Notes under the pieces: model-generated
Told to the model about the DNA's origin: nothing
Databases searched by the model: none
The model's input: only the letters and a program-made list of their open reading frames with translations
Shown: positions 1 to 64,000 of the stretch, piece after piece
How positions within the stretch are numbered: the first letter of the stretch is position 1
Layout of the letters: each line of letters begins with the position of its first letter
Position numbers and translations under genes: made by a program
From: Franzmannia pantelleriensis
GTDB lineage: Bacteria; Pseudomonadota; Gammaproteobacteria; Pseudomonadales; Halomonadaceae
Reading direction: 5' to 3'
DNA length: 64,000 nt
NCBI RefSeq assembly: GCF_900102875.1
Contig: NZ_FNGH01000006.1
Span: forward strand, 124,001 to 188,000

Positions 1-600
1 CGTCGCCAGGAGCAGGAAGACGAGCTTGCCACGCGTCGCGATGAACTCGAGGGGCAGATCGACGAACTCGAGCAGCAGGCCCAGTCCCTGGATGAGCAGG
101 TTGCCCAGCATGAAGCCGAGCTCGAGACGCTGGAGACCCAAGCCAGCGAGGCACGTGATGCGCGCGACGCTGCCCGCCAGGAGTTCGAAGGTCTCGAGGA
201 GCAGATCGCCGAGGCCGAAGGCCGCCAGGCCGAGCTTACTAGCCAGATCGATGCCGATCAGGACCGCATCGCCGCCCTGCAGGAGGAGATCGACACCCTC
301 GACGGGCATGTCGAGGAGCGCGAGGCAACGCTTGATGAGCTGGACGCCCAGATCGCGGCATCCCAGCGCAGCTTCGACCATGTCGAAGAGGGCCTTGAAG
401 CAGCGCTCACCGAGTATGAGGAAACCCAGGCACAGGTCGACGAGGCAGAAGCACGCCTCAACGAGCTCTCCGAGCAGACCAGCGCGCGGACTCAGCAGCT
501 TGAGCGGCTCGAGGCTCAGCTGGTCAGTTGGCGCGATGAGCTCAGCGAGCTCGAAGCCGGTCTTGAAGCAGCCGCTGCCGATCAGGAAGAGGATGAATGA
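1..600 (+). CDS. Coiled-coil protein, 3' part (5' end outside window)
   Basis: An open frame runs from the first base of the window to a TGA at 598-600 (199 residues visible). It has no start codon in view, so the gene begins upstream. The whole visible part is rich in Glu, Gln, Ala, Leu and Arg with heptad spacing of Leu (repeated L-E-x-Q and D-E-L patterns), so it should form one long parallel coiled coil. No signal peptide, membrane segment or catalytic motif is visible. A strong terminator follows at once and mrp starts about 180 bp later, so it belongs to a separate upstream unit. The fold prediction is firm; the function is unknown. A tail of a chromosome-segregation, cell-division or cytoskeleton-like protein is possible but unsupported. 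Confidence 0.75.
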   Translation, partial: RRQEQEDELATRRDELEGQIDELEQQAQSLDEQVAQHEAELETLETQASEARDARDAARQEFEGLEEQIAEAEGRQAELTSQIDADQDRIAALQEEIDTLDGHVEEREATLDELDAQIAASQRSFDHVEEGLEAALTEYEETQAQVDEAEARLNELSEQTSARTQQLERLEAQLVSWRDELSELEAGLEAAAADQEEDE

Positions 601-630
601 CCTGACGCCTGGCGTGTAGATGCCCTGATG

Positions 631-663
631 CGGCGGCGAGGCTCCTGGCTCGCCGCCGTTTTT
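631..663 (+). terminator. Rho-independent terminator after the coiled-coil gene
   Basis: A 9-bp perfect stem (GGCGGCGAG / CTCGCCGCC, 632-640 with 649-657) is followed by a T run at 659-663. It separates the upstream gene from mrp. Confidence 0.85.
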
Positions 664-781
664 CATGGGCAACGCTAAAGTTGAGTGCAGTGCTTGGTTA
701 TACCGCCCGCTGCCGGGTTATACTCGCCGCTACACCGACCGGCCATGACCGGTCACCATGATTGACCAGCAGGAGTGAACC

Positions 782-1585
782 GTGATTGAAGGGGTAAAGC
801 ATATCGTTGCCGTGGCCTCGGGCAAGGGGGGCGTTGGCAAGTCTACCGTGACCGTCAATCTGGCGCTGGCGATGGCCGCTGAAGGCTACCGCGTGGGACT
901 GCTCGACGCTGATATTTATGGCCCCAGCCAGGCTCAGATGCTGGGGATCGGCGAGGGCGTGCGGCCGCAGCAGGCCGGTGAGAACCAATTCCAACCGCTC
1001 GAGGCTCACGGCATCCAGGCGATGTCGATGGCGTTCATGGTCGACATCAATGAGCCCATGGTGTGGCGTGGTCCGATGGTCGCCGGGGCCTTCCAGCAGA
1101 TGCTCAATCAGACTGCCTGGAACGATCTCGACTACCTGTTCATCGATATGCCGCCGGGTACCGGCGATATCCAGCTGACCCTGGCGCAGAAGGTGCCGGT
1201 GTCGGGGGCGGTGATCGTCACCACCCCACAGGACATTGCGCTGCTCGACGCGCGCAAGGGCATCGAGATGTTCCGCAAGGTCAATGTGCCGGTGCTCGGT
1301 GTGGTCGAGAACATGAGCCTGCACGTCTGCTCGGAGTGCGGGCACAGCGAGCCGATCTTTGGCGCCGGCGGCGGTGAGCGTATCGCCGAACAGTATCAGA
1401 CCAAGCTGCTCGGTCAGCTGCCGCTCACGCTGTCGATTCGCGAACAGTCAGACGGTGGCCGGCCGACGGTGATCAGCGATCCTGACAGCGAGGCGGCAGC
1501 GACATTCCGCGGCGTGGCGCGCGCAGTGGCCGAGGGCGTTCAGGGCCAGCAGAGCGAAGGCCCAGCCATCAGCTTCGGCGACTGA
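782..1585 (+). CDS. apbC: Mrp/ApbC-family iron-sulfur cluster carrier ATPase
   Basis: Cytoplasmic P-loop ATPase of the Mrp/NBP35/ApbC family, which binds and transfers Fe-S clusters to apoproteins. The deviant Walker A SGKGGVGKST is at residues 13-22. A CxxC pair (Cys183, Cys186) that bridges a cluster at the dimer interface is present, as is the family motif DADIYGPSQ. At 267 residues it lacks the N-terminal DUF59 (MIP18-like) domain of longer Mrp proteins. The start is GTG at 782, preceded by AGGAG about 6 bp upstream; no closer in-frame start has a ribosome site. dcd follows after a terminator, so the two are separate units, although apbC and dcd are neighbours in many gammaproteobacteria. 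Confidence 0.93.
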   Translation: MIEGVKHIVAVASGKGGVGKSTVTVNLALAMAAEGYRVGLLDADIYGPSQAQMLGIGEGVRPQQAGENQFQPLEAHGIQAMSMAFMVDINEPMVWRGPMVAGAFQQMLNQTAWNDLDYLFIDMPPGTGDIQLTLAQKVPVSGAVIVTTPQDIALLDARKGIEMFRKVNVPVLGVVENMSLHVCSECGHSEPIFGAGGGERIAEQYQTKLLGQLPLTLSIREQSDGGRPTVISDPDSEAAATFRGVARAVAEGVQGQQSEGPAISFGD

Positions 1586-1616
1586 GCGCGATAGCAGCAG
1601 CTTTGTATTCCTCTAG

Positions 1617-1647
1617 CGGGCCGTTATCATAACGGCCCGATTTCTTT
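1617..1647 (+). terminator. Rho-independent terminator between apbC and dcd
   Basis: Stem GGGCCGTT / AACGGCCC (1618-1625 with 1631-1638), 5-nt loop, then ATTTCTTT. Confidence 0.8.
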
Positions 1648-1694
1648 GTGCTGGCGCGACGGCGCGGCAGCTTTGCCCTATCAAGGACGCCCCG

Positions 1695-2261
1695 ATGAGC
1701 ATCAAATCCGATAAGTGGATCCGCCGCATGGCCGAGCGGGAAGGCATGATCGAACCGTTCGAGTCTGAGCAGGTGCGCTACGTCGACGAGCGCCGGGTGA
1801 TCTCCTACGGCACCTCGAGCTACGGTTACGATGTGCGCTGCGCCGATGACTTCAAGGTGTTCACCAACATCCACTCGGCGGTGGTCGATCCCAAGGCGTT
1901 CGATGAGAAGAGCTTCGTCGACATCAAGGGTGACGTCTGCGTGATTCCGCCCAACTCCTTTGCGCTGGCGCGCACGGTGGAGTATTTCCGCATTCCGCGC
2001 AGCGTGCTGACCATCTGTCTTGGCAAGTCGACCTATGCGCGCTGTGGAATCATCGTCAATGTCACGCCGCTTGAGCCCGAGTGGGAAGGCCATGTGACGC
2101 TGGAGTTTTCCAACACTACCAACCTGCCGGCCAAGATCTACGCCAACGAGGGCGTGGCGCAGATGCTGTTCCTGGAGTCCGATGAGGTCTGCGATACGTC
2201 TTACAAGGACCGTGGCGGCAAGTACATGGGGCAGCGTGGCGTGACCCTGCCCAGGACCTGA
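1695..2261 (+). CDS. dcd: dCTP deaminase
   Basis: Deaminates dCTP to dUTP, the main route to dTMP in gammaproteobacteria. The 188-residue length fits the family (about 190). The trimeric dUTPase-like fold is recognisable: SSYGYDVR near the N terminus, the conserved GKSTYARCG loop, and [16 protein letters not shown] with the catalytic Glu. The C-terminal [11 protein letters not shown] closes over the nucleotide. The ATG at 1695 lies just after AAGGA. It is convergent with purN, whose stop is 4 bp beyond the dcd stop. Confidence 0.97.
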
Positions 2262-2264
2262 GCG

Positions 2265-3008
2265 CTACTCCTCGTCCAGCTCTTCCGCCGCATCGGCATG
2301 CGACAGGCGTAGACCTTGCGGCGGCAGCGGCATGCCGTCGAGGGTCGGACCCTGCTGCCCAAGCTGCAGTCGGCCCTCGAGGAACCACTTGATGGCGATG
2401 GGATAGATGAGGTGCTCGCGGAGGTGGACCTTGTCCTTGAGCGAGGCGGCGTCATCCTCGGTATCCACCGCAACCGCAGCCTGTACCACCACGGGTCCGC
2501 CGTCGAGCTCCTCGGTGACGAAGTGCACGCTACAGCCGTGCTCGGTGACGCCATCGGCCAGCGCCCGGGCGTGGGTATCGAGCCCCTGATAGGCGGGTAG
2601 CAGTGAGGGGTGGATATTCAGTAGGCGGCCGTAGAAACGCTGAACGAACACCGGGGTGAGGATGCGCATAAAGCCGGCCAGCACGATCAGGTCGGGCTCG
2701 TGGCGCTCGATCACCTTGATCAGGGCGCCGTCGAAGGCCTCGCGGCTGTCGTACTCGCGATGCGGCAGCGCTACGGCGTCGATGCCGGCGTCGCGGGCAC
2801 GCTTGAGGCCATAGGCGTCGGCCTGGTTGGAGATCACCGCGACGATCTCACCGCCCAGCTCATCGTAGGACTGGGCGTCGATCAACGCCTGGAGGTTGCT
2901 GCCGTTGCCGGAGATCAACACCACCACGCGGCGCGCCTGACTGGCCTCGGCGCTGAAGTCGTTGAGGGTGTCGCTGGCCGGGGTGGGGGCGTCGCCGCTG
3001 CTGCTCAT
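2265..3008 (-). CDS. purN: Phosphoribosylglycinamide formyltransferase
   Basis: Third step of de novo purine synthesis: transfers a formyl group from 10-formyl-THF to GAR. At 247 residues it is longer than the enterobacterial enzyme (about 212). The extra residues are a disordered Ser/Ala/Asp-rich N-terminal leader of about 27 and an acidic tail. The core has [23 protein letters not shown], the catalytic NIHPSLLP (Asn, His) and EELDGGPVV (Asp). The start overlaps the purM stop by 4 bp (ATGA, 3005-3008), so the two are translationally coupled. Confidence 0.97.
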
Positions 3009-4087
3009 GCCGAAAGGTTCTCCAGTTGGACCTGGGCTTCATCGCCGTGCCGAGCGGTGATCTCGCCGAGCCGATAGACGCGCTCGCCCTGCGTCTCCAG
3101 ATGCGCTTGTGCGGCCTCGGCCTGATCGGCGGACACCACCACCACCATGCCCACGCCGCAGTTGAGCACGCGATGCATCTCATGCTCGTCGACGTTGCCC
3201 TGCTGCTGTAGCCAGTCGAACACTGCCGGACGGCGCCAGCGCGTCACGTCGACGTGGGCGGTGAGGTTGTCGGGGAGTACGCGGGGGATGTTCTCGAGCA
3301 GGCCGCCACCGGTAATGTGTGACAGCGCATGTACCTCGACGCCGCTCTCCTTGATCAGCGACAGCAGCGACTTGACGTAGATGCGGGTCGGGGCGAGCAG
3401 CGCCTCGCGCAGCGGCTGGCCGTCGAGCTCGGTGTCCAACGGGACCGCGGCGACGTCGAGAATCTTGCGAATCAGCGAATAGCCGTTGGAGTGTGGGCCG
3501 GAGGAGGCCAGGCCGAGCAGCACGTCGCCGGCGGCGACCTTGGTGCCGTCGAGGATCTCGGATTTCTCGACCACGCCGACACAGAAGCCGGCCAGGTCAT
3601 AGTCGCTGCCTTCGTACATGCCCGGCATCTCGGCGGTTTCGCCACCGACCAGGGCGCAGCCGGCCTGGAAGCAGCCTTCGCCGATGCCGGTCACCACGTC
3701 GGCGGCGATGTCGACATCCAGCTTGCCCGTGGCATAGTAGTCGAGAAACAGCAGCGGCTCGGCACCGGCCACCACCAGGTCGTTGACGCACATCGCCACC
3801 AGGTCGATGCCGATGGTGTCATGCTTGTCGAGGTCCATGGCCAGGCGCAGCTTGGTGCCGACGCCGTCAGTACCGGACACCAGCACCGGCTCACGATAGC
3901 CGCTGGGCAGTTGGCACAGCGCCCCGAAGCCGCCGAGACCGCCCATTACCTCGGGACGAGTGGTACGCTTGGCAACGCCCTTGATGCGCTCGACGAGCGC
4001 ATTGCCGGCGTCGATGTCCACGCCGGCGTCCTTATAGCTGAGGGACGTCTGGGACGGCTGGGAGGAGTCGGACGAGCTGCGGGTCAT
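3005..4087 (-). CDS. purM: Phosphoribosylformylglycinamidine cyclo-ligase (AIR synthetase)
   Basis: Fifth step of purine synthesis: FGAM + ATP gives AIR. I place the start at ATG 4087 (360 residues). The frame stays open upstream, but those codons encode no family sequence and run into the promoter region. Family motifs include [42 protein letters not shown] and HITGGGL. First gene of a purM-purN pair; the perM-hda unit diverges from it, a common pseudomonad layout. The N-terminal 13 residues are Ser-rich and probably disordered. Confidence 0.97.
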
Positions 4088-4139
4088 GACCAATCCTGTC
4101 GAAATGCGGCGAGAAAGATAGGGTGAAAATGCGGCGTGA

Positions 4140-4148
4140 ATTGTAGCA
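4140..4148 (-). promoter_or_regulatory. Candidate extended -10 promoter of purMN
   Basis: On the minus strand TG-C-TACAAT (4140-4148) fits an extended -10. I see no good -35. It lies 53 bp ahead of the purM ATG. No PurR-type palindrome was recognised. Confidence 0.4.
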
Positions 4149-4236
4149 TCACCTGACAGCGCTCGCACCGCCGGTGCGTGGCAAATGCATGGGGTAGCGC
4201 CCACAGGAGTGGCGGATCTGCACCAGGGAGTCGAGG

Positions 4237-5313
4237 ATGCGCAGAGAGTGGTGGTTGCTGGCCGTTGCGGTCGGCTTGGTATGGCTGCTGATGCAGCTCG
4301 AATCGATGTTGATGCCGTTTATCGCCGGGATGATCATCGCGTACCTGGGCGATCCACTGGCCAATCGCTTGCAGCGCTGGGGGCTGTCGCGGCCGATGGC
4401 GGTCAGCGGGGTGTTTCTGGTGATGATCCTGGTGCTCGGCATCAGTCTGCTGATCCTGATTCCGCTGACGGTGCAGCAGACGCGGCAGTTTGGCGAGGTG
4501 GTGCCGACCATCTTCGCGTGGTTCGAGACGGTACTGGCACCCCAGCTGCAGGCCTGGACCGGCTACGACCTCAGCGCCGAGCTCGACAACCTGCAGGAGA
4601 CCCTGGCCGAGCACTGGCAGGAAGCCGCCGGCCCCGCGGCGGAGATACTCGGGCGCGTCGGGCGCTCCGGGCGCGCGTTCCTGACCTGGATCACCTACCT
4701 CTCGCTGGTGCCGGTGGTGGCGTTCTACCTGCTGCTCGACTGGGAGCGCCTGCTGCACAACATCCGCAGCCTGCTACCGCGACAGTGGGAGCCGGATGTG
4801 ACGCGTCTGGCCAAGCGCTGCGACGAGGTACTATCGGCCTTTCTACGTGGCCAGCTGCTGGTGATGCTGTGCCTGGGGGCGATCTATGCGCTGGGCTTGA
4901 CCTTGATGGGGGTGCGCTTCGGCCTGTTGATCGGCCTGATGGCGGGCCTTGCCAGCATCGTGCCGTTTCTGGGCTTTATCGTGGGTATCAGCGTGGCGCT
5001 GGTGGTGGCGTTTTTCCAGTTTGGCAGCTGGCTGGCGCTGCTAGGCGTGGTGGCGGTGTTCAGCATCGGCCAGGCAGTGGAGAGCACGGTGCTACAACCC
5101 AAGCTGCTCGGCGACAAGATCGGGCTGCACCCGGTAGCGGTGATCTTCGCCGTGCTGGCCGGTGGCAATCTGTTTGGGTTTACCGGGGTATTGCTGGCGT
5201 TACCCGCCGCCGCAGTCATCATGGTACTATTGCGAGAGGTCAAGGAACGCTACAAAAACAGTACCTTATATGATGCCGCGCGGAATGGCGGCAGTGACGA
5301 GGAGCCCCCATGA
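4237..5313 (+). CDS. PerM/AI-2E-family integral membrane protein
   Basis: 358-residue inner-membrane protein of the AI-2E exporter/PerM family (PF01594), with about seven hydrophobic segments: two near the N terminus (residues about 5-35), one at 55-80, then a polar periplasmic-like stretch, then five from about 150 to 340. The substrate of this subgroup is not established; the family includes TqsA (AI-2) and Na+/H+ antiporters. It is divergent from purM and overlaps hda by 4 bp (ATGA), as in Pseudomonas and its relatives. Confidence 0.85.
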
Positions 5314-6011
5314 GCCCCGCCCCTGCGCAGTTGCCGTTGGGCGTAGGATTGCGTGACGATGCGACCTTCGCCAACTTCCTGCCGGCAGCTAATACCAGCC
5401 TGGTAGAGACGCTGCGCGCCCAGTGGCAGCCGGACGGTGAGCCGTTCCTGTTTCTGTGGGGGGCGGAGGGCGTTGGCCGCAGTCATCTGCTGCAGGCTGC
5501 CTGCCACGCCGCCAGCGACCACGACAAGCGTGCGCTCTACCTGCCCCTCGCCGAACTCGGCCATTTCCCGCCGCATATGCTCGAAGACCCTGAGCGTCTC
5601 GACCTGGTGGCCATCGATGACCTCGACAAAGTGCTGGGGCGCCGGCGCTGGGAAGAGGCGCTGTTTCACGCTTTCAATCGGCTGCGCGATGCCGGCAAGC
5701 GGTTGGTGATCGCCGCACCGGCGGCGCCGCGTCAACTCGACGTGGCGCTGCCCGATCTTGCCTCACGCCTCACCTGGGGCACCACCTTTCATGTTCATCC
5801 CCTCGATGACGAGGGGCGTCTGGCAGCGCTAAAGCTGCGTGCCGGCGTGCGGGGAATGCAGCTGCCCGACGAAGTGGCGCGCTATCTGCTGCACCGCGGG
5901 CCGCGGCGTCTCGGCGACATGTGCGAGGCCCTGGACACCCTCGATCGCGCCTCGCTCTCCGCCCAGCGCAAGCTGACGATTCCCTTCGTCAAGCAGGCGC
6001 TGGGCTGGTAA
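5310..6011 (+). CDS. hda: DnaA regulatory inactivator Hda
   Basis: DnaA-paralogous AAA+ protein that, bound to the sliding clamp, stimulates hydrolysis of DnaA-ATP to prevent re-initiation. 233 residues, the length of E. coli Hda. The N-terminal clamp-binding peptide (QLPLGVGL, residues 7-14), a P-loop GAEGVGRSHLL (about 51-61) and a Walker B-like LVAIDDLDKVLG are all visible. Its ATG overlaps the perM stop, implying coupled translation. Confidence 0.95.
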   Translation: MSPAPAQLPLGVGLRDDATFANFLPAANTSLVETLRAQWQPDGEPFLFLWGAEGVGRSHLLQAACHAASDHDKRALYLPLAELGHFPPHMLEDPERLDLVAIDDLDKVLGRRRWEEALFHAFNRLRDAGKRLVIAAPAAPRQLDVALPDLASRLTWGTTFHVHPLDDEGRLAALKLRAGVRGMQLPDEVARYLLHRGPRRLGDMCEALDTLDRASLSAQRKLTIPFVKQALGW

Positions 6012-6023
6012 TGCGGCGGGGTC

Positions 6024-6587
6024 TCAGCGCGACAGATTGACTTTGACGCGCTGGCCGTTGCTGAGCCTGACCTGGTTGATGATGATCCGCGGCCGACCGT
6101 CGGCCGGCGTCACGCTGCCGGAGACATAATAATCGCCTGCCGGCAGGCCGTTGACCGTGAAGCGCCCGTCGTCGTCGGTACTGGCCTGGCGGGTGTAGGC
6201 CTGGGCGCGGGGATCGGCGGGTTCCACGGCCTGGCCGGCCAGTGCCTTCTCGGCGGCTTCGGCGGAGTAGGTGGTGACCGGCGCCACGGATACCCGACTA
6301 TTGCGCCCAACCACGGTGCCCGAGCCTGTCTGCAGGGTCAGGCGGCCGCTGATCGAGGCGTTGCCGTGTTTCTCGAGTGCCGCATACTCGGCTTCGGGAA
6401 ACGCCACCTCGCGGGCTACCCGGCCCGGCGGCGGGCCTTCATCGGTAGGTCGTTCGGCCTGGGTGCCAACGTCTGTGACGTCAATGCGTTCGGGTGGTGG
6501 ACCGGGCGTGGTATCGATCAGCTGGCAGCCGCTCACGGCGAGGGCGGCAGCACCCATCAGCAGATATTTCAGCAGCCCGTGTTGCAT
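6024..6587 (-). CDS. Putative outer-membrane lipoprotein with carboxypeptidase-regulatory-like domain
   Basis: 187 residues. The signal peptide ends in a lipobox LAVSGC with Cys21 as the lipidation site. A Pro-rich linker of about 35 residues follows. The C-terminal part (about 80-187) resembles a carboxypeptidase-regulatory/transthyretin-like beta sandwich: SISGRLTL near its start and DGRFTVNGLPAGDYYVSGSV later. Such domains are usually structural or ligand-binding. It is convergent with hda and has no partner gene. Lipoprotein status is firm; the role is unknown. Confidence 0.75.
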   Translation of the reverse strand: MQHGLLKYLLMGAAALAVSGCQLIDTTPGPPPERIDVTDVGTQAERPTDEGPPPGRVAREVAFPEAEYAALEKHGNASISGRLTLQTGSGTVVGRNSRVSVAPVTTYSAEAAEKALAGQAVEPADPRAQAYTRQASTDDDGRFTVNGLPAGDYYVSGSVTPADGRPRIIINQVRLSNGQRVKVNLSR

Positions 6588-6731
6588 TGCGTGTCTCCTA
6601 CATCCGTGTGTCAGCTGAGTGGCCGTCGCCCTTGAGTCTAAGCTGCGCGCATCGAGCGTGCCACTGTCGCTTGAAAGCCACGCGCCCCGCTACCATGGTA
6701 GTGATAGTGGCTCACCGACAGGGAGACGAGC

Positions 6732-8111
<1,380 letters not shown>

Positions 8112-8132
8112 CGTTCGCAAGCGAACATGGTG

Positions 8133-8891
8133 TCAGGCGATATGCAGCGTGACGTCGTGGTTCTCCAGTAGGCGGCAGATGGTCTCGGACGGTCGCCGGT
8201 CGGTGAACAGGGCATCCAGCTGGGAAATGTTGCCCTGGCGCACCACCGGGTTGCGATGGAACTTGGAGTGGTCGGCGGCCAGAAAGACCTGCCGGGAGTT
8301 GCGGATGATCGCCTGGGCGACGCGTACCTCCTGGTAGTCGAACTCGAGCAGCGAGCCGTCTTCATCAATGCCGCTGATGCCGATAATGCCGAAATCGACC
8401 TTGAACTGGTTGATGAAATCGATGGTGGCTTCGCCGATGATGCCGCCGTCCCGGGCGCGCACCTGGCCGCCAGCGACGATCACGTTGAAGTCTTCCTTGT
8501 GCTGCAGGGTGGCGGCCACATTGAGATTGTTGGTGATCACCTCGAGCCCTTTGTGATCATCGAGGGCCTCGGCGATGACTTCGTTGCTGGTGCCGATATT
8601 GATGAACAACGAGGCGTTGTCGGGAATCTTGGAGGCCAGCAACTCGGCGATGCGGCGCTTGGCATCCAGATTGAGCGTCTTGCGGGTGCTGTAGGAGGTG
8701 TTGACGGTGCTCGATTCCAGCCCGGCACCGCCGTGAACCCGACGTATCAAGCCTTCCGCGGCCAGTGCGTTTAGGTCGCGGCGAACGGTCTGGGGCGTCA
8801 CGTCGAAGTGGCTGGTAAGTTGTTCGATGGCGGCGTAGCCCTGGCGTTTCACCAGTGCCACGATGGCGTCCTGACGTTCCCGCTGATTCAT
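8133..8891 (-). CDS. glpR: Glycerol-3-phosphate regulon repressor (DeoR family)
   Basis: 252-residue DeoR-family repressor expected to release DNA when glycerol-3-phosphate accumulates. An N-terminal helix-turn-helix (about residues 6-57; [20 protein letters not shown]) is followed by the DeoRC sugar-phosphate-binding domain with [30 protein letters not shown] and LAADHSKF. It is divergent from glpK; the 230-bp spacer carries repeated operator-like sequences, so it probably represses both directions. Confidence 0.92.
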
Positions 8892-9058
8892 GCGACCTCC
8901 TTGATGTTGTGATGAGTTTACGTGATTTCGTCAATATGAAACATCAGGTATGCGCAATGCTCGATGGAGGTGCGCAGTACGGCGTGCGACTAAGGTGCAA
9001 GGCCGAGTCGCCTGCAAAGGTTTGAGCCGTTACCGTGAGTAGTTTAGTCTCCAATTAT

Positions 9059-9089
9059 CGAAAACGAACATGAATTCAGCGAAAACGAA
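9059..9089 (+). promoter_or_regulatory. Candidate GlpR operator: two direct repeats ahead of glpK
   Basis: CGAAAACGAA occurs at 9059-9068 and again at 9080-9089, in register 21 bp apart (two helical turns) on one DNA face, 33 bp before the glpK start. The first copy continues to CGAAAACGAACAT, which resembles the E. coli GlpR half-site TTCGATAACGAACAT. Assigning them to GlpR is inference from position and resemblance. Confidence 0.6.
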
Positions 9090-9121
9090 AACTCAAAGCC
9101 AATGATATAGAGGACAACGCC

Positions 9122-10603
9122 ATGCCTGCCTACCTGCTTGCCATCGATCAGGGTACCACCAGTTCGCGGGCGATCCTGTTTGACCGTCAGGCCAACGTCA
9201 TTGAAGTGGCTCAGCAGGAGTTCACCCAGCACTTTCCCGAAGATGGCTGGATCGAGCACGATGCCGAGGACATCTGGAAGACCGTAGAGCAGACCTCCCA
9301 TCAAGTGCTCGAGCAGGCGGGGGTTGGCGCCGACGAGGTGGCCGGGATTGGTATCACCAATCAGCGCGAGACCACCTTGCTGTGGGATCGCAACACTGGT
9401 GAGGTGCTGCATCGGGCAATCGTCTGGCAAGATCGCCGTACGGCGGATTATTGCCAGCGCCTGCGTGATGCCGGCCATACCTCGCTGGTGCAGGAGCGTA
9501 CCGGGCTGCTGATCGACCCCTACTTTTCCGCCACCAAGCTGGCCTGGCTGCTGGAGAATGTCGAGGGCGCGCGCGCACGTGCCGAGCGCGGCGAGCTGGC
9601 CTTCGGCACCGTCGATACGTTTCTGATCTGGCGTCTTACCGGGGGCAAGGTGCACGCCACCGACGCCACCAACGCCTCGCGTACCGCGCTGTTCAATATT
9701 CACCAGCAGCGCTGGGATGATGAGCTGCTGGCACTGTTCGACATTCCGGCCTCGCTGTTACCGGAGGTCAAGGACTCCAGCGACGACTTCGGCCATGCCG
9801 ATGCGTCCTTTCTGGGTGCAGCGCTGCCGATTGCCGGCGTGGCCGGCGACCAGCAGGCGGCGCTGTTCGGTCAGGCCTGCTTCGAGCCGGGCATGGGCAA
9901 GAGTACCTATGGCACCGGCTGCTTCATGATTCTCAATACCGGCGACAGCGCCGAGACGTCGCGCAATCGGCTGTTGACCACCGTGGGTTACCGGCTGAAC
10001 GGCAAGCCGACCTACGCCATGGAGGGCAGCATCTTCGTGGCCGGGGCCACAGTGCAGTGGCTGCGCGACGGCCTCAAGCTGTTCCACGACGCGGCCGAAA
10101 CCGAGGCGCTGGCCAGGAAGACCCGGGAGGGGCATCATGTCTATCTGGTCCCGGCGTTCACCGGGCTCGGGGCGCCGCACTGGGATCCCCAGGCACGCGG
10201 TGCCATCTTCGGTCTGACCCGGGACACCGGGATCGCCGAGATTGTCGCCGCGGGGCTGCAGGCGGTCTGCTACCAGACCCGCGATCTGCAGGTATGCATG
10301 AACGATGATATGGCGGCCAATACCGGGACGCTGCGCGTCGATGGCGGCATGGTGCGCAACAACTGGCTGATGCAGTTTCTGGCCGACATGCTTGGCGTGC
10401 CGGTGGATCGACCCACGGTGCTCGAGACCACCGCGCTGGGGGCCGCCTATCTGGCCGGCCTGCAGATCGGCTGGTATCGCGATCTGGACGAGATCGCCGA
10501 GCTGTGGCGCTGTGAACGCACCTTCGAGCCGCGGATGCCCGATGATGAGCGCGAACGTCTCTACCAGGGCTGGCAAGACGCCGTGGCGCGCGTCAAATCC
10601 TGA
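9122..10603 (+). CDS. glpK: Glycerol kinase
   Basis: FGGY-family kinase: glycerol + ATP gives glycerol-3-phosphate. 493 residues, full length. N-terminal [15 protein letters not shown] phosphate-binding loop, [23 protein letters not shown] with glycerol-contacting Arg/Glu residues, and [13 protein letters not shown]-type loop followed by the C-terminal [27 protein letters not shown] at 9110-9114. It is transcribed away from glpR and followed by a stable-RNA promoter region and tRNA-Val genes. Confidence 0.97.
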
Positions 10604-10651
10604 CGCCGGATGTGGCCAAGCGGCTGATCGCCAAGAATTTTTACGCCGCTA

Positions 10652-10679
10652 TTGCATTCCCGGGGCGGATGCGTAAAAT
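10652..10679 (+). promoter_or_regulatory. Candidate promoter of the tRNA-Val pair
   Basis: TTGCAT (10652-10657), 16-bp spacer, TAAAAT (10674-10679), then a G+C-rich start region, 40 bp ahead of the first tRNA. The -10 lies inside a 10-bp perfect inverted repeat with a 3-nt loop (CGGATGCGTA / TACGCATCCG, 10666-10688). That repeat may also act as the glpK transcript end, although it lacks a long T run. Confidence 0.5.
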
Positions 10680-10719
10680 ACGCATCCGTTGCCAGGCAAG
10701 CCATCTCCTGGAAGGCAGT

Positions 10720-10796
10720 AGGACCATAGCTCAGTTGGTTAGAGCGCCACGTTGACATCGTGGAGGTCAGCGGTTCAAATCCGCTTGGTCCTACCA
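10720..10796 (+). tRNA. tRNA-Val (anticodon GAC), copy 1
   Basis: 77 nt including an encoded CCA. Acceptor stem AGGACCA/TGGTCCT, D arm GCTC-GAGC, anticodon stem CCACG/CGTGG with loop TTGACAT (anticodon GAC), T arm AGCGG-TTCAAAT-CCGCT. Reads GUC and GUU valine codons. Identical in sequence to copy 2. Confidence 0.97.
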
Positions 10797-10833
10797 TACT
10801 GCGACTCGCGGTATGTGCATAGGCAAAGACAGC

Positions 10834-10910
10834 AGGACCATAGCTCAGTTGGTTAGAGCGCCACGTTGACATCGTGGAGGTCAGCGGTTCAAATCCGCTT
10901 GGTCCTACCA
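10834..10910 (+). tRNA. tRNA-Val (anticodon GAC), copy 2
   Basis: Exact duplicate of the tRNA 37 bp upstream, including encoded CCA. The two are probably cotranscribed, since a strong hairpin terminator lies directly after this copy and no promoter is evident in the spacer. Confidence 0.97.
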
Positions 10911-10919
10911 GATTCAAGA

Positions 10920-10954
10920 GCGGCCCCGCAGCTACTTAGCTGCGGGGCCGCTTT
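10920..10954. terminator. Strong hairpin terminator after tRNA-Val pair
   Basis: 14-bp perfect stem GCGGCCCCGCAGCT / AGCTGCGGGGCCGC (10920-10933 with 10938-10951), 4-nt loop, then TTT. It lies between the + strand tRNAs and the end of the minus-strand methionine unit and may stop transcription from both sides. Confidence 0.8.
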
Positions 10955-10969
10955 GCATCTAGGGCGGGG

Positions 10970-11437
10970 TTAGCTGTCGCTCTCGAGGTCGCTGCGAGCG
11001 ACGAATACTGCCACCAGTCGTTCGATCCCCGCCTGATCAGTGGGCGTGAAGCGGGCCGGAAGTGGGCTGTCGAGGTCGAGTACGCCCCACAGTCGTTCGC
11101 CACTGAGTATCGGCACCACCAGCTCCGAGCGCGAGTCCGCGTCGCAGGCGATGTGGTCGGCGATCGCGTGCACATCATCGACGCGCTGGGTGTCGCGGCT
11201 GCGTGCGGCGGCGCCGCAGACCCCCTGGCTGAACGGGATGGGATGGCAGGCCGGCTTGCCCTGGAAGGGGCCCAGTGAGAGTTGCTCCGGCTGGCGTTGC
11301 AGATAAAAGCCGGCCCAGTTGAGGTCGGGCACGCTGTGCATGATAAAGGCGCTAGTCTGGGCGCTATTGGTCAGCCAGTCACGGTCGTCGAGCAGCGACG
11401 CCAGCTGGCGCGCCAGAGATGAATAGTCGGTTGGCAT
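10970..11437 (-). CDS. msrC: GAF-domain free methionine-(R)-sulfoxide reductase
   Basis: fRMsr-type enzyme reducing free L-methionine-(R)-sulfoxide. The 155 residues are essentially one GAF domain. The three conserved cysteines are present in QGKPACHPI, GVCGAAA and IACDADSRSELVVPI, matching the resolving and catalytic Cys of E. coli YebR. I place the start at ATG 11437, which has an AGGAGG box 4 bp away; the longer open frame upstream runs into a hairpin. It lies 65 bp downstream of metQ on the same strand, which suggests that imported oxidised methionine is salvaged here. Confidence 0.88.
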   Translation of the reverse strand: MPTDYSSLARQLASLLDDRDWLTNSAQTSAFIMHSVPDLNWAGFYLQRQPEQLSLGPFQGKPACHPIPFSQGVCGAAARSRDTQRVDDVHAIADHIACDADSRSELVVPILSGERLWGVLDLDSPLPARFTPTDQAGIERLVAVFVARSDLESDS

Positions 11438-11451
11438 GGGGCCTCCTGACG

Positions 11452-11482
11452 ACAACAGGCCGGCATGGCCGGCCTGTTGTCG
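11452..11482 (-). terminator. Perfect hairpin between metQ and the fRMsr gene
   Basis: ACAACAGGCCGGC pairs with GCCGGCCTGTTGT around a short centre. On the minus strand it follows the metQ stop but lacks a clean T run, so it may be a weak terminator or an mRNA-stabilising hairpin rather than a full stop. Confidence 0.5.
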
Positions 11483-11502
11483 GTGGCGTTGCAATGGCGG
11501 TG

Positions 11503-12336
11503 TTACTCCCAGCCGGGAATCGCGCCGCCGTCGAACAGTTCTTCGGCCTTGGCGGCCACTTCGTCGCGCTGATAGGCGCTGACCAGCTGGCGGATCTCTT
11601 CGCGCTCTTCATCGCCGGCACGCACCACGATCAGGTTGACGTAGGGCGACTCGGGGCCTTCGCGAACCAGCGCATCGTCGAGGCTGAGGCCGGCGGGCTG
11701 GGCGAAGGTGTTGTTGATGAAGGCCATGTCGACGTCGGGCAGTACCCGCGGCAGCTGGGCCGCCTCGATCTCGCGGAACTGGAAGTCGCGCGGGTTCTCG
11801 ATGACGTTGACCGGCGTGGCTTCGAGGTTCTCCGGGTCGTCGAGTTCGATCAGGCCCTCGTTGTGCATCAGGATCAGCGAGCGACCCTCGTTGGACGGGT
11901 CGTTGGGCAGGGCGATGATAGCGCCATCGGGCAACTCGTCGATGCTGGTGTGGCGCTCGGAGTAAGCGCCGATCGGGTAGACGAAGCTGCGTCCGGCGGC
12001 GACCAGCTCGTAGCCGCGATCGTCGACCATGCTCTGCAGGTAGGGCTCGTGCTGATAGGCGTTGGCGTCGAGGCTACCGTCGGCCAGTGCGGCGTTGGGG
12101 GAGACGTAGTCGGTGAATTCGACGATCTCGACGTCGAGATCGTACTCCTCCTTGGCGATGCGCACCGCGACTTCCATGACTTCGGTCTCGGGGCCGGCCA
12201 CGGTGCCGACGCTGATCGAGCGGCTCTCGGTGGCATCGTCGCCGTTGCCGCAGCCGGCCAGTGCCAGGCTGCCGGCGAGCATCAAGCCGCCGAGCAGGCG
12301 CGACGGGGTGAACTGACGGGAGAGGGTGTCATTCAT
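11503..12336 (-). CDS. metQ: Methionine ABC transporter substrate-binding lipoprotein
   Basis: NLPA/MetQ-family lipoprotein anchored in the inner membrane, delivering methionine to MetNI. 277 residues. Signal peptide with lipobox LALAGC (Cys29). Family motifs include SVGTVAGPETEVMEVA, EIVEFTDYVSPNAALADGS and NAYQHEPYL. Third gene of metN-metI-metQ; 81 bp separate it from metI and contain a GC-rich hairpin. AAGGAG lies 11 bp ahead of the ATG. Confidence 0.93.
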   Translation of the reverse strand: MNDTLSRQFTPSRLLGGLMLAGSLALAGCGNGDDATESRSISVGTVAGPETEVMEVAVRIAKEEYDLDVEIVEFTDYVSPNAALADGSLDANAYQHEPYLQSMVDDRGYELVAAGRSFVYPIGAYSERHTSIDELPDGAIIALPNDPSNEGRSLILMHNEGLIELDDPENLEATPVNVIENPRDFQFREIEAAQLPRVLPDVDMAFINNTFAQPAGLSLDDALVREGPESPYVNLIVVRAGDEEREEIRQLVSAYQRDEVAAKAEELFDGGAIPGWE

Positions 12337-12378
12337 GAGCGCAGTATCTCCTTGATGCCTCGAAGCGAGGCGGTGGAA

Positions 12379-12404
12379 GGCGCCGCTATTCCAGGTGCGG
12401 CGCC
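12379..12404 (-). other. Intercistronic hairpin between metI and metQ
   Basis: 8-bp perfect stem GGCGCCGC / GCGGCGCC with a 10-nt loop. No T run follows, so this is more likely an mRNA-processing or stability element that adjusts metQ level relative to metNI than a terminator. Confidence 0.5.
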
Positions 12405-12417
12405 GAGTGAAAACGGA

Positions 12418-13071
12418 TCACTTGTGGTCGGTGCGGCGCACCAGGTGGTCGCCGAGACTCTGGAAGCCCTGGACCATGACCACCAGGATCGCCACGGTGA
12501 TCAGCATCACCGTAGGGTCGAAGCGGTTGTAACCGTAGCGGATGCCGAGGTCGCCCAGCCCTCCGCCACCGACGGCACCGGCCATCGCCGAATAGCTGAC
12601 CAGGGTGACTACGGTGATGGTCAGCCCGGTGATGATGCCGCCGAGTGCCTCGGGCAGCAGCACCTTGGTGATGATCTGTAGCGGTGTGGCGCCCATCGAC
12701 TGGGCGGCTTCGATCAGGCCCGGCGAGATCTCGTTGAGCGCACCTTCGACCAGGCGTGCCACGAACGGAATCGCGGCGATGGTCAGCGGTACGATGGCGG
12801 CGTTGGTGCCGATGGAGGTGCCGACGATCATTCGTGTAAAGGGAATGATCGCCACCATCAGGATGATGAAGGGCACCGAGCGGCCGATGTTGGTCACTAC
12901 GCCCAGTACCCGGTTGAGTGCCGGCTGGGCAAGGATCTGGCGTGGCCGGGTCACGTACAGCATTACGCCCAGCGGCACGCCCAGCAGCGCCGAGATCAGA
13001 CTCGATACGCCGACCATATACAGGGTGTCGAGTGTCGCCTTGAGAATCAGGTCAAGCATCGCGCTGGACAT
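12418..13071 (-). CDS. metI: Methionine ABC transporter permease
   Basis: Inner-membrane permease of the methionine uptake transporter. 217 residues from ATG 13071, the length of E. coli MetI; the preceding GAGGTG box favours this start. About five hydrophobic segments. The ABC-coupling loop appears as EAAQSMGATPLQIITKVLLPEALGG-type sequence (EAA...G...LP) at about 125-150. It overlaps the metN end by 20 bp. Confidence 0.93.
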   Translation of the reverse strand: MSSAMLDLILKATLDTLYMVGVSSLISALLGVPLGVMLYVTRPRQILAQPALNRVLGVVTNIGRSVPFIILMVAIIPFTRMIVGTSIGTNAAIVPLTIAAIPFVARLVEGALNEISPGLIEAAQSMGATPLQIITKVLLPEALGGIITGLTITVVTLVSYSAMAGAVGGGGLGDLGIRYGYNRFDPTVMLITVAILVVMVQGFQSLGDHLVRRTDHK

Positions 13072-14095
13072 GGCCGAGCACCTCCACGTGAAGATCATGG
13101 GTTTCGAGGTAGTCGATGGCTTCGCGGGTCTTGTCCGACGGCCCGATCAGCTCGGCGATCATCAGCCCCAGGGTGCGATCCTGGATCGACTCGACCTTGG
13201 CCTGCAGGATGCTGACATCGATCTGGCAGTCGCGAGCCAGGCGCGAGATCAGCGGCGTCGATACGGCATCGCCGGAGAATGCCAGGCGGACGACCGGGTG
13301 CGAGTGGTCGCCGGGGTCGGCGTCGAGCCGTTCGACCAGTGCGCGGGGCGGTTCGAGCTTCAGGAATTCGGTGATGAACTCGCGGCCCAGTTGAGTGCGT
13401 GGTGCGGTAAAGAAATCGCCGACCTCGGCTTCCTCGACCAGGCTGCCAGCCGAAATCAGGCCGACCCGGTGGCAAATCCGCTTGACCACTTCCATCTCGT
13501 GGGTGATCAGCAGAATGGTCAGGCCCAGGCTGCGATTGATCTCCTGCAGCAGTGCCAGGATCGAGCCGGTGGTCTGCGGGTCGAGGGCCGAGGTGGCCTC
13601 GTCACACAGCAGCACCTTGGGCTTGCTGGCCAGGGCGCGGGCAATGGCCACCCGCTGCTTTTGGCCACCGGAGAGCTGCGCCGGATACTGGTTGGCCTTG
13701 TCGCTGAGGCCGACCAGCTCCAGCAGTGGGGCGACCCGCTGGCGTATCTCGGCCCGCGGTACGCCCATCAGCTCGAGCGGTAAGGAGACATTGGCGAAGA
13801 CCGTGCGTGATGCCAGCAGGTTGAAGTGCTGGAAGATCATGCCGATGCGATGACGAGCCTGGTTGAGGGCGTCACCGCTGAGGGTGGTGAGTTCCTGACC
13901 GTCGACGCTTATGCTGCCGCTGGTGGGGCGCTCGAGGAGGTTGACGCAGCGGATCAGCGTCGACTTTCCGGCACCGGAGAGCCCGATGACACCGTAGATG
14001 GTGCCTTCGGGAACGTGCAGGTCGAGCGGCTTGAGTGCCTCGACGGCGGCGTGGCCCTGGCCATAGGTCTTGGAGACGTTGGAAAGTGTAATCAT
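13052..14095 (-). CDS. metN: Methionine ABC transporter ATP-binding protein
   Basis: ATPase of the MetNIQ importer. 347 residues from ATG 14095 (E. coli MetN 343). Walker A GLSGAGKST at 38-46, signature LSGGQKQRVAIARAL, Walker B VLLCDEATSALD, H-loop ITHEM. The C-terminal NIL/ACT-like domain (about 270-347) binds methionine and gives trans-inhibition in this family. Expression is probably set by the SAM-II riboswitch in the 167-nt leader. Confidence 0.95.
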   Translation of the reverse strand: MITLSNVSKTYGQGHAAVEALKPLDLHVPEGTIYGVIGLSGAGKSTLIRCVNLLERPTSGSISVDGQELTTLSGDALNQARHRIGMIFQHFNLLASRTVFANVSLPLELMGVPRAEIRQRVAPLLELVGLSDKANQYPAQLSGGQKQRVAIARALASKPKVLLCDEATSALDPQTTGSILALLQEINRSLGLTILLITHEMEVVKRICHRVGLISAGSLVEEAEVGDFFTAPRTQLGREFITEFLKLEPPRALVERLDADPGDHSHPVVRLAFSGDAVSTPLISRLARDCQIDVSILQAKVESIQDRTLGLMIAELIGPSDKTREAIDYLETHDLHVEVLGHVQRDA

Positions 14096-14138
14096 GGTCC
14101 TGTCGCGTTGCGGCGCTGGCGGGCGGGGCAGTGGGGGC

Positions 14139-14166
14139 AAAAAAAAGGCCACCCTTGCGGGTGGCC
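14139..14166 (-). terminator. Intrinsic terminator in the metN leader (attenuator)
   Basis: On the minus strand, GGCCACCC-GCAA-GGGTGGCC followed by eight T residues, located between the riboswitch aptamer and the metN start. A strong terminator upstream of its own gene implies conditional read-through. Its left arm CACCC can alternatively pair with the GGGTG at the aptamer 3' end. Confidence 0.88.
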
Positions 14167-14180
14167 ATCAACGCTGGACA

Positions 14181-14252
14181 CACCCTTTTAGCTGCACTTC
14201 TCCTTCCCTGGGGGAAGGAGGGCGCCCGCAATCCGGGGTCAAATCGGCGCCT
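14181..14252 (-). ncRNA. SAM-II-type S-adenosylmethionine riboswitch upstream of metNIQ
   Basis: On the minus strand: P1 GGCGC / GCGCC (14246-14251 with 14221-14225). The L1 loop contains GATTTGACC and GATTGCGG, nearly the same as the SAM-II core (GAUUUAACC, UAUUGCAA). The 3' part GTGCAGCTAAAAGGG matches the SAM-II AUGUAGCUAAAAAGGG. The terminal GGG (14183-14185) can form the pseudoknot with CCCC in L1 (14235-14238). One departure: a 9-bp hairpin (14200-14220) is inserted in the P1-to-P2 connector. The downstream attenuator fits a SAM-off switch. Class assignment is by recognition of the core sequence. Confidence 0.85.
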
Positions 14253-14268
14253 GAAATATGTGGCGAGA

Positions 14269-14298
14269 ATTCTAGGCGCCTCGCTCGGATAATGTCAA
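14269..14298 (-). promoter_or_regulatory. Sigma-70 promoter of the metNIQ leader
   Basis: TTGACA (14293-14298), 18-bp spacer, TAGAAT (14269-14274) on the minus strand. Initiation about 7 bp downstream would place the aptamer at the very 5' end of the transcript, as expected for a riboswitch. Confidence 0.85.
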
Positions 14299-14505
14299 CG
14301 ACTTTAGTTCAAGATAAAGGCCGCTTGCCAGTGGCGTGGTAAATATTCCTGCATTATTGCATTTTTCAGACATTTCGTCTGATATGGGCGAAGCCCTGAC
14401 AGGACGCTCCACATGGACGCCTGGCACGCCGATTCATTACACTAGATGGCTTTCCAGCGCCTGGCACGACTGTCGGGTGTGGGTCGGCCAGCGTCAGGAG
14501 AGAGC

Positions 14506-15135
14506 ATGTTCACAGGCATCGTACAGGGAACGGCCGCGGTCACCCGCGTCATCGAAAAAACCGAGTTTCGCACCCACGTACTCGAGCTTGACGCAGCGCT
14601 GCGCGAGGGACTGACGCTGGGGGCGTCGGTGGCTCACAACGGCGTGTGCCTGACGGTCACTGCGCTCGATGGCGATCAGGTCAGCTTCGACTTGATGCGC
14701 GAGACCCTGCGGCTGACCAATCTTGGTGCGCTGAAGGAGGGCGATCGCGTCAATATCGAGCGTGCGGCGCGATTCGGCGACGAGATCGGTGGTCACGCCA
14801 TGTCGGGCCATGTCATCAGCATGGCCGAGCTGGTCGAGCTGGATGAAGCCCCCAATAATCGCCGGCTATGGTTCGAGCTGGACGCCGAGTTCGGTCGCTT
14901 CATCTTCGACAAGGGCTATATCGGGGTGGACGGTATCAGTCTGACCATCGGCGGCTTGGCCGACGCTACGCCAGGGCGGGTGCGCTTCTGCGTCAATCTG
15001 ATTCCCGAGACCCTGGCGCGCACCACCCTCGCCGAGCGCCGGCCCGGTGATCGCGTCAATATCGAGATCGACCCCCAGACCCAGGCCATTGTCGAGACCG
15101 TCGAGCGGGTGCTGGCGAGTCGGTATGCGCACTAA
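14506..15135 (+). CDS. ribE: Riboflavin synthase, alpha subunit
   Basis: Final step of riboflavin synthesis: dismutates two 6,7-dimethyl-8-ribityllumazines. 209 residues from ATG 14506 with CAGGAG just upstream. Two lumazine-binding repeats: repeat 1 begins MFTGIVQG and includes GVCLTVT; repeat 2 includes GHAMSGHVISM and GVDGISLTI. It lies alone, divergent from the metN leader. In the 200 bp upstream I see no FMN-riboswitch core, so it is probably constitutive. Confidence 0.95.
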   Translation: MFTGIVQGTAAVTRVIEKTEFRTHVLELDAALREGLTLGASVAHNGVCLTVTALDGDQVSFDLMRETLRLTNLGALKEGDRVNIERAARFGDEIGGHAMSGHVISMAELVELDEAPNNRRLWFELDAEFGRFIFDKGYIGVDGISLTIGGLADATPGRVRFCVNLIPETLARTTLAERRPGDRVNIEIDPQTQAIVETVERVLASRYAH

Positions 15136-15363
15136 AACGCTTGCTTTGACCGCTCCGTCAAGTTTTCGTTGGTGGTGAGAGTGGTCAATGGCGCAAGGCT
15201 TGCTTATAGATAGACGGGACCGGCGCCTTGCCGGCCATCACAACAATCAACGCAGGTCGCCATGCCGCTCGATACGCGTCTCGCATCCGCCGACGCCTTT
15301 GGGTACCATGTGCGGCTTTTCTCGCACCTCGGGCGCTGAGCGCCCACGCGCAGGACTAAGCCG

Positions 15364-16665
15364 ATGAAACGACTGCTGGACAACCACTTCAAGCTGTCTG
15401 AACACAATACCTCCATCAAGACAGAGGTCATTGCCGGGATCACCACTTTCCTGACCATGGCCTACATCATCTTCGTCAATCCCAGCATCCTCTCAGAGAC
15501 AGGCATGGACTACGGCGCGGTGTTCGTCGCCACCTGTCTGGCCGCCGCGGTGGGCTGTCTGATCATGGGGCTGTGGGCCAACTATCCGATTGCCCAGGCG
15601 CCGGGCATGGGCCTCAACGCCTTCTTCACCTACGGCGTGGTGCTGGGTATGGGTTACACCTGGGAAGCAGCGCTCGGCGCGGTGTTCTTCTCGGGCTTCA
15701 TCTTCTTTCTGCTCAGCGTGTTCAAGATCCGCGAATGGATCATCAACGCCATTCCGCTTTCGCTGCGACTGGGCATCGCCGCCGGTATCGGCCTGTTCCT
15801 GGCAATGATCGCGCTCAAGAACGCCGGTATCGTGGTCTCCAATCCGGCCACTTATGTGGCGCTCGGTGATCTCTCCGAGCCGGCAGCGATCTATGCGCTG
15901 GTAGGTTTTTTTGCGATCACCGCGTTGGCCTATCTCAGGGTCACCGGTGCGGTAATGATCGGGATTCTGGGCGTCACCGTGATGGCCATTCTGCTCGGCC
16001 ACAACGAGTACGGCGGCCTGGTCTCTGCGCCGCCGTCGATCGCCCCGACCTTCATGGCGCTCGATTTCGCCGGGGCGCTGGACGTTGCCATGCTCAGCGT
16101 GATCTTCGCGTTCCTGTTCGTTGACCTGTTCGATACCTCCGGCACCCTGATCGGGGTAGCCCACCGCGGCAAGCTGCTCGACAAGGACGGCAAGCTGCCG
16201 CGCATCGGGCGTGCGATGATGGCCGACAGTGGCGCCTCCATGGCTGGCGCGGTGATGGGCACCTCCACCACCACCAGCTACATTGAATCTACCGCGGGTA
16301 TCGCCTCGGGTGGCCGCACTGGCCTCACCGCAATAGTGGTGGCCGGGCTGTTCCTGGTCAGCCTGTTCTTCGCCCCGCTGGCCGGTTCGATCCCCGCCTA
16401 TGCCACCGCCGGGGCGCTGCTCTACGTGGCGGTGCTGATGGCCGGTAGCCTGGCTCACGCCGACTGGGAAGATGTCACCGAGGCGGCCCCGGTGCTGATT
16501 GCCGCACTGGCCATGCCGCTGACCTTCTCGATCGCCGAGGGCATTGCGCTGGGCTTCGTCAGCTATGTGGCGATCAAGGCATTGTCGGGCCGTTTTAGCG
16601 ATCTCAACCCGGCGGTGATCGTGCTGGCGCTGCTGTTTGTCCTCAAGTTCCTTTTCCTCGACTGA
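15364..16665 (+). CDS. NCS2-family purine (hypoxanthine/guanine or adenine) permease
   Basis: 433-residue nucleobase:cation symporter of the AzgA-like NCS2 branch (relatives of E. coli GhxP/GhxQ/AdeP). About 13-14 hydrophobic segments. Motifs QAPGMGLNAFFTYGVV near the N terminus, VDLFDTSGTLIGVA in the middle and GTSTTTSYIESTAGIASGG near the substrate site. Adjacent apt and gpt support purine uptake; adenine versus hypoxanthine/guanine preference cannot be read from sequence. The 228-bp spacer upstream shows only a short GC-rich stem near 15220. Confidence 0.9.
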   Translation: MKRLLDNHFKLSEHNTSIKTEVIAGITTFLTMAYIIFVNPSILSETGMDYGAVFVATCLAAAVGCLIMGLWANYPIAQAPGMGLNAFFTYGVVLGMGYTWEAALGAVFFSGFIFFLLSVFKIREWIINAIPLSLRLGIAAGIGLFLAMIALKNAGIVVSNPATYVALGDLSEPAAIYALVGFFAITALAYLRVTGAVMIGILGVTVMAILLGHNEYGGLVSAPPSIAPTFMALDFAGALDVAMLSVIFAFLFVDLFDTSGTLIGVAHRGKLLDKDGKLPRIGRAMMADSGASMAGAVMGTSTTTSYIESTAGIASGGRTGLTAIVVAGLFLVSLFFAPLAGSIPAYATAGALLYVAVLMAGSLAHADWEDVTEAAPVLIAALAMPLTFSIAEGIALGFVSYVAIKALSGRFSDLNPAVIVLALLFVLKFLFLD

Positions 16666-16685
16666 CCCGATGAGACCGATCCGCG

Positions 16686-17231
16686 ATGAGCATATACGGC
16701 GACTACATCAAATCCGTGATTCGTACCGTCCCCGACTGGCCGCAGTCGGGAGTCAACTTCCGCGATATCACGCCGCTGCTGCAGAACAGTGCGGCCTTCC
16801 GCAAACTGATCGACAGCTTCGTGCACCGCTATCAGGAAATGGATCTGGACGCGATCGCTGCCATCGATGCGCGCGGGTTCATCATCGGCGCGCCGCTGGC
16901 CTACGAGCTGGGCTGCAGTTTCGTGCCGGTACGCAAGAAGGGCAAGCTGCCGTTCCGTACTGTCAGCGAGACCTATACCCTGGAGTACGGTAAGTCGGAG
17001 GTCGAGCTGCACTCCGACGCCTTTCAGCAGGGCGACCGGATTCTGGTCATGGACGACCTGATCGCCACCGGCGGTACCATGCTGGCCGCGTCCAAGCTGA
17101 TCACGCGCAGCGGCGGCCAGGTGGTGGAAACCGCCACTATCATCGATCTGCCGGAACTCGGTGGGTCGCAGAAGATTCGCGATGCCGGTTACGGCGTTTT
17201 CGCGGTCTGTTCTTTCACCGAGGACGAGTAA
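16686..17231 (+). CDS. apt: Adenine phosphoribosyltransferase
   Basis: Salvages adenine + PRPP to AMP. 181 residues. PRPP-binding motif [17 protein letters not shown] at about 118-134, preceded by [16 protein letters not shown]. Starts 20 bp after the permease stop, so probably cotranscribed with it. gpt follows after 36 bp. Confidence 0.96.
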
Positions 17232-17267
17232 TAGCGTCTTCACCCTGTCGTTTACCGGTATCCGATC

Positions 17268-17756
17268 ATGAGCGCCAACCGCTATCAGCAGCACTTTACC
17301 GTTTCCTGGGACCAGCTCCATCGCGATGTGCGCGCGCTGTGCCATCAACTGGTCGAGCGGGACTTCAAGGGCATCATCGCCATCACCCGGGGTGGGCTGA
17401 TTCCCGCGGCCCTGATTGCCCGCGAACTCAACGTGCGGCTGATCGACACCGTGTGCATCAAGAGCTATGACCATATGGACCAGGGCGGCCTCGATGTCAT
17501 GAAGGGCGTCGAGCACGATGGTGACGGCTGGCTGCTGGTCGACGACCTGGTCGATACCGGCAAGACCGCACGGGCGGTTCGCGAGATGCTGCCCAAGGCG
17601 CACTTCGTGACCGTCTATGCCAAGCCCGAAGGGCGTCCGCTGGTCGACCAGTGCCTGACCGAAGTCGCCCAGGACTGCTGGATCCAGTTCCCCTGGGACA
17701 TGGGCATCGCCTATGTCGAACCGCTTGTCGATCAGGTGCGTGGCCAGACGCCCTGA
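17268..17756 (+). CDS. gpt: Xanthine-guanine phosphoribosyltransferase
   Basis: Converts xanthine and guanine (weakly hypoxanthine) to nucleotides. 162 residues. [22 protein letters not shown] at about 37-58 and the PRPP motif [13 protein letters not shown] at about 86-98 match the E. coli enzyme. The stop codon directly abuts the first ATG of the next frame, but ung probably starts 24 bp later. Confidence 0.95.
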
Positions 17757-17780
17757 ATGTCTCGCGTCAAGGAGGCCATG

Positions 17781-18482
17781 ATGCCGGAATCACCGCTTCC
17801 CGAGAGTTGGCAGGCGCCGCTTGGCGATGAGCTGCAGGCGCCTTACATGCAGGCACTACGCGATTTCCTGGCGGCCGAGAAGGCCGCGCGCAAGGTGATC
17901 TATCCGCACTCGGCCCACTGGTTCCGCGCTTTTCAGCTGACTCCGCTGGATCAGGTCAGGGTGGTGGTGCTTGGGCAGGACCCTTACCACGGACCCGGTC
18001 AGGCCCATGGATTATGCTTCTCGGTACGCCCGGGGGTGCCTACGCCGCCGTCGCTGCAGAACATCTACAAGGAGCTGGCTCAAGACCTTGGCACCACCCC
18101 GGTCAGTCACGGCTTTCTCGAGCACTGGGCGCGCCAGGGCGTGCTGATGCTCAACAGCGTGCTGACCGTGGAGCAGGGCAATGCCGGCTCGCATCGCGGT
18201 CGCGGCTGGGAGACCTTCACCGACCGCGCCATTGCCGCGGTCAACGAGCAGTGCGACCACGTCGCCTTCCTGCTGTGGGGCAGCTACGCCCAGAAGAAGG
18301 CCGCCTTCGTCGATCGCAGCCGTCACCTGGTACTGCACTCGCCGCACCCCTCGCCGCTGTCGGCGCACCGCGGGTTCTTCGGCCAGCGGCATTTCTCCCA
18401 GGCCAATGCGTTCCTGGCGGCCCGCGGGCGCGAGCCCATCGATTGGCAGCTGCCCGCTGCCCCTGACGCCGTCGGGCCTTAA
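17781..18482 (+). CDS. ung: Uracil-DNA glycosylase
   Basis: Removes uracil from DNA (base excision repair). 233 residues from ATG 17781, chosen because AAGGAGG (17769-17775) sits 5 bp ahead; ATGs at 17757 and 17778 are alternatives. Family 1 motifs: water-activating loop [30 protein letters not shown], and Leu-intercalation [13 protein letters not shown]. It lies in a nucleobase-salvage block, perhaps only by proximity. Confidence 0.96.
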
Positions 18483-18489
18483 CCTGAAC

Positions 18490-18518
18490 GCCTGATCAGG
18501 CTAGAATTGCGCGCAATT
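18490..18518. promoter_or_regulatory. Two adjacent perfect palindromes upstream of upp
   Basis: GCCTGATCAGGC (18490-18501) and AATTGCGCGCAATT (18505-18518) are separated by 3 bp and overlap a -10-like TAGAAT (18502-18507). The arrangement suggests operators or an RNA hairpin controlling upp; no known regulator was recognised. Confidence 0.4.
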
Positions 18519-18561
18519 TGTTCATCCAATAGACGTCAGCCTGACGAGGGAGCCTTCCGCC

Positions 18562-19191
18562 ATGAGCGTTCACGCCATCGACCATCCTCTGGTACAGCAC
18601 AAGCTCGGGCTGATGCGCGAAGCGGGGATCAGTACCAAGAGCTTCCGGGAGTTGGCTGGTGAGCTGGCCAAACTGTTGACCTACGAGGCGACCAAGGATC
18701 TCGAGCTGCAGACCCAGGAGATCGACGGTTGGAGCGGTGACAAGATCCCGGTGCAGCTGCTCAAGGGCAAGAAGGTCACCATCGTGCCGATCCTGCGCGC
18801 CGGGCTGGGCATGCTGGACGGCGTCACCGACCTGATACCCAGCGCGCGGATCAGCGTGGTGGGGCTCTATCGTAACGAGGAGACCCTCGAGCCGGTGCCC
18901 TATTTCGAGAAGTTCACCAACGATCTCGACGAGCGCCTGGCGATCGTCATCGATCCGATGTTGGCCACCGGTGGTTCGATGCTGGCCACCCTCGACATGC
19001 TCAAGGCCCGCGGCTGTCCGCTGATGAAGGTGATCGTACTGGTGGCTGCACCGGAGGGCATTCGCCGCGTGCAGGAGGCCTACCCCGAGGTGGAGATCTA
19101 CACCGCGGCGATTGACGAGCGCCTCGACGAGAACGGCTATATCGTGCCCGGATTAGGAGATGCTGGGGACAAGATCTTCGGCACCCGCTGA
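18562..19191 (+). CDS. upp: Uracil phosphoribosyltransferase
   Basis: Uracil + PRPP gives UMP. 209 residues, typical length. [13 protein letters not shown] start, [17 protein letters not shown]-site [15 protein letters not shown] (about 133-147), and the C-terminal uracil-binding [15 protein letters not shown]. Partner of the uracil permease downstream, with a terminator between them that should lower permease expression relative to upp. Confidence 0.97.
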
Positions 19192-19208
19192 CGTCAACAT
19201 GCATTCTG

Positions 19209-19233
19209 CGCCCCTTTCGAGGGGCATTTTTTT
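19209..19233 (+). terminator. Terminator/attenuator between upp and uraA
   Basis: GCCCC-TTTCGA-GGGGC stem followed by seven T residues (19227-19233), 36 bp before the uraA start. It probably allows partial read-through into the permease gene. Confidence 0.75.
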
Positions 19234-19268
19234 GTTCACAACAATTTGATGACTAGAGGAAGCAACCC

Positions 19269-20513
19269 ATGAGCGACTCGACTGCGGCCCCAGTGGAGCC
19301 GTCGCCCAGCCTGCCCAAGACGCTGCTGACCGGCGCCCAGATGCTGTTCGTGGCCTTCGGCGCGCTAGTGCTGGTGCCGCTGCTGACCGGCCTCGATCCC
19401 AGCGTGGCGCTGTTTACCGCCGGGGCGGGCACGCTAGTATTCCATGCCGTGACGCGGCAGAGCGTGCCGGTATTCCTGGCCTCGTCGTTTGCTTTTATCG
19501 CACCCATACAGGGCTCAGTCGCCAGCTTCGGTGTCTCCGAGACCCTCGGCGGGTTGCTGGCGGCGGGGCTCGTCTATGTCGCCATGTCGCAAGTGGTGCG
19601 TGTCAAGGGCACCGATTGGCTGCATCGGGTGCTGCCGGCGGTGGTGGTGGGCCCGGTGATCATGGTGATCGGGCTGGCATTGGCGCCGGTGGCGGTCGAT
19701 ATGGCCAGCGGCGAGACCAGCGAGCATATCGGCTACGGCCAGGCCATCACGCTGTCGATGATCAGTCTGATGGTGACCCTGGTGCTGGCGGTATTTGGCC
19801 GCGGGCTGCTGCGGTTGATTCCGATCATGGGCGGTATCGTCGTCGGCTATCTGCTGGCGCTGGCCATGGGCGTTGTCGATTTCTCGCCGGTGCGAGAGGC
19901 GAGCTGGGTGGCGCTACCCAGCTTTACTGCACCGAGTTTCCACTGGGCGGCGATCCTGTTCATGATTCCGGTGGCGATAGCGCCGGCGGTGGAGCATATC
20001 GGCGACATGGTGGCGATCGGCTCGGTGACCCGCAAGAATTACCTGGAGAAACCCGGCCTCCATCGCACGTTGCTCGGGGATGGTCTGGCCACCTCCACTG
20101 CGGCGCTGTTCGGCGGCCCGCCGAATACCACTTACTCCGAGGTGACCGGGGCGGTGACCCTGACCCGCGCCTTCAATCCGCGCTACATGATCGTTGCCGC
20201 CTGCTTCGCCATCCTCTTGGCCTTCGTCGCTAAGCTCGGCGCCGTGCTGCAGACCATTCCCGGGCCGGTGATGGGCGGCATCATGGTACTGCTGTTCGGC
20301 TCCATCGCGGTGGTCGGCATGAACACCCTGGTGCGCGCTGGCCACTCGCTGACCGCGCCGCGTAACCTGGTAGTGGTGTCGTTGATTCTGGTGTTCGGCA
20401 TCGGCGGAATGCAGTTCGGCGGCGGTCAGTTCACCCTGCAGGGCGTGAGTCTGGCGGCAGTGGTGGGGATCGTCCTCAACCTGATCCTGCCGCCGGCACG
20501 CGAGGGCGAATGA
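19269..20513 (+). CDS. uraA: Uracil permease (NCS2 family)
   Basis: Proton-coupled uracil importer. 414 residues, about 12-14 transmembrane segments. Family markers: the substrate loop PVAIAPAVEHIGDMVAIG with the uracil-binding Glu, and FGGPPNTTYSEVTGAV with the Asn-Thr pair. The ATG follows AGAGGAAG. upp immediately upstream processes the imported base. It ends 4 bp before the convergent PuuR-like gene. Confidence 0.94.
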   Translation: MSDSTAAPVEPSPSLPKTLLTGAQMLFVAFGALVLVPLLTGLDPSVALFTAGAGTLVFHAVTRQSVPVFLASSFAFIAPIQGSVASFGVSETLGGLLAAGLVYVAMSQVVRVKGTDWLHRVLPAVVVGPVIMVIGLALAPVAVDMASGETSEHIGYGQAITLSMISLMVTLVLAVFGRGLLRLIPIMGGIVVGYLLALAMGVVDFSPVREASWVALPSFTAPSFHWAAILFMIPVAIAPAVEHIGDMVAIGSVTRKNYLEKPGLHRTLLGDGLATSTAALFGGPPNTTYSEVTGAVTLTRAFNPRYMIVAACFAILLAFVAKLGAVLQTIPGPVMGGIMVLLFGSIAVVGMNTLVRAGHSLTAPRNLVVVSLILVFGIGGMQFGGGQFTLQGVSLAAVVGIVLNLILPPAREGE

Positions 20514-20517
20514 CCCT

Positions 20518-21099
20518 TTAATGGTGGTGGTGCTCGCCACTGCCATCAGAAAACGACGGTGGGTTGTTGGCACTGACGATCACGCATTCGTTGTCGCTGA
20601 CGTTGCGAAAGCGGTGGGGTAGCCGCGAATCGAAGTAGTAGGCGTCGCCGGCGGTCAGCAGGCGCGCCTCGCCATCGACGGTGAGCTCGATGGTACCGGC
20701 CACCACCACGCCGCCTTCCTCGCCGTCGTGCTCCAGCATGTCGTCGCCGGTGTCGGCACCGGGCGGGTAGCGCTCGTGGATGATCGACATGCTGCGGTTG
20801 GGTCGCCGCGCACCGACCAGCCGCCATGATAGCTGGCCATCGCCGATTTCGGTCAGTTCGCTGGCGCGGTAGAAGACCTTCTCTTGGCTGCTCTGTTCAC
20901 CAGCGAAGAACTCGCTGATCGAGGCCGGCATGGCATCGAGTATCTTCTTCAGTGAGCTGACCGACGGGCTGACGCTGTTTTGCTCGATCAGCGAGATGGT
21001 GCTGTTGGTCACTCCGGCACGCTTGGCCAGTTCGCGCTGCGAGAGCGCTGCCCTTAGTCGCAACTGCTTGAGGCGTGCCCCGACGTCGAAACCACTCAT
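20518..21099 (-). CDS. PuuR-like XRE/cupin transcriptional regulator
   Basis: 193 residues: an N-terminal XRE helix-turn-helix (about 8-62; LKQLRLRAALSQRELAKRAG, then STISLIEQ) and a C-terminal cupin_2 domain (about 110-185). Similar in layout to PuuR, repressor of putrescine degradation in E. coli. The target is uncertain because no polyamine gene is in the window. The protein ends in a natural His-His-His-His. The ATG at 21099 has no strong ribosome site; the upstream 21158-21173 inverted repeat could be its operator. Confidence 0.8.
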   Translation of the reverse strand: MSGFDVGARLKQLRLRAALSQRELAKRAGVTNSTISLIEQNSVSPSVSSLKKILDAMPASISEFFAGEQSSQEKVFYRASELTEIGDGQLSWRLVGARRPNRSMSIIHERYPPGADTGDDMLEHDGEEGGVVVAGTIELTVDGEARLLTAGDAYYFDSRLPHRFRNVSDNECVIVSANNPPSFSDGSGEHHHH

Positions 21100-21157
21100 G
21101 CGCTGTCCTTGTTGAAGATCCTTGACGGCATGATAGCGTGTCCCCGCTACAAAGATA

Positions 21158-21246
21158 AGCCGATGAATCGGCTATGACTTTAGGCCTGTATAGCGCCTCT
21201 GACGGTCGCAGTGATAGCGCCCATGGGGTAGTCTTTAGACAAAGAC
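21158..21246. promoter_or_regulatory. Inverted repeats in the puuR-like/mobA intergenic region
   Basis: The 250-bp spacer between the two divergent genes holds AGCCGAT-GA-ATCGGCT (21158-21173) and GTCTTT-AGAC-AAAGAC (21231-21246). The first is placed for autoregulation of the XRE gene, the second for control of the mob operon. I see no Mo-cofactor riboswitch core. The roles are inference. Confidence 0.35.
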
Positions 21247-21350
21247 TTACAACGCCTGTCGGGTTTGATCATTTGGTCAATATGAGACAAGGTCAAGGAG
21301 CGGACAATGGGCTGCCGCGAGGCGAAGATGGTATGACGAGGGGCGTGGAG

Positions 21351-21962
21351 ATGAACCAGCGGCTGCCGCTCAGCGGCGTGATTCTCGCCGGTGGCGAAGG
21401 CCGGCGCATGGGCGGCTGCGACAAGGGGCTCAGCACCTTCCTGGGGCGGCCGCTGGTCGCTCACGTGCGCGAGCGCCTGGAGCCCCACGTCGAGGAGGTG
21501 GTGCTCAACGCCAACCGCCACCTGGAGGATTACCGGGCGTTGGGCTGTCGTGTGGTGTGCGACCGCGAAGCGGGCTACCAGGGGCCGTTGATGGGTATCT
21601 GGAGCGGCTTGCTGGCCGCGCGCCAGGACTGGGTCGTGGTGGTGCCCTGCGATACCCCGGCGCTGCCCATGGCGCTGGTGCCGCGGCTGTGGCAAGGCAT
21701 TGGCGCGCACGACATCGCGGTAGCCCACGACGGCGAGCGAGCCCACCCGGTGGTGGCGCTGATGCGCCGCGATCTGGCCGACGATCTCGCCGCCGCACTG
21801 GCCGATGGCGAGCGCAAGATCGACCGCTGGTATGCCCGTCACAACGATTGCTACGTCGACTTCAGCGACTGCCCCGAGGCCTTTGCCAATCTCAATCGCC
21901 CCGCTGAGCGCGAGGCGCTCGAGCGGCGCCTGGCGGCGAACACGCCAACGGTATCCCGATGA
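21351..21962 (+). CDS. mobA: Molybdenum cofactor guanylyltransferase
   Basis: Adds GMP to molybdopterin to make MGD cofactor. 203 residues from ATG 21351 (GAGGGG 7 bp ahead); in-frame ATG at 21333 is an alternative, and the open frame extends further without homologous sequence. Nucleotidyltransferase motif SGVILAGGEGRRMGGCDKGL near the N terminus, then VVVPCDTPALP with the metal-binding Asp. First gene of a six-gene MoCo operon; its stop overlaps mobB (ATGA). Confidence 0.93.
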   Translation: MNQRLPLSGVILAGGEGRRMGGCDKGLSTFLGRPLVAHVRERLEPHVEEVVLNANRHLEDYRALGCRVVCDREAGYQGPLMGIWSGLLAARQDWVVVVPCDTPALPMALVPRLWQGIGAHDIAVAHDGERAHPVVALMRRDLADDLAAALADGERKIDRWYARHNDCYVDFSDCPEAFANLNRPAEREALERRLAANTPTVSR

Positions 21963-22522
21963 CGCTGACCTTCGATGCGCAGCTGCCGCTGCTCGGCATT
22001 GCCGCCTGGAGCGGCACCGGCAAGACCACCTTGCTCGAGGCCCTGTTGCCCCGGCTACAGGCCTGCGGGATCAGGCCCGCGGTGATCAAGCATGCCCATC
22101 ACGCCTTCGATATCGACCAGCCAGGCAAGGACAGCTACCGCCTGCGCGAAGCCGGCGCCGCGCCGATGCTGATCGCCTCGCGGGCACGCACTGCCTTGAT
22201 GTTCAATACGCCCGATGCCGGCGAACCGGACCTGGCGCAGCTGCTTGCCCAGCTGGCGCCGCTGGCCCCCGACCTGGTGCTGGTCGAGGGCTTCAAGGCC
22301 TGGCCGCTGCCCAAGCTCGAGCTGCATCGCGCAGCGCTGGGCAAGCCGCTGCTGGCACATGACGATCCCTGGGTGCGAGCGGTCGCCAGTCCCGATGCGC
22401 TGGACCTGCCGGCGGAGGTTGAGGGGCTCGATCTGGACGATCATCAGCGGCTTTGTGACTGGATACTGGCCTGGCAGCGGGATTGGCCCCATCAGGCGCG
22501 GCCACGGGAGGTGACGTCATGA
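21959..22522 (+). CDS. mobB: Molybdopterin-guanine dinucleotide biosynthesis adaptor GTPase
   Basis: GTP-binding protein assisting MobA. 187 residues. Walker A AWSGTGKTTLLEALLP at about 16-31, then IKHAHHAFDIDQPGKDSYRLREAGA, a region strongly conserved in MobB. LVLVEGFK is a later family motif. Translationally coupled to mobA and to moeA by ATGA overlaps. Confidence 0.94.
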   Translation: MTLTFDAQLPLLGIAAWSGTGKTTLLEALLPRLQACGIRPAVIKHAHHAFDIDQPGKDSYRLREAGAAPMLIASRARTALMFNTPDAGEPDLAQLLAQLAPLAPDLVLVEGFKAWPLPKLELHRAALGKPLLAHDDPWVRAVASPDALDLPAEVEGLDLDDHQRLCDWILAWQRDWPHQARPREVTS

Positions 22523-23769
22523 GCCTGTCGTGCTTCGAGCTCGGCGAGCGCATGCTCAGCGTTGGCGAGGCCCGCGCCGCGTTGGACGGCCTGTTCGCGA
22601 CGCCACTCGAGACCCAGCAAGTGCCCCTCGAGGCGCTACTCGGGCGGGTGCTGGCCGAGCCGTTGGTGTCGCCTATCGATGTCCCCCAGAACACCAACGC
22701 AGCGATGGACGGGATCGCGCTGGCCTGGCCCGAGCACCCGCTGCGTCGCTGGCCGGTGGTGGGCGACGTACTGGCCGGCCAGCGCTGGTCGCAGCCACTG
22801 GCGGCCGGTACGGCGCTGCGCATTACCACCGGCGCGCCGCTGCCCGACGGGGCGGACACCGTGATCATGAGCGAACAGCTCGCGGCAGATGGTGACCGGG
22901 CGGTCGAGATCAGTCGCGCCGAGCGCGTGCGGCGTGGTCAGAACGTGCGCCAGGCCGGCGAGGACATCGCTCGCGGTCAGCGGGTGCTGGACGCTGGCAC
23001 GCGACTGCAGCCTCAGCATCTCGGTTTGCTGGCCTCGCTGGGATTGGCAGGTGCCAGCGTCCATCGCCGGCCGCGGGTGGCGATCTTCTCCACCGGCGAC
23101 GAAGTCACTGCGCCGGGACAACCGTTACCCGAGGCGGGCATCTATGATGCCAACCGTTTCACGCTGCGCGGCATGCTGACCCGGCTCGGCGTCGAGGTGG
23201 TCGATCTGGGGATACTTGCCGACTGCCGTGAGCGGGTGGTCAGCGCGCTGGCCGCGGCCGCCGGTGACCACGACATGCTGATCACCAGCGGTGGGGTTTC
23301 GGTGGGGCAGGCCGACTGGATCAAGGCGGCACTCAATGAGCTTGGCGAGCTCGGCTTCTGGCGGATTGCCATTCGCCCTGGTCGCCCGCTGGCCTGTGGA
23401 CGCCTGGGGCCGCGGCAGGTGCCCTTCTTTGGGCTGCCCGGCAATCCGGTGGCGGTCATGGTGACCTTCCTCGAATTCGTGCAGCCGGTGTTACGGCGCC
23501 TGCAGGGTGAGCCGGACTGGCAGCCGCCGCGCTTGACGGCGCGTGCCGAGGGGGCGCTTGATAGCCGCCTGGAGCGGGTCGACTTCGTGCGTGGCATCTA
23601 CCGCTGCGACGCCGATGGCCAGCTGTGGGTGCGCAGTACCGGCGCCCAGGGCTCTGGCATTCTGTCGTCGATGAGCGCCGCCAACTGCCTGATCGAGATC
23701 GACGCCTCGCGTGCCGGGGTGGCCAGTGGAGAAGCGGTCACCGTGCAACCCTTCGACAGTCTGATATGA
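22519..23769 (+). CDS. moeA: Molybdopterin molybdenumtransferase
   Basis: Inserts molybdenum into adenylylated molybdopterin. 416 residues from the ATG overlapping the mobB stop; a longer frame exists upstream but lacks similarity. Motifs: [33 protein letters not shown]-like [33 protein letters not shown] and [15 protein letters not shown]. The C-terminal beta domain runs from about 335. Confidence 0.95.
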
Positions 23770-23782
23770 GGCATGCAACGCT

Positions 23783-24592
23783 ATGAGCCTGACCCATCTA
23801 AACACCCGCGGCGAGGCCCACATGGTGGATGTCGCCGACAAGCAAGAGAGTCGCCGCGAGGCGGTGGCTGGCGGCAGTATCACGATGCGTCCGGCAACGC
23901 TGGCGTTACTGGCCGACGGCGGCCTGCCCAAGGGCGACGTGTTGGCCACTGCGCGTATCGCCGGCATACAGGCCGCCAAGCGGACCCACGAGCTGATTCC
24001 GCTATGCCACCAGTTGGCACTGTCCAAGGTCAGCGTCGACTTCCGCCTCGATGAACAGCGTAGCTGCGTCGAGGTCACCGCCAGCTGTCGCTTGAATGGC
24101 CGTACTGGCGTCGAAATGGAGGCGCTGACGGCGGTGTCGGTGGCCTGCTTGACGCTGTATGACATGTGCAAGGCGGTCGACAAGGATATGCTGATCGGCG
24201 AGATTCGCCTGCTCTCCAAGCAGGGCGGAAAGTCCGGCGATTATCGGCGCGGCGAGATGCCGTCGAGCACAGGTGCCCAGATCGTGACCGATGACTGTTA
24301 CAGTGGCGAAGTAAGCCTCGGTCCGCACGCCGATTCGCGCAGCGTGCGCGTCAAGTGTCTTGCCGAGTTGCGTGAGCGGCTCGGCGTCAGTGAGCTGGAA
24401 ATTCCCGTTGCGTCGTTGGCGCGGCCGGATGTCGCAGCGCTCAAACTGGCCCTCAAGGCGCGCGATGCCAACTTCGTGTTACTCGAGGAGGGGCGCATTC
24501 TGTGCGCCGTCAATCAAGTCATGGGCGGCGACGACACGCCGCTGACCGAAGGTGACGAGGTGGCCTTCTTTCCCCCCGTCACGGGAGGCTGA
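23783..24592 (+). CDS. MoaC-MoaD fusion: cyclic pyranopterin monophosphate synthase / molybdopterin synthase small subunit
   Basis: One uninterrupted 269-residue frame joins two MoCo proteins. Residues 1 to about 160 are Moa[22 protein letters not shown], and the active-site MCKAVDKDM followed by [12 protein letters not shown] linker of about 25 residues follows. Residues from about 187 are Moa[15 protein letters not shown], then [16 protein letters not shown] with the C-terminal Gly-Gly that is thiocarboxylated to carry sulfur. Order matters: MoaD at the end leaves its Gly-Gly tail free. MoaC is about 160 and MoaD about 81 residues as separate proteins in E. coli, so neither half is truncated. 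The stop overlaps the moaE start (TGATG). The possibility that a separate MoaD starts at an internal GTG cannot be excluded. Confidence 0.92.
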
Positions 24593-25047
24593 TGATGATT
24601 CGAATTCAGCAGGCGCCTTTCGATGCCGGTGCCGAGCAGCGAGCGCTGTGCGAAGGCCGCAGTGATATCGGCGCGGTGGTGTGTTTCACTGGCCTGGTGC
24701 GTGACTTCAACGAAAAACCCGATGTGGAAGCGCTGAGCCTCGAGCACTATCCAGGCATGACCGAAGCGGCGTTGTCGCAAATCGTTAGCGAAGCCGAGCA
24801 GCGCTGGCCCCTCGACGGTGTGCACCTGATTCACCGCGTAGGCCGGCTCGCACCGGGCGATCCCATCGTGCTGGTCGCGGTGGCCAGCGCGCATCGGCGT
24901 GCGGCCTTCGAGGCTTGCGACTTCATCATGGACTATCTCAAAACCCGAGCGCCGTTCTGGAAGAAAGAGCATACCCGGCACGGTGCTTATTGGGTGGCCG
25001 AACGAGCCACCGACACTCATGCTGCACGCCGCTGGGAGAGCATATGA
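24592..25047 (+). CDS. moaE: Molybdopterin synthase catalytic subunit
   Basis: Large subunit of MPT synthase; pairs with the MoaD half of the upstream fusion. 151 residues from ATG 24592 (an ATG at 24595 has better spacing to GGGAGG). Motifs: [55 protein letters not shown] with the catalytic Lys residues. Overlaps moaA (ATGA). Confidence 0.95.
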
Positions 25048-26030
25048 CGACGCTGATCGATGACTTCAATCGCCGTGTGCGCTATGTGCGCATTTCGGTG
25101 ACCGATCGCTGCGACTTCCGCTGTGTCTACTGCATGAGCGAGGAGATGACCTTTTTGCCTCGCGCCCAGGTGTTGACCCTGGAAGAGCTGTCGATGGTGG
25201 CGCGTGCTTTCGTTGAACTCGGGGTAGAGAAGGTCAGGTTGACCGGTGGTGAGCCGCTGGTACGGCGCGGTATCGAGCAGTTGGTGTCTGAGATTGGCAC
25301 GCTGGGTTTGAAGGATTTTGCCATGACCACCAACGGTGCCGGGCTGGTCAAGCATGCCCGGACCCTGCGCGATGGGGGGCTCCAGCGGCTCAACGTGAGC
25401 CTCGATTCGCTGGATGCCGACAAGTTTCGCCAGCTTACCCGTACCGGGGACCTGCACAAGGTAATCGACGGCATTCGTGCCGCGCGTGAGGCCGGTTTTG
25501 AACGTATCAAGCTCAACGCGGTGATACTCAAGGGGCGTAACGATGACGAGGTCCTCGATCTGGTTGAGTTCGCGCGGCGCGAAGCGCTGGACATCAGCTT
25601 CATCGAGGAGATGCCGCTAGGCGATGTCTCAGATCACTCGCGGGCCGAGACTTTCTGCTCCAGCGACGAGGTCCAGGCGTTGATTGAGGCGCGTTACCCG
25701 CTGGTGCCCACCACCGAAAGCACGCTCGGCCCATCGCGCTATTTCCGCATGGCCGATAGCGACTCGCGGGTTGGCTTCATTTCTCCCCACAGCCACAACT
25801 TCTGCTCGACCTGCAATCGCGTACGGGTCACGGTGGAAGGGCGCTTGCTGCTATGTCTGGGGAATGAGCATTCGGTGGATCTTCGCGCCGTGCTGCGCCG
25901 TCATCCGGGGGATATGGAGGCGCTCAAGACGGCCATTATCGAGGCCATGCCGCTCAAGCCCGAGCGCCATCATTTCACCACCGACGGTGATGTTCAGGTG
26001 GTTCGCTTTATGAATATGACCGGCGGATAG
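25044..26030 (+). CDS. moaA: GTP 3',8-cyclase (radical SAM)
   Basis: First step of MoCo synthesis, acting with the MoaC half of the fusion. 328 residues from the ATG overlapping moaE; the longer open frame has no similarity. Radical SAM cluster CDFRCVYC (C-x3-C-x2-C) at about 24-31, and a second C-terminal cluster [10 protein letters not shown] with a third Cys about 14 residues on. The C-terminal Gly-Gly required for activity is present (MTGG). Last gene of the operon; a terminator follows. Confidence 0.96.
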
Positions 26031-26073
26031 TATTCAACCCCCTCAGCTCATCCTGGTTTGTGATGTGTCAATG

Positions 26074-26107
26074 ACCGCCATATCGATTGAGAGTGGCGGT
26101 TTTTTTC
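26074..26107 (+). terminator. Terminator of the mobA-moaA operon
   Basis: ACCGCCA / TGGCGGT stem (26074-26080 with 26094-26100) followed by TTTTTT. Confidence 0.85.
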
Positions 26108-26119
26108 TCTTGTCTTTTC

Positions 26120-26147
26120 TTGCCAAGTTGTAATATCTGCTTATACT
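26120..26147 (+). promoter_or_regulatory. Promoter of the H-NS-like gene
   Basis: TTGCCA (26120-26125), 16-bp spacer, TATACT (26142-26147) in a locally A+T-rich stretch; about 55 bp ahead of the start. The A+T bias suits binding by an H-NS-like protein, so autoregulation is possible. Confidence 0.65.
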
Positions 26148-26202
26148 TTTTAACCAGGTATCGCGTGTTCGTATCCCTTGACTTTCGACATGGAGGAGGC
26201 CG

Positions 26203-26493
26203 ATGTCTTCCGAATCTCTGGAGCGTATCGCTCGCAATAAGAACGTTGCTCGTGCCGCCGCGCGTCAGCTGAGCATGGAGCAACTGCATAAGCTCGCCGA
26301 GGTCATCGGCGAAGTGATCGAACAGAAGCAGGATGAGGACAAGCAGCGCCAGCAAGAGGAAGCCATGAAGGAGCGCAAGCTGGCCGAGATTCGTGAGGCC
26401 ATCAATGACGCCGGGCTTTCTCTGGATGACCTGGTGGGTGAACAGCCCAAGCGTCGTCGGGGCCGTCCACCGAAGAACGCCAATAAAAGCTGA
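26203..26493 (+). CDS. Small H-NS/MvaT-like nucleoid protein with AT-hook tail
   Basis: 96 residues. Residues about 20-75 are a charged coiled coil (QLHKLAEVIGEVIEQKQ, then EEAMKERKLAEIREAI) ending in NDAGLSLDDLV, the layout of the H-NS/MvaT oligomerisation region. There is no canonical H-NS C-terminal domain (W-x-G-x-G-R-x-P). The protein ends instead in PKRRRGRPPKNANKS, a classic AT-hook (RGRPPK). It should bind A+T-rich DNA in the minor groove and oligomerise. Probably a xenogeneic silencer or nucleoid organiser; the exact family is uncertain. Convergent with the RNase J-like gene. Confidence 0.75.
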   Translation: MSSESLERIARNKNVARAAARQLSMEQLHKLAEVIGEVIEQKQDEDKQRQQEEAMKERKLAEIREAINDAGLSLDDLVGEQPKRRRGRPPKNANKS

Positions 26494-26570
26494 ACGAAAG
26501 TTATTCGGGTATGTTGAAAGGGCGGGCCTAAGGGTTCGTCCTTTCGTTGTAGGGCGGGCGGTGAAACGAG

Positions 26571-28232
26571 CTATGGTTCGACGCGTTCCCCCGCCAGCAG
26601 TTGCAGATGGACGGTGGGTAAATGGCGCATGCGTTCGCCGAGATAGTCGATCATGCGTGGTTGCAACCGACGACGCAGGTCGGCCAGATCGTCGGCGTAG
26701 AGTGCCGCCAATTGATCGTCCAGCCAGTCGCCGAGCTCGTCTTCATCGAGGTGTGAAGCGGCGCTGGCATCGACCACCAGGCGACCGATACGAGCCCAGC
26801 CATCGCCATCTGGCATTACCGTGATCGCCAAAAACAGGCTGCCGCGACGCGTCGTGTCACTGCCGTTTAGTCCCGGCGCCGGGGTCACGGCATTCTGGCT
26901 GACGATGCAGGGAGGCTGCGGATGACGGCTTTCGAGCGCCAGGCCATCAGCGTCGAAGCGTATCAGATCGCCGTCGACCGGAATCAGCGGGGCGGCGATG
27001 CCGAGGCGCTCGGCCAGCGCCGAATGCGCTTGCTGATGGCGCTGTTCACCGTGTACCGGCAGCAGGTGGCGAGGCTTGATCCAGTCATAAAAGATCGCCA
27101 ATTCATCCTGGGCGGGATGCCCGGAGGCGTGGAGCTCAGGGTGCTGATGCTCATCGAAGAGGGCGACACCTAGCCGTCGCAGGCCGTGCTGGAGGCGCTC
27201 GATCAGGCGCTCGTTGCCGGGGATCGCCTTGGCGGAAAAGATCACGCTGTCGCCGTCGACCAGCTCGAAGTGGGGGTGGCGGTTCTGCGCCAGCCGCGAC
27301 AGCGCAGCGCGCGGCTCGCCCTGACTGCCGGTGGCGATCACCAGTACCTCCTCGGGCGGCAGGTAGCCGAGGTCGCGCACCGGCACCAGCGGTGGTAGGT
27401 CGTCAAGATAGCCTAGCCCGCGAGCCACGCCGACCATGCGCTCCATGGAGCGCCCCATCAGGCAGACGCGGCGGCCGGTATTCGCCGCTGCGCGACCCAC
27501 TGCCAGCACCCGCGCCAGGTTGCTGGCGAAGCAGCTGACGATCACGCGGCCCGGGCAGGCAGCAAGCGTGCGTTCTAGCGCGCGTGCCACGTCGCCCTCG
27601 CTGCGCGAATGGCCGGGCAGGGTGGCATTGGTGGAGTCGCCGACCACCAGGTCGATCGGTGCCAGGGCCTGGAACAGCGCCGGGTCCATGGGGGCCCCGA
27701 TCAGCGGCTCGGGATCGAGCTTCCAGTCGCCGCTGTGCAGTACCTTGTGGTGTGGCGTCATGATCAGCAGTGCACAGCTCTCTGGAATCGAGTGGGTCAG
27801 CGGCAGGTAGCGCAGGCTGAAGGGCCCGTTATCCAGCGCTTCGCCCGGCTCGATCACCTGGATGGCGTCGCTGGCCAGGCCGCGCTCGTGAAACTTGGCG
27901 CGTAGCAGCCCGGCTGCCAGCGGGGTGGCGTAGATCGGACAGCCCCAGCGCGGCCATAGCCACGCGGCCGCGCCGATGTGATCCTCATGACCGTGGGTGA
28001 TCACTAGCGCCTGGGGCGTGATCTCCTGGGTGGCGAGGGTCGTCAGGTTGGGCACCTGCAGCGGCGTGTCCGGTAGGTCCTGGCGAATCATCATCCCGCA
28101 GTCCACCGCCAGCCAGTGCTCCTGATAACCGTAGAGCGTGAGGTTCATGCCGATCTCGCCACAGCCGCCGAGAGGCAGCAGCTTGAGTGGCGGGCGCTGG
28201 CGACGGCGAACGGTAATGCGGGGTTGCGACAT
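26571..28232 (-). CDS. RNase J-type metallo-beta-lactamase ribonuclease
   Basis: 553 residues. Beta-lactamase/beta-CASP fold: LLPLGGCGEIGMNLTLYG at the N terminus (typical of RNase J), the zinc motif THGHEDHIGAA, HSGDWKLDPEP, DSTNATLPGHSRSE, then RNase J-like ATGSQGEPRAALSRLA and SAKAIPGNE, and the late HASGHPAQDEL and LLPVHGE. In firmicutes the enzyme has endo- and 5' exonuclease activity on mRNA and rRNA. Gammaproteobacteria usually rely on RNase E instead. Stands alone; purU is divergent. GTG/TTG alternatives do not improve the start. Confidence 0.85.
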   Translation of the reverse strand: MSQPRITVRRRQRPPLKLLPLGGCGEIGMNLTLYGYQEHWLAVDCGMMIRQDLPDTPLQVPNLTTLATQEITPQALVITHGHEDHIGAAAWLWPRWGCPIYATPLAAGLLRAKFHERGLASDAIQVIEPGEALDNGPFSLRYLPLTHSIPESCALLIMTPHHKVLHSGDWKLDPEPLIGAPMDPALFQALAPIDLVVGDSTNATLPGHSRSEGDVARALERTLAACPGRVIVSCFASNLARVLAVGRAAANTGRRVCLMGRSMERMVGVARGLGYLDDLPPLVPVRDLGYLPPEEVLVIATGSQGEPRAALSRLAQNRHPHFELVDGDSVIFSAKAIPGNERLIERLQHGLRRLGVALFDEHQHPELHASGHPAQDELAIFYDWIKPRHLLPVHGEQRHQQAHSALAERLGIAAPLIPVDGDLIRFDADGLALESRHPQPPCIVSQNAVTPAPGLNGSDTTRRGSLFLAITVMPDGDGWARIGRLVVDASAASHLDEDELGDWLDDQLAALYADDLADLRRRLQPRMIDYLGERMRHLPTVHLQLLAGERVEP

Positions 28233-28383
28233 GACTGGCTGGGGCCTGATGGAAGCGGACTTTCATCATACGGTAAGGCTCGCCGGCCCCACAACGCGCG
28301 TATTCCGATGCCGTTGAATTCGTTACACTATCGTCGAGTCCAGTGGGGCTTGGAGTATTTGTTTTCTTACTGATGGTTACCCG

Positions 28384-29238
28384 ATGTCCGATTACTATCG
28401 CCTGGTAGTGTCCTGCCCCGACCAGGTCGGGATCGTTGCTCGTGTGTCTGGCTTTATTGCGCGTCAGGGCGGCTCGATCACCGAGGCCAGCCAGCACTCT
28501 GACCTGGCTACCGGTCGTTTCTTCATGCGCTACGAGATTCTCGCCGACTCGGTGGGGCTGAGCGCTAAGCAGCTTCGCGAGGCGTTTACGCCGATCGCCG
28601 ACGAGTTCGCCATGGACTGGGCGCTTACCGATACCACCAGGCGGCCCAGGGTGGTGCTGATGGTGTCCCGGGAGAGTCATTGCCTGGTCGATTTGTTGTA
28701 TCGCTGGACCGCCGGTGAGCTCGACTGCGAGATTCCCTGCGTGATCTCCAATCACGACGACCTGCGCGCGCTGGTCGAGTGGCACGGCATTCCCTATCAC
28801 CAGGTGCCGGTGACTCCGAACACCAAGCCCCAGGCATTCGCCGAGGTGGAGCGCCTGGTGGAGGAGGCCGGCGCTGACAGCGTGGTGCTGGCGCGCTACA
28901 TGCAGATCCTGCCGCCGGCGCTTTGCCAGCGCTATGCCGGGCGGGTGATCAATATTCACCACAGCTTCCTGCCGTCCTTCGCAGGCGCCAAACCCTACCA
29001 TCAGGCCTATGAGCGCGGCGTCAAGCTGATCGGGGCGACCTGCCACTATGTCACCGAAGAGCTGGATGCCGGGCCGATCATCGAGCAGGATATCCACCGC
29101 GTCAGCCACTGCCACACTGCCAATGATCTGGTGCGCTTCGGGCGTGACGTGGAGAAAGCGGTCCTCGCCCGTGGGCTGCGCTGGCATCTCGAGGGCCGAG
29201 TGCTGATTCACGGCAACAAAACGGTTGTCTTCGCCTGA
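28384..29238 (+). CDS. purU: Formyltetrahydrofolate deformylase
   Basis: Hydrolyses 10-formyl-THF to formate and THF, balancing one-carbon pools. 284 residues. N-terminal ACT domain (about 5-85; YRLVVSCPDQVGIVARVSGF), then a PurN-like formyltransferase domain with VINIHHSFLPSF and the catalytic Asp in TEELDAGPIIEQD. The HH in place of the HP of PurN is typical of deformylases. Probably the first gene of a two-gene unit with the membrane protein downstream (18 bp gap). Confidence 0.95.
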   Translation: MSDYYRLVVSCPDQVGIVARVSGFIARQGGSITEASQHSDLATGRFFMRYEILADSVGLSAKQLREAFTPIADEFAMDWALTDTTRRPRVVLMVSRESHCLVDLLYRWTAGELDCEIPCVISNHDDLRALVEWHGIPYHQVPVTPNTKPQAFAEVERLVEEAGADSVVLARYMQILPPALCQRYAGRVINIHHSFLPSFAGAKPYHQAYERGVKLIGATCHYVTEELDAGPIIEQDIHRVSHCHTANDLVRFGRDVEKAVLARGLRWHLEGRVLIHGNKTVVFA

Positions 29239-29256
29239 GCGATCACGGAGCGCGCC

Positions 29257-29928
29257 ATGACCTTCGCCGAGGTAGTGCTGATGCCGTGGATGCTGGGCAT
29301 TGGCTGGTTGATCAGTGCCGCAGTGCTGGGGCTGGCACTTGCGCAGCGTCCGTGGCGGGCGCTGCTGGTCGACGTTGGTCTGCAGCATCGCTGGCTGGCT
29401 GCGCTGGTTGCCGTGCTGCTGCTATGGCAGCTGCGCGCTCAGGCGGTGGACTGGCTGACCCTGCACCTGGTGTTTACAGCGCTGCTGACGCTGATTTTCA
29501 AGGCACCGCTGGCGCTGCTGATCTGCGTGGTGGTCAACTTCGCCATGGTGCTGCTGGGGCGTGTGGCCTGGCCGCTGCTGGGTGTGAATGTACTGGTCAG
29601 CGGGGTGGTGCCGGCACTGGTGATGGTGATTGCCTGGCGACTGGTGGATCGCTGGCTCGCCGACAATCTGCCAGTGTTCGTGTTCGTCTGTGGCTTTTTC
29701 GGCACGGCGCTGGCCACCCTGGCCAGCGGCATGACCGCAGTCGCTATCGTGGGGCTGGGGGCCAATGATCCCGAGGCGTGGTTCCTGGCCTCGGAGTATG
29801 CACGCTTCCTGCCGCTGCTGATGCCCTCCGAGGCCTTTATCAGCGGCATGCTGCTCAGCGTGCTGGTGGTCTATCACCCTGAATGGGTCGCGACCTTCAA
29901 TCCCCAGCGCTACATCGATACCAAATAG
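29257..29928 (+). CDS. CbiM-like (ECF-type) integral membrane protein
   Basis: 223 residues with about seven hydrophobic segments. The spacing and residues around VNVLVSGVVPALV, FGTALATLASGMTAVAI and PSEAFISGMLL resemble the CbiM/NikM substrate-capture family (PF01891). The N-terminal metal-chelating Met-His of true CbiM is missing, and no ECF ATPase or T component is nearby. A solo membrane protein of unknown substrate is the safer reading. Confidence 0.6.
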   Translation: MTFAEVVLMPWMLGIGWLISAAVLGLALAQRPWRALLVDVGLQHRWLAALVAVLLLWQLRAQAVDWLTLHLVFTALLTLIFKAPLALLICVVVNFAMVLLGRVAWPLLGVNVLVSGVVPALVMVIAWRLVDRWLADNLPVFVFVCGFFGTALATLASGMTAVAIVGLGANDPEAWFLASEYARFLPLLMPSEAFISGMLLSVLVVYHPEWVATFNPQRYIDTK

Positions 29929-29951
29929 CGGTTGGTCAGCGCCGTGATCGC

Positions 29952-31004
29952 TCACCCCTCGTCGAATAGCGTCAGCTGGCGCTGAGCGTCCTCGGGGACC
30001 AGCCGGACCCCGACCCCGAGCAGCCTCACCGGGCGCGCGCCGCGCTGCCAGGCCTGCTCGAGCAGATGCTGGAAGCCGTGCGGGTCGCTGGCGGTTCCCA
30101 TACTCTCCATGCTGGTTAGGCTGAAGTCATCGAAGCGGACCTTGACGAAGCGTTTGTCGCTGGGCGGGTGGTCATGACGTGCCAGGCGCTGCTGTAGCTT
30201 GTCGAACAACGGCATCAGCGCCTGCCGGCAGGCGGCGAGGTCGGGCAGGTCGTGGTCGAAGGTGGTCTCGACGCTGACCGACTTGCGCTCGCGGGTGATC
30301 TTGACCTCGCGCTCATCGATGCCCCGGGCGAGTTGATAGAGGTGCCGGCCGAACTTGCCAAAGCGTTCCAGTAGCTCGGCCAGCGAGCGCTGACGCAGAT
30401 CGTCGCAGGTGTGAATGCCCAGCGTCTCGAGCTTGGCCGTGGTGGCAGGTCCCACCCCGTGCAGCTTGGCGACCGACAGGGTACGCAGAAAGCCGTCCAC
30501 GTCAGCGGGGGTAATCACCGTCAAGCCATCGGGCTTGTCCCAGTCGCTGGCGATCTTGGCCAGGAACTTGCTCGGCGCCACGCCCACCGACAGGGTGATG
30601 CCGGTGCGTGCCAGGGTCTGCTCCTTGAGCCAGCGTGCCATCCAGGTGGCGCTGCCGCGGAAACGCTCGACCTCGCTCACGTCCAGATAGGCTTCGTCTA
30701 GCGACAGTGGCTCGATCAAGGGAGTGAGCTCGGTAAATAGTGTCTGGATCTGCTCGGAGACGGCCCGGTAACGCGCGAAGTCGGGAGGCAGCACTACCAG
30801 CTCGGGGCACAGGCGCAGCGCCTTGGCGGTGGGCATGGCGCTGCGCACGCCGAAAGCGCGGGCGGGATAGTTGCAGGTGGCGACCACACCGCGGCGCTCG
30901 GCGCTGCCGCCCACCGCCAGCGGTACCTCGCGGAGCGCAGGCTGGTCGCGCATCTCTACCGCGGCGTAAAAGCAGTCGCAGTCAGCGTGCAGGATCTTGC
31001 GCAT
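29952..31004 (-). CDS. dinB: DNA polymerase IV (Y family)
   Basis: Error-prone translesion polymerase. 350 residues. Catalytic residues in HADCDCFYAAVE (Asp) and EPLSLDEAYLDVS (Asp-Glu), helix-hairpin-helix at KLHGVGPATTAKL, and the C-terminal clamp-binding QLTLF (343-347). Only 14 bp separate it from the lexA stop on the same strand, so it is probably the second gene of an SOS-controlled lexA-dinB operon. Confidence 0.96.
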   Translation of the reverse strand: MRKILHADCDCFYAAVEMRDQPALREVPLAVGGSAERRGVVATCNYPARAFGVRSAMPTAKALRLCPELVVLPPDFARYRAVSEQIQTLFTELTPLIEPLSLDEAYLDVSEVERFRGSATWMARWLKEQTLARTGITLSVGVAPSKFLAKIASDWDKPDGLTVITPADVDGFLRTLSVAKLHGVGPATTAKLETLGIHTCDDLRQRSLAELLERFGKFGRHLYQLARGIDEREVKITRERKSVSVETTFDHDLPDLAACRQALMPLFDKLQQRLARHDHPPSDKRFVKVRFDDFSLTSMESMGTASDPHGFQHLLEQAWQRGARPVRLLGVGVRLVPEDAQRQLTLFDEG

Positions 31005-31018
31005 GGAGCGGGTGAGGC

Positions 31019-31666
31019 TTAGCCCAGTGCCTGGCCGTTGCCGCCGCGAATCACCCCGACGCCGATGCCCTCGATCTCGAGTTCCTGATGGCGCAAGTCA
31101 ATCTCGATGGGGGCGAAGTCGTCGTTCTCCGCGCTCAGCCACACCTGATGCCCCTGGCGCTTGAAGCGCTTGACGGTGACTTCGTCGTCGAGTCGCGCCA
31201 CCACGATCTGGCCATCGCGGATACGCTCGGTGCGGTGCACGGCGAGCAGGTCGCCCTCGAGAATGCCGATGTCCTTCATCGACAGGCCGCGCACACGCAG
31301 CAGATAGTCGGCGCGTGGGGTAAAGTATTCCGGCGGCAGTGGGCAGTGACGATCGATATGCGCGGCGGCCAGGATCGGGCTGCCGGCTGCCACCTCGCCG
31401 ATGATCGGCAGGCCGGGCTGGGGGCTGGCATCGGGCTCTGGGTCCTGCTCCTGCGCGGGCAGGCGGATCCCCCTTGAGGTGCCAGCCACCATGCGAATCA
31501 CGCCCTTCTTGTTGAGCGCACGCAGGTGCTCCTCGGCGGCATTGGGCGAGCGAAAGCCCAAGGCCCGTGCGATCTCGGCACGGGTTGGCGGATAGCCCAG
31601 CTCGGACATGGTCTTGACGATGAAGTCGTAGACGTTCTGCTGGCGTGGGGTGAGAGGGCGGGTCAT
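31019..31666 (-). CDS. lexA: SOS repressor LexA
   Basis: 215 residues from ATG 31666, preceded by GGAGG. N-terminal winged helix ([12 protein letters not shown], recognition helix [14 protein letters not shown]). Autocleavage site Ala94-Gly95 (EVAAGSPI), catalytic Ser129 (GLSMKD) and Lys166 (VKRF), each offset by ten from E. coli. Cleavage upon RecA* binding derepresses dinB and itself. The open frame extends 59 codons further upstream, but those cover the promoter region. Confidence 0.97.
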
Positions 31667-31700
31667 GTGACCTCCGCAAGTGGGTGGCGGTGTTTGGTTA

Positions 31701-31730
31701 AGTATACAGTATGGCTGAGTATCCAGTAAA
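31701..31730 (-). promoter_or_regulatory. lexA-dinB promoter with tandem operator-like repeats
   Basis: On the minus strand TTTACT, 18 bp, TATACT (31701-31706). Two direct repeats, TACTGTATAC (31702-31711) and TACTGGATAC (31719-31728), 17 bp apart, overlap the core promoter. Each matches the left half of a gammaproteobacterial LexA box (TACTGTATA) but lacks a good right half ACAGTA. Probable LexA site; the tandem form is unusual. Confidence 0.6.
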
Positions 31731-31757
31731 AGTGTTGCAGCGTTTAAAACGCCAAGT

Positions 31758-31786
31758 TTGTGACGAACTGTCATCTTGCGTAGAAT
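31758..31786 (+). promoter_or_regulatory. Promoter of psrA
   Basis: TTGTGA (31758-31763), 17-bp spacer, TAGAAT (31781-31786); start of transcription near 31793, 42 bp ahead of the coding start. Confidence 0.65.
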
Positions 31787-31799
31787 GTAATTACGTTTA

Positions 31800-31811
31800 A
31801 AACAGCTGTTT
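31800..31811. promoter_or_regulatory. PsrA-type operator in the psrA leader
   Basis: AAACAGCTGTTT is a perfect 12-bp palindrome of the form AAAC-N4-GTTT, the spacing reported for PsrA sites in Pseudomonas. It would lie at about +8 to +19 of the psrA transcript, so autorepression is expected. A related CGTTTAAAAC occurs at 31741-31750 and again at 31794-31803. Confidence 0.6.
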
Positions 31812-31834
31812 ACCAGCTCGGCAGGGGGGTAGGT

Positions 31835-32503
31835 ATGGCGCAACCGGATACCGTGACGCGCATTCTCGACACCGCAGAGGTGCTGTTTGCCGAGCGAGGC
31901 TTCGCGGAGACCTCGCTACGCAACATTACCAGCAAGGCCAAGGTCAACCTGGCGGCGGTCAACTATCACTTTGGCTCCAAGAAGGCGCTGATCCAGGCGG
32001 TGTTCGCCCGCTATCTCGATCCCTTCACCGAGCGCTTCCATGCGGCGCTGGATGCGCTTGAGGCGGAGTATGCCGGGCGCGTCATCCCCCTCGAGGTGCT
32101 GCTGGAAACCATGGCCAAGACCGTGCTGGATGTGCCCGCCGAGCGCAACAGCCTCAAGGTGTTCATGCGCCTGTTAGGGTTGGCTTACAGTCAGGCCCAG
32201 GGCCATCTGCGTCGCTATATACAGGATCACTACGGTAGCGTATTCAGTCGGTTTACCGACCTGGTACGCCAGGCCACGCCTGAGTTGCCCGAAGCGGAGC
32301 GCTTCTGGCGGCTGCACTTCGTGCTCGGCACGGTGATCTTTACCCTGTCGGGGTTGGATGCGCTGCGCGACATCGCCGAGAAGGACTATGGCGAGCACGT
32401 CAGCGTGCGCGACCTGATTCGCCGCCTGCGCCCGGTGGTGGTGGCGGCCATGAATGCACCGCTGCCTGATCCGGCCTCCGACAGCTTGCCGGCGGCGGTG
32501 TGA
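31835..32503 (+). CDS. psrA: TetR-family regulator PsrA
   Basis: 222 residues. N-terminal TetR helix-turn-helix ([36 protein letters not shown]). The C-terminal ligand domain follows the PsrA pattern ([19 protein letters not shown]). In Pseudomonas PsrA senses long-chain fatty acids and controls rpoS and fatty-acid oxidation genes. The divergent placement next to lexA with nagZ downstream is the Pseudomonas order, supporting the assignment. Overlaps the next gene (TGATG). Confidence 0.88.
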
Positions 32504-33024
32504 TGGCCATGACACCGCGTCTCGAACAGTTGCCGCCAACCGCCGGTCACTGGTTGGAAATCGACCTCTCGACCCAGCGCCTATGGTGCTGGGATGGTCA
32601 GCAGCGGGGCGCCGACTACGCGATCTCGAGCGGCAGTGCAGGCATCGGGCAGCGCGACGGCAGCGGCCAGACCCCGCTTGGCTGGCACTACGTGCGTGCG
32701 GCGATCGGCGCAGGCCAGCCACTGGGCGCTGTTTTTCGCGGTCGTCGCCCGACCGGCGAGGTATTCGATGCTACCCTGGCCGCCGAGTACCCGCAGCGCG
32801 ACTGGATCCTGACCCGCATTCTGTGGCTATGTGGCCTCGAGCCAGGCGTCAACCGTGGCGGAAACGTCGATTCCCAACGACGCTATATTTACCTGCACGG
32901 CACCCCCCCGGACCAGCCGATGGGCACGCCGGCCTCGCACGGCTGCGTGCGGCTGCGCGACGTGGCACTGCTCGAGGTATTCGACTTCGCCCCTCCCGGT
33001 ACGCCGGTGTGGCTTCACGACTGA
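32503..33024 (+). CDS. L,D-transpeptidase (YkuD family)
   Basis: 173 residues from ATG 32503, overlapping the psrA stop by one base; a GTG at 32500 is possible. Catalytic motif YLHGTPPDQPMGTPASHGCVRL, with the Cys nucleophile and essential His residues. No clear signal peptide is visible, unlike most periplasmic YkuD proteins. Expected to form 3-3 cross-links in peptidoglycan or act as a carboxypeptidase. nagZ downstream (peptidoglycan recycling) fits a cell-wall theme. Confidence 0.85.
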   Translation: MAMTPRLEQLPPTAGHWLEIDLSTQRLWCWDGQQRGADYAISSGSAGIGQRDGSGQTPLGWHYVRAAIGAGQPLGAVFRGRRPTGEVFDATLAAEYPQRDWILTRILWLCGLEPGVNRGGNVDSQRRYIYLHGTPPDQPMGTPASHGCVRLRDVALLEVFDFAPPGTPVWLHD

Positions 33025-33097
33025 CCATTCACCATGCCCTGTTGTCGGCCTGGTGGTTGGTCTAGAATCGGCCCCTTCTCAGCCAAGGAAGATGATC

Positions 33098-34120
33098 ATG
33101 ACGCAACCTATCGGCCCGGTGATGCTGGACCTCGAGGGGCCCCGGCTTAGCCGAGAAGAAGGTGACATGCTCAAGCGTCCCGAGGTGGGTGGCGTGATCC
33201 TGTTTTCCCGTAACGTCGAGGATGCCGCCCAGGTGCAGGCGCTGTGTGCGGCGATCCGTCGAGTACGTCCGGACCTGCTGCTGGCCATCGACCAGGAGGG
33301 TGGCCGCGTGCAGCGGCTGCGTGATGGCGTCACCCGACTGCCGTCGATGGCCCAACTGGCGGCGGGCTACGATGACGATCCGCAGGCGGTGCTGCAGCAG
33401 TGCCAGGATGCCGGTTGGCTGTTGGGCATGGAGATGGCGGCCTGTGGTCTCGACCTCTCCTTCGCCCCGGTGCTCGACATCGACGACGGCGACTCGGCGG
33501 TGATCGGCGACCGCAGCTTCTCTGCCGACCCCCAGACCGTCAGCCTGCTCGGCGGCGCCTTCATCAGCGGCCTGCACGATGCCGGGATGGTCGCCGTCGG
33601 CAAGCACTTTCCCGGTCACGGCGGCGTGGTGGCAGACTCGCACCACGAGCTGCCGGTGGATCCTCGTCCGCTTGCGGCGCTGCGTGAACACGACATGCGC
33701 CCCTTCGCCGAGCTGGCTTCACGCCTCGATGGAATCATGCCCTCCCATGTCATCTATAGTGCCTTTGACGACAAGCCGGCGGGGTTCTCGCGCAGCTGGC
33801 TGGGCCTGTTGCGCGAAGAGCTGGGCTTCAAGGGGGCGATCTTCTCCGACGATCTGTCGATGGCCGCTGCCCGCGTGGCCGGCAGTCCCGGTCAGGCCGC
33901 GCTGGCGGCGCTCGACGCCGGCTGTGACATGGTGCTGGTATGCAACGACCGCGCCGCGGCGCTGGAGGCCCTCGATGCCAGCGCCGGACGCGCTAGCAAG
34001 CGCCAGGCCAAGTTACGCTATCGGCGCGCCCGCCCCAGCCTCGACGCGCTGCCGGCGCTGTCACGCTGGCGGCGGGTACATGCCCGCCTCGAGGCCCTGA
34101 GCGGCAACAACGAGTCCTGA
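33098..34120 (+). CDS. nagZ: Beta-N-acetylhexosaminidase
   Basis: Cytoplasmic GH3 enzyme that removes GlcNAc from anhydro-muropeptides. 340 residues from ATG 33098 (AAGGA 8 bp ahead), matching E. coli NagZ (341). The open frame extends far upstream without similarity. Motifs: AIDQEGGRVQRL, the catalytic KHFPGHGGVVADSHHELP (His/Asp dyad), and the nucleophile Asp in FSDDLSM. Recycling products can induce AmpC in relatives. Followed 1 bp later by the MscS gene. Confidence 0.95.
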   Translation: MTQPIGPVMLDLEGPRLSREEGDMLKRPEVGGVILFSRNVEDAAQVQALCAAIRRVRPDLLLAIDQEGGRVQRLRDGVTRLPSMAQLAAGYDDDPQAVLQQCQDAGWLLGMEMAACGLDLSFAPVLDIDDGDSAVIGDRSFSADPQTVSLLGGAFISGLHDAGMVAVGKHFPGHGGVVADSHHELPVDPRPLAALREHDMRPFAELASRLDGIMPSHVIYSAFDDKPAGFSRSWLGLLREELGFKGAIFSDDLSMAAARVAGSPGQAALAALDAGCDMVLVCNDRAAALEALDASAGRASKRQAKLRYRRARPSLDALPALSRWRRVHARLEALSGNNES

Positions 34121-34121
34121 C

Positions 34122-35372
34122 ATGCTCGAGCTGCTGGCGCCCCTTGAAGCCTTCGCCAAGGACCATCTGGGGTTGCCCCACTGGTTACTGGCGCCGCTGC
34201 TTATCCTGGCGGTTGCACTGCTGGCGGACCTCACGGCCTGGCTGATCACCTGGCGTCTGGGGCCGCTGCTGCAGCGCACCCGCAGCCGCTGGGATGACGC
34301 AGTAGTGATGGCCTTTCGGCGACCGCTGCGGGTGTGGATCTGGGGCTTCGCGCTACTGTCGGTGGCAGCCTTCCTGGTGGCTCGCTTCGAGCTGGACTGG
34401 TCTGACGGCGAGGCAATCAAGATACGCAGCCTGTTCACGCTGCTGATGCTGGCCTGGGTCGGACTACGCATGGTCAAGCAAGTCGAGCAGCGGCTGTTGT
34501 TCCCCCCGCCGGGGCATCCCGCCAAGCCCATCGATGCCAGCAGCGCCTCGGCGATCAGCAAGGTGGTGGGTGCCAGCGTACTGGTGGTGGTCAGCCTGCT
34601 GGCCCTGGAGCGTTTGGGGGTACAGCTCTCGGGTATTCTCGCCTTCGGTGGCGTGGGCGGGATCATGGTCGGTTTCGCCGCCCGCGACGTGCTGGCCAAT
34701 TTCTTCAGCGGCCTGGCGGTGCACCTCGACGACCCGTTCAAGGTGGGTGACTGGATTCGCTCGCCTGATCGCGAGATCGAAGGCGTGGTCGAGGACATCG
34801 GCTGGCGGCTGACGCGTATCCGGACCTTCGATTCGCGGCTGCTGTTCGTGCCCAACTCGGCGTTCAGCACCATCACCGTCGAGAATCCCTCGCGCATGCA
34901 CCATCGGCGTATCTTCCAGACGCTGGGCCTGCGCTATCAGGACATGACCCAGGTGCGTGCCGTGGTAGCGGCGATTCGTGAGATGCTCGAGTCCCATGAA
35001 TACATCGATCATGACCAGCCGATGCTGGTCAACTTTACCGGGGTGGGGGAGCACACTCTCGACGTGATGCTGCACGTCTACACCGCGACCACCGATTGGG
35101 CTGAGCACCAGGACATTCAGCAGGATGTGCTGCTGCGGATCGCCGACATTCTTGATGAACACGACGCCGCCCTGGCGCTACCGGTGCGCGAGCTGACCCT
35201 CAACCAGGCGATTGCTCTGGAGGCCAGCGAGCATGACACCTCCAGCAGCGACAACGCTGCGGCCGAGCGGCCGCCAGAGCCGGGCGGCGACCAGCCCAAG
35301 GGACAGGGCAAATTACGCGGCGACGAAGCCGCTTCCTCTTCCAGCAATGCGACCCAGGATAACGATGCATAA
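34122..35372 (+). CDS. Mechanosensitive ion channel, MscS family
   Basis: 416 residues, inner membrane. Four to five hydrophobic segments in the first 185 residues, the last being the pore helix (ILAFGGVGGIMVGFAARDVL) followed by the MscS beta domain (DDPFKVGDWIR) and a C-terminal alpha/beta cage. Resembles the YbdG/YnaI branch more than minimal MscS. The C-terminal 45 residues are Ser/Asp/Pro-rich and disordered. Releases solutes on hypo-osmotic shock, plausible for a halophile. The last 8 bp overlap hpt. Confidence 0.9.
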   Translation: MLELLAPLEAFAKDHLGLPHWLLAPLLILAVALLADLTAWLITWRLGPLLQRTRSRWDDAVVMAFRRPLRVWIWGFALLSVAAFLVARFELDWSDGEAIKIRSLFTLLMLAWVGLRMVKQVEQRLLFPPPGHPAKPIDASSASAISKVVGASVLVVVSLLALERLGVQLSGILAFGGVGGIMVGFAARDVLANFFSGLAVHLDDPFKVGDWIRSPDREIEGVVEDIGWRLTRIRTFDSRLLFVPNSAFSTITVENPSRMHHRRIFQTLGLRYQDMTQVRAVVAAIREMLESHEYIDHDQPMLVNFTGVGEHTLDVMLHVYTATTDWAEHQDIQQDVLLRIADILDEHDAALALPVRELTLNQAIALEASEHDTSSSDNAAAERPPEPGGDQPKGQGKLRGDEAASSSSNATQDNDA

Positions 35373-35943
35373 CCTCGATCCGCACACTCATGAGTCTCTC
35401 ACCACCATGCGCGAGGTGATGGACAACGCCGACTGCCTGATCACCCAGTCCGACGTCGAGCGCGCCCTCGACCGCATGGCCGACGAGATCAGCGCCGACC
35501 TGGGCGACAAGCTGCCGGTGTTCTACTGCGTGATGAACGGTGGCCTGATCACTACCGGCCACTTGCTGACCCGGCTCGGCTTCCCCCTCGAGGTGGATTA
35601 TCTGCACGCTACTCGCTACCGCGGAGGCCTGCGCGGCGGCGAACTGTTTTGGCGCGTCTCGCCGGAGATCCCCATGGCCGGACGTCACGTGGTGATCGTC
35701 GACGATATCCTCGATGAGGGCGCGACCCTGGCGGCAATACTGCGCTACTGCGAAGAGGCCGGTGCGGCGAGCATCTCGACCGCGGTACTGGTCGACAAGC
35801 GCCACGACCGCAAGGCGGTGCCGGGGCTGACCGCCGATTACTGCAGCTTGGAAGTGGTCGACCGCTATGTATTCGGCTTCGGCATGGACTACAAGGGCTA
35901 TTGGCGTAACGCGCCGGGAATCTTCGCGCCCAAAGGGCTTTGA
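35365..35943 (+). CDS. hpt: Hypoxanthine-guanine phosphoribosyltransferase
   Basis: Salvages hypoxanthine/guanine to IMP/GMP. 192 residues from the ATG overlapping the mscS stop; the open frame continues upstream in the mscS region without similarity. PRPP motif HVVIVDDILDEGATLAAIL and CVMNGGLITTGHLL. It is a different type from gpt at 17.3 kb, so the genome has at least two purine PRTases of overlapping specificity plus apt. A 12-bp hairpin follows. Confidence 0.92.
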   Translation: MHNLDPHTHESLTTMREVMDNADCLITQSDVERALDRMADEISADLGDKLPVFYCVMNGGLITTGHLLTRLGFPLEVDYLHATRYRGGLRGGELFWRVSPEIPMAGRHVVIVDDILDEGATLAAILRYCEEAGAASISTAVLVDKRHDRKAVPGLTADYCSLEVVDRYVFGFGMDYKGYWRNAPGIFAPKGL

Positions 35944-36006
35944 ATGAAGGGGGCTGAGCAAGCGACCGTGAACAAGGGCGAAAGCCGCACGCGCGCTTGA
36001 GCGGAC

Positions 36007-36038
36007 GAGGGCTGACCCGTTGGGTCAGCCCTCGGTGT
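36007..36038. terminator. Bidirectional terminator between hpt and liuR
   Basis: 12-bp perfect stem GAGGGCTGACCC / GGGTCAGCCCTC (36007-36018 with 36022-36033), 3-nt loop, then GGTGTTTT on the + strand. The right arm includes the liuR stop codon. Confidence 0.75.
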
Positions 36039-36432
36039 TTTCAGGCAGCGCCTCCAGCGCCTCGCGGCAGCGGCCCTCGACGTCATCCAGCTCCCTGCGC
36101 ATCAGCCGGATGTCCTCCTCCTGACGCTGCAGGTTGGTGCGCTTCTCGGCGAGCAGTTCGAGCAGCCGCCGCAGCTGGCGGGCGTTACCGTCGGGCAGGG
36201 CGTCGTAGAGTTCGATCACCTCGCGGATCTCGGCCAACGAAAAGCCCAGGCGCTTGCCGCGCAGGGTCAGCTTGAGGCGCACCCGATCCTTGTCGTGGTA
36301 GACACGCGTCTGGCCGCGTCGCTGAGGCTCGAGCAGTCCTTCCTGCTCGTAGAAGCGGATGGTACGTGGGGTGACCTCGAACATGCGCGAGAGCTCACTG
36401 ATCGAGTAGGTGCGGGCGCCATCGGATATCAT
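36025..36432 (-). CDS. liuR: MerR-family regulator LiuR
   Basis: 135 residues from ATG 36432. N-terminal MerR winged helix (YSISELSRMFEVTPRTIRFY, then GLLEPQRRGQTRVYHDKDRV) and KLTLRGKRLGFSLAEIREVI, nearly diagnostic of LiuR, regulator of leucine/isovalerate catabolism. A coiled coil ends the protein. It has no MerR metal-binding Cys cluster. The LiuR box in the divergent spacer strengthens the call. The longer open frame upstream overlaps the divergent gene and is ignored. Confidence 0.85.
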   Translation of the reverse strand: MISDGARTYSISELSRMFEVTPRTIRFYEQEGLLEPQRRGQTRVYHDKDRVRLKLTLRGKRLGFSLAEIREVIELYDALPDGNARQLRRLLELLAEKRTNLQRQEEDIRLMRRELDDVEGRCREALEALPENTEG

Positions 36433-36452
36433 GCGAGATAGGATACCCAGAG

Positions 36453-36468
36453 TTGACGTTAACGTAAA
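36453..36468. promoter_or_regulatory. LiuR operator between liuR and the hydrolase gene
   Basis: TTGACGTTAACGTAAA is a near-perfect palindrome around GTTAAC, matching the LiuR box as I recall it (TTTACGTTAACGTAAA). Its TTGACG half can serve as a -35 for the right-hand gene, as is usual for MerR-type activation or repression with long spacers. Confidence 0.75.
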
Positions 36469-36514
36469 TCGCCGATCATGCTGGGGGACATTCGCGACCC
36501 TGCCTGGAGGCCCG

Positions 36515-37657
36515 ATGACCACTCCTTCATCCCCCGTGCGTTTTAGTGACTGGCCAACCCGCGACGGTCGACGTATCGGCGTGGCGACCCTCGATGCCGA
36601 AGCCTCCCTCAATGCCCTGACGCTTAGCATGATCGAGGCCCTCGACCAGCAGCTGACCGCCTGGCAGCACGATGACAGTGTGGTGGCGGTGTGGCTGGAA
36701 GGGGCCGGCGACAGGGCATTCTGCGCCGGCGGCGATATCGTCGCGCTGTATCGTGCCTTGCAGGGTGATGCCCAGACCGCCAGGGACTACGTGGTGCGCT
36801 ACTTCAGCGCCGAGTATGCCCTCGACTACCGCTTGCACACCTATCCCAAGCCGTTGCTGGCATGGGGCGACGGCATCGTCATGGGCGGCGGCATGGGACT
36901 GCTGGCCGGTGCTCGGCATCGGTTGGTCACCGAGCGCACGCGTCTGGCGATGCCCGAAATCAGCATCGGGCTCTACCCGGACGTCGGTGCCAGTTGGTTT
37001 CTCAACCGCATGCCGCCGGGTATCGGGGCTTACCTGGCGCTGACCGGCGCCCAGCTCAACGCCCGCGACGCGCTCGACCTGGGCCTGGCCGATCAGTTGG
37101 TGCCTGCCCAGCGGCGTGAAGCGCTGATCGGGGCGCTGTGCCGCGCCGACTATGGGCCAGGCAGCGACGCGCTCCTGAATGAGCGCGCCATCCATGCAGC
37201 GCTGGCCGAGGTCGCCGACCGCAACCTGGCGCCGCCTGCTCAACTATGGCCGTGGCGTGACCATATCCAGCGTCTTACCAGCGCCGCCGACGCCGGCCAG
37301 GCCTGCGCGGCCATCCTCGCCGACCCCGAGCAGAATGACTGGCTGGACGCCAATCGTCGCCGGCTGGCCGAAGGTTGTCCACTCACCGCCCAGCTGGCCT
37401 GGGGCATGCTCCAGCGCCATCGTCATACCAGTCTCGCTCAAGCACTGCGCGATGAGCTGAGTCTTTCGCTGCGCTGCTGTCTGGAAGGTGACCTGGCCGA
37501 GGGCGTGCGGGCCCTGTTGATCGACAAGGACAAGCGCCCGCAGTGGAGCCACGCGAAGGTTGCGGCAGTTCCCCCGGCGCAGATCGAGGCCATGTTGCAA
37601 AGCGTCTGGCAGGGTGACGATCACCCGCTGGCGGCGCTCGGGCGCGAGAAGGGCTAG
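36515..37657 (+). CDS. 3-hydroxyisobutyryl-CoA hydrolase / enoyl-CoA hydratase family
   Basis: 380 residues from ATG 36515. Crotonase fold with the ECH_2 insert: GDRAFCAGGDIVALY oxyanion hole, WGDGIVMGGGMGLL, MPEISIGLYPDVGASWFL, where the Glu and Asp match the catalytic pair of human HIBCH. Hydrolyses 3-hydroxyisobutyryl-CoA in valine catabolism. Control by LiuR (branched-chain amino-acid catabolism) fits. Stands alone, without the rest of a valine operon. Confidence 0.88.
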   Translation: MTTPSSPVRFSDWPTRDGRRIGVATLDAEASLNALTLSMIEALDQQLTAWQHDDSVVAVWLEGAGDRAFCAGGDIVALYRALQGDAQTARDYVVRYFSAEYALDYRLHTYPKPLLAWGDGIVMGGGMGLLAGARHRLVTERTRLAMPEISIGLYPDVGASWFLNRMPPGIGAYLALTGAQLNARDALDLGLADQLVPAQRREALIGALCRADYGPGSDALLNERAIHAALAEVADRNLAPPAQLWPWRDHIQRLTSAADAGQACAAILADPEQNDWLDANRRRLAEGCPLTAQLAWGMLQRHRHTSLAQALRDELSLSLRCCLEGDLAEGVRALLIDKDKRPQWSHAKVAAVPPAQIEAMLQSVWQGDDHPLAALGREKG

Positions 37658-37674
37658 CCTTTCTAACGTTTTTA

Positions 37675-37706
37675 TTCTACATTCTATAAAAATGTAGAAA
37701 TTTTTA
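37675..37706 (+). terminator. A+T-rich hairpin after the hydrolase gene
   Basis: TTCTACATT-CTATAAA-AATGTAGAA (9-bp perfect stem, 37675-37699) then ATTTTT. Acts as a terminator; a dual role as a gcdH operator cannot be excluded. Confidence 0.6.
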
Positions 37707-37728
37707 ACGTCGCGACTCCGGAGCCACC

Positions 37729-38910
37729 ATGAGCCAGATTACCCCGATTACCTGGGACGACCCGTTCCGTCTCGTCGACCAGCTCAGCGAAGACGAACGC
37801 ATGGTCCATCAGACCGCCCATGACTACTGCCAGGACAAGCTGCTGCCGCGGGTCCTGGAAGCCAATCGCCACGAACACTTCGATCGCGAGATCATGAATG
37901 AGATGGGCGAGCTGGGGCTGCTCGGCGCGACCATGGAGGGCTACGGCGGCGCCGGCCTCAACTACGTCAGCTACGGCCTGATTGCCCGCGAAGTCGAGCG
38001 CGTCGACTCCGGCTACCGCAGTGCCATGAGCGTCCAGTCGAGCCTGGTGATGTACCCCATCCACGCCTTCGGCAGCGACGCCCAGCGTGACAAATACCTG
38101 CCCAAGCTGGCCAGCGGCGAATGGGTGGGCTGCTTCGGTCTCACCGAGCCCGATCACGGCTCCGACCCCAACGGCATGAGCACCCGGGCCACCAGGATCG
38201 AGGGTGGCTACAAGCTCAACGGCACCAAGAGCTGGATCACCAACTCGCCGATTGCCGACGTGTTCGTGGTGTGGGCCAAGGACGACGAGGGCGACCTGCG
38301 CGGTTTCATTCTCGAGAAGGGCATGGCCGGGCTCTCGGCGCCCAAGATCGAGGGCAAGTTCAGCCTGCGCGCCTCGATCACCGGCCAGATCGCCATGCAG
38401 GACGTGGAGGTCTCCGACGACCAGATCCTGCCCGGCGTGAAGGGGCTCAAGGGGCCGTTCTCGTGCCTCAATCGGGCTCGCTTCGGGATTGCCTGGGGCA
38501 CCATGGGCGCCGCCGAGGCGTGCTGGCACGCGGCGCGCCAGTACACCCTGGATCGCAAGCAGTTCGGCCGCCCGCTGGCCGCCAATCAGCTGATCCAGAA
38601 GAAACTCGCCGACATGCAGACCGAGATTGCCCTGGGGCTTCAGGCGGCGCTGCGCGTCGGGCGGATGATCGACGACGGCCAGCTGGTGCCCGAGGCGATC
38701 TCGCTGATCAAGCGCAACAACTGCGGCAAGGCGCTGGATATCGCGCGGGTGGCGCGAGACATGCACGGCGGCAACGGCATCGCCGACGAGTACCACGTGA
38801 TTCGCCACGTTATGAACCTCGAAGCGGTTAACACCTACGAGGGTACCCACGATATTCACGCGCTGATCCTGGGCCGGGCCCAAACCGGCATTCAGGCCTT
38901 CAGCGGCTGA
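37729..38910 (+). CDS. gcdH: Glutaryl-CoA dehydrogenase
   Basis: FAD enzyme, glutaryl-CoA to crotonyl-CoA, in lysine/tryptophan/glutarate catabolism. 393 residues. Acyl-CoA dehydrogenase motifs: [52 protein letters not shown], and the catalytic Glu in [17 protein letters not shown]. Paired downstream with a CaiB-type CoA transferase, the usual partner that activates glutarate. The pair is interrupted by a 282-bp spacer holding repeat copy A. Confidence 0.93.
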
Positions 38911-38946
38911 TCGAGCGGATTAGCCTGAGGGGGGGATGGCAGCCAA

Positions 38947-39150
38947 GCGAAGGACGCCGGGGACAGGTCGAAAAGGAGGTTTGCGCCATGGGTGAGGAGC
39001 ACTGCTCCGAACGGGCTGGCCATGGATGGCCAGCACAGGTCCTGCAAGCGAAGCAGGATGCGAGAGCGCAGTCAGGGCGCAAGGTAGCGCCCAGGGACGG
39101 GTTTACAGCGCCTCCTTGTAGGCCTGTCGTCGGATCCGAGCAAGCGGTGT
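38947..39150 (+). repeat. Structured intergenic repeat, copy A
   Basis: About 205 bp, roughly 88% identical by eye to copy B near 43.9 kb, same orientation. Contains four successive hairpins: GGAGC-ACT-GCTCC (38996-39008), GCTGGCCA-TGGA-TGGCCAGC (39015-39034), TCCTGC-N7-GCAGGA (39040-39058) and GGGCGC-N6-GCGCCC (39075-39092). No protein-coding potential. It fills most of the gap between gcdH and the CoA transferase gene. Confidence 0.85.
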
Positions 39151-39192
39151 TGCCTATCTCGATAGCCCTGTCCGAGTGATCAAGGAGACAAG

Positions 39193-40398
39193 ATGAGCGG
39201 ACCGCTTGAGGGACGTCTGGTGCTCGATATGTCACGCGTGCTGGCCGGCCCCTGGGCCGGCCAGCTGCTGGCCGATCTGGGCGCCCAGGTGATCAAGATC
39301 GAACGCCCCGGCAGCGGTGACGACACCCGCAGCTGGGGGCCGCCGTGGCTGGAAGACGCCGCCGGTGACCCGCTGGAAGCCGCCTATTTCCTGTGCGCCA
39401 ATCGCGGCAAGCAGTCGCTGGCGGTGGATATCACCCGCGCCGAAGGCCAGGCGCTGGTGCGCGAGCTGGCCTCCCGCGCCGATATCCTGCTGGAGAACTT
39501 CAAGGTCGGCGGCCTTAAGAAATACGGCCTCGACTACGCCAGCCTGAGCGAGCTCAACCCCGGGCTGATCGGTTGCTCGATCACCGGTTTCGGCCAGGAC
39601 GGCCCCTATGCCCAGCGCGCCGGCTACGACTTCATGATCCAGGCCATGGGCGGCTTGATGAGCGTGACCGGTGACGCCGATAGCATGCCGATGAAGACCG
39701 GCGTGGCCATCACCGACGTCATGACCGGCCTATATGCCTGCGTCGGCGTGCTGGCGGCGCTCGACGAGCGCTCGCGCACCGGTCGCGGCCGGCATGTCGA
39801 CGTGGCGCTGCTCGACGTGCAGGTGGCGACCCTCGCCAACCAGGCGCTCAACACCCTGGTCTCCGGGCAGGATCCACAGCGTCACGGCAATGCTCACCCC
39901 AATATCGTGCCCTACCAGGCCTTTGCCTGCGCCGACGGACATCTGGTGGTGACGGTGGGCAACGACAGCCAGTTTGCGCGCTTCGCTACGCTGCTTGGCC
40001 ACCCCGAGTGGGCCAGCGACCCGGCCTACGCCACCAACGGCGCGCGGGTCGCCCACCGCGAAACGCTGGTGCCATTGATCGCAGCCTGCCTGGTGACCCG
40101 CACGCGGGATGCCTGGCTGGCCGACTTCGAAGCCCATGGCATTCCCGCCGGGCCCATCAACACCATCTCCGAGGCGCTGCACGATGCCCAGGTGCTGCAC
40201 CGCGGCATGGTCACCACCCTACAGCGCGACGGCAGCGCCGTGCCGCAGGTCGGCAATCCGCTGCGCTTCGACGGCGACAGCCAGACCAGCCGTCGAGCGC
40301 CGCCGGGGATCGGCCAGGACAGCGACCGTGTGCTCGGCGAGATGGGCCTCAACGCCGAGCAGATACATACGCTGCGGGAGCAGGGGATCATTGGGTAG
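39193..40398 (+). CDS. CaiB/BaiF-family CoA transferase (probable succinyl-CoA:glutarate CoA-transferase)
   Basis: 401 residues, class III CoA transferase. N-terminal GPLEGRLVLDMSRVLAGPWA, GADVIKIE-like GAQVIKIERPGSGDDTRSWGP, LCANRGKQSLAVD, and the nucleophilic Asp in the RAGYDFMIQAMGG region. Adjacent gcdH suggests glutarate activation as the substrate; formyl- or succinyl-CoA transferases of this family look alike, so substrate is inference. Confidence 0.85.
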   Translation: MSGPLEGRLVLDMSRVLAGPWAGQLLADLGAQVIKIERPGSGDDTRSWGPPWLEDAAGDPLEAAYFLCANRGKQSLAVDITRAEGQALVRELASRADILLENFKVGGLKKYGLDYASLSELNPGLIGCSITGFGQDGPYAQRAGYDFMIQAMGGLMSVTGDADSMPMKTGVAITDVMTGLYACVGVLAALDERSRTGRGRHVDVALLDVQVATLANQALNTLVSGQDPQRHGNAHPNIVPYQAFACADGHLVVTVGNDSQFARFATLLGHPEWASDPAYATNGARVAHRETLVPLIAACLVTRTRDAWLADFEAHGIPAGPINTISEALHDAQVLHRGMVTTLQRDGSAVPQVGNPLRFDGDSQTSRRAPPGIGQDSDRVLGEMGLNAEQIHTLREQGIIG

Positions 40399-40414
40399 CG
40401 CCCAGCGTTAGCCG

Positions 40415-41248
40415 CTAGCGCGGCGAGAAGCGCCGGCTGAGGCCGGTCTCGGCAATCATCCGCGTCGAGATCTCCTCGATCGAGAAGCGCGTGGTATCGA
40501 TAAACGGCACATGCATCTGGCGGAACAAGCCCTCCGCCTGCTGAACCTCCTGCATGCACTGATCCATCGAGCAGTAGCGGCTGTTGGGTCGACGCTCACT
40601 GCGGATGGCCGCCAGCCGGCGGGCGTCGATGGTCAGGCCGAACAGCTTGTGGCGGAAGGGCGCCAGCGCCGGCGGCAGCTTGAGGCTACCATCCTCGTCG
40701 AGGTCGTCGTCGGTGAGTGGGTAGTTGGCGGCGCGAATGCCGAACTGCAGCGCCAGGTAGAGCGAGGTCGGCGTCTTGCCGCAACGCGACACGCCGACCA
40801 GGATGATATCGGCCTTGTCGTACTGATGGGTGCGCGCGCCGTCATCGTTGTCGAGGGCAAAGTGCACCGAATCGATACGGTTCATGTAGGCGTCGTCGCG
40901 GCCGATCGAGTGGGTGCTGCCCACGCTGTAGGTAGAGCGCGTGGCGAGCTCCTTCTCCAGCGGCTCGAGAAAGGTCGAGAAGATATCGACCTTGAAGCCG
41001 GTCGCCTGGCTGATCACGCTACGGACGTCGGCATCGACGATGGTGTCGATGATGATCGGCTGGGCACCGTCGCGCACTGCGGTGGCGTTGATCACCTCGA
41101 CCAGCCCCTCGGCCTTGTCGACGCTATCGATATAGGGCTTGGTGAGCATACGGATCTCGACGCTCTCGAACTGGGCCAGCAGGCTGCGGCCGAGGCTTTC
41201 GGCAGTGATGCCGGTGCCGTCGGATATGAAGAAGGCGGTGCGGGTCAT
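40415..41248 (-). CDS. ppsR: PEP synthase regulatory protein (bifunctional kinase/pyrophosphorylase)
   Basis: DUF299 family; phosphorylates and dephosphorylates PEP synthase on a Thr next to its catalytic His. 277 residues from ATG 41248. Walker A-like [16 protein letters not shown] at about 150-165 and the N-terminal [15 protein letters not shown]. Divergent from ppsA, the usual arrangement. The open frame extends upstream but without similarity. Confidence 0.93.
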
Positions 41249-41448
41249 GGTGATCTCGTCTGGTCGCGGTGGGGCGATTACTACACAAAACCCCCCATGT
41301 TGTAAAAATCCTCCAGTGACTTCGCTGTTAGACCAATGGCGAATACGACCCTGGCTTGGTAGGGTGAGCCACACTTTGCTAGCGGCATTGCCGCGCCTTG
41401 CGTCCATACCGCCACAAGCGGTATCCCGCACCTGAACAAGGGGGTCTC

Positions 41449-43821
41449 GTGGAAGAGTACATTCTGTGGTTTGACCAGCTGGGCATGAATGACGTCGAGC
41501 GCGTCGGAGGCAAGAACGCCTCGCTCGGTGAGATGATCTCCAATCTGACCGGTGCCGGCGTCAGCGTGCCCGGCGGCTTCGCCACGACCGCCCACGCCTA
41601 CCGCGAATTTCTCGCCCACGAAGGGCTCAATGAACGCATCAATCAGGCCCTGGCGCGGCTCGATGTCGACGACGTTGCCGAGCTGGCCCGGGTCGGTGCC
41701 GAGATCCGCCAGTGGGTGATCGACACGCCGCTGCCGCCGGCCTTCGAGGCCGCACTGCGCGAGGCCTATCAGCAGATGGAAGCCAAACACCCCAGCCTCA
41801 AGGCTGCGGTACGCAGCTCGGCCACTGCCGAGGATCTGCCGGATGCCTCTTTCGCCGGCCAGCAAGAGACCTTCCTCAATATCGAAGGCTTCGACAACAT
41901 CAAGCGCGCGGTTCACGAGGTGTTCGCTTCGCTGTTCAACGACCGCGCCATCTCCTACCGCGTGCACCGCGGCTACGCCCACGAGAACGTGGCGCTGTCC
42001 GCCGGGGTGCAGAAGATGGTGCGCTCCGAGACCGGCGCCAGCGGGGTGATGTTCACCCTCGACACCGAATCCGGCTTCCGCGATGCGGTTTTCGTCACCG
42101 CCTCCTGGGGGCTCGGCGAGACGGTGGTGCAGGGCGCGGTCAATCCTGATGAATTCTACGTGCACAAGCCCACCCTGGCCGCTGGGCGGCCGGCGGTGCT
42201 GCGCCGCAACCTGGGCTCCAAGCTGATCAAGATGGTCTACACCGACGACACCAGCGCTGGCAAGTCGGTAGAAACCGTCGAGGTCCCGCTCAGCGAGCGC
42301 GGCCGCTTCTGCATCCATGATGCCCAGGTCATGGACCTGGCGCGTCAGGCCGTGATCATCGAGCAGCACTACCAGCGCCCGATGGATATCGAGTGGGCAC
42401 TCGACGGCGACGATGGCAAGCTGTATATCGTTCAGGCGCGGCCCGAGACGGTGGTCTCGCAGCAGGAGGGCGGCAAGCTCGAGCGCTTCCAGCTCAAGGA
42501 GAAGGGCCGCACCCTGGTCAGCGGCCGCGCCATCGGCCAGCGCATCGGCCAGGGCGACGTCAAGGTGATCCTGACGCCGGATGAGATGGACAAGGTCAAG
42601 GATGGCGACGTGCTGGTCACCGACATGACCGATCCCGATTGGGAGCCGATCATGAAGCGCGCCTCGGCGATCGTCACCAATCGTGGTGGTCGTACCTGCC
42701 ATGCGGCGATCATCGCTCGCGAACTGGGCATCCCGGCGGTAGTCGGCTGTGGCGATGCCACCGCGGTGCTCAGCGACGGCCGCGAGGTCACCGTGTCCTG
42801 CGCCGAAGGCGATACCGGCAACGTCTACGAAGGGCTGCTGTCTTTCGATCGCAAGATCTCCAGCGTCGACGCCATGCCCGAGATCCCGTTCAAGATCATG
42901 ATGAACGTCGGTAACCCGGATCGCGCCTTCAGCTTCGCCGGCCTGCCCAATGCCGGTGTCGGGCTGGCGCGGCTGGAGTTCATCATCAACCGCATGATCG
43001 GCGTGCACCCCAAGGCGCTCATCGACTACGACACCTTGCCGCTCGATCTTCAGCAGAGCATCGACCTGCGCACCGCCGGCTATAGCGACCCGGTGAGTTT
43101 CTACGTCGACAAGCTGGTCGAGGGCATTTCGACCCTGGCCGCCGCCTTCTATCCGCAGCGTGTCATCGTGCGGCTGTCGGACTTCAAGTCCAATGAGTAC
43201 GAGAACCTGATCGGTGGCAAGCTCTACGAGCCGGGTGAAGAGAACCCCATGCTCGGCTTCCGCGGCGCCTCGCGGTATATCTCCGACGCCTTCCGGCCAT
43301 GCTTCGAGCTCGAGTGTCAGGCGCTCAAGCGGGTACGCGACGAGATGGGGCTCGACAACGTCGAGATCATGGTGCCGTTCGTGCGTACCCCGGACGAAGG
43401 CAAGGCGGTCGTCGACCTGCTCGCCGCCAACGGACTGAAGCGGGGTGACAGGGACCTTCAGGTGATCATGATGTGCGAGCTGCCGGCCAACGCGCTGCTG
43501 GCCGATGAGTTCCTCGCCCACTTCGATGGCTTCTCGATCGGCTCCAACGACCTCACCCAGCTGACCCTGGGCCTGGATCGCGACTCGGGTATCGTCGCGC
43601 ACCTGTTCGACGAGCGTAATCCTGCGGTCAAGAAGCTGCTGGCGATGGCGATCCAGGCCTGCAAGGCCCAGGGCAAGTACGTCGGGATCTGCGGCCAGGG
43701 CCCCTCGGATTATCCCGAGCTTGCCAAGTGGCTGATGGAGCAGGGCATCGACTCGGTGTCGCTCAACCCGGACGCGGTGCTCGAGACCTGGTTCATGCTC
43801 GCCGGCGAAACGCTGAGCTAA
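41449..43821 (+). CDS. ppsA: Phosphoenolpyruvate synthase
   Basis: Gluconeogenic: pyruvate + ATP gives PEP + AMP + Pi. 790 residues from GTG 41449 (AAGGGGG 5 bp ahead); E. coli PpsA is 792. N-terminal ATP-grasp domain ([20 protein letters not shown]), catalytic swivel His418 in [14 protein letters not shown], and a C-terminal PEP barrel with the active-site Cys in [10 protein letters not shown]. The Thr before His418 is the target of PpsR. Confidence 0.96.
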
Positions 43822-43862
43822 CAGCCTGCACCCCCCGGGGTAAGCCACCTTGGTTGCTATTA

Positions 43863-44065
43863 GCGAGGGACGCCGGAGGTAGGTCGAAGAGGGGGTTTGC
43901 GCTATGGGTGAGGAGCACTGCTCCGAACGGGCTGGCCATGGATGGCCGGCCCTGGTCCTGCAAGCGAAGCAGGATGCGAGAGCGAAGCAGGGCGCAAGGT
44001 AGCGCCCAGGGATGGGTTCACAGCGCCCCCTCGTAGGCCTACCGCCGGATCAGTCCCGAGCGGTG
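43863..44065 (+). repeat. Structured intergenic repeat, copy B
   Basis: Second copy of the repeat at 38.9 kb, same strand, 4.9 kb downstream. The hairpins are retained: GGAGC-ACT-GCTCC (43912-43924), the GGCCATGGATGGCC stem (one A-to-G change turns a U-A pair into U-G, still paired), TCCTGC...GCAGGA and GGGCGC...GCGCCC. It fills the 354-bp gap between ppsA and ggt together with the terminator at 44091. No gene seen. Confidence 0.85.
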
Positions 44066-44090
44066 CCGCTTTAGGCGATGTCCCTACTAA

Positions 44091-44126
44091 CGCCCGCTCG
44101 ACGACTGCCGTCGAGCGGGCGCTTTT
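44091..44126 (+). terminator. Rho-independent terminator between ppsA/repeat B and ggt
   Basis: 12-bp perfect stem GCCCGCTCGACG / CGTCGAGCGGGC (44092-44103 with 44109-44120), loop ACTGC, then GCTTTT. Confidence 0.8.
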
Positions 44127-44175
44127 CGTCTATGCTGTCAGTTTCCCCCCACGCCTGCGACAAGGAGCCTGTCCG

Positions 44176-45999
44176 ATGCCTGTTTCATATATTCCCTTCC
44201 GCCGCTGCCTGCTGCCATGGGCCGTAGCCCTGACGCTTGGCGTATCGGTCGCAGCCAACGCCGAGGTGGCCTTCGACTACGATGTTCCGGCGATCGCCCC
44301 CGAGGTCAGCTCGGGAAGCGAAGAGAAGCCCGGCTGGGCCACTCAGCGCTTCGCTGTGGCCGCCGCCAACCCGCTCGCCACTGACGCCGGCTACCAGGTA
44401 CTCAAGGCCGGCGGCAGCGCGGTCGACGCGGCGATTGCCGTGCAGATGGTACTGACCCTGGTCGAGCCGCAGTCCAGCGGGATCGGCGGCGGGGCCTTCC
44501 TGGTGCACTTCGACGGCGAGGCGGTGCAGGCCTATGACGGCCGCGAAACGGCCCCAGGCGACGTCGATGGCGCGCTATTCCTCGATGACGACGGCGACCC
44601 CCTGGCGTTCATGGACGCAGCGGCCAGCGGACTCTCGGTGGGTGCCCCTGGCACCGTGCGCATGCTCGAACTGGCCCACGAGCGCCACGGTGAGCTGCCC
44701 TGGGCGGCGCTGTTCGAGCCAGCGATTGCCCTGGCCGAGCAGGGCTTTGCGGTCAGCCCGCGCCTGCACGCCAGCCTGGCCGGCGAAGAGCGGCTGCGCG
44801 ATGACCCGTTGGGAGGTGCGTTCTACTACCCTGACGGGGAGCCGCTGGCCGAGGGCCACGAACTCAAGAATCCGGCGCTGGGGGCGATCCTGCGCGAAAT
44901 CGCCGAGCGCGGCAGCAAGGCGTTGCATACCGGCAGCATCGCCGAAGACCTAGTGTTCCGCGTCCAGGACCACGCCGAACGGCCCGGCAGCCTGAGCCTC
45001 GAGGACCTGGCCAGCTACTCGGCCAAGACCCGCACGCCGCTGTGCAACGACTGGCAGGCCTATCGCGTCTGCGGCTTCCCGCCACCGTCCTCGGGGCACC
45101 TGACCATCATGCAGATCCTGGGGGTCCTCGAGCACCTGCCCGAGCTCGAGGCGCCGCTCGAGGACGACCGCCCCAGCGTCGACTGGCTGCACCAGTTCCT
45201 CGAAGCCTCGCGACTGGCCTTCGCCGACCGCGGCAAGTACATCGCCGATCCCGACTTCGTCCAGGCGCCTGGTAACGACTGGAACAGTATGCTCGACCCT
45301 CACTATCTTGCCGGACGTGCGGCGCTGCTGGGCGAGGAGAGCCTTGGTAGCGACGGTGCCGAGCCGGGCAATCCCGGCGAGCTGAGCACGGCCTGGGCGG
45401 TGCAGCCGGATCAGCCCGAGTACGGCACCAGCCATATCAGCATCATCGACGAGCAGGGCAATGCCTTGGCCATGACCACCACCATCGAGTCCGCCTTCGG
45501 TTCACGCATCATGGCCGACGGCGGCACCGGCTTGCCCGGGGGCTACTTGCTCAACAACGAGCTCACCGACTTCTCCTTCACCCCGGAAGACGCCGACGGC
45601 AACCCCATTGCCAATCGCGTCGAAGCGCGCAAGCGGCCGCGCTCGAGCATGAGCCCGACGCTGGTGTTCGACCGCGACAGCGATGCGCTGGTGGCTAGCC
45701 TCGGCTCGCCGGGTGGTGCGGCGATCATCCACTATACCGCCAAGGCGCTAGTGGCGATGCTCGACTGGGGGCTGGACGCGCAGCAGGCGCTTAACCTGCC
45801 TCACGCCATCACCCTGGGTGGGCCGGTCTTCCTCGAGGAAAATGCGTTTCCGCCGGCAGTACTGGAAGCGCTCAATCAGCGCGGTCACGACGCCAGCGAG
45901 CGCGAGCTGGTCAGCGGCCTGCAGGCGCTGCAGGTGGTCGACGACGGCTTCTACGGTGGTGCCGATCCACGCCGTGAAGGCGTGGTGATGGGGGAGTAG
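44176..45999 (+). CDS. ggt: Gamma-glutamyltransferase (periplasmic)
   Basis: Ntn-hydrolase that cleaves gamma-glutamyl bonds of glutathione. 607 residues from ATG 44176, with AAGGAG 9 bp ahead. Signal peptide with likely cleavage ANA|EV after residue 29. Autoprocessing yields a small subunit beginning at the catalytic Thr418 (YGTSHISI). Also present are LVEPQSSGIGGGAFLVH, PPPSSGHLTIMQILG, and SPGGAAIIHY. A longer open frame runs upstream through repeat B but has no signal sequence. Confidence 0.95.
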   Translation: MPVSYIPFRRCLLPWAVALTLGVSVAANAEVAFDYDVPAIAPEVSSGSEEKPGWATQRFAVAAANPLATDAGYQVLKAGGSAVDAAIAVQMVLTLVEPQSSGIGGGAFLVHFDGEAVQAYDGRETAPGDVDGALFLDDDGDPLAFMDAAASGLSVGAPGTVRMLELAHERHGELPWAALFEPAIALAEQGFAVSPRLHASLAGEERLRDDPLGGAFYYPDGEPLAEGHELKNPALGAILREIAERGSKALHTGSIAEDLVFRVQDHAERPGSLSLEDLASYSAKTRTPLCNDWQAYRVCGFPPPSSGHLTIMQILGVLEHLPELEAPLEDDRPSVDWLHQFLEASRLAFADRGKYIADPDFVQAPGNDWNSMLDPHYLAGRAALLGEESLGSDGAEPGNPGELSTAWAVQPDQPEYGTSHISIIDEQGNALAMTTTIESAFGSRIMADGGTGLPGGYLLNNELTDFSFTPEDADGNPIANRVEARKRPRSSMSPTLVFDRDSDALVASLGSPGGAAIIHYTAKALVAMLDWGLDAQQALNLPHAITLGGPVFLEENAFPPAVLEALNQRGHDASERELVSGLQALQVVDDGFYGGADPRREGVVMGE

Positions 46000-46054
46000 C
46001 AGCGAACTGAAAGCGCCCAGCGCCCGGCCATTCAGCTCGGCGCTCGGCGCTAAC

Positions 46055-47932
46055 TCAGTTTCTCAACCAGTTCCTCAGCTTGACCAGCAGCAGCGCACCA
46101 TCGCTGAGCTCGCGGCGGTCGTGAAGCAGTTCGGCGAGCAAGTCGGGGCGGTCGGTGATGATATTGTCGACGCCCATGTCGATCAGCTGCGACATGCGTG
46201 CACGGTTATTGACCGTCCAGGTGTGTAGCTCATAGCCGTAGTAACGGGCCGCGCGGATCTCGGCGTCACTGACCCGGTTGTGACGAAGTCCCAGGGCGTC
46301 GAAGCTGCTTCGGTCGAGGGTGCCTGGCAGCACGAACTGTGCCAGCAGGGTGGTGCGTAGCTGCGGCTCGCGGGCCTTGATCTCGCGCACCAGCGACGGC
46401 GACATGGTCGCTACCAGCACGTCGTCGTGGACGTCGTCGCTGCCGCAGCCCTCAGGTGGCTGTGATTCCTGCTCGCGGCAGTTCTGGCGCGCCTGGTTTT
46501 CCTGCGCCAGGCTCTCGAGTACCGCGTCGACCAGATCCAGCTCACGGCCCGGGTCGGGTTTCAAATCGATCATCAGCGGGCTCTGGGTGCGGGTGCGTGC
46601 CAGCGCTTCGTCCAACGTCGGCATGTGTTCGCCGACGAAGGCATCGCCGAACCAGCTACCCACATCAAACTGCTGCAGCTCCTCGAGGGTCAGGTCGCGT
46701 ACATTACGTGGATCGCCGGTCAGGCGCTGCAGGGTGCGATCGTGGTAGAGAATCACCTGATCGTCAGCGGTGAGACGGACGTCGATTTCGGTAAAGTCGG
46801 CACCATCCAGTATCGCTTGCTCAATGGCGGCCATGGTGTTCTCCGGGGCCGCCATTGAGCTGCCGCGGTGGGCGGTGATCATCACCTCGTCGCGTAGTTC
46901 GAAGCTGTTGACGATCAGCCATGCCTGGCTGATCGCGAAGGCGATCACCCCCAGCTCAACGGCCCAGGCCCAGTGCCCAGGGTGCGAGTCGGCGCCGGGT
47001 CGGGGCGGGCGTGGCTCGCGGTGCACCAGGCGCAGATAGAGGCACGCCGACAACAGGCTGTTGGCGGCAATCCCCACGAAGGTCACTGCCAGTGTCAGCA
47101 GCACATAGCCGCTGAGATAGGCGAGCATGGCCGGTATCAACACTGCGTTGCGTTCCGGCAGCCACCATAGCATCGGGGTGAAGATGCGATCGAACAGCGC
47201 CGTGATCAAGAAAGGCAGTGCCACGATGGCGATCAGCAGCAGGATCACCGCGGCGGCAATCGGCCGGCGGCGGCTGCGGGTCAAACGATGGCTGCGCTTC
47301 AGGGCGCGCATCGGGCCAAGTGCTTCGAGCACCACCAGTGGCAGGGCCAGGATCCAGCGGAAATACAGCGTCGCAGCGATGCTCGCCCAGACCAGTGCCA
47401 GTGGCAGACTAACGGCCAGGAACTGCCACATGGCCGGCGGGCGGACCCGCTGCACATAGTAGGGGTCGAGGCCGCCAAGGAAGATGCCGTAGAGCCAGCT
47501 TATCGCGAGTACTGGCGGCAGGATCAGCAGCAGGTGAGCGCCGACCTGTACGACCACCAGCCCGGCCAGGGCCGGTAGCCGGCCCAGGCTGCCCCAGAAG
47601 GCCTCCCAGGCCAGCCGATAGTGATTGTCGCGGGGGCGAACCGCGACCAGGATCATGCCGGCCTGCTGCAGGTAGAGCACCAGGAAGGTCAGGCCGATAG
47701 CGGCCAGTAGCCACAGCACCCCACCGGGCGAGATCAGGATGTCGAGCAGCTCGGCATTGCTGATCACCGGCCGGCCAAACTGGCCGAGCAGCGAGGTCAG
47801 GGTCCAGGCTACCGAAGGCAGCAGCACCGCCGAGGCGAGGACGGTGAAGAACAGATGGTAAGCAAGCAGGGGGCGAAAATGCTCACGCAGCGAGCGAAGC
47901 ACGTCACCGTTTAGCTGTGACAGTGACAGCAT
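46055..47932 (-). CDS. Membrane-anchored glycerophosphodiester phosphodiesterase
   Basis: 625 residues from ATG 47932. N-terminal half (about 20-350) has six to eight hydrophobic segments of the GPDPase membrane-domain type (PF10110). The C-terminal GDPD TIM barrel (about 365-615) has the catalytic HRG in ITAHRGSSMAAPENT, EIDVRLTADD and YHDRTLQRLTG. Hydrolyses glycerophosphodiesters from lipid turnover to glycerol-3-phosphate, so it could feed the GlpR-controlled pathway; the link is inference. An extra 30-residue Gln/Cys-rich loop sits inside the barrel. Confidence 0.87.
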   Translation of the reverse strand: MLSLSQLNGDVLRSLREHFRPLLAYHLFFTVLASAVLLPSVAWTLTSLLGQFGRPVISNAELLDILISPGGVLWLLAAIGLTFLVLYLQQAGMILVAVRPRDNHYRLAWEAFWGSLGRLPALAGLVVVQVGAHLLLILPPVLAISWLYGIFLGGLDPYYVQRVRPPAMWQFLAVSLPLALVWASIAATLYFRWILALPLVVLEALGPMRALKRSHRLTRSRRRPIAAAVILLLIAIVALPFLITALFDRIFTPMLWWLPERNAVLIPAMLAYLSGYVLLTLAVTFVGIAANSLLSACLYLRLVHREPRPPRPGADSHPGHWAWAVELGVIAFAISQAWLIVNSFELRDEVMITAHRGSSMAAPENTMAAIEQAILDGADFTEIDVRLTADDQVILYHDRTLQRLTGDPRNVRDLTLEELQQFDVGSWFGDAFVGEHMPTLDEALARTRTQSPLMIDLKPDPGRELDLVDAVLESLAQENQARQNCREQESQPPEGCGSDDVHDDVLVATMSPSLVREIKAREPQLRTTLLAQFVLPGTLDRSSFDALGLRHNRVSDAEIRAARYYGYELHTWTVNNRARMSQLIDMGVDNIITDRPDLLAELLHDRRELSDGALLLVKLRNWLRN

Positions 47933-48029
47933 GGCAGTCCATTTGGTTGAGCATCCTGTATCTAGCCTGTCACCATGGCGCGCGCTTGGCAATTCCCGCT
48001 GCCTGGCAGCTCGCCCGACCTTGTGTGTG

Positions 48030-48518
48030 TCACGCCTCCAGCGGTAGCCGCGTCGCGGCGATGACGATGCCGTTGTTGTCGGCGTAGAGCCACTGACCCG
48101 GCACCATGTTGGCGCCGGCAAACTGCACGCCGACATCGCGCTGGCCATCGCCGTTGCATTGGCCGCGCCGCGGGTGCACCCCCAGCGCTTGCACGCCAAA
48201 TTCCATTTCAGCCAGCACGTCGACGTCGCGCACGCAGCCGTAGAGGACCACACCGCCCCAGCCGTTCTCCAGGGCCTGCTCGGCAAGACGGTCGCCCAGC
48301 AGCGCGCAGCGCAGCGAGCCGCCGCCGTCGACGACCAGCACGCAACCATTGCCGGGTTCCGCGAGGGCCTGCATCAGCAGGGCGTTGTCCTCGAAGCACT
48401 TGATGGTGCGCACCGGACCGCAGAACGTCTCGCGGCCGCCGACGTTAGCGAAGATAGGGTCGAGCACCTGTACTTCGGGGTGAGCGTCGCAGATATCCGG
48501 CGTGACGATATGACTCAT
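48030..48518 (-). CDS. rraA: RraA-family protein (RNase E inhibitor / HMG aldolase-like)
   Basis: 162 residues from ATG 48518 (AGGAG 7 bp ahead). Closely follows E. coli RraA: TPDICDAHPEVQVLDPIFANVGGRETFCGPVRTIKCF-type start, CVLVVDGGGSLRCALLGD, LYGCVRDVD, and a YADNNGIVIA end. E. coli RraA inhibits RNase E; several homologues are 4-hydroxy-4-methyl-2-oxoglutarate aldolases, so both remain possible. Independent transcription unit behind the acnB terminator. Confidence 0.88.
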   Translation of the reverse strand: MSHIVTPDICDAHPEVQVLDPIFANVGGRETFCGPVRTIKCFEDNALLMQALAEPGNGCVLVVDGGGSLRCALLGDRLAEQALENGWGGVVLYGCVRDVDVLAEMEFGVQALGVHPRRGQCNGDGQRDVGVQFAGANMVPGQWLYADNNGIVIAATRLPLEA

Positions 48519-48596
48519 CATACGGCTCCTTTCAGGATGAACGGTGGAGGGTGTCTTGAGCATAAGTCATAAGCGCGGCGAGCTTGTCGCGCCAAT

Positions 48597-48626
48597 AAAA
48601 AACGCCCCGCACGTGGCGGGGCGTTT
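48597..48626 (-). terminator. Terminator of acnB
   Basis: On the minus strand AACGCCCCGC-CACGT-GCGGGGCGTT followed by TTTTATT. The left-hand A run also makes it plausible for the + strand. Confidence 0.85.
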
Positions 48627-48710
48627 CGGTCATCGGCTATGGCGTTTGCTGCCGGGCAGCATGGCCATCGATGTTGCGAGCATCGGCGACGATAGGTGTG
48701 ATGCGGTCGA

Positions 48711-51314
48711 TCAGGCTTCCTGGGCGACCGGAATCACATTCGAGGCAGCCTTTTGGTACTGCTCGATTTCATGGAAGTTCATGTAACGATAGATCTCAGA
48801 TGCCATCGCGTCGAACTGTCCCATGTAGCCTTGGTATTCTTCCACGCTTGGCAGGCGTCCTTCAACCGCGGCCACGGCCGCCAGCTCGGCGGAAGCTAGA
48901 TAGACGTTGGCACCATCACCCAGACGGTTGGGGAAGTTACGCGTCGACGTCGAGACCACAGTGGACTTGGCGGCCACGCGCGCCTGGTTACCCATGCACA
49001 GCGAGCAGCCCGGCATTTCCATGCGTGCACCGGCACGGCCGTAGATGCCGTAGTAGCCCTCTTCGGTGAGCTGGTGCTGGTCCATCTTGGTGGGCGGTGC
49101 CAGCCACAGCTTGGTCTTGAGGCTACCGGCCGGCTGCTGCTCGAGCAGCTTGCCCGCGGCGCGGAAGTGGCCGATGTTGGTCATGCACGAGCCAATGAAG
49201 ACCTCATCGATCTTCTCGCCGGCCACGTCGGAGAGCAGGCGGGCGTCGTCCGGATCGTTGGGCGCGCAGAGGATCGGCTCCTTGATCTCGTCAAGGTCGA
49301 TCTCGATCACTTCGGCGTACTCGGCGTCTGCATCGGCGCGCATCAGGCTCGGGTCAGCCAGCCACGCTTCCATGGCCTGGATGCGGCGACTGATGGTGCG
49401 CTCGTCGCCGTAACCGTTGCTGATCATCCACTTGAGCAGGGTGATGTTGGACTTCAGGTACTCGGCGACGCTGTCCTCACCCAGGGTGATGGTGCAGCCG
49501 GCGGCGGAGCGCTCGGCGGAGGCGTCGGAGAGCTCGAAGGCCTGCTCCACGGTGAGGTCCTCGAGGCCTTCGATCTCCAGTACGCGGCCCGAGAAGGCGT
49601 TCTTCTTGCCGGACTTCTCGACGGTCAGCAGGCCATGCTTGATCCCGTAGTAGGGGATGGCATGGACCAGGTCACGCAGGGTGACACCGGGCTGACGCTT
49701 GCCCTTGAAGCGCACAAGGATCGATTCCGGCATATCCAGCGGCATCACGCCGGTGGCGGCGGCGAAGGCCACCAGGCCGGAGCCCGCCGGGAACGAGATG
49801 CCCATCGGGAAACGGGTATGGGAATCACCGCCGGTACCCACGGTGTCGGGCAGCAGCATGCGGTTCAGCCAGCTGTGGATGATGCCGTCGCCGGGGCGCA
49901 GCGAAACACCGCCGCGGTTCATGATGAAATCGGGCAGGGTGTGCTGGGTCTCGACGTCGACCGGCTTGGGGTAGGCGCTGGTGTGACAGAACGACTGCAT
50001 CACCAGATCGGCCTGGAAGCCCAGGCAGGCCAGGTCCTTGAGCTCGTCGCGGGTCATCGGCCCGGTGGTGTCCTGGGAGCCCACGGTGGTCATCTTCGGC
50101 TCGCAGTACATGCCCGGGCGCACGCCCTCCATGCCGCAGGCCTTGCCGACCATCTTCTGGGCCAGGGTAAAGCCCTTGCCGGTGTCGACCGGCTGTTCCG
50201 GGGTCTTGAACACCTCGGAGGCTTCCAAGCCCAACTCGTTGCGCGCCTTATCGGTCAAGCCTCGGCCGATGATCAGCGGAATACGGCCGCCAGCGCGCAC
50301 TTCGTCGAGAATCACCCGGGTCTTGAGTTCGAAGGTAGAGAGCACCTCGTCGCTGCCGTGCTTGCAGACCTTGCCCTCGTAGGGGTAGACGTCGATGACG
50401 TCGCCCATCTCGAGCTTGGTGACGTCGAACTCGATCGGCAGGGCGCCGGCGTCTTCCATGGTGTTGAAGAAGATCGGCGCGATCTTGCCGCCAAAGCAGT
50501 AGCCGGCGGTGCGCTTGTTGGGCACGTAGGGCATGTCGTTGCCGAAGAACCACAGCACCGAGTTGGTAGCCGACTTGCGCGAAGAGCCGGTACCCACGAC
50601 GTCACCGACGTAGGCGACCGGGTAGCCCTTGGCCTTGACCGCCTCGATCTGTGCCAGCGGGCCCTTGGTGCCGGGCTGCTCAGGCTCGATGCCGTCACGC
50701 GGGTTCTTGAGCATGGCGTTGGCATGCAGCGGAATGTCGGGGCGCGACCAGGCGTCTTGCGCCGGCGACAGGTCGTCGGTGTTGGTTTCACCGGGCACCT
50801 TGAAGACCGTCAGGGTGACCTTCTCATCGAGCTTGGGCTTGGCCAGGAACCACTCTGCGTCGGCCCACGACTGCAGCACGTCCTTGGCCACGGCGTTGCC
50901 GTTCTTGGCGCGTTCGGCCACGTCATGGAAGGCGTCGAACATCAGCAGGGTGTGCTTGAGCTGCTCGCCGGCTTCGCGGGCCAGCTCGTCGTTGTCGAGC
51001 AGCTCGACCAGCGTGGCGATGTTGTAGCCGCCCTGCATGGTACCCAGCAGCTTGACGGCATGAATCTTGTCGATCAGGGGAGAGCTGGCTTCGCCCTTGG
51101 TGATGGCGCTGAGGAAAGCGGCCTTGACGTAGGCAGCCTCGTCGACACCCGGCGGTACGCGGTCGGTGATCAACTCGAGCAGGAACTCTTCCTCGCCCGC
51201 CGGCGGCGCCTTGAGCAGTTCAATCAGCGCTGCGACCTGTTCGGCGTTAAGCGGTTTCGGCGGAATGCCCTCGGCGGCACGTTCCTCGACATGTTGGCGA
51301 TAAGCTTCAAGCAC
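48711..51314 (-). CDS. acnB: Aconitate hydratase 2 (AcnB)
   Basis: TCA-cycle aconitase of the AcnB class. 867 residues. N-terminal HEAT-like domain (about 1-160), a swivel domain ahead of the catalytic core ([20 protein letters not shown]). Cluster ligands in [15 protein letters not shown] and [11 protein letters not shown]. Expressed singly from a promoter 126 bp upstream. AcnB-type proteins can bind mRNA when apo. Confidence 0.97.
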
Positions 51315-51439
51315 GATAGGGCCCTCATCAAGTGTCTAAGCCAGGACGTTGCCTGGTCGCCGTATGCAGCTGATCCGCTGACGGCGCCAGTCGCATGTCG
51401 CCCCGGTTCTCGCGGTAACCATATGAATGGGTGCTGCGG

Positions 51440-51468
51440 ACTATACGTGAAACTGTCGACAATGTTAA
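51440..51468 (-). promoter_or_regulatory. Promoter of acnB
   Basis: TTAACA (51463-51468), 17-bp spacer, TATAGT (51440-51445) on the minus strand. The 5' untranslated region would be about 120 nt, long enough for regulation by a small RNA or Fe-S-responsive binding; no specific element was recognised. Confidence 0.65.
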
Positions 51469-51612
51469 GGAAGCGCGGCGTGGTGGGCCTTCAACTTTGG
51501 TCGGCGCGCCGTGCGAAGGTGGGGGCGGGGACGATATCGAGGATGCCTCTAAGGCCTCGACGCGGTACCATCGGCGCCGTGAATTCGTCTGAGTGATTCA
51601 GTGGGGAGACGC

Positions 51613-52047
51613 ATGAGCCAACGGATCGTGTCGCCCTGCGTGGGCCTGTGTTCTACCACGGTGGGAGACACCACCTGCCGCGGCTGCCAGCGTCACGACC
51701 GTGAGATTCGTGACTGGCTGGGCTATGACGGCAGCGAGCGCGAGGCGCGCATGCAGGCGCTGGATGCGCTTCGCGTGACGGTGGCCGAGCGCTATCTGAT
51801 GATCACCGATGCAGCACTGCTCGAGACACAGCTGGTGCGTTACCGGATTCGCTTCCGGCCCGAGCAGCCGGCGTTGTCGCGTGCCATCGAACTGCTCCGG
51901 GTAGGACGCCAGCGCATCAACGACCTGACACGCTACGGGCTGGCGCCGCGCGATGCTGTCGCAGCGCTGGATCCCGTCGAGCTCTATACGGTGATCCACC
52001 GGGCGCTGGATGCCGCCGCCCAGGCGCGCAGCGACGCCGAGCCTTGA
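51613..52047 (+). CDS. DUF1289 family cysteine-motif protein
   Basis: 144 residues from ATG 51613, with GGGGAG 4 bp ahead. The N-terminal DUF1289 motif (SPCVGLCSTTVGDTTCRGC, four Cys at about 8-29) suggests a zinc or Fe-S site. The rest is mostly helical, Arg/Leu-rich. Function unknown. Divergent from acnB and 51 bp before miaE. Confidence 0.75.
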   Translation: MSQRIVSPCVGLCSTTVGDTTCRGCQRHDREIRDWLGYDGSEREARMQALDALRVTVAERYLMITDAALLETQLVRYRIRFRPEQPALSRAIELLRVGRQRINDLTRYGLAPRDAVAALDPVELYTVIHRALDAAAQARSDAEP

Positions 52048-52098
52048 CCCCCATTGTCTACATCCAACCGCCACTTAATGATGCAAGAGAATCTGACC

Positions 52099-52737
52099 AT
52101 GCAAGACTCCCCGGAGGCGCTGCTGCCCGAGTCGCTTACGCATTTTCTGCGCTGCCCCACGCCCGATGCCTGGGTCGCGGCGGCGCTCGCCAATGAAGAA
52201 TTGCTGCTGATCGACCATGCGCAGTGTGAGAAGAAGGCCGCCTCGACGGCGATGAGCCTGATGTACCGCTACGTAGATCGGCCGCTGCTGCTGACCAAGA
52301 TGTCGCAGCTGGCCCGGGAAGAGCTGCTGCACTTCGAGCAGGTCATCAAGATTATGGAGACCCGTGGCGTTACCTACCGCCATCTCAGTGCCTCACGCTA
52401 CGCTGAAGGACTGCGCCGTGAGGTGCGGACTGAAGATCCGGCGCGGCTGGTCGATATATTGATCATCGGGGCCTATATCGAAGCGCGCAGCTGTGAGCGC
52501 TTCGCGCGGCTGATTCCGCACCTCGACGCTGAACTTGCCAAGTTCTATCGCAGTCTGGTTAAGTCGGAAGGGCGTCACTTCGAGGACTACCTGATGCTGG
52601 CGCGCCGCTACGCAGACGAGGGAGGCGATGCCGACGTCGAAGCACGCATTGCTTTCTTCGCCGAGTGCGAAGCCGAGTTGATCAACTGTGAGGACAACGA
52701 GTTTCGTTTCCACAGCGGCTTGCCACGCGCCGCATGA
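52099..52737 (+). CDS. miaE: tRNA-(ms2io6A)-hydroxylase MiaE
   Basis: Non-haem di-iron monooxygenase that hydroxylates the 2-methylthio-isopentenyl adenosine at tRNA position 37. 212 residues from ATG 52099 (AAGAGA 7-8 bp ahead); ATGs at 52078 and 52081 are alternatives. Ferritin-like helices carry the metal ligands: NEELLLIDHAQCEKKAAS, REELLHFEQVIKIM, IGAYIEARSCERF, and SEGRHFEDYLMLA. Salmonella MiaE is longer; this short form is typical of pseudomonads. Confidence 0.93.
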   Translation: MQDSPEALLPESLTHFLRCPTPDAWVAAALANEELLLIDHAQCEKKAASTAMSLMYRYVDRPLLLTKMSQLAREELLHFEQVIKIMETRGVTYRHLSASRYAEGLRREVRTEDPARLVDILIIGAYIEARSCERFARLIPHLDAELAKFYRSLVKSEGRHFEDYLMLARRYADEGGDADVEARIAFFAECEAELINCEDNEFRFHSGLPRAA

Positions 52738-52790
52738 GCCGCCCAGGCGCGCCTATGGCATACTGAGCAGATAATAACGCAGGAACCATC

Positions 52791-55700
52791 ATGATGCGGG
52801 AACCACCTGTCAACGAGCAGTTAGCGCTATTCGGTCACTTTTCTCTGATGCTCGGCGAGGACAGCCTTTCCCAGTTCAGTTACGACAAGGTCAAGGCCTT
52901 GCTGGTCTATCTGCTGCTGCATCGCCAGCCCGTCAATCGCTCGACCCTGGCCGAGCTGCTGTGGCCCGACCAGGGGCTGTCGTCAGGGCGTACCAACCTG
53001 CGCCACGCGCTGCACTGCCTGCGCCAGTCGCTGGGCGACCAGGCTGAACGGGTGCTGGTGGTGTCGCGTCAGACCATCGCCTTCAAGCTGCCCGAGGAGT
53101 GGGTGTTCGATCTCTATCAGCTGCAGGAGATGCTCGACGCACCCGCCGATCTCACCAACCTTGAAGCGATCCTCGACATCTATCGCGGTGATCTGGTCGA
53201 AGAGCTGCAGCTGTCGGCCTGCGCCGAGTTCCAGCGCTGGTTGCTACGGGTGCGCAACGAGTGGCGTCAGCGGGTCATTGCCTACGCCGAGACCGTGCTC
53301 GAGTCCCACGACGCGGTGCCTGAACCGCTGCTGCGTGCCCTGGTAAGCCGTTTTTCCGGCTACGGTCCCTTCCACGAACGGTTGGTGCGTCAGCTCGCCG
53401 AGCAGGGCCAGTCGGCGGCGGCCCATGAACAGTACAATGCCTATCTGCAACTGCTGGCGCTGTCCGGCCAGCAGCCCGAGCCAAACTTCCTGCAGCTGGC
53501 TCGCCACTGGTCGGACGGAAAAGGAGAGCTGCAGCGACTCTCGCCCCAGGGCGCCTTCTCGCGGGCGCTGGCCGCCGATAGCTCGCCGCTGCGCGACGAC
53601 GAGATCGAGCAGCGCCAGCTGTCAGTGATGGCTATCCGGCTGCGCCTCAAGGGGGAGTGGCAGGATCGCGCCGAAACCCGCGCCTGCCTGACGCTGCAGA
53701 TCGAACTGATGCGCTGGCTCGAGCAGCAATGTCACCACCTGGGGGGGTTCTGGCTGCCGGGCGCTACCGGTGGTCTGGGGCTGGCCTGCTTCGGTACCCA
53801 CGGCCCGGCGCACCAACTGGCCGAACTGGTGGCGCTCTACGAACACTGCCGGCGCACGCTGCCCGACGAGAGTGCGCGCCACTGGAGCGGCGACGGCGCG
53901 ATTCCTTCCTTCGAGCTGGCCGCCGGCCTCAACAGTGGCCGGGTGGTATATCTGCCTGAGCGCCAGCTGGTCGACCCACTCGGTCAGGTCACCCAGGTAT
54001 CGCTGGAGCTGATGAGCGCCGCGGAAGGCAGCGAACTGGTGATCTCCCAGGAGTCGAGCCAGCACATGCCACCGGCGCTCGACCTCCAGCCGCGGCTGTC
54101 ATCGCGGCTGCTGGCCAGTGACGGCAAGGTTCGCCTGCGTGCCTTGGTCCTGGGTACCAACGAAGGTGGCCGCGAGGCGCTGCCGCCGAGCCTGATCGGC
54201 CGTGAGCCGGCGCTGCGCAAGCTGCGCGACGCCCTGGCGCGGGCCGGTATCGGTCTGCGCCAGAGCGTGCTGGTGCGCGGTGCCTCGGGGATGGGCAAGT
54301 CGGCGCTGCTAGTCGGCTTTCGCCAGATCGAGCAGAGTCGTGACGCCGCCGTATGCTGGCAACCCACCACCCGGCTATCGGTGCAGATGCCCTACGGTGT
54401 GGCACGCCAGCTGCTGCACTGGCATCTGGGCGATGCCGTCGACAGTCAGGCATTTGGTTTGCTGCTCGAGCAGCTGCCGGGTTTCAGCCCGGATGACGAC
54501 AAGCGTCAGCTGCTCGAGGAGGCGCTTGGCGTGCGCGAACCCGAAGAGCTCTCCGCGGTGACCCAAAGTGGCGAGGCGGTGGAACTGGTGGTCAACCTGA
54601 TGCAGCGGCTGATCGAGTTGCTGACCCAGGAGCGGCCGCTGGTGATGATGATCGATGATCTGCAGTGGCTCGACGAGCTGTCGTTCAAGGTGCTCTCGGG
54701 ATTGCAGGCACGGCTACCGATCAACTGCCCGCTGCTGATCGTGGCCAGCCATCACGGCCGCGAGCCGCTGCCGGCCAAGCTGCACTGGGACCAGCAGATC
54801 GCACTGGGTCGGCTCGACGCGCTGCAGTCGTCGCGGCTGCTGTCGCAGTTGGCGCGTCGCTATCGGCTGCACCTCAGCCCGCGCTTGCGCAATCAGCTGA
54901 TCGAGCGCTGCGACGGTGTGCCGCTCTACCTGCAGGAGATCTGCCGGCGCCTCGACATGGATCGCCGTGAGGGGCGCAGCGTGCAGCTCGACGAACTGCC
55001 CCGCGGCCTGCTGGGGCTGCTCGCCAGCCGCATCGATCAGCTCGATGTGGACCGCGAGGTGGCCCATGTGGCGGCGGTGCTGGGGCGCCAGTTCCGGCTC
55101 GATTTCCTGGTCGAATGCAGCGGCTGGGAGCCGGCCCGCCTCAAGCAGGCGCTGGAGCAGATGTGCCGGCTCGAGGTCATCGAGGTCTGTGACGGCGGCA
55201 GCGAGTTCGACTACCAGTTCAGCCACCAACTGCTGCAGGAAGCGGCCTATCTGTCCTGCCCACGTGACCTGCGCATGCGTATTCACCTGCAGGTGGTCAA
55301 CCTCATCGAGGAGCGTTTCCCGATGTGGATCAGCCGGCACCCCGGCGACTTCGCCACTCACCTGCGGCGCAGCGGCCACTATGCGCGCGGTGCGCGCTAC
55401 TTCGAACTGGCCGCCCGCGAGGCGCTCAAGGTCAGTGCTAACCGCACCGCGCTGAAAATGGCCGATTCCGGGCTTGCCAGTCTGCGCCACGTCAACGACC
55501 AGGTCGAGCGTGAGATCAGTCTGCTCACGGTGCGTGGCCAGGCGGCGTTTGCCCTTGAGGGTCACGGCTCGCCGACTGCACACGAGAGCTTCGTGCGTGC
55601 CCGCGAGCTGATGGCGTGCGACAGCAACGAAACGTTGGCCGATGAGGAAGCGGATCTCGAGCAGCGTTTCCTGGTCAAGTGGGGCCTTTGGGTGGGCTGC

Positions 55701-56690
55701 AGCCAGCGCCATGCTCATGCCGATGCCTTTTCGCTGGCCTCCAATCTCGCCGATCTGGCGGCGCGCCTCGACGACGTGCGCTATCAGCGCCTCGCTGACT
55801 ATGCCCAGGCGACCTGTGAATACTGGGCGGGGCGTATTCGCCAGGCCTACGACCACCTCGAGGAGATCGACCCGCTCAACCAGTCGATGCTGATCGAGTG
55901 GCTGCCGTTCTCCGACCATCCTCAGGTGGCAGCGTCCTGCTATCAAGGCTGGGCGCTGTGCCTGCGCGGTGACTACCGCCGCGCCGAGCAGCAGGCCGAG
56001 GCTGCCATCCGTCTCGCTGAGCGCTTCAAGCATCCCGGCTCGCTGGCTATGGCGCTGCTGTTCTCGGCCGCGGTCTATCGCCAGCTGGGACACGTGCATC
56101 TGGCCGGCATGCGTGCCCAGCGCGCCTTCGAACTGACCGGCACCCCGGACCTGCACCTTTGGCAGGTGTCATCCCAGAGTCTGATCGGCTGGCAGAGAGC
56201 CCTGGCCGGTGACGCCGAAGGCCTGGTGATGCTGCAGGCGGGGATGGAGGAGTTCGATGAAGTGACCGGTCGCGAGCGATACACCCGCCCGGTACTGTGG
56301 TACGTGGATGCCTGCATGGCACTTGGCGAATACGTCCGCGCCGAGGATTACCTCGACCAGTGCCTACTGGTGGCCCAGGAGCGCGGTTCGCTCTACCTCC
56401 CGGAAATTGCCACCCAGCTGGCACGGGTTCGCCATCAACTGGGGCATCCCCGCGACGCGGTCAGGACGCTGGCAGAACAAGCCTTGTTGCAGGCTCGTGA
56501 GCACGAGAACCTGCATCAGCAGCTGCACGCCCTGGAGCTATGGCTGACGCTTATCGACCCGTCGGATGGCAAAGCGCGAGATGACTTCCGGCGTCTGCTC
56601 AGCGAGGTCTCGCACAGCGACGCGCCGGTATTGGTACGCTGGCGCAACCTGTTGGACCAGCGCGTACCGGCGAGCGCTGATAACGCCTGA
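52791..56690 (+). CDS. Large SARP/BTAD-like regulator with cyclase-like, AAA ATPase and TPR regions
   Basis: 1299 residues, single gene. Order read from sequence: N-terminal winged-helix/BTAD region (about 1-245; YDKVKALLVYLLLHRQP, LAELLWPD, TNLRHALHCLRQSL), as in SARP-type activators. Residues about 275-430 resemble a class III nucleotide cyclase (LGLACFGTHGPAHQLAEL, AGLNSGRVVYLPERQLVDPLG, SAAEGSELVIS), but the metal-binding Asp loop reads GATGG, so it is probably catalytically dead. AAA_16-type ATPase: Walker A GASGMGKS (497-504), Walker B VMMIDDLQWLDE (618-629). TPR-like repeats occupy about 860-1290. Expected to be a signal-integrating transcription activator (SARP, MalT-like STAND). Ligand and target genes are unknown. 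Confidence 0.8.
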   Translation: MMREPPVNEQLALFGHFSLMLGEDSLSQFSYDKVKALLVYLLLHRQPVNRSTLAELLWPDQGLSSGRTNLRHALHCLRQSLGDQAERVLVVSRQTIAFKLPEEWVFDLYQLQEMLDAPADLTNLEAILDIYRGDLVEELQLSACAEFQRWLLRVRNEWRQRVIAYAETVLESHDAVPEPLLRALVSRFSGYGPFHERLVRQLAEQGQSAAAHEQYNAYLQLLALSGQQPEPNFLQLARHWSDGKGELQRLSPQGAFSRALAADSSPLRDDEIEQRQLSVMAIRLRLKGEWQDRAETRACLTLQIELMRWLEQQCHHLGGFWLPGATGGLGLACFGTHGPAHQLAELVALYEHCRRTLPDESARHWSGDGAIPSFELAAGLNSGRVVYLPERQLVDPLGQVTQVSLELMSAAEGSELVISQESSQHMPPALDLQPRLSSRLLASDGKVRLRALVLGTNEGGREALPPSLIGREPALRKLRDALARAGIGLRQSVLVRGASGMGKSALLVGFRQIEQSRDAAVCWQPTTRLSVQMPYGVARQLLHWHLGDAVDSQAFGLLLEQLPGFSPDDDKRQLLEEALGVREPEELSAVTQSGEAVELVVNLMQRLIELLTQERPLVMMIDDLQWLDELSFKVLSGLQARLPINCPLLIVASHHGREPLPAKLHWDQQIALGRLDALQSSRLLSQLARRYRLHLSPRLRNQLIERCDGVPLYLQEICRRLDMDRREGRSVQLDELPRGLLGLLASRIDQLDVDREVAHVAAVLGRQFRLDFLVECSGWEPARLKQALEQMCRLEVIEVCDGGSEFDYQFSHQLLQEAAYLSCPRDLRMRIHLQVVNLIEERFPMWISRHPGDFATHLRRSGHYARGARYFELAAREALKVSANRTALKMADSGLASLRHVNDQVEREISLLTVRGQAAFALEGHGSPTAHESFVRARELMACDSNETLADEEADLEQRFLVKWGLWVGCSQRHAHADAFSLASNLADLAARLDDVRYQRLADYAQATCEYWAGRIRQAYDHLEEIDPLNQSMLIEWLPFSDHPQVAASCYQGWALCLRGDYRRAEQQAEAAIRLAERFKHPGSLAMALLFSAAVYRQLGHVHLAGMRAQRAFELTGTPDLHLWQVSSQSLIGWQRALAGDAEGLVMLQAGMEEFDEVTGRERYTRPVLWYVDACMALGEYVRAEDYLDQCLLVAQERGSLYLPEIATQLARVRHQLGHPRDAVRTLAEQALLQAREHENLHQQLHALELWLTLIDPSDGKARDDFRRLLSEVSHSDAPVLVRWRNLLDQRVPASADNA

Positions 56691-56699
56691 GCTTGCCGG

Positions 56700-56960
56700 C
56701 TAGCCGGTGCTGAGCTCCAGTGCGCTGATGCGCTGCAGTGCCTGCTCACGGTGGCTGCCGCAGAGCTCGGCATCGAAGTCGAAGTCCCGGCACACCGCCG
56801 GGCGCTGCGGGTCGCCGAATAGCCGGCACAGGTTGTCTTCATCGAGCTGCGCGCAGCGCACCCCGGCTGGCTTGCCATCCGGCATGCCGGGGATCGGCGA
56901 GCTGATCGAGGGGGCGATGCAGCAGGCCCCACAGCCCGGTCGGCAGCCCGCCTCGCTCAC
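56700..56960 (-). CDS. YkgJ-family cysteine cluster protein
   Basis: 86 residues from a GTG at 56960 that overlaps the queD stop (GTGA). Cys-rich pattern: CRPGCGACC near the N terminus, then [12 protein letters not shown] and AVCRDF, giving about nine Cys for zinc or Fe-S binding (PF03692). Function unknown. Its position as the last gene of the queuosine operon suggests a link. Confidence 0.8.
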
Positions 56961-57793
56961 GGCCCCGCCTCGGCCATGGCCCCCTTGTCGATGCCCTCGA
57001 AGGCTTTGACCTTGATGCGCTCACCGCACTCTCGAGCGATCCGCTCGGCGAGCCAGGCAGCGATGTGCTCGACGGTGGTCGGGCACGGCAGGATTGCGCA
57101 GCGCGCCCGGGGCAGGCGCATGACGAAGTTGCCCTGAGGTGCGCGATAACGACACGTCAAGGCGTCGCTATCGGCGTCGCTGCTTACGTCCTCGGCGTCG
57201 ACCAGATAGCGGTCGGCCAGCCAGGCGGCCCAGCGCGCCTCCAGGCCGACATCGCGCTGTCCCTGGCGCCAGATCTCGAGGCGCGAGCGGTGGCCGTGGG
57301 CGATGCGCTGACAGTTGCCGGCATGCCGCTTGAGGCCATGACTGTAGGTAAAGGCAGCGCCGTCGATGGCCTCATCGCGCAGCGCCAGGCGGATCGCCTC
57401 GACCCTAGGTGGCGGGCGTCGCATCAGCTCCTTGGCCAGGTGCTCGCCGAGCCGCTCGGCGCTTACGGCCTGCCAGGGCAGCAGGGTGAAGGCCTGGCGC
57501 GGACCACGTACCTCCATGGGGTAGGGCAGCTGGGTGCGTATCGACAGCCCCTCGCGGCACTCCTGCACGCTGATGCCTGGTGCGCGGCTCGGCACCAGCA
57601 GCGTATGGTCGGCGCCGGCGTCCAGTCGTGACTTGATCCACGGCTTGACCTCACCGAAGTCGAACAGCATGCCATCTTCGCCCAGCGCGCCATCCAGCTC
57701 GGCATCCACGTGCCAGCTGGCGCCGATCAGCCCGCGATTTGGGCACCACAGCGAGACATCGAGCTGGGTCAGGCGATTCACGAATAGTGTCAT
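56957..57793 (-). CDS. queD: Two-domain 6-carboxytetrahydropterin synthase-like protein
   Basis: 278 residues, twice the length of QueD (about 120). C-terminal half (about 150-278) has the zinc/active site: [20 protein letters not shown] (His, Cys, HGH), [13 protein letters not shown]-like [15 protein letters not shown], and the late Glu. The N-terminal half keeps the tunnel fold outline ([36 protein letters not shown]), but the zinc HxH has become a non-ligand GAS. Makes the 6-carboxy-tetrahydropterin intermediate for preQ0. Operon with queE and queC; overlaps queE by 4 bp. Confidence 0.85.
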
Positions 57794-58434
57794 GCAAACC
57801 CCGCGATCTTGTGCGTCTGCAGCGAGAGCTGCCAGCGTGGCGTGGCCAGGCAGTAGGCCAGCGTCGCCTCGAGGGTGGTACCGTCGCGGCCCTGGGGAGC
57901 CAGATCCATTGGCTGCAGGTAGAAATGTTGGAAGTCGAGTTCGGCGAAACGCTCCGGCGGCGCCGCCGACTGCGGATAGACCAGCTTGAGCTCGTCGCCG
58001 CCAGTCACGGCCAGTCGACTGGCTCCTTTGGGGCTGACACATAGCCAGTCGATGCCGGGGGGCGGCGCCAGGGTGCCGTTGGTCTCCACGGCGATCTCGA
58101 AGCCTCTCGCGTGCATGGCCTCGATCAGAGCGGTATCCAGCTGCAGTAGCGGCTCGCCACCGGTGAACACCACATAGGGCGTGGCGCCGTGACTGCGGGC
58201 CGGCCACTGGCCCAGCAGATGATCGGCGAGGGCATCGGCGCTGCTGAAGCGTCCGCCGCCTGGGCCATCGGTGCCCACGAAATCGGTGTCGCAGAACTGG
58301 CAAACGCTGGTGGCGCGATCCTGTTCGCGACCGCTCCATAGGTTGCAGCCGCTGAAGCGACAGAACACGCTGGCGCGCCCGGCGCGGGCGCCTTCGCCCT
58401 GCAGGGTGTAGAAGGCTTCCTTGACGTGATACAT
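57790..58434 (-). CDS. queE: 7-carboxy-7-deazaguanine synthase (radical SAM)
   Basis: 214 residues. Rearranges 6-carboxy-THPt to CDG. N-terminal YTLQGEGARAGRASVFCRFSGC-type start. Its cluster is the QueE variant: Cys31, then Cys45 and Cys48 (CQFCDTDF), a C-x14-C-x2-C spacing in place of the canonical CX3CX2C. FTGGEPLLQL follows. Start TGATG overlaps the queC stop. Confidence 0.94.
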   Translation of the reverse strand: MYHVKEAFYTLQGEGARAGRASVFCRFSGCNLWSGREQDRATSVCQFCDTDFVGTDGPGGGRFSSADALADHLLGQWPARSHGATPYVVFTGGEPLLQLDTALIEAMHARGFEIAVETNGTLAPPPGIDWLCVSPKGASRLAVTGGDELKLVYPQSAAPPERFAELDFQHFYLQPMDLAPQGRDGTTLEATLAYCLATPRWQLSLQTHKIAGFA

Positions 58435-59150
58435 CAGCGGGGTGCTCCACCGGCAGATGATGAAGCGTCGCTGTCGGGCCGCTCGACATAGCCAAGCGGA
58501 TCGCTCGCGCCATTGGCGGCGAAGGCCGCCAGGCGCTCGCGACAGCTGCCACAGGTGCCGCAGGCCAGCTCGCCGCCTAGATAGCAGGTCCAGGTCTCGG
58601 CGTAGTCGAGACCCATGGCCAGCCCGTCGGCGAGGATCTCGTCCTTGCCGCGGCGCAGGTAGGGCGCAACGATCTCCACCGCATCGAAGTTGGCGATCGC
58701 TGCCACTGCGTTCATCTTGTCGACGAACGCCGGACGGCAGTCGGGGTAGAGCACATGGTCACCGCCGTGGGCGCCGTAGTAGACCCGGGGCGCGCCGATG
58801 TTGACCGCCTGGGCGATGGCCAGCGAGAGCAGGATCATGTTGCGGTTGGGTACCACGGTCGCCGCCAGGTTGTCGGCGTCGTAGTCGCCGCTGGGCATCT
58901 CGCGACTAGCATCGGTGAGCGCCGAGTTGTCGATCAGGCCGTGAATGGCGCGAATATCGATGACCTGATGTGCCACGCCGAGGCGCTGGCAAACGGCGCG
59001 TGCGGCGTCTAATTCGCGGGCGTGGCGCTGGCCGTAGTCGAACGACAGTGCGTGGACATGATGGCCATCGCGCAGCGCACGGTGAAGAACGGTATACGAA
59101 TCCATGCCGCCGGAGTAGATCACCACGGCGGGTCGAGCATCGGTTGTCAT
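58434..59150 (-). CDS. queC: 7-cyano-7-deazaguanine synthase
   Basis: Converts CDG to preQ0 with ATP and ammonia. 238 residues from ATG 59150. PP-loop IYSGGMDSYTVLHRAL, SFDYGQRH, NRNMILLSLAIAQAVNIG, and the zinc Cys set in CGTCGSCRERLAAF with an earlier Cys. First gene of queC-queE-queD-ykgJ. The 137 bp to the divergent gene show no preQ1-riboswitch core. Confidence 0.95.
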   Translation of the reverse strand: MTTDARPAVVIYSGGMDSYTVLHRALRDGHHVHALSFDYGQRHARELDAARAVCQRLGVAHQVIDIRAIHGLIDNSALTDASREMPSGDYDADNLAATVVPNRNMILLSLAIAQAVNIGAPRVYYGAHGGDHVLYPDCRPAFVDKMNAVAAIANFDAVEIVAPYLRRGKDEILADGLAMGLDYAETWTCYLGGELACGTCGSCRERLAAFAANGASDPLGYVERPDSDASSSAGGAPR

Positions 59151-59287
59151 GGGAAAGCCCCTGTCGGAGAATTTGTCCGGGGTCCGGTCCGGTGGCGGCA
59201 TATTGTAGCCGTGACGCCAGGGCCTGGCTATACGCCGGCCGTACCGGTACTCTCGGGACAGCGTCGTCACCACTGCAAGGGATCGTC

Positions 59288-59698
59288 ATGGCCACCATCG
59301 AACACAGTGCCATTCTACCGGCCCCCCCGGAGCGGGTATTCGCCCTGCTCGAGCGGGTGGAGGACTTCGCCGACTATTCCGACCTGATCGAGGCCATCGA
59401 GCCGCTCGGCGGCCAGCGCTATCGCTGGCACATCCACGCGGTGGGCATGGACTGGACCTTCGACGTCGAGATCACCGAGCGCCAGGCACCCGAACGGCTG
59501 GCATGGGAGTCCTTGGATGGCGTGCGTAACCAGGGCTGCTACCGGCTGCGCCAAGTCGACGATGGCACCGAGGTATCGTTGACCATCGACTACCGCATCA
59601 ATAACCGGCTGCTGGAGCGGGCCGTCAATCGGGCCGCCAAGCCGCTGGTCAGCAAAGTCAGTCGGCAGATTCTGGCGCGTGTCGAAGCGCGGCTATAA
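59288..59698 (+). CDS. SRPBCC (START/Bet v1-like) family protein
   Basis: 136 residues from ATG 59288. Polyketide-cyclase/SRPBCC fold: MATIEHSAILPAPPERVFAL start, then VEITERQAPERLAWESLDGVRN and SLTIDYRINNRLLERAVN. Binds hydrophobic ligands in a pocket; RatA-type ribosome factors share the fold, but nothing identifies the partner. Divergent from queC. Confidence 0.75.
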   Translation: MATIEHSAILPAPPERVFALLERVEDFADYSDLIEAIEPLGGQRYRWHIHAVGMDWTFDVEITERQAPERLAWESLDGVRNQGCYRLRQVDDGTEVSLTIDYRINNRLLERAVNRAAKPLVSKVSRQILARVEARL

Positions 59699-59797
59699 AC
59701 CGCAGCGGCGATGCATAAAAAGCGCTATCGCGGCACCGCGGCAGGGCCTATATTAGCGCTGTCGGAGCAGCAGCTCCTATACCTGGAACCTGACGTC

Positions 59798-59944
59798 ATG
59801 TGGAAGAGCTTGATGCTGTGCGTGTCGATCCTGGTCGTGCAACTCGGCGTGTTGCACTACATCGACCAGCGAATTCAACCGGGTAACCCGGCCTCGTCGA
59901 TGCTGACCCAGCAGGATGACGATACGCCCCCGCCGATGGGTTAA
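59798..59944 (+). CDS. Possible small single-pass membrane protein
   Basis: 48 residues from ATG 59798 (in-frame ATG at 59711 gives 77). One hydrophobic segment (SLMLCVSILVVQLGVLHYI, residues 4-22) followed by a polar acidic/Pro tail. A TATATT lies about 45 bp upstream, but the ribosome site is weak. The 171 bp after it (59945-60115) contain no further gene that I can support. Confidence 0.35.
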   Translation: MWKSLMLCVSILVVQLGVLHYIDQRIQPGNPASSMLTQQDDDTPPPMG

Positions 59945-60115
59945 CTGTTGCCGGCCTCGCTCGGGACTGATCCGCCGCCGGCGTCCCTCGCTACCGACGC
60001 TGCTTTCTTTACTAGCGATTCGGAGATGGTTTGACGGTAGACGGCATGATGTTGGCGGTGTTTCGTGGCACTATTGGGGCCTTTTGAACCGGCTGCGGAT
60101 GCTCTGGAAGGCTCA

Positions 60116-60814
60116 ATGCAAAGCGACATAAACGATGAGGTGCGCGAAGCGCGCGGCCACTGGCGGCTGGTGGCGATTGGGGCATCGATTCTGATGGCCG
60201 TACTGCTGTGGATCTGGCAATCGCCTGACTTGAGCGCGTTTCGCCAATGGGCCGATGAGGCATCTCACCATCCGTTGACCATGCTGGCGGTAATGGCAGT
60301 GATGGCGGTGACCCTGGCCGTGGGCCTCCCGGGCAGCATTGGCCTGTGGTTGATCGCGCCTTTCCATCCGCCGTGGGTGGCGACGCTGATGCTCATTCTC
60401 GGCAGTGTCACCGGGGCGCTCGGCGCCTACTGGTTGGCCGCCACCTTTCGCCAGCGTTATACCCCCAAGGGGCTGACGCGGCGCATCATGTTTGTCATGA
60501 GTCGGCGCAGCGATGCGCTGACCCAGTGCGCCTTCCGCGTCCTGCCAGGCTTTCCCCACTCAGTGATCAACTATGCTGCCGGTCTGCTGCACCTGCCGCT
60601 GCGCACCTTCGTGGTTGCTGCGGTGATCGGCCTGGGTGTCAAGTGGGCCGTGTATGCCAGCGCCATTCACGGCGCCCTGGAGGCGGTCGAAACCGGCGAT
60701 GCGCTTAGCGTCGACGTCATCCTGCCGCTGCTGGCGCTGGCCGCACTGCTGCTGCTGGGTGCCGGCGTACGGCGTGCCGTGGAGCGCCGCCGCGAGGAAG
60801 AGAGCGAAGGCTGA
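60116..60814 (+). CDS. TVP38/TMEM64 (SNARE-associated, DedA-like) membrane protein
   Basis: 232 residues from ATG 60116 (GGAAGG upstream). Five to six hydrophobic segments: about 20-37, 55-75, 80-100, 100-130, 155-185, 200-225. LGSVTGALGAYWLAATFRQRY and LTQCAFRVLPGFPHSVINYAAGL are typical of PF09335. Members affect lipid flipping or membrane stress; substrate unknown. The protein ends in a short basic/acidic tail. Convergent with the GGDEF gene. Confidence 0.8.
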   Translation: MQSDINDEVREARGHWRLVAIGASILMAVLLWIWQSPDLSAFRQWADEASHHPLTMLAVMAVMAVTLAVGLPGSIGLWLIAPFHPPWVATLMLILGSVTGALGAYWLAATFRQRYTPKGLTRRIMFVMSRRSDALTQCAFRVLPGFPHSVINYAAGLLHLPLRTFVVAAVIGLGVKWAVYASAIHGALEAVETGDALSVDVILPLLALAALLLLGAGVRRAVERRREEESEG

Positions 60815-60817
60815 ACG

Positions 60818-62419
60818 TCAGGCGCTGTGCGACTGGTCGCGGAACACCGCCCCGTCGCCATAGTGGACAATACGGCCGCGTCCGGCACGCTTGGCAACAT
60901 ACATCGCCTGGTCGGCGGCCTGGATCAGGTCGTCGGCGTCGACAAAGTCGCCGTCAGCCAGGCTCACCACACCCATCGATGCACTGACGCGAATCTCGCT
61001 GTGGTCGACGCTCCTTGCCAGCGCGTGCGTCGCCATGCGCTGCTGCAGCGTCTCGGCGAGGCGTGTGGCGGCCTCGCGCCCGCCGCCCGGCAAGAACAGC
61101 AAGAACTCCTCCCCGCCATAGCGCCCGCCCAATACCGTCGGACTCATCAACTCCCGCAGCAGGCCGGCGAAGCCCTTGAGCACCTCGTCGCCGAGGCGAT
61201 GCCCGTAGCGGTCGTTGAGCTGCTTGAAAAAGTCCAGGTCGATGAACACTAAGCTGAGCGCCAGGCGTTGATCGAGCGCCTCACGGAAGTGCTGCTCGAG
61301 CAGGGCTTCCAGATGGGCACGATTGTAGAGGCCGGTGAGGGTGTCATGGCGCACTCGCTGGGTGAGATCGGCCTGACGCTGATGCAGGCGCTCGAGCTCC
61401 AGGTGCTGGTCGAGCAGCTGCTGGCTGAGCTTGAGGTGGTGGGCATGCAGCTGCTGCTTGGCCCTCAGCAGGGTGCCGATGGCATCGAATCCCACCGGGC
61501 AGGTGATGTGCATCAGCTCGGCGGTGGTCGGCAGGGTGTCCTGCAGGCCACACAGTCGCTCGATCAGTGCGTCTTGATCGATCTCGAGGGTACTTGATAG
61601 ACGCTGCAAAATACGGATCATCAGCGTATCGTCGGCGGAGACAGACTCTGCAAGGCCGTCGAGCCAGGCCTCGGCCAACGGTCCCGAGGCGTTCACGCAG
61701 CGTTGTTCGGTGGTGGTCTGAGCGAGTGGTAGGTGGCTGTCGGCGATCCCGCGCACCAGTCTTTTGGGTAATCCCCAGTGTTGAGCAAGCCAGGCCCCGA
61801 CCAGGGCGTGATCGCAGCCCCACGCCTTGAGCTCGGCGGCACTCAGTGCCTCATGGTGCTCGGTGCTCGACAAGAGGGCCGCATAGCCCCGTGGCAGGCA
61901 GGCATCCAGGGCCAGCATGCCGATATCCTGCAGTAGCCCCAGCGTGAAGGCGCGGCCCGGTGACGGGTGCGCCAGATGCTTGGCCAGCATGTGGCTGGTC
62001 AGGGCGCTGATCAAGGCACGCTGCCAGAAACGGTTCAGGTCAAGGCCGGGCACCCGCGTCGACTGTTGCTGTGCGAGGCCGAAGCCGAGTGCCACCGACA
62101 GCGTCGCATCGACCCCCAGGCGGGTAATTGCCTCATGGCAGGTCTCGACCGGGGTGTCGTAGGCGTGAAAAACACTGTTGGCCAGTCCCAGCATGCGCAG
62201 CGTCAGCGCCGGGTCGCGCTCGATGACGGCGGTGAATTCCTGCAGGTTGGTATCGGGAGAGTCGGCCAGGGTGACGATCTGCATCACGACACTGGGCAGC
62301 GAGGGCAAGCCGCAGTGTGTGTTCAGTACCTCGGCCAACGCCTCGGGTAGCGTCACGGGGGTGTCGTCTGGCCCGGCAGCGCGGCCCGTAGCGCTGTCTT
62401 GCTTTACGAAGGGGGGCAT
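60818..62419 (-). CDS. HDOD-GGDEF diguanylate cyclase
   Basis: 533 residues from ATG 62419 (GGAG 7 bp ahead); the open frame extends 39 codons upstream. HDOD domain about 30-240 (LPSLPSVVMQIVTLADSP, AITRLGVDATLSVALG, GLLQDIGMLALDACLP). A coiled-coil linker spans about 320-355, then a GGDEF domain (about 360-525) with FIDLDFFKQLNDRYGHRLGDEVL and the active loop GGEEF (RYGGEEFLLFL), so it should make c-di-GMP. An RxxD inhibitory site is not evident at the standard position. Borders the flagellar cluster. Confidence 0.88.
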   Translation of the reverse strand: MPPFVKQDSATGRAAGPDDTPVTLPEALAEVLNTHCGLPSLPSVVMQIVTLADSPDTNLQEFTAVIERDPALTLRMLGLANSVFHAYDTPVETCHEAITRLGVDATLSVALGFGLAQQQSTRVPGLDLNRFWQRALISALTSHMLAKHLAHPSPGRAFTLGLLQDIGMLALDACLPRGYAALLSSTEHHEALSAAELKAWGCDHALVGAWLAQHWGLPKRLVRGIADSHLPLAQTTTEQRCVNASGPLAEAWLDGLAESVSADDTLMIRILQRLSSTLEIDQDALIERLCGLQDTLPTTAELMHITCPVGFDAIGTLLRAKQQLHAHHLKLSQQLLDQHLELERLHQRQADLTQRVRHDTLTGLYNRAHLEALLEQHFREALDQRLALSLVFIDLDFFKQLNDRYGHRLGDEVLKGFAGLLRELMSPTVLGGRYGGEEFLLFLPGGGREAATRLAETLQQRMATHALARSVDHSEIRVSASMGVVSLADGDFVDADDLIQAADQAMYVAKRAGRGRIVHYGDGAVFRDQSHSA

Positions 62420-62543
62420 GCCGGGTCTCCGTCCCTGCTGTGCCAGGCGCCGCGAAGACCAAAAGGACAGCGTGCTTACCTGACTAATGTTATATCGGTG
62501 TAACCGACTATTAATCAGGCGTTGCGTTGAGGTCAAGGCCGGA

Positions 62544-62996
62544 TCAGGCTTGCGAGGCGATTCCTGCCAGTCCCCTGCGCTTGGCCTGACCGTCCGGCCC
62601 GTAGAGCGCCTTGCCGGCGGCTTCGTGCAGGAAGTTGAGCGTGCGTTGATTGTGATTGAGGCGGGTGGTGATCAACTCACCGTTCTGGGCATTCAGGAGG
62701 CGGGCACGCTCGGCAAGGTCACGCATCGCAAGCCAGCCGTCGAGGCAGCCTGCATCACGCGCGGCGGCTTCGGCGCCAGGCAGCCCTTCGGCGTAGCCGA
62801 GCTTGTGCTGGGCGCTGCGGCGCTGGCTCTCGAGGTGGTCGAGTTCGTCGAACAGGGCCTGCTTACCGGCTGCCAGCTCGTTGAGATGCTGGCCATCCAC
62901 GCGGCCGGCGCAGAGCGCTTCGCGTTCCTGCTCGAGCAGCGTGACTAGCGACTCCAGGCGCTGCTGCTGGCGGGCAAGGTGGGCGGCCAGGCTCAT
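62544..62996 (-). CDS. flgN: Flagellar chaperone FlgN
   Basis: 150 residues, entirely helical/coiled. Chaperone for hook-associated proteins FlgK/FlgL. LLEQEREALCAGRVDGQHLNEL near the N terminus and NHNQRTLNFLHEAAGKALYGPDG near the C terminus fit the family. Overlaps flgM by 4 bp (ATGA), the usual flgMN order. Confidence 0.85.
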   Translation of the reverse strand: MSLAAHLARQQQRLESLVTLLEQEREALCAGRVDGQHLNELAAGKQALFDELDHLESQRRSAQHKLGYAEGLPGAEAAARDAGCLDGWLAMRDLAERARLLNAQNGELITTRLNHNQRTLNFLHEAAGKALYGPDGQAKRRGLAGIASQA

Positions 62997-63289
62997 GTGC
63001 GCGGGGTGCCGCTGTCATCGCCCAGCATGTTGCGCACGCTGTCGATCAAGCCATCGGCGATGCGCTCGGCACGGATGTCGAGCTTGCCCTCGCTGATCGC
63101 CTGGCGAATCTCCTCGACGCGGGCCATGTCGATGTCCTGGCCGCTGCTGGCGCCGGTGTCACTCAGATGCGTCACCGCCGCCGGGCTGCCGGGCTTGGCC
63201 GGCGCGTTGCCGGTCGCCGCCGTCTTGCTGGTGTTGCTGGCCTCGCCTTGCGTGGGGCGCGCCAGCGGGTGGGAGCTATCGATTTTCAC
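62993..63289 (-). CDS. flgM: Anti-sigma-28 factor FlgM
   Basis: 98 residues. Holds FliA until it is exported through the hook. Disordered Ser/Thr/Ala/Pro-rich N-terminal half, then the sigma-binding part: MARVEEIRQAISEGKLDIRAERIADGLI. A clear FliA promoter precedes it, giving feedback. Confidence 0.93.
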   Translation of the reverse strand: MKIDSSHPLARPTQGEASNTSKTAATGNAPAKPGSPAAVTHLSDTGASSGQDIDMARVEEIRQAISEGKLDIRAERIADGLIDSVRNMLGDDSGTPRT

Positions 63290-63322
63290 GGGAAAGCCTC
63301 TCTCGCTCAGTCCTTTCCCCTA

Positions 63323-63349
63323 GTATCGGCGGGACTGGAGCGAACTTGA
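63323..63349 (-). promoter_or_regulatory. FliA (sigma-28) promoter of flgMN
   Basis: On the minus strand TCAAGTTC (63342-63349), 11-bp spacer, GCCGATAC (63323-63330), close to the consensus TAAAGTTT-N11-GCCGATAA; 34 bp ahead of the flgM ATG. Confidence 0.85.
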
Positions 63350-63376
63350 ATACTATTTTGACAATCGGTGCTGAGG

Positions 63377-64000
63377 TCAAAAATCGACACTGAGCCGATT
63401 GCGACCGCTGACCTCGGCGCTGAGAATCTCGCGATTGGCAAGCCGCACACGGATCTCGCGTCCCATGCCGCCGCTGTCCAGGGCCTGGCCTTCACGGCTG
63501 ACGGCAAAGCCGTTGCCCACTGCTTCGATGCGCACCGAGGCGCCGCGTTCCACCAGCGTAACCTCGCGCAGCTGCTGTGAGGTGATGGCGCTACCGGCGC
63601 GCAGCGCACGCGCGCTCTCCTGGCCGATAACGTCGTCGAGGTCGGTCAGCACGCCGCGCGGTAGACGACCGAGTTCGGCTTCGCTGAGCTCGAGCATCCC
63701 CGGCTCGATCAGGGTGCCGGCGGGAATGTCCTGGCGCAACACCACATAATCACCGATCACTGCGATAGAGGCTTGCATGTAGCGAACCTGCTGGCCCTGC
63801 TCACCGCAGCGCACCCCCACCGATACCCGGCCCTGGGCCGGCGACCGCTCATTGGGCATGAATGGCTCGGGGGATTCGCACGTCGGCAGGTGCGCCGAAG
63901 GTGGGTGCACCTCGATATGCACCTCACTGCCCAGCGACTGGGTGCGCTCATAGAGAAAGCCGTGCACGCGCTCGACCATCAGCTGGCGTGAGGCCTCGGC
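63377..64000 (-). CDS. flgA: Flagellar basal-body P-ring formation protein FlgA, C-terminal part
   Basis: 208 codons are open up to the right edge, so the N terminus (with the expected signal peptide) lies outside. SAF-type domain: DYVVLRQDIPAGTLIEPGML, then ALRAGSAITSQQL and VRIEAVGNGFAVSREGQALDSG, typical of FlgA. Periplasmic chaperone for the P ring. A separate unit from flgM, with its stop 28 bp ahead of the FliA promoter. Confidence 0.93.
   Translation of the reverse strand, partial: AEASRQLMVERVHGFLYERTQSLGSEVHIEVHPPSAHLPTCESPEPFMPNERSPAQGRVSVGVRCGEQGQQVRYMQASIAVIGDYVVLRQDIPAGTLIEPGMLELSEAELGRLPRGVLTDLDDVIGQESARALRAGSAITSQQLREVTLVERGASVRIEAVGNGFAVSREGQALDSGGMGREIRVRLANREILSAEVSGRNRLSVDF

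Follow-up and report, generated by a model that had tools for sequence, protein, structure and literature searches.

A gene of Franzmannia pantelleriensis, lying in the 64,000-nucleotide stretch of DNA analyzed here (the window), is predicted to encode a regulator in which a SARP effector, a pseudocyclase, a STAND ATPase and a TPR superhelix follow one another (Table 1). The best explanation, to which we give a probability of about two in three, is that the protein is a STAND transcription activator of the AfsR/MalT type with the pseudocyclase as a structural or allosteric module. SARP regulators are known mainly as switches of antibiotic clusters in Streptomyces. Here, a SARP is fixed in a family of halophiles, keeps its place next to a gene for tRNA modification, and is joined to an extra domain whose enzyme function appears to be gone and whose sequence is constrained like that of the DNA-binding part. 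The role of a non-catalytic class III cyclase fold is thereby made testable in a chromosomal gene that non-pathogenic Halomonas carry.

Table 1. Features of the regulator gene and its upstream neighbor (positions in the window).
Feature	Position	Strand	Basis
Whole gene, 1299 aa, SARP - pseudocyclase - STAND ATPase - TPR regulator	52791..56690	+	ATG start
Predicted winged HTH of SARP effector, aa 8-100	52812..53090	+	AlphaFold, AfsR/EmbR match, Trans_reg_C
Predicted BTAD helical bundle, aa 101-245	53091..53525	+	Pfam, AfsR match, wider-group profile
Predicted class III cyclase fold without catalytic residues, aa 270-458	53598..54164	+	CyaB match, residues, dN/dS
GATGG, aa 324-328, hairpin where active cyclases carry second metal Asp	53760..53774	+	
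Predicted STAND/NOD ATPase, aa 466-862	54186..55376	+	AAA_16; 6mfv, CED-4, Apaf-1 matches
Walker A GASGMGKS, aa 497-504	54279..54302	+	sequence
Walker B LVMMIDDLQWLDE, aa 617-629	54639..54677	+	sequence
Predicted TPR superhelix like MalT domain III, aa 898-1285	55482..56645	+	1hz4 match
miaE, tRNA ms2i6A hydroxylase, upstream neighbor of regulator	52054..52737	+	PF06175 E 1e-77

The 1299-residue ORF called by the first-pass annotation (52791-56690, forward strand) is real, full-length relatives were found, and its proposed SARP/BTAD-cyclase-AAA-TPR layout was borne out by AlphaFold, fold searches and Pfam. That annotation was to fall if structure prediction gave no BTAD or cyclase fold; both folds are present in the model. 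When the regulator was taken alone, sequence support for the BTAD was borderline: PF03704 scored 24.3 bits in a genome search and 20.8 bits in an hmmscan of residues 1-466 (cut-off, 22.1 bits), and it was absent from the list when the whole protein was scanned with Pfam at E ≤ 1. The question was settled by the AlphaFold model, since its residues 7-245 match AfsR (8k60_I; Z 17.3, 228 residues aligned, 4.8 Å, 22% identity) in a fold search that also returned EmbR for the SARP part. The model covers residues 1-466 (44-row alignment, mean pLDDT 80.7) and has a pTM of 0.52, from which the domain arrangement is not to be read. The N-terminal part is thus predicted to be a SARP effector with a winged HTH followed by a BTAD fold. 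Of 44 family members, 33 have a BTAD match and 35 a Trans_reg_C match at E ≤ 0.1, and a 17-row profile of the wider group found EmbR (E 1e-21) and AfsR (E 2e-21). Profiles built from the family only and searched against PDB sequences returned no SARP and no cyclase, their single match being a spurious one to NblA at 0.29.

We mapped the functional residues of AfsR named in the available portions of PMC10936776 onto the regulator by hand. The DNA contacts W74, R87 and R94 are retained as W58, R71 and R78, and the acidic D71 and E76 of the HTH correspond to E55 and D60. The base readers T88 and R92 are replaced by H72 and C76 and the phosphate contact K95 by Q79; in the BTAD, the acidic contact residues D245/E246 are changed. 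By analogy, contact of the SARP part with RNA polymerase is putative.

The cyclase-like part (residues 271-458 of the model) matched CyaB of P. aeruginosa (3r5g_A; Z 18.6, 179 residues aligned, 3.9 Å, 18% identity), and cyclases headed the Foldseek list. The first-pass annotation, which had placed a cyclase at residues 270-430, was right about the domain and stopped short of its end, as the fold reaches approximately residue 458. A cyclase profile of the wider group found class III cyclases, including human soluble adenylyl cyclase (ADCY10; E 3.5e-12). A profile of SARP-less cyclases gave the regulator a score of no more than 10.1 bits and missed its relative L125; the cyclase identity of the Halomonadaceae family rests on the predicted fold. 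The positions of the two metal-binding Asp residues and of the transition-state Asn and Arg are occupied by R283, G327/328, Q402 and E406. The earlier claim of a degenerate cyclase with GATGG as its Asp loop holds: the motif lies in the hairpin of the second metal Asp, and the first Asp, the Asn and the Arg are also replaced. The domain would therefore be a class III cyclase by fold that lacks the residues expected of the enzyme.

Despite its predicted loss of catalysis, this part is as conserved as the DNA-binding HTH and is therefore not debris. Over 106 members, its mean identity to the regulator is 0.84, against 0.82 for the HTH and 0.71-0.745 for the other parts; median dN/dS is 0.028, compared with 0.025 (HTH), 0.059 (BTAD), 0.057 (AAA) and 0.051 (TPR). 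In the family alignment, 75 of its 188 columns stand at ≥98%. Members shorter than 1200 residues, L064 among them, are omitted from the family alignments.

Pfam placed AAA_16 at residues 468-651 (E 4e-23) and TPR_MalT, under its cut-off, at residues 1036-1245 (E 3e-6). Across 44 rows, G500, G502, K503 and S504 of Walker A and D622 and D623 of Walker B are invariant. In fold searches with a second model (pLDDT 86.8, pTM 0.78), the ATPase part matched 6mfv, CED-4 and Apaf-1, and the TPR part matched domain III of MalT (1hz4; Z 25.8, 350 residues aligned, 3.9 Å). The model thus predicts a STAND ATPase with intact Walker motifs followed by a repeat-type sensor, and the TPR superhelix is likely to be the signal-binding part. 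In AfsR, the SARP is inhibited by NOD/TPR and the inhibition is relieved by ATP binding, according to the portions of PMC10936776 consulted. In the regulator, the SARP effector would likewise be restrained at rest by the ATPase and TPR parts, an inducer would bind the TPR sensor, and ADP would be exchanged for ATP on the STAND ATPase. As has been reported for AfsR and MalT, the released SARP part may then bind repeated sites over the -35 region and recruit RNA polymerase. The cyclase fold between effector and switch would make no cyclic nucleotide; most likely, it is a protein-contact or dimerization and allosteric module relaying the state of the switch to the effector.

A search of genome contigs found 147 relatives. 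The best 80 of the 147 are 65-94% identical to the regulator, and 79 of these 80 match over at least 1280 residues, L064 ending at a contig edge. Locus L080 holds the orthologue of H. elongata strain 153B. With its own genome and a split copy in genome G045 counted, the regulator gene occurs in 44 of 61 family genomes; it is an old component of Halomonadaceae. At all 94 loci (94/94), miaE immediately precedes the gene in the same orientation, with an estimated median gap of 27 bp, and the two probably share one transcript. Around the best 80 of 147 loci, the nearby core genes are miaE (80/80), acnB (74/80), queC (61/80) and queE (56/80). The first-pass annotation had stated that no neighboring gene reveals the target, and thereby overlooked this constant neighbor; it stands in that miaE is a lead and not a target. 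A dependence of miaE on the regulator was rejected, as miaE is present in 60 of the 61 family genomes and the regulator in 44. No remnant of the regulator was found in nine of nine regulator-less miaE regions examined, and outside Halomonadaceae, the stretches examined around SARP-cyclase-STAND genes gave no miaE match. Upstream of the operon lies a conserved palindrome, which we weighed as a possible SARP site and discarded because it resembles the PrpR motif and is not a direct repeat. PADLOC gave no match at E ≤ 1. We would bet, weakly, on a regulon in carbon or respiratory metabolism rather than in an antibiotic cluster.

Known systems share parts of this architecture. MalT of E. coli has a STAND ATPase and a TPR sensor, and the TPR part of the regulator is closest to MalT domain III; unlike the regulator, MalT has neither a cyclase nor a SARP domain, and its HTH is at the C-terminus. 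In the TOMM kinase/cyclase (TIGR03903), as in the regulator, and in ADCY10, a cyclase precedes AAA and TPR parts, with a kinase (TIGR03903) or a second cyclase domain (ADCY10) where the regulator has its SARP; ADCY10 is catalytic, unlike the pseudocyclase. A protein of the TOMM kinase/cyclase type for peptide modification is the least probable identity that we weighed. TIGR03903 does match residues 254-1239 (E 1e-57), but its score of 195.5 bits falls below the cut-off of 705.75, is owed mostly to AAA-TPR (185 bits remain when the cyclase is left out), and is accompanied by no kinase family in the Pfam list at E ≤ 1. AfsR of Streptomyces coelicolor, a large SARP of the STAND class, shares the SARP effector, the NOD ATPase and the TPR, and is described in the available portions of PMC10936776 as SARP-NOD-TPR, without a cyclase fold. 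The SARP-LAL proteins PimR, SanG and FilR combine a SARP with an ATPase half whose homologs are guanylate cyclase/LAL proteins; as described in the portions of PMC3367932 and PMC10972967 at hand, they lack a cyclase signature, are cluster-linked and belong to Streptomyces. The effector and ATPase halves would fit an activator of the PimR kind, serving the pathway of a secondary-metabolite cluster. That identity is improbable given the description of the C-terminal half of PimR without a cyclase signature, the core genes miaE, acnB, queC and queE as neighbors, and an occurrence in 44 of 61 family genomes unlike that of a cluster-bound regulator.

The remaining alternatives concern the cyclase fold itself. 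Some class III cyclases employ non-canonical residues, and this precedent would allow the domain to be active through unusual ones; alternatively, it may be decaying and functionless. Both are very improbable, as both metal ligands, the Asn and the Arg are lost, and a dN/dS of 0.028 with 75 of 188 columns at ≥98% argues against decay. Less improbable, though still unlikely, is a nucleotide sensor in which cAMP, cGMP, c-di-GMP or an NTP bound in the old active site gates the SARP. A retained and strongly constrained fold is what a binding pocket would show, but all four catalytic positions examined are replaced. We know of no binding of c-di-GMP by a class III cyclase fold. A cAMP ligand is less likely because PF12633 and PF00211 have no match in the organism's own genome, which probably makes no cAMP by these two cyclase classes. 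A precedent comes from M. tuberculosis Mclx1-3 (Rv0386, Rv1358 and Rv2488c), which, like the regulator, combine a cyclase and an AAA part in a putative regulator; as described in the portions of PMC4452763 consulted, two of the three lack some catalytic residues, and ATP or cAMP has been suggested as a ligand of these deficient proteins, Mclx2/3. Mclx1 is active. The LuxR HTH of Mclx1-3 is C-terminal, whereas the SARP of the regulator is N-terminal.

The layout extends beyond Halomonadaceae. SARP-AAA-TPR proteins had been called mostly actinobacterial; their supposed rarity outside Actinobacteria did not survive, as the identical four-part layout was found in other proteobacteria. A rare actinobacterial import was ruled out, since BTAD occurs in many gammaproteobacterial genomes and the layout recurs there. 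Of 274 such genomes, 130 have PF03704 at E ≤ 0.001 and 57 have a best BTAD match at E ≤ 1e-9; many weak matches are probably TPR cross-matches, one of them being PelB. Among 20 long BTAD proteins selected from other Gammaproteobacteria, 15 of which were scanned with Pfam, 13 have the four-part layout and 7 do not. Three of the 13 passed the Pfam cyclase cut-off. All 13 had gone into the first cyclase profile, so that its matches to them are built in. As a check, another profile was made from 18 cyclase domains of SARP-less proteins; it matched 30 of 31 SARP-fused proteins at iE < 1e-3 for that set. A search with the cyclase profile had yielded L244, and searches with SARP or SARP-cyclase profiles L245 and L279-L285. 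The proteobacterial SARP-cyclase-STAND proteins (L159-L171, L239-L245, L279-L283 and L285) have the domain order of the Halomonadaceae regulator, and 4 of 27 carry both metal Asp; in the 13 compared, the cyclase part is approximately 16-22% identical to that of the regulator. In the AAA tree, Halomonadaceae sit on a long stem (2.03 changes per column). Among the titles and abstract openings searched, no paper dealt with SARP-cyclase-STAND proteins of proteobacteria; the term "BTAD" stands twice in a survey from 2004 (PMC2447327), so that an earlier mention of a fused BTAD-cyclase protein is possible. Thermus DnrS is a BTAD regulator of denitrification, according to the portion of PMC5748679 consulted.

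We compared 61 non-duplicate proteins with an AAA match over 150 residues and a cyclase match over 120 residues. A metal Asp is missing in 27 of 31 SARP-cyclase-STAND proteins, compared with 2 of 30 cyclase-STAND proteins without a SARP. Among the former, all 20 from Gammaproteobacteria lack one, and 4 of 11 from other classes keep both. L208 and six SARP-cyclase proteins without a STAND match lie outside this set; of the six (L284, L286 and L287 with two each, and L288), five have both Asp and the sixth has Asp2, its Asp1 lying beyond the alignment. The generalization that every SARP-fused cyclase is dead was true for the first 24 SARP-cyclase-STAND proteins. Exceptions appeared with the sampling of another class, in L280, L281 and L282 (two proteins), and again with at least five of these six STAND-less proteins. 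Independent-pair tests were not significant (three pairs, median p 0.25; four pairs, median p 0.125). Judged from sequence, catalytic loss in the SARP-STAND setting is a tendency and not a rule. The AU test, run on the first 41 rows with long branches present, rejected a single origin for the SARP fusion (p 4e-5). A tentative alternative is that proteobacterial cyclase-STAND-TPR proteins gained a SARP head repeatedly, and that the cyclase there tends to become a conserved pseudoenzyme coupling switch to head; the Halomonadaceae protein beside miaE could then, just as tentatively, be a strongly fixed example. The odds of this reading as a whole are lowered by the SARP-cyclase proteins that have no STAND part, most of which retain the metal Asp. 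If it were true, the pseudocyclase would be a non-catalytic signaling domain of an unstudied kind. In another proteobacterial class, L241, L242 and L245 have Asn in place of Asp1 and retain Asp2; these partly degraded proteins, along with the intact L280-L282, offer a natural series from enzyme to regulator part.

The regulator gene is real, and its modules differ in how readily they are recognized. In Pfam, the window protein matched AAA_16 at residues 468–651 (E 4e-23), BTAD at a borderline score and a MalT-like TPR stretch below the cut-off, while its cyclase part was not recognized; NCBIfam TIGR03903 (kinase-cyclase-AAA-TPR) spanned residues 254–1239, but its score of 195.5 bits fell short of the 705.75-bit cut-off. 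The Walker motifs of the ATPase are intact. A profile of 18 cyclase domains from SARP-less proteins gave the window protein 10.1 bits (iE 6e-4, set of 31), missed another family member (L125) and clearly matched SARP-cyclase-STAND cousins outside Halomonadaceae (34–257 bits). By sequence, the Halomonadaceae family can be assigned to the cyclases only weakly, and a profile of its own cyclase domain matched only F. pantelleriensis and one further genome (G014) among 369 gammaproteobacterial genomes.

The BTAD and cyclase folds claimed in the first-pass annotation were both present in the predicted structure. In an AlphaFold model of residues 1–466 made with 44 family members (pLDDT 80.7, pTM 0.52), residues 7–245 resemble AfsR (Z 17.3, 228 aligned, 22% identity) and also EmbR, and residues 271–458 adopt a class III cyclase-like fold with Pseudomonas aeruginosa CyaB as the best match (Z 18.6, 179 aligned, 3.9 Å). 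A second model (residues 458–1296; pLDDT 86.8, pTM 0.78) contains a STAND ATPase and a TPR superhelix. For the ATPase, the top Foldseek match was 6mfv, itself a STAND protein (E 1.5e-10), and CED-4 also matched (Z about 19); the superhelix is nearest to MalT domain III (Z 25.8, 350 aligned, 3.9 Å).

Alignment to active relatives placed R283, G327/328, Q402 and E406 at the positions of the two metal Asp and the transition-state Asn and Arg. The catalytic decay read earlier from the Asp loop, which is the second metal site, extends to all four positions. The pseudocyclase is nevertheless as conserved as the HTH and more conserved than the remaining domains: mean identity to the window protein across 106 members was 0.84 for the cyclase-like part, 0.82 for HTH, 0.71 for BTAD, 0.745 for AAA and 0.73 for TPR, and median dN/dS was 0.028, 0.025, 0.059, 0.057 and 0.051, respectively (100–112 usable pairs per domain, of 150 drawn from 277). 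Columns at least 98% uniform numbered 75/188 in the cyclase-like part, 36/100 in HTH and 85/301 in AAA.

Full-length or nearly full-length orthologues occur in 44 of 61 Halomonadaceae genomes, F. pantelleriensis included, and in none of the 36 genomes sampled from elsewhere in the order; the former count includes G045, whose copy is split, with a stop in one half (the two halves align to the regulator with 55% and 62% identity), and G010, with its first residues in another frame. The genera include Halomonas, Litchfieldella, Vreelandella, Billgrantia, Modicisalibacter and Cobetia. At the best 80 of 147 relatives' loci, where some contigs end early, the neighbours were miaE (80/80), acnB (74), queC (61) and queE (56). 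Upstream of the regulator gene and on the same strand, miaE was found at 94/94 loci, own included, drawn from two sources possibly with genomes in common (estimated median gap 27 bp, 21–196), and the two genes are probably co-transcribed. miaE itself is present in 60 of the 61 genomes, and all nine fetched miaE regions lacking the regulator were free of a remnant of it.

Features of the regulator locus and of related regions
Feature	Position	Strand	Remark
Regulator ORF	window 52791–56690	+	1299 residues
Element GAAACTGTCGACAATGTTAAG	window 51315–51600, core near 51450–51465		between divergent acnB and DUF1289-miaE-regulator genes
HDOD-GGDEF protein	window 60818–62536	-	
Split regulator copy of G045	L327, about 3823–4904		~1.1 kb interruption
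Palindrome, perfect copy and variant, own genome	L349:2135–2275 (C30:30634–30774)		just upstream of probable ATG of next gene
GntR-type regulator gene	L349:2219–2992		name from sequence reading
PrpB-like gene, following	L349:2934–3917		name from sequence reading
Second SARP/BTAD-like regulator, own genome	L126:7357–9771	-	804 aa

SARP-type activators fused to AAA and TPR modules had been described as mostly actinobacterial, a view that found no support: BTAD is not rare in gammaproteobacteria, and 13 of 20 long gammaproteobacterial BTAD proteins, chosen by hand and then fetched, share the SARP-cyclase-AAA order. None of these 13 has both metal Asp (Asp1 is kept in L162, L167 and L170, Asp2 in L161). 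A SARP-only query, blind to the cyclase, yielded 30 loci in 299 genomes of the phylum; nine had a cyclase domain right after SARP, none with both Asp, four of the nine repeating proteins or families already sampled and L215, with a weak 22-bit cyclase match further on, being uncounted. Both Asp were initially found in 0/24 SARP-cyclase-STAND proteins versus 16/18 SARP-less cyclase-STAND proteins, and in 4/31 versus 28/30 after addition of another proteobacterial class (270 genomes, 20 regions chosen by hand). The first 18 controls were found with a profile built from dead domains, and therefore their intactness is no selection effect; later controls were hand-picked. By group, both Asp were kept in 0/4 Halomonadaceae representatives, 0/16 other gammaproteobacterial proteins and 4/11 proteins of other classes, namely one with a fully intact set (L280, DDNR) and three with His for Asn (L281 and two in L282); L241, L242 and L245 have Asn for Asp1 and keep Asp2. 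Six SARP-cyclase proteins without a STAND match (L284, L286–L288), were initially excluded by a filter; five of them kept both Asp and the remaining one kept Asp2. Because these STAND-less proteins mostly keep both Asp, catalytic loss tends to accompany the combined SARP and STAND setting, mainly in Gammaproteobacteria, and not SARP fusion as such.

The STAND-less proteins, from the added class, have 770–950 residues with SARP followed directly by the cyclase domain, and may be active cyclases that carry a DNA-binding head; in two cases, two lie on one 7.5–9 kb stretch. Some proteobacterial genomes hold at least two SARP-cyclase-STAND proteins (L282 in G901, L241/L245 in G724, L162–L164 in G216), in one case two on one 13 kb stretch. 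A single clade of SARP-fused proteins was rejected in the AAA-domain tree (AU p 4e-5, 41 rows). With 61 rows, the SARP-dead label changed at least five times on well-supported branches of this tree, whose deep branches are weak and whose Halomonadaceae stem is very long. Independent pairs mostly agreed in direction (about 3.5 of 4), but their number was too small for significance (median p 0.125).

The individual modules are already known, as is the SARP-STAND-TPR idea. Mclx2/3 are known cyclase-AAA regulators with lost catalytic residues (PMC4452763, in the part consulted), but they carry a LuxR head, whereas the window protein carries a SARP head. Titles and abstract openings yielded no literature on the proteobacterial SARP-cyclase-STAND combination, and the 2004 survey PMC2447327 possibly holds an earlier mention of a BTAD-cyclase fusion. 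According to the part of PMC10936776 consulted, the AfsR SARP dimer binds direct repeats, contacts sigma region 4, the beta flap and alpha-CTD, and is inhibited by NOD and TPR until ATP binding lifts the inhibition, and in MalT inducer and ATP act jointly. By analogy, we infer that the regulator would bind DNA and activate transcription, with its TPR part as the putative inducer site. Hand mapping onto the alignment indicates that three DNA-contact and two acidic residues of the AfsR HTH are kept, whereas the base-reading residues and the BTAD acidic residues are changed; since the base readers are replaced, the regulator should read a DNA site other than that of AfsR. The pseudocyclase would most likely be a coupling or dimerisation module. 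The nucleotide sensor suggested for it earlier is unlikely. ATP, GTP or others would be compatible as ligands, but cAMP is less likely because neither class I (PF12633) nor class III (PF00211) cyclases, the two families searched, had a match in the own genome.

In the acnB-upstream element, the 9-mers CAATGTTAA, AATGTTAAG, ACAATGTTA and GACAATGTT occurred in 75/75 upstream regions (best shuffled 9-mer, 4), six of 81 loci being excluded for want of a usable upstream region. Its reverse complement resembles ATTGTCGACAAT, the PrpR palindrome predicted for P. aeruginosa (PMC9765439, in the part consulted). As copies of the palindrome adjoin the GntR-type and PrpB-like genes in L349, a region of the own genome, the acnB site is probably a methylcitrate-type operator. 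The HDOD-GGDEF protein, matched in 17 of the best 80 of 147 relatives' loci, showed nothing that would connect it with the regulator. The second SARP/BTAD-like regulator is divergent from a cysteine synthase gene (TIGR01139) whose product has a C-terminal part that reads as glutaredoxin-like.
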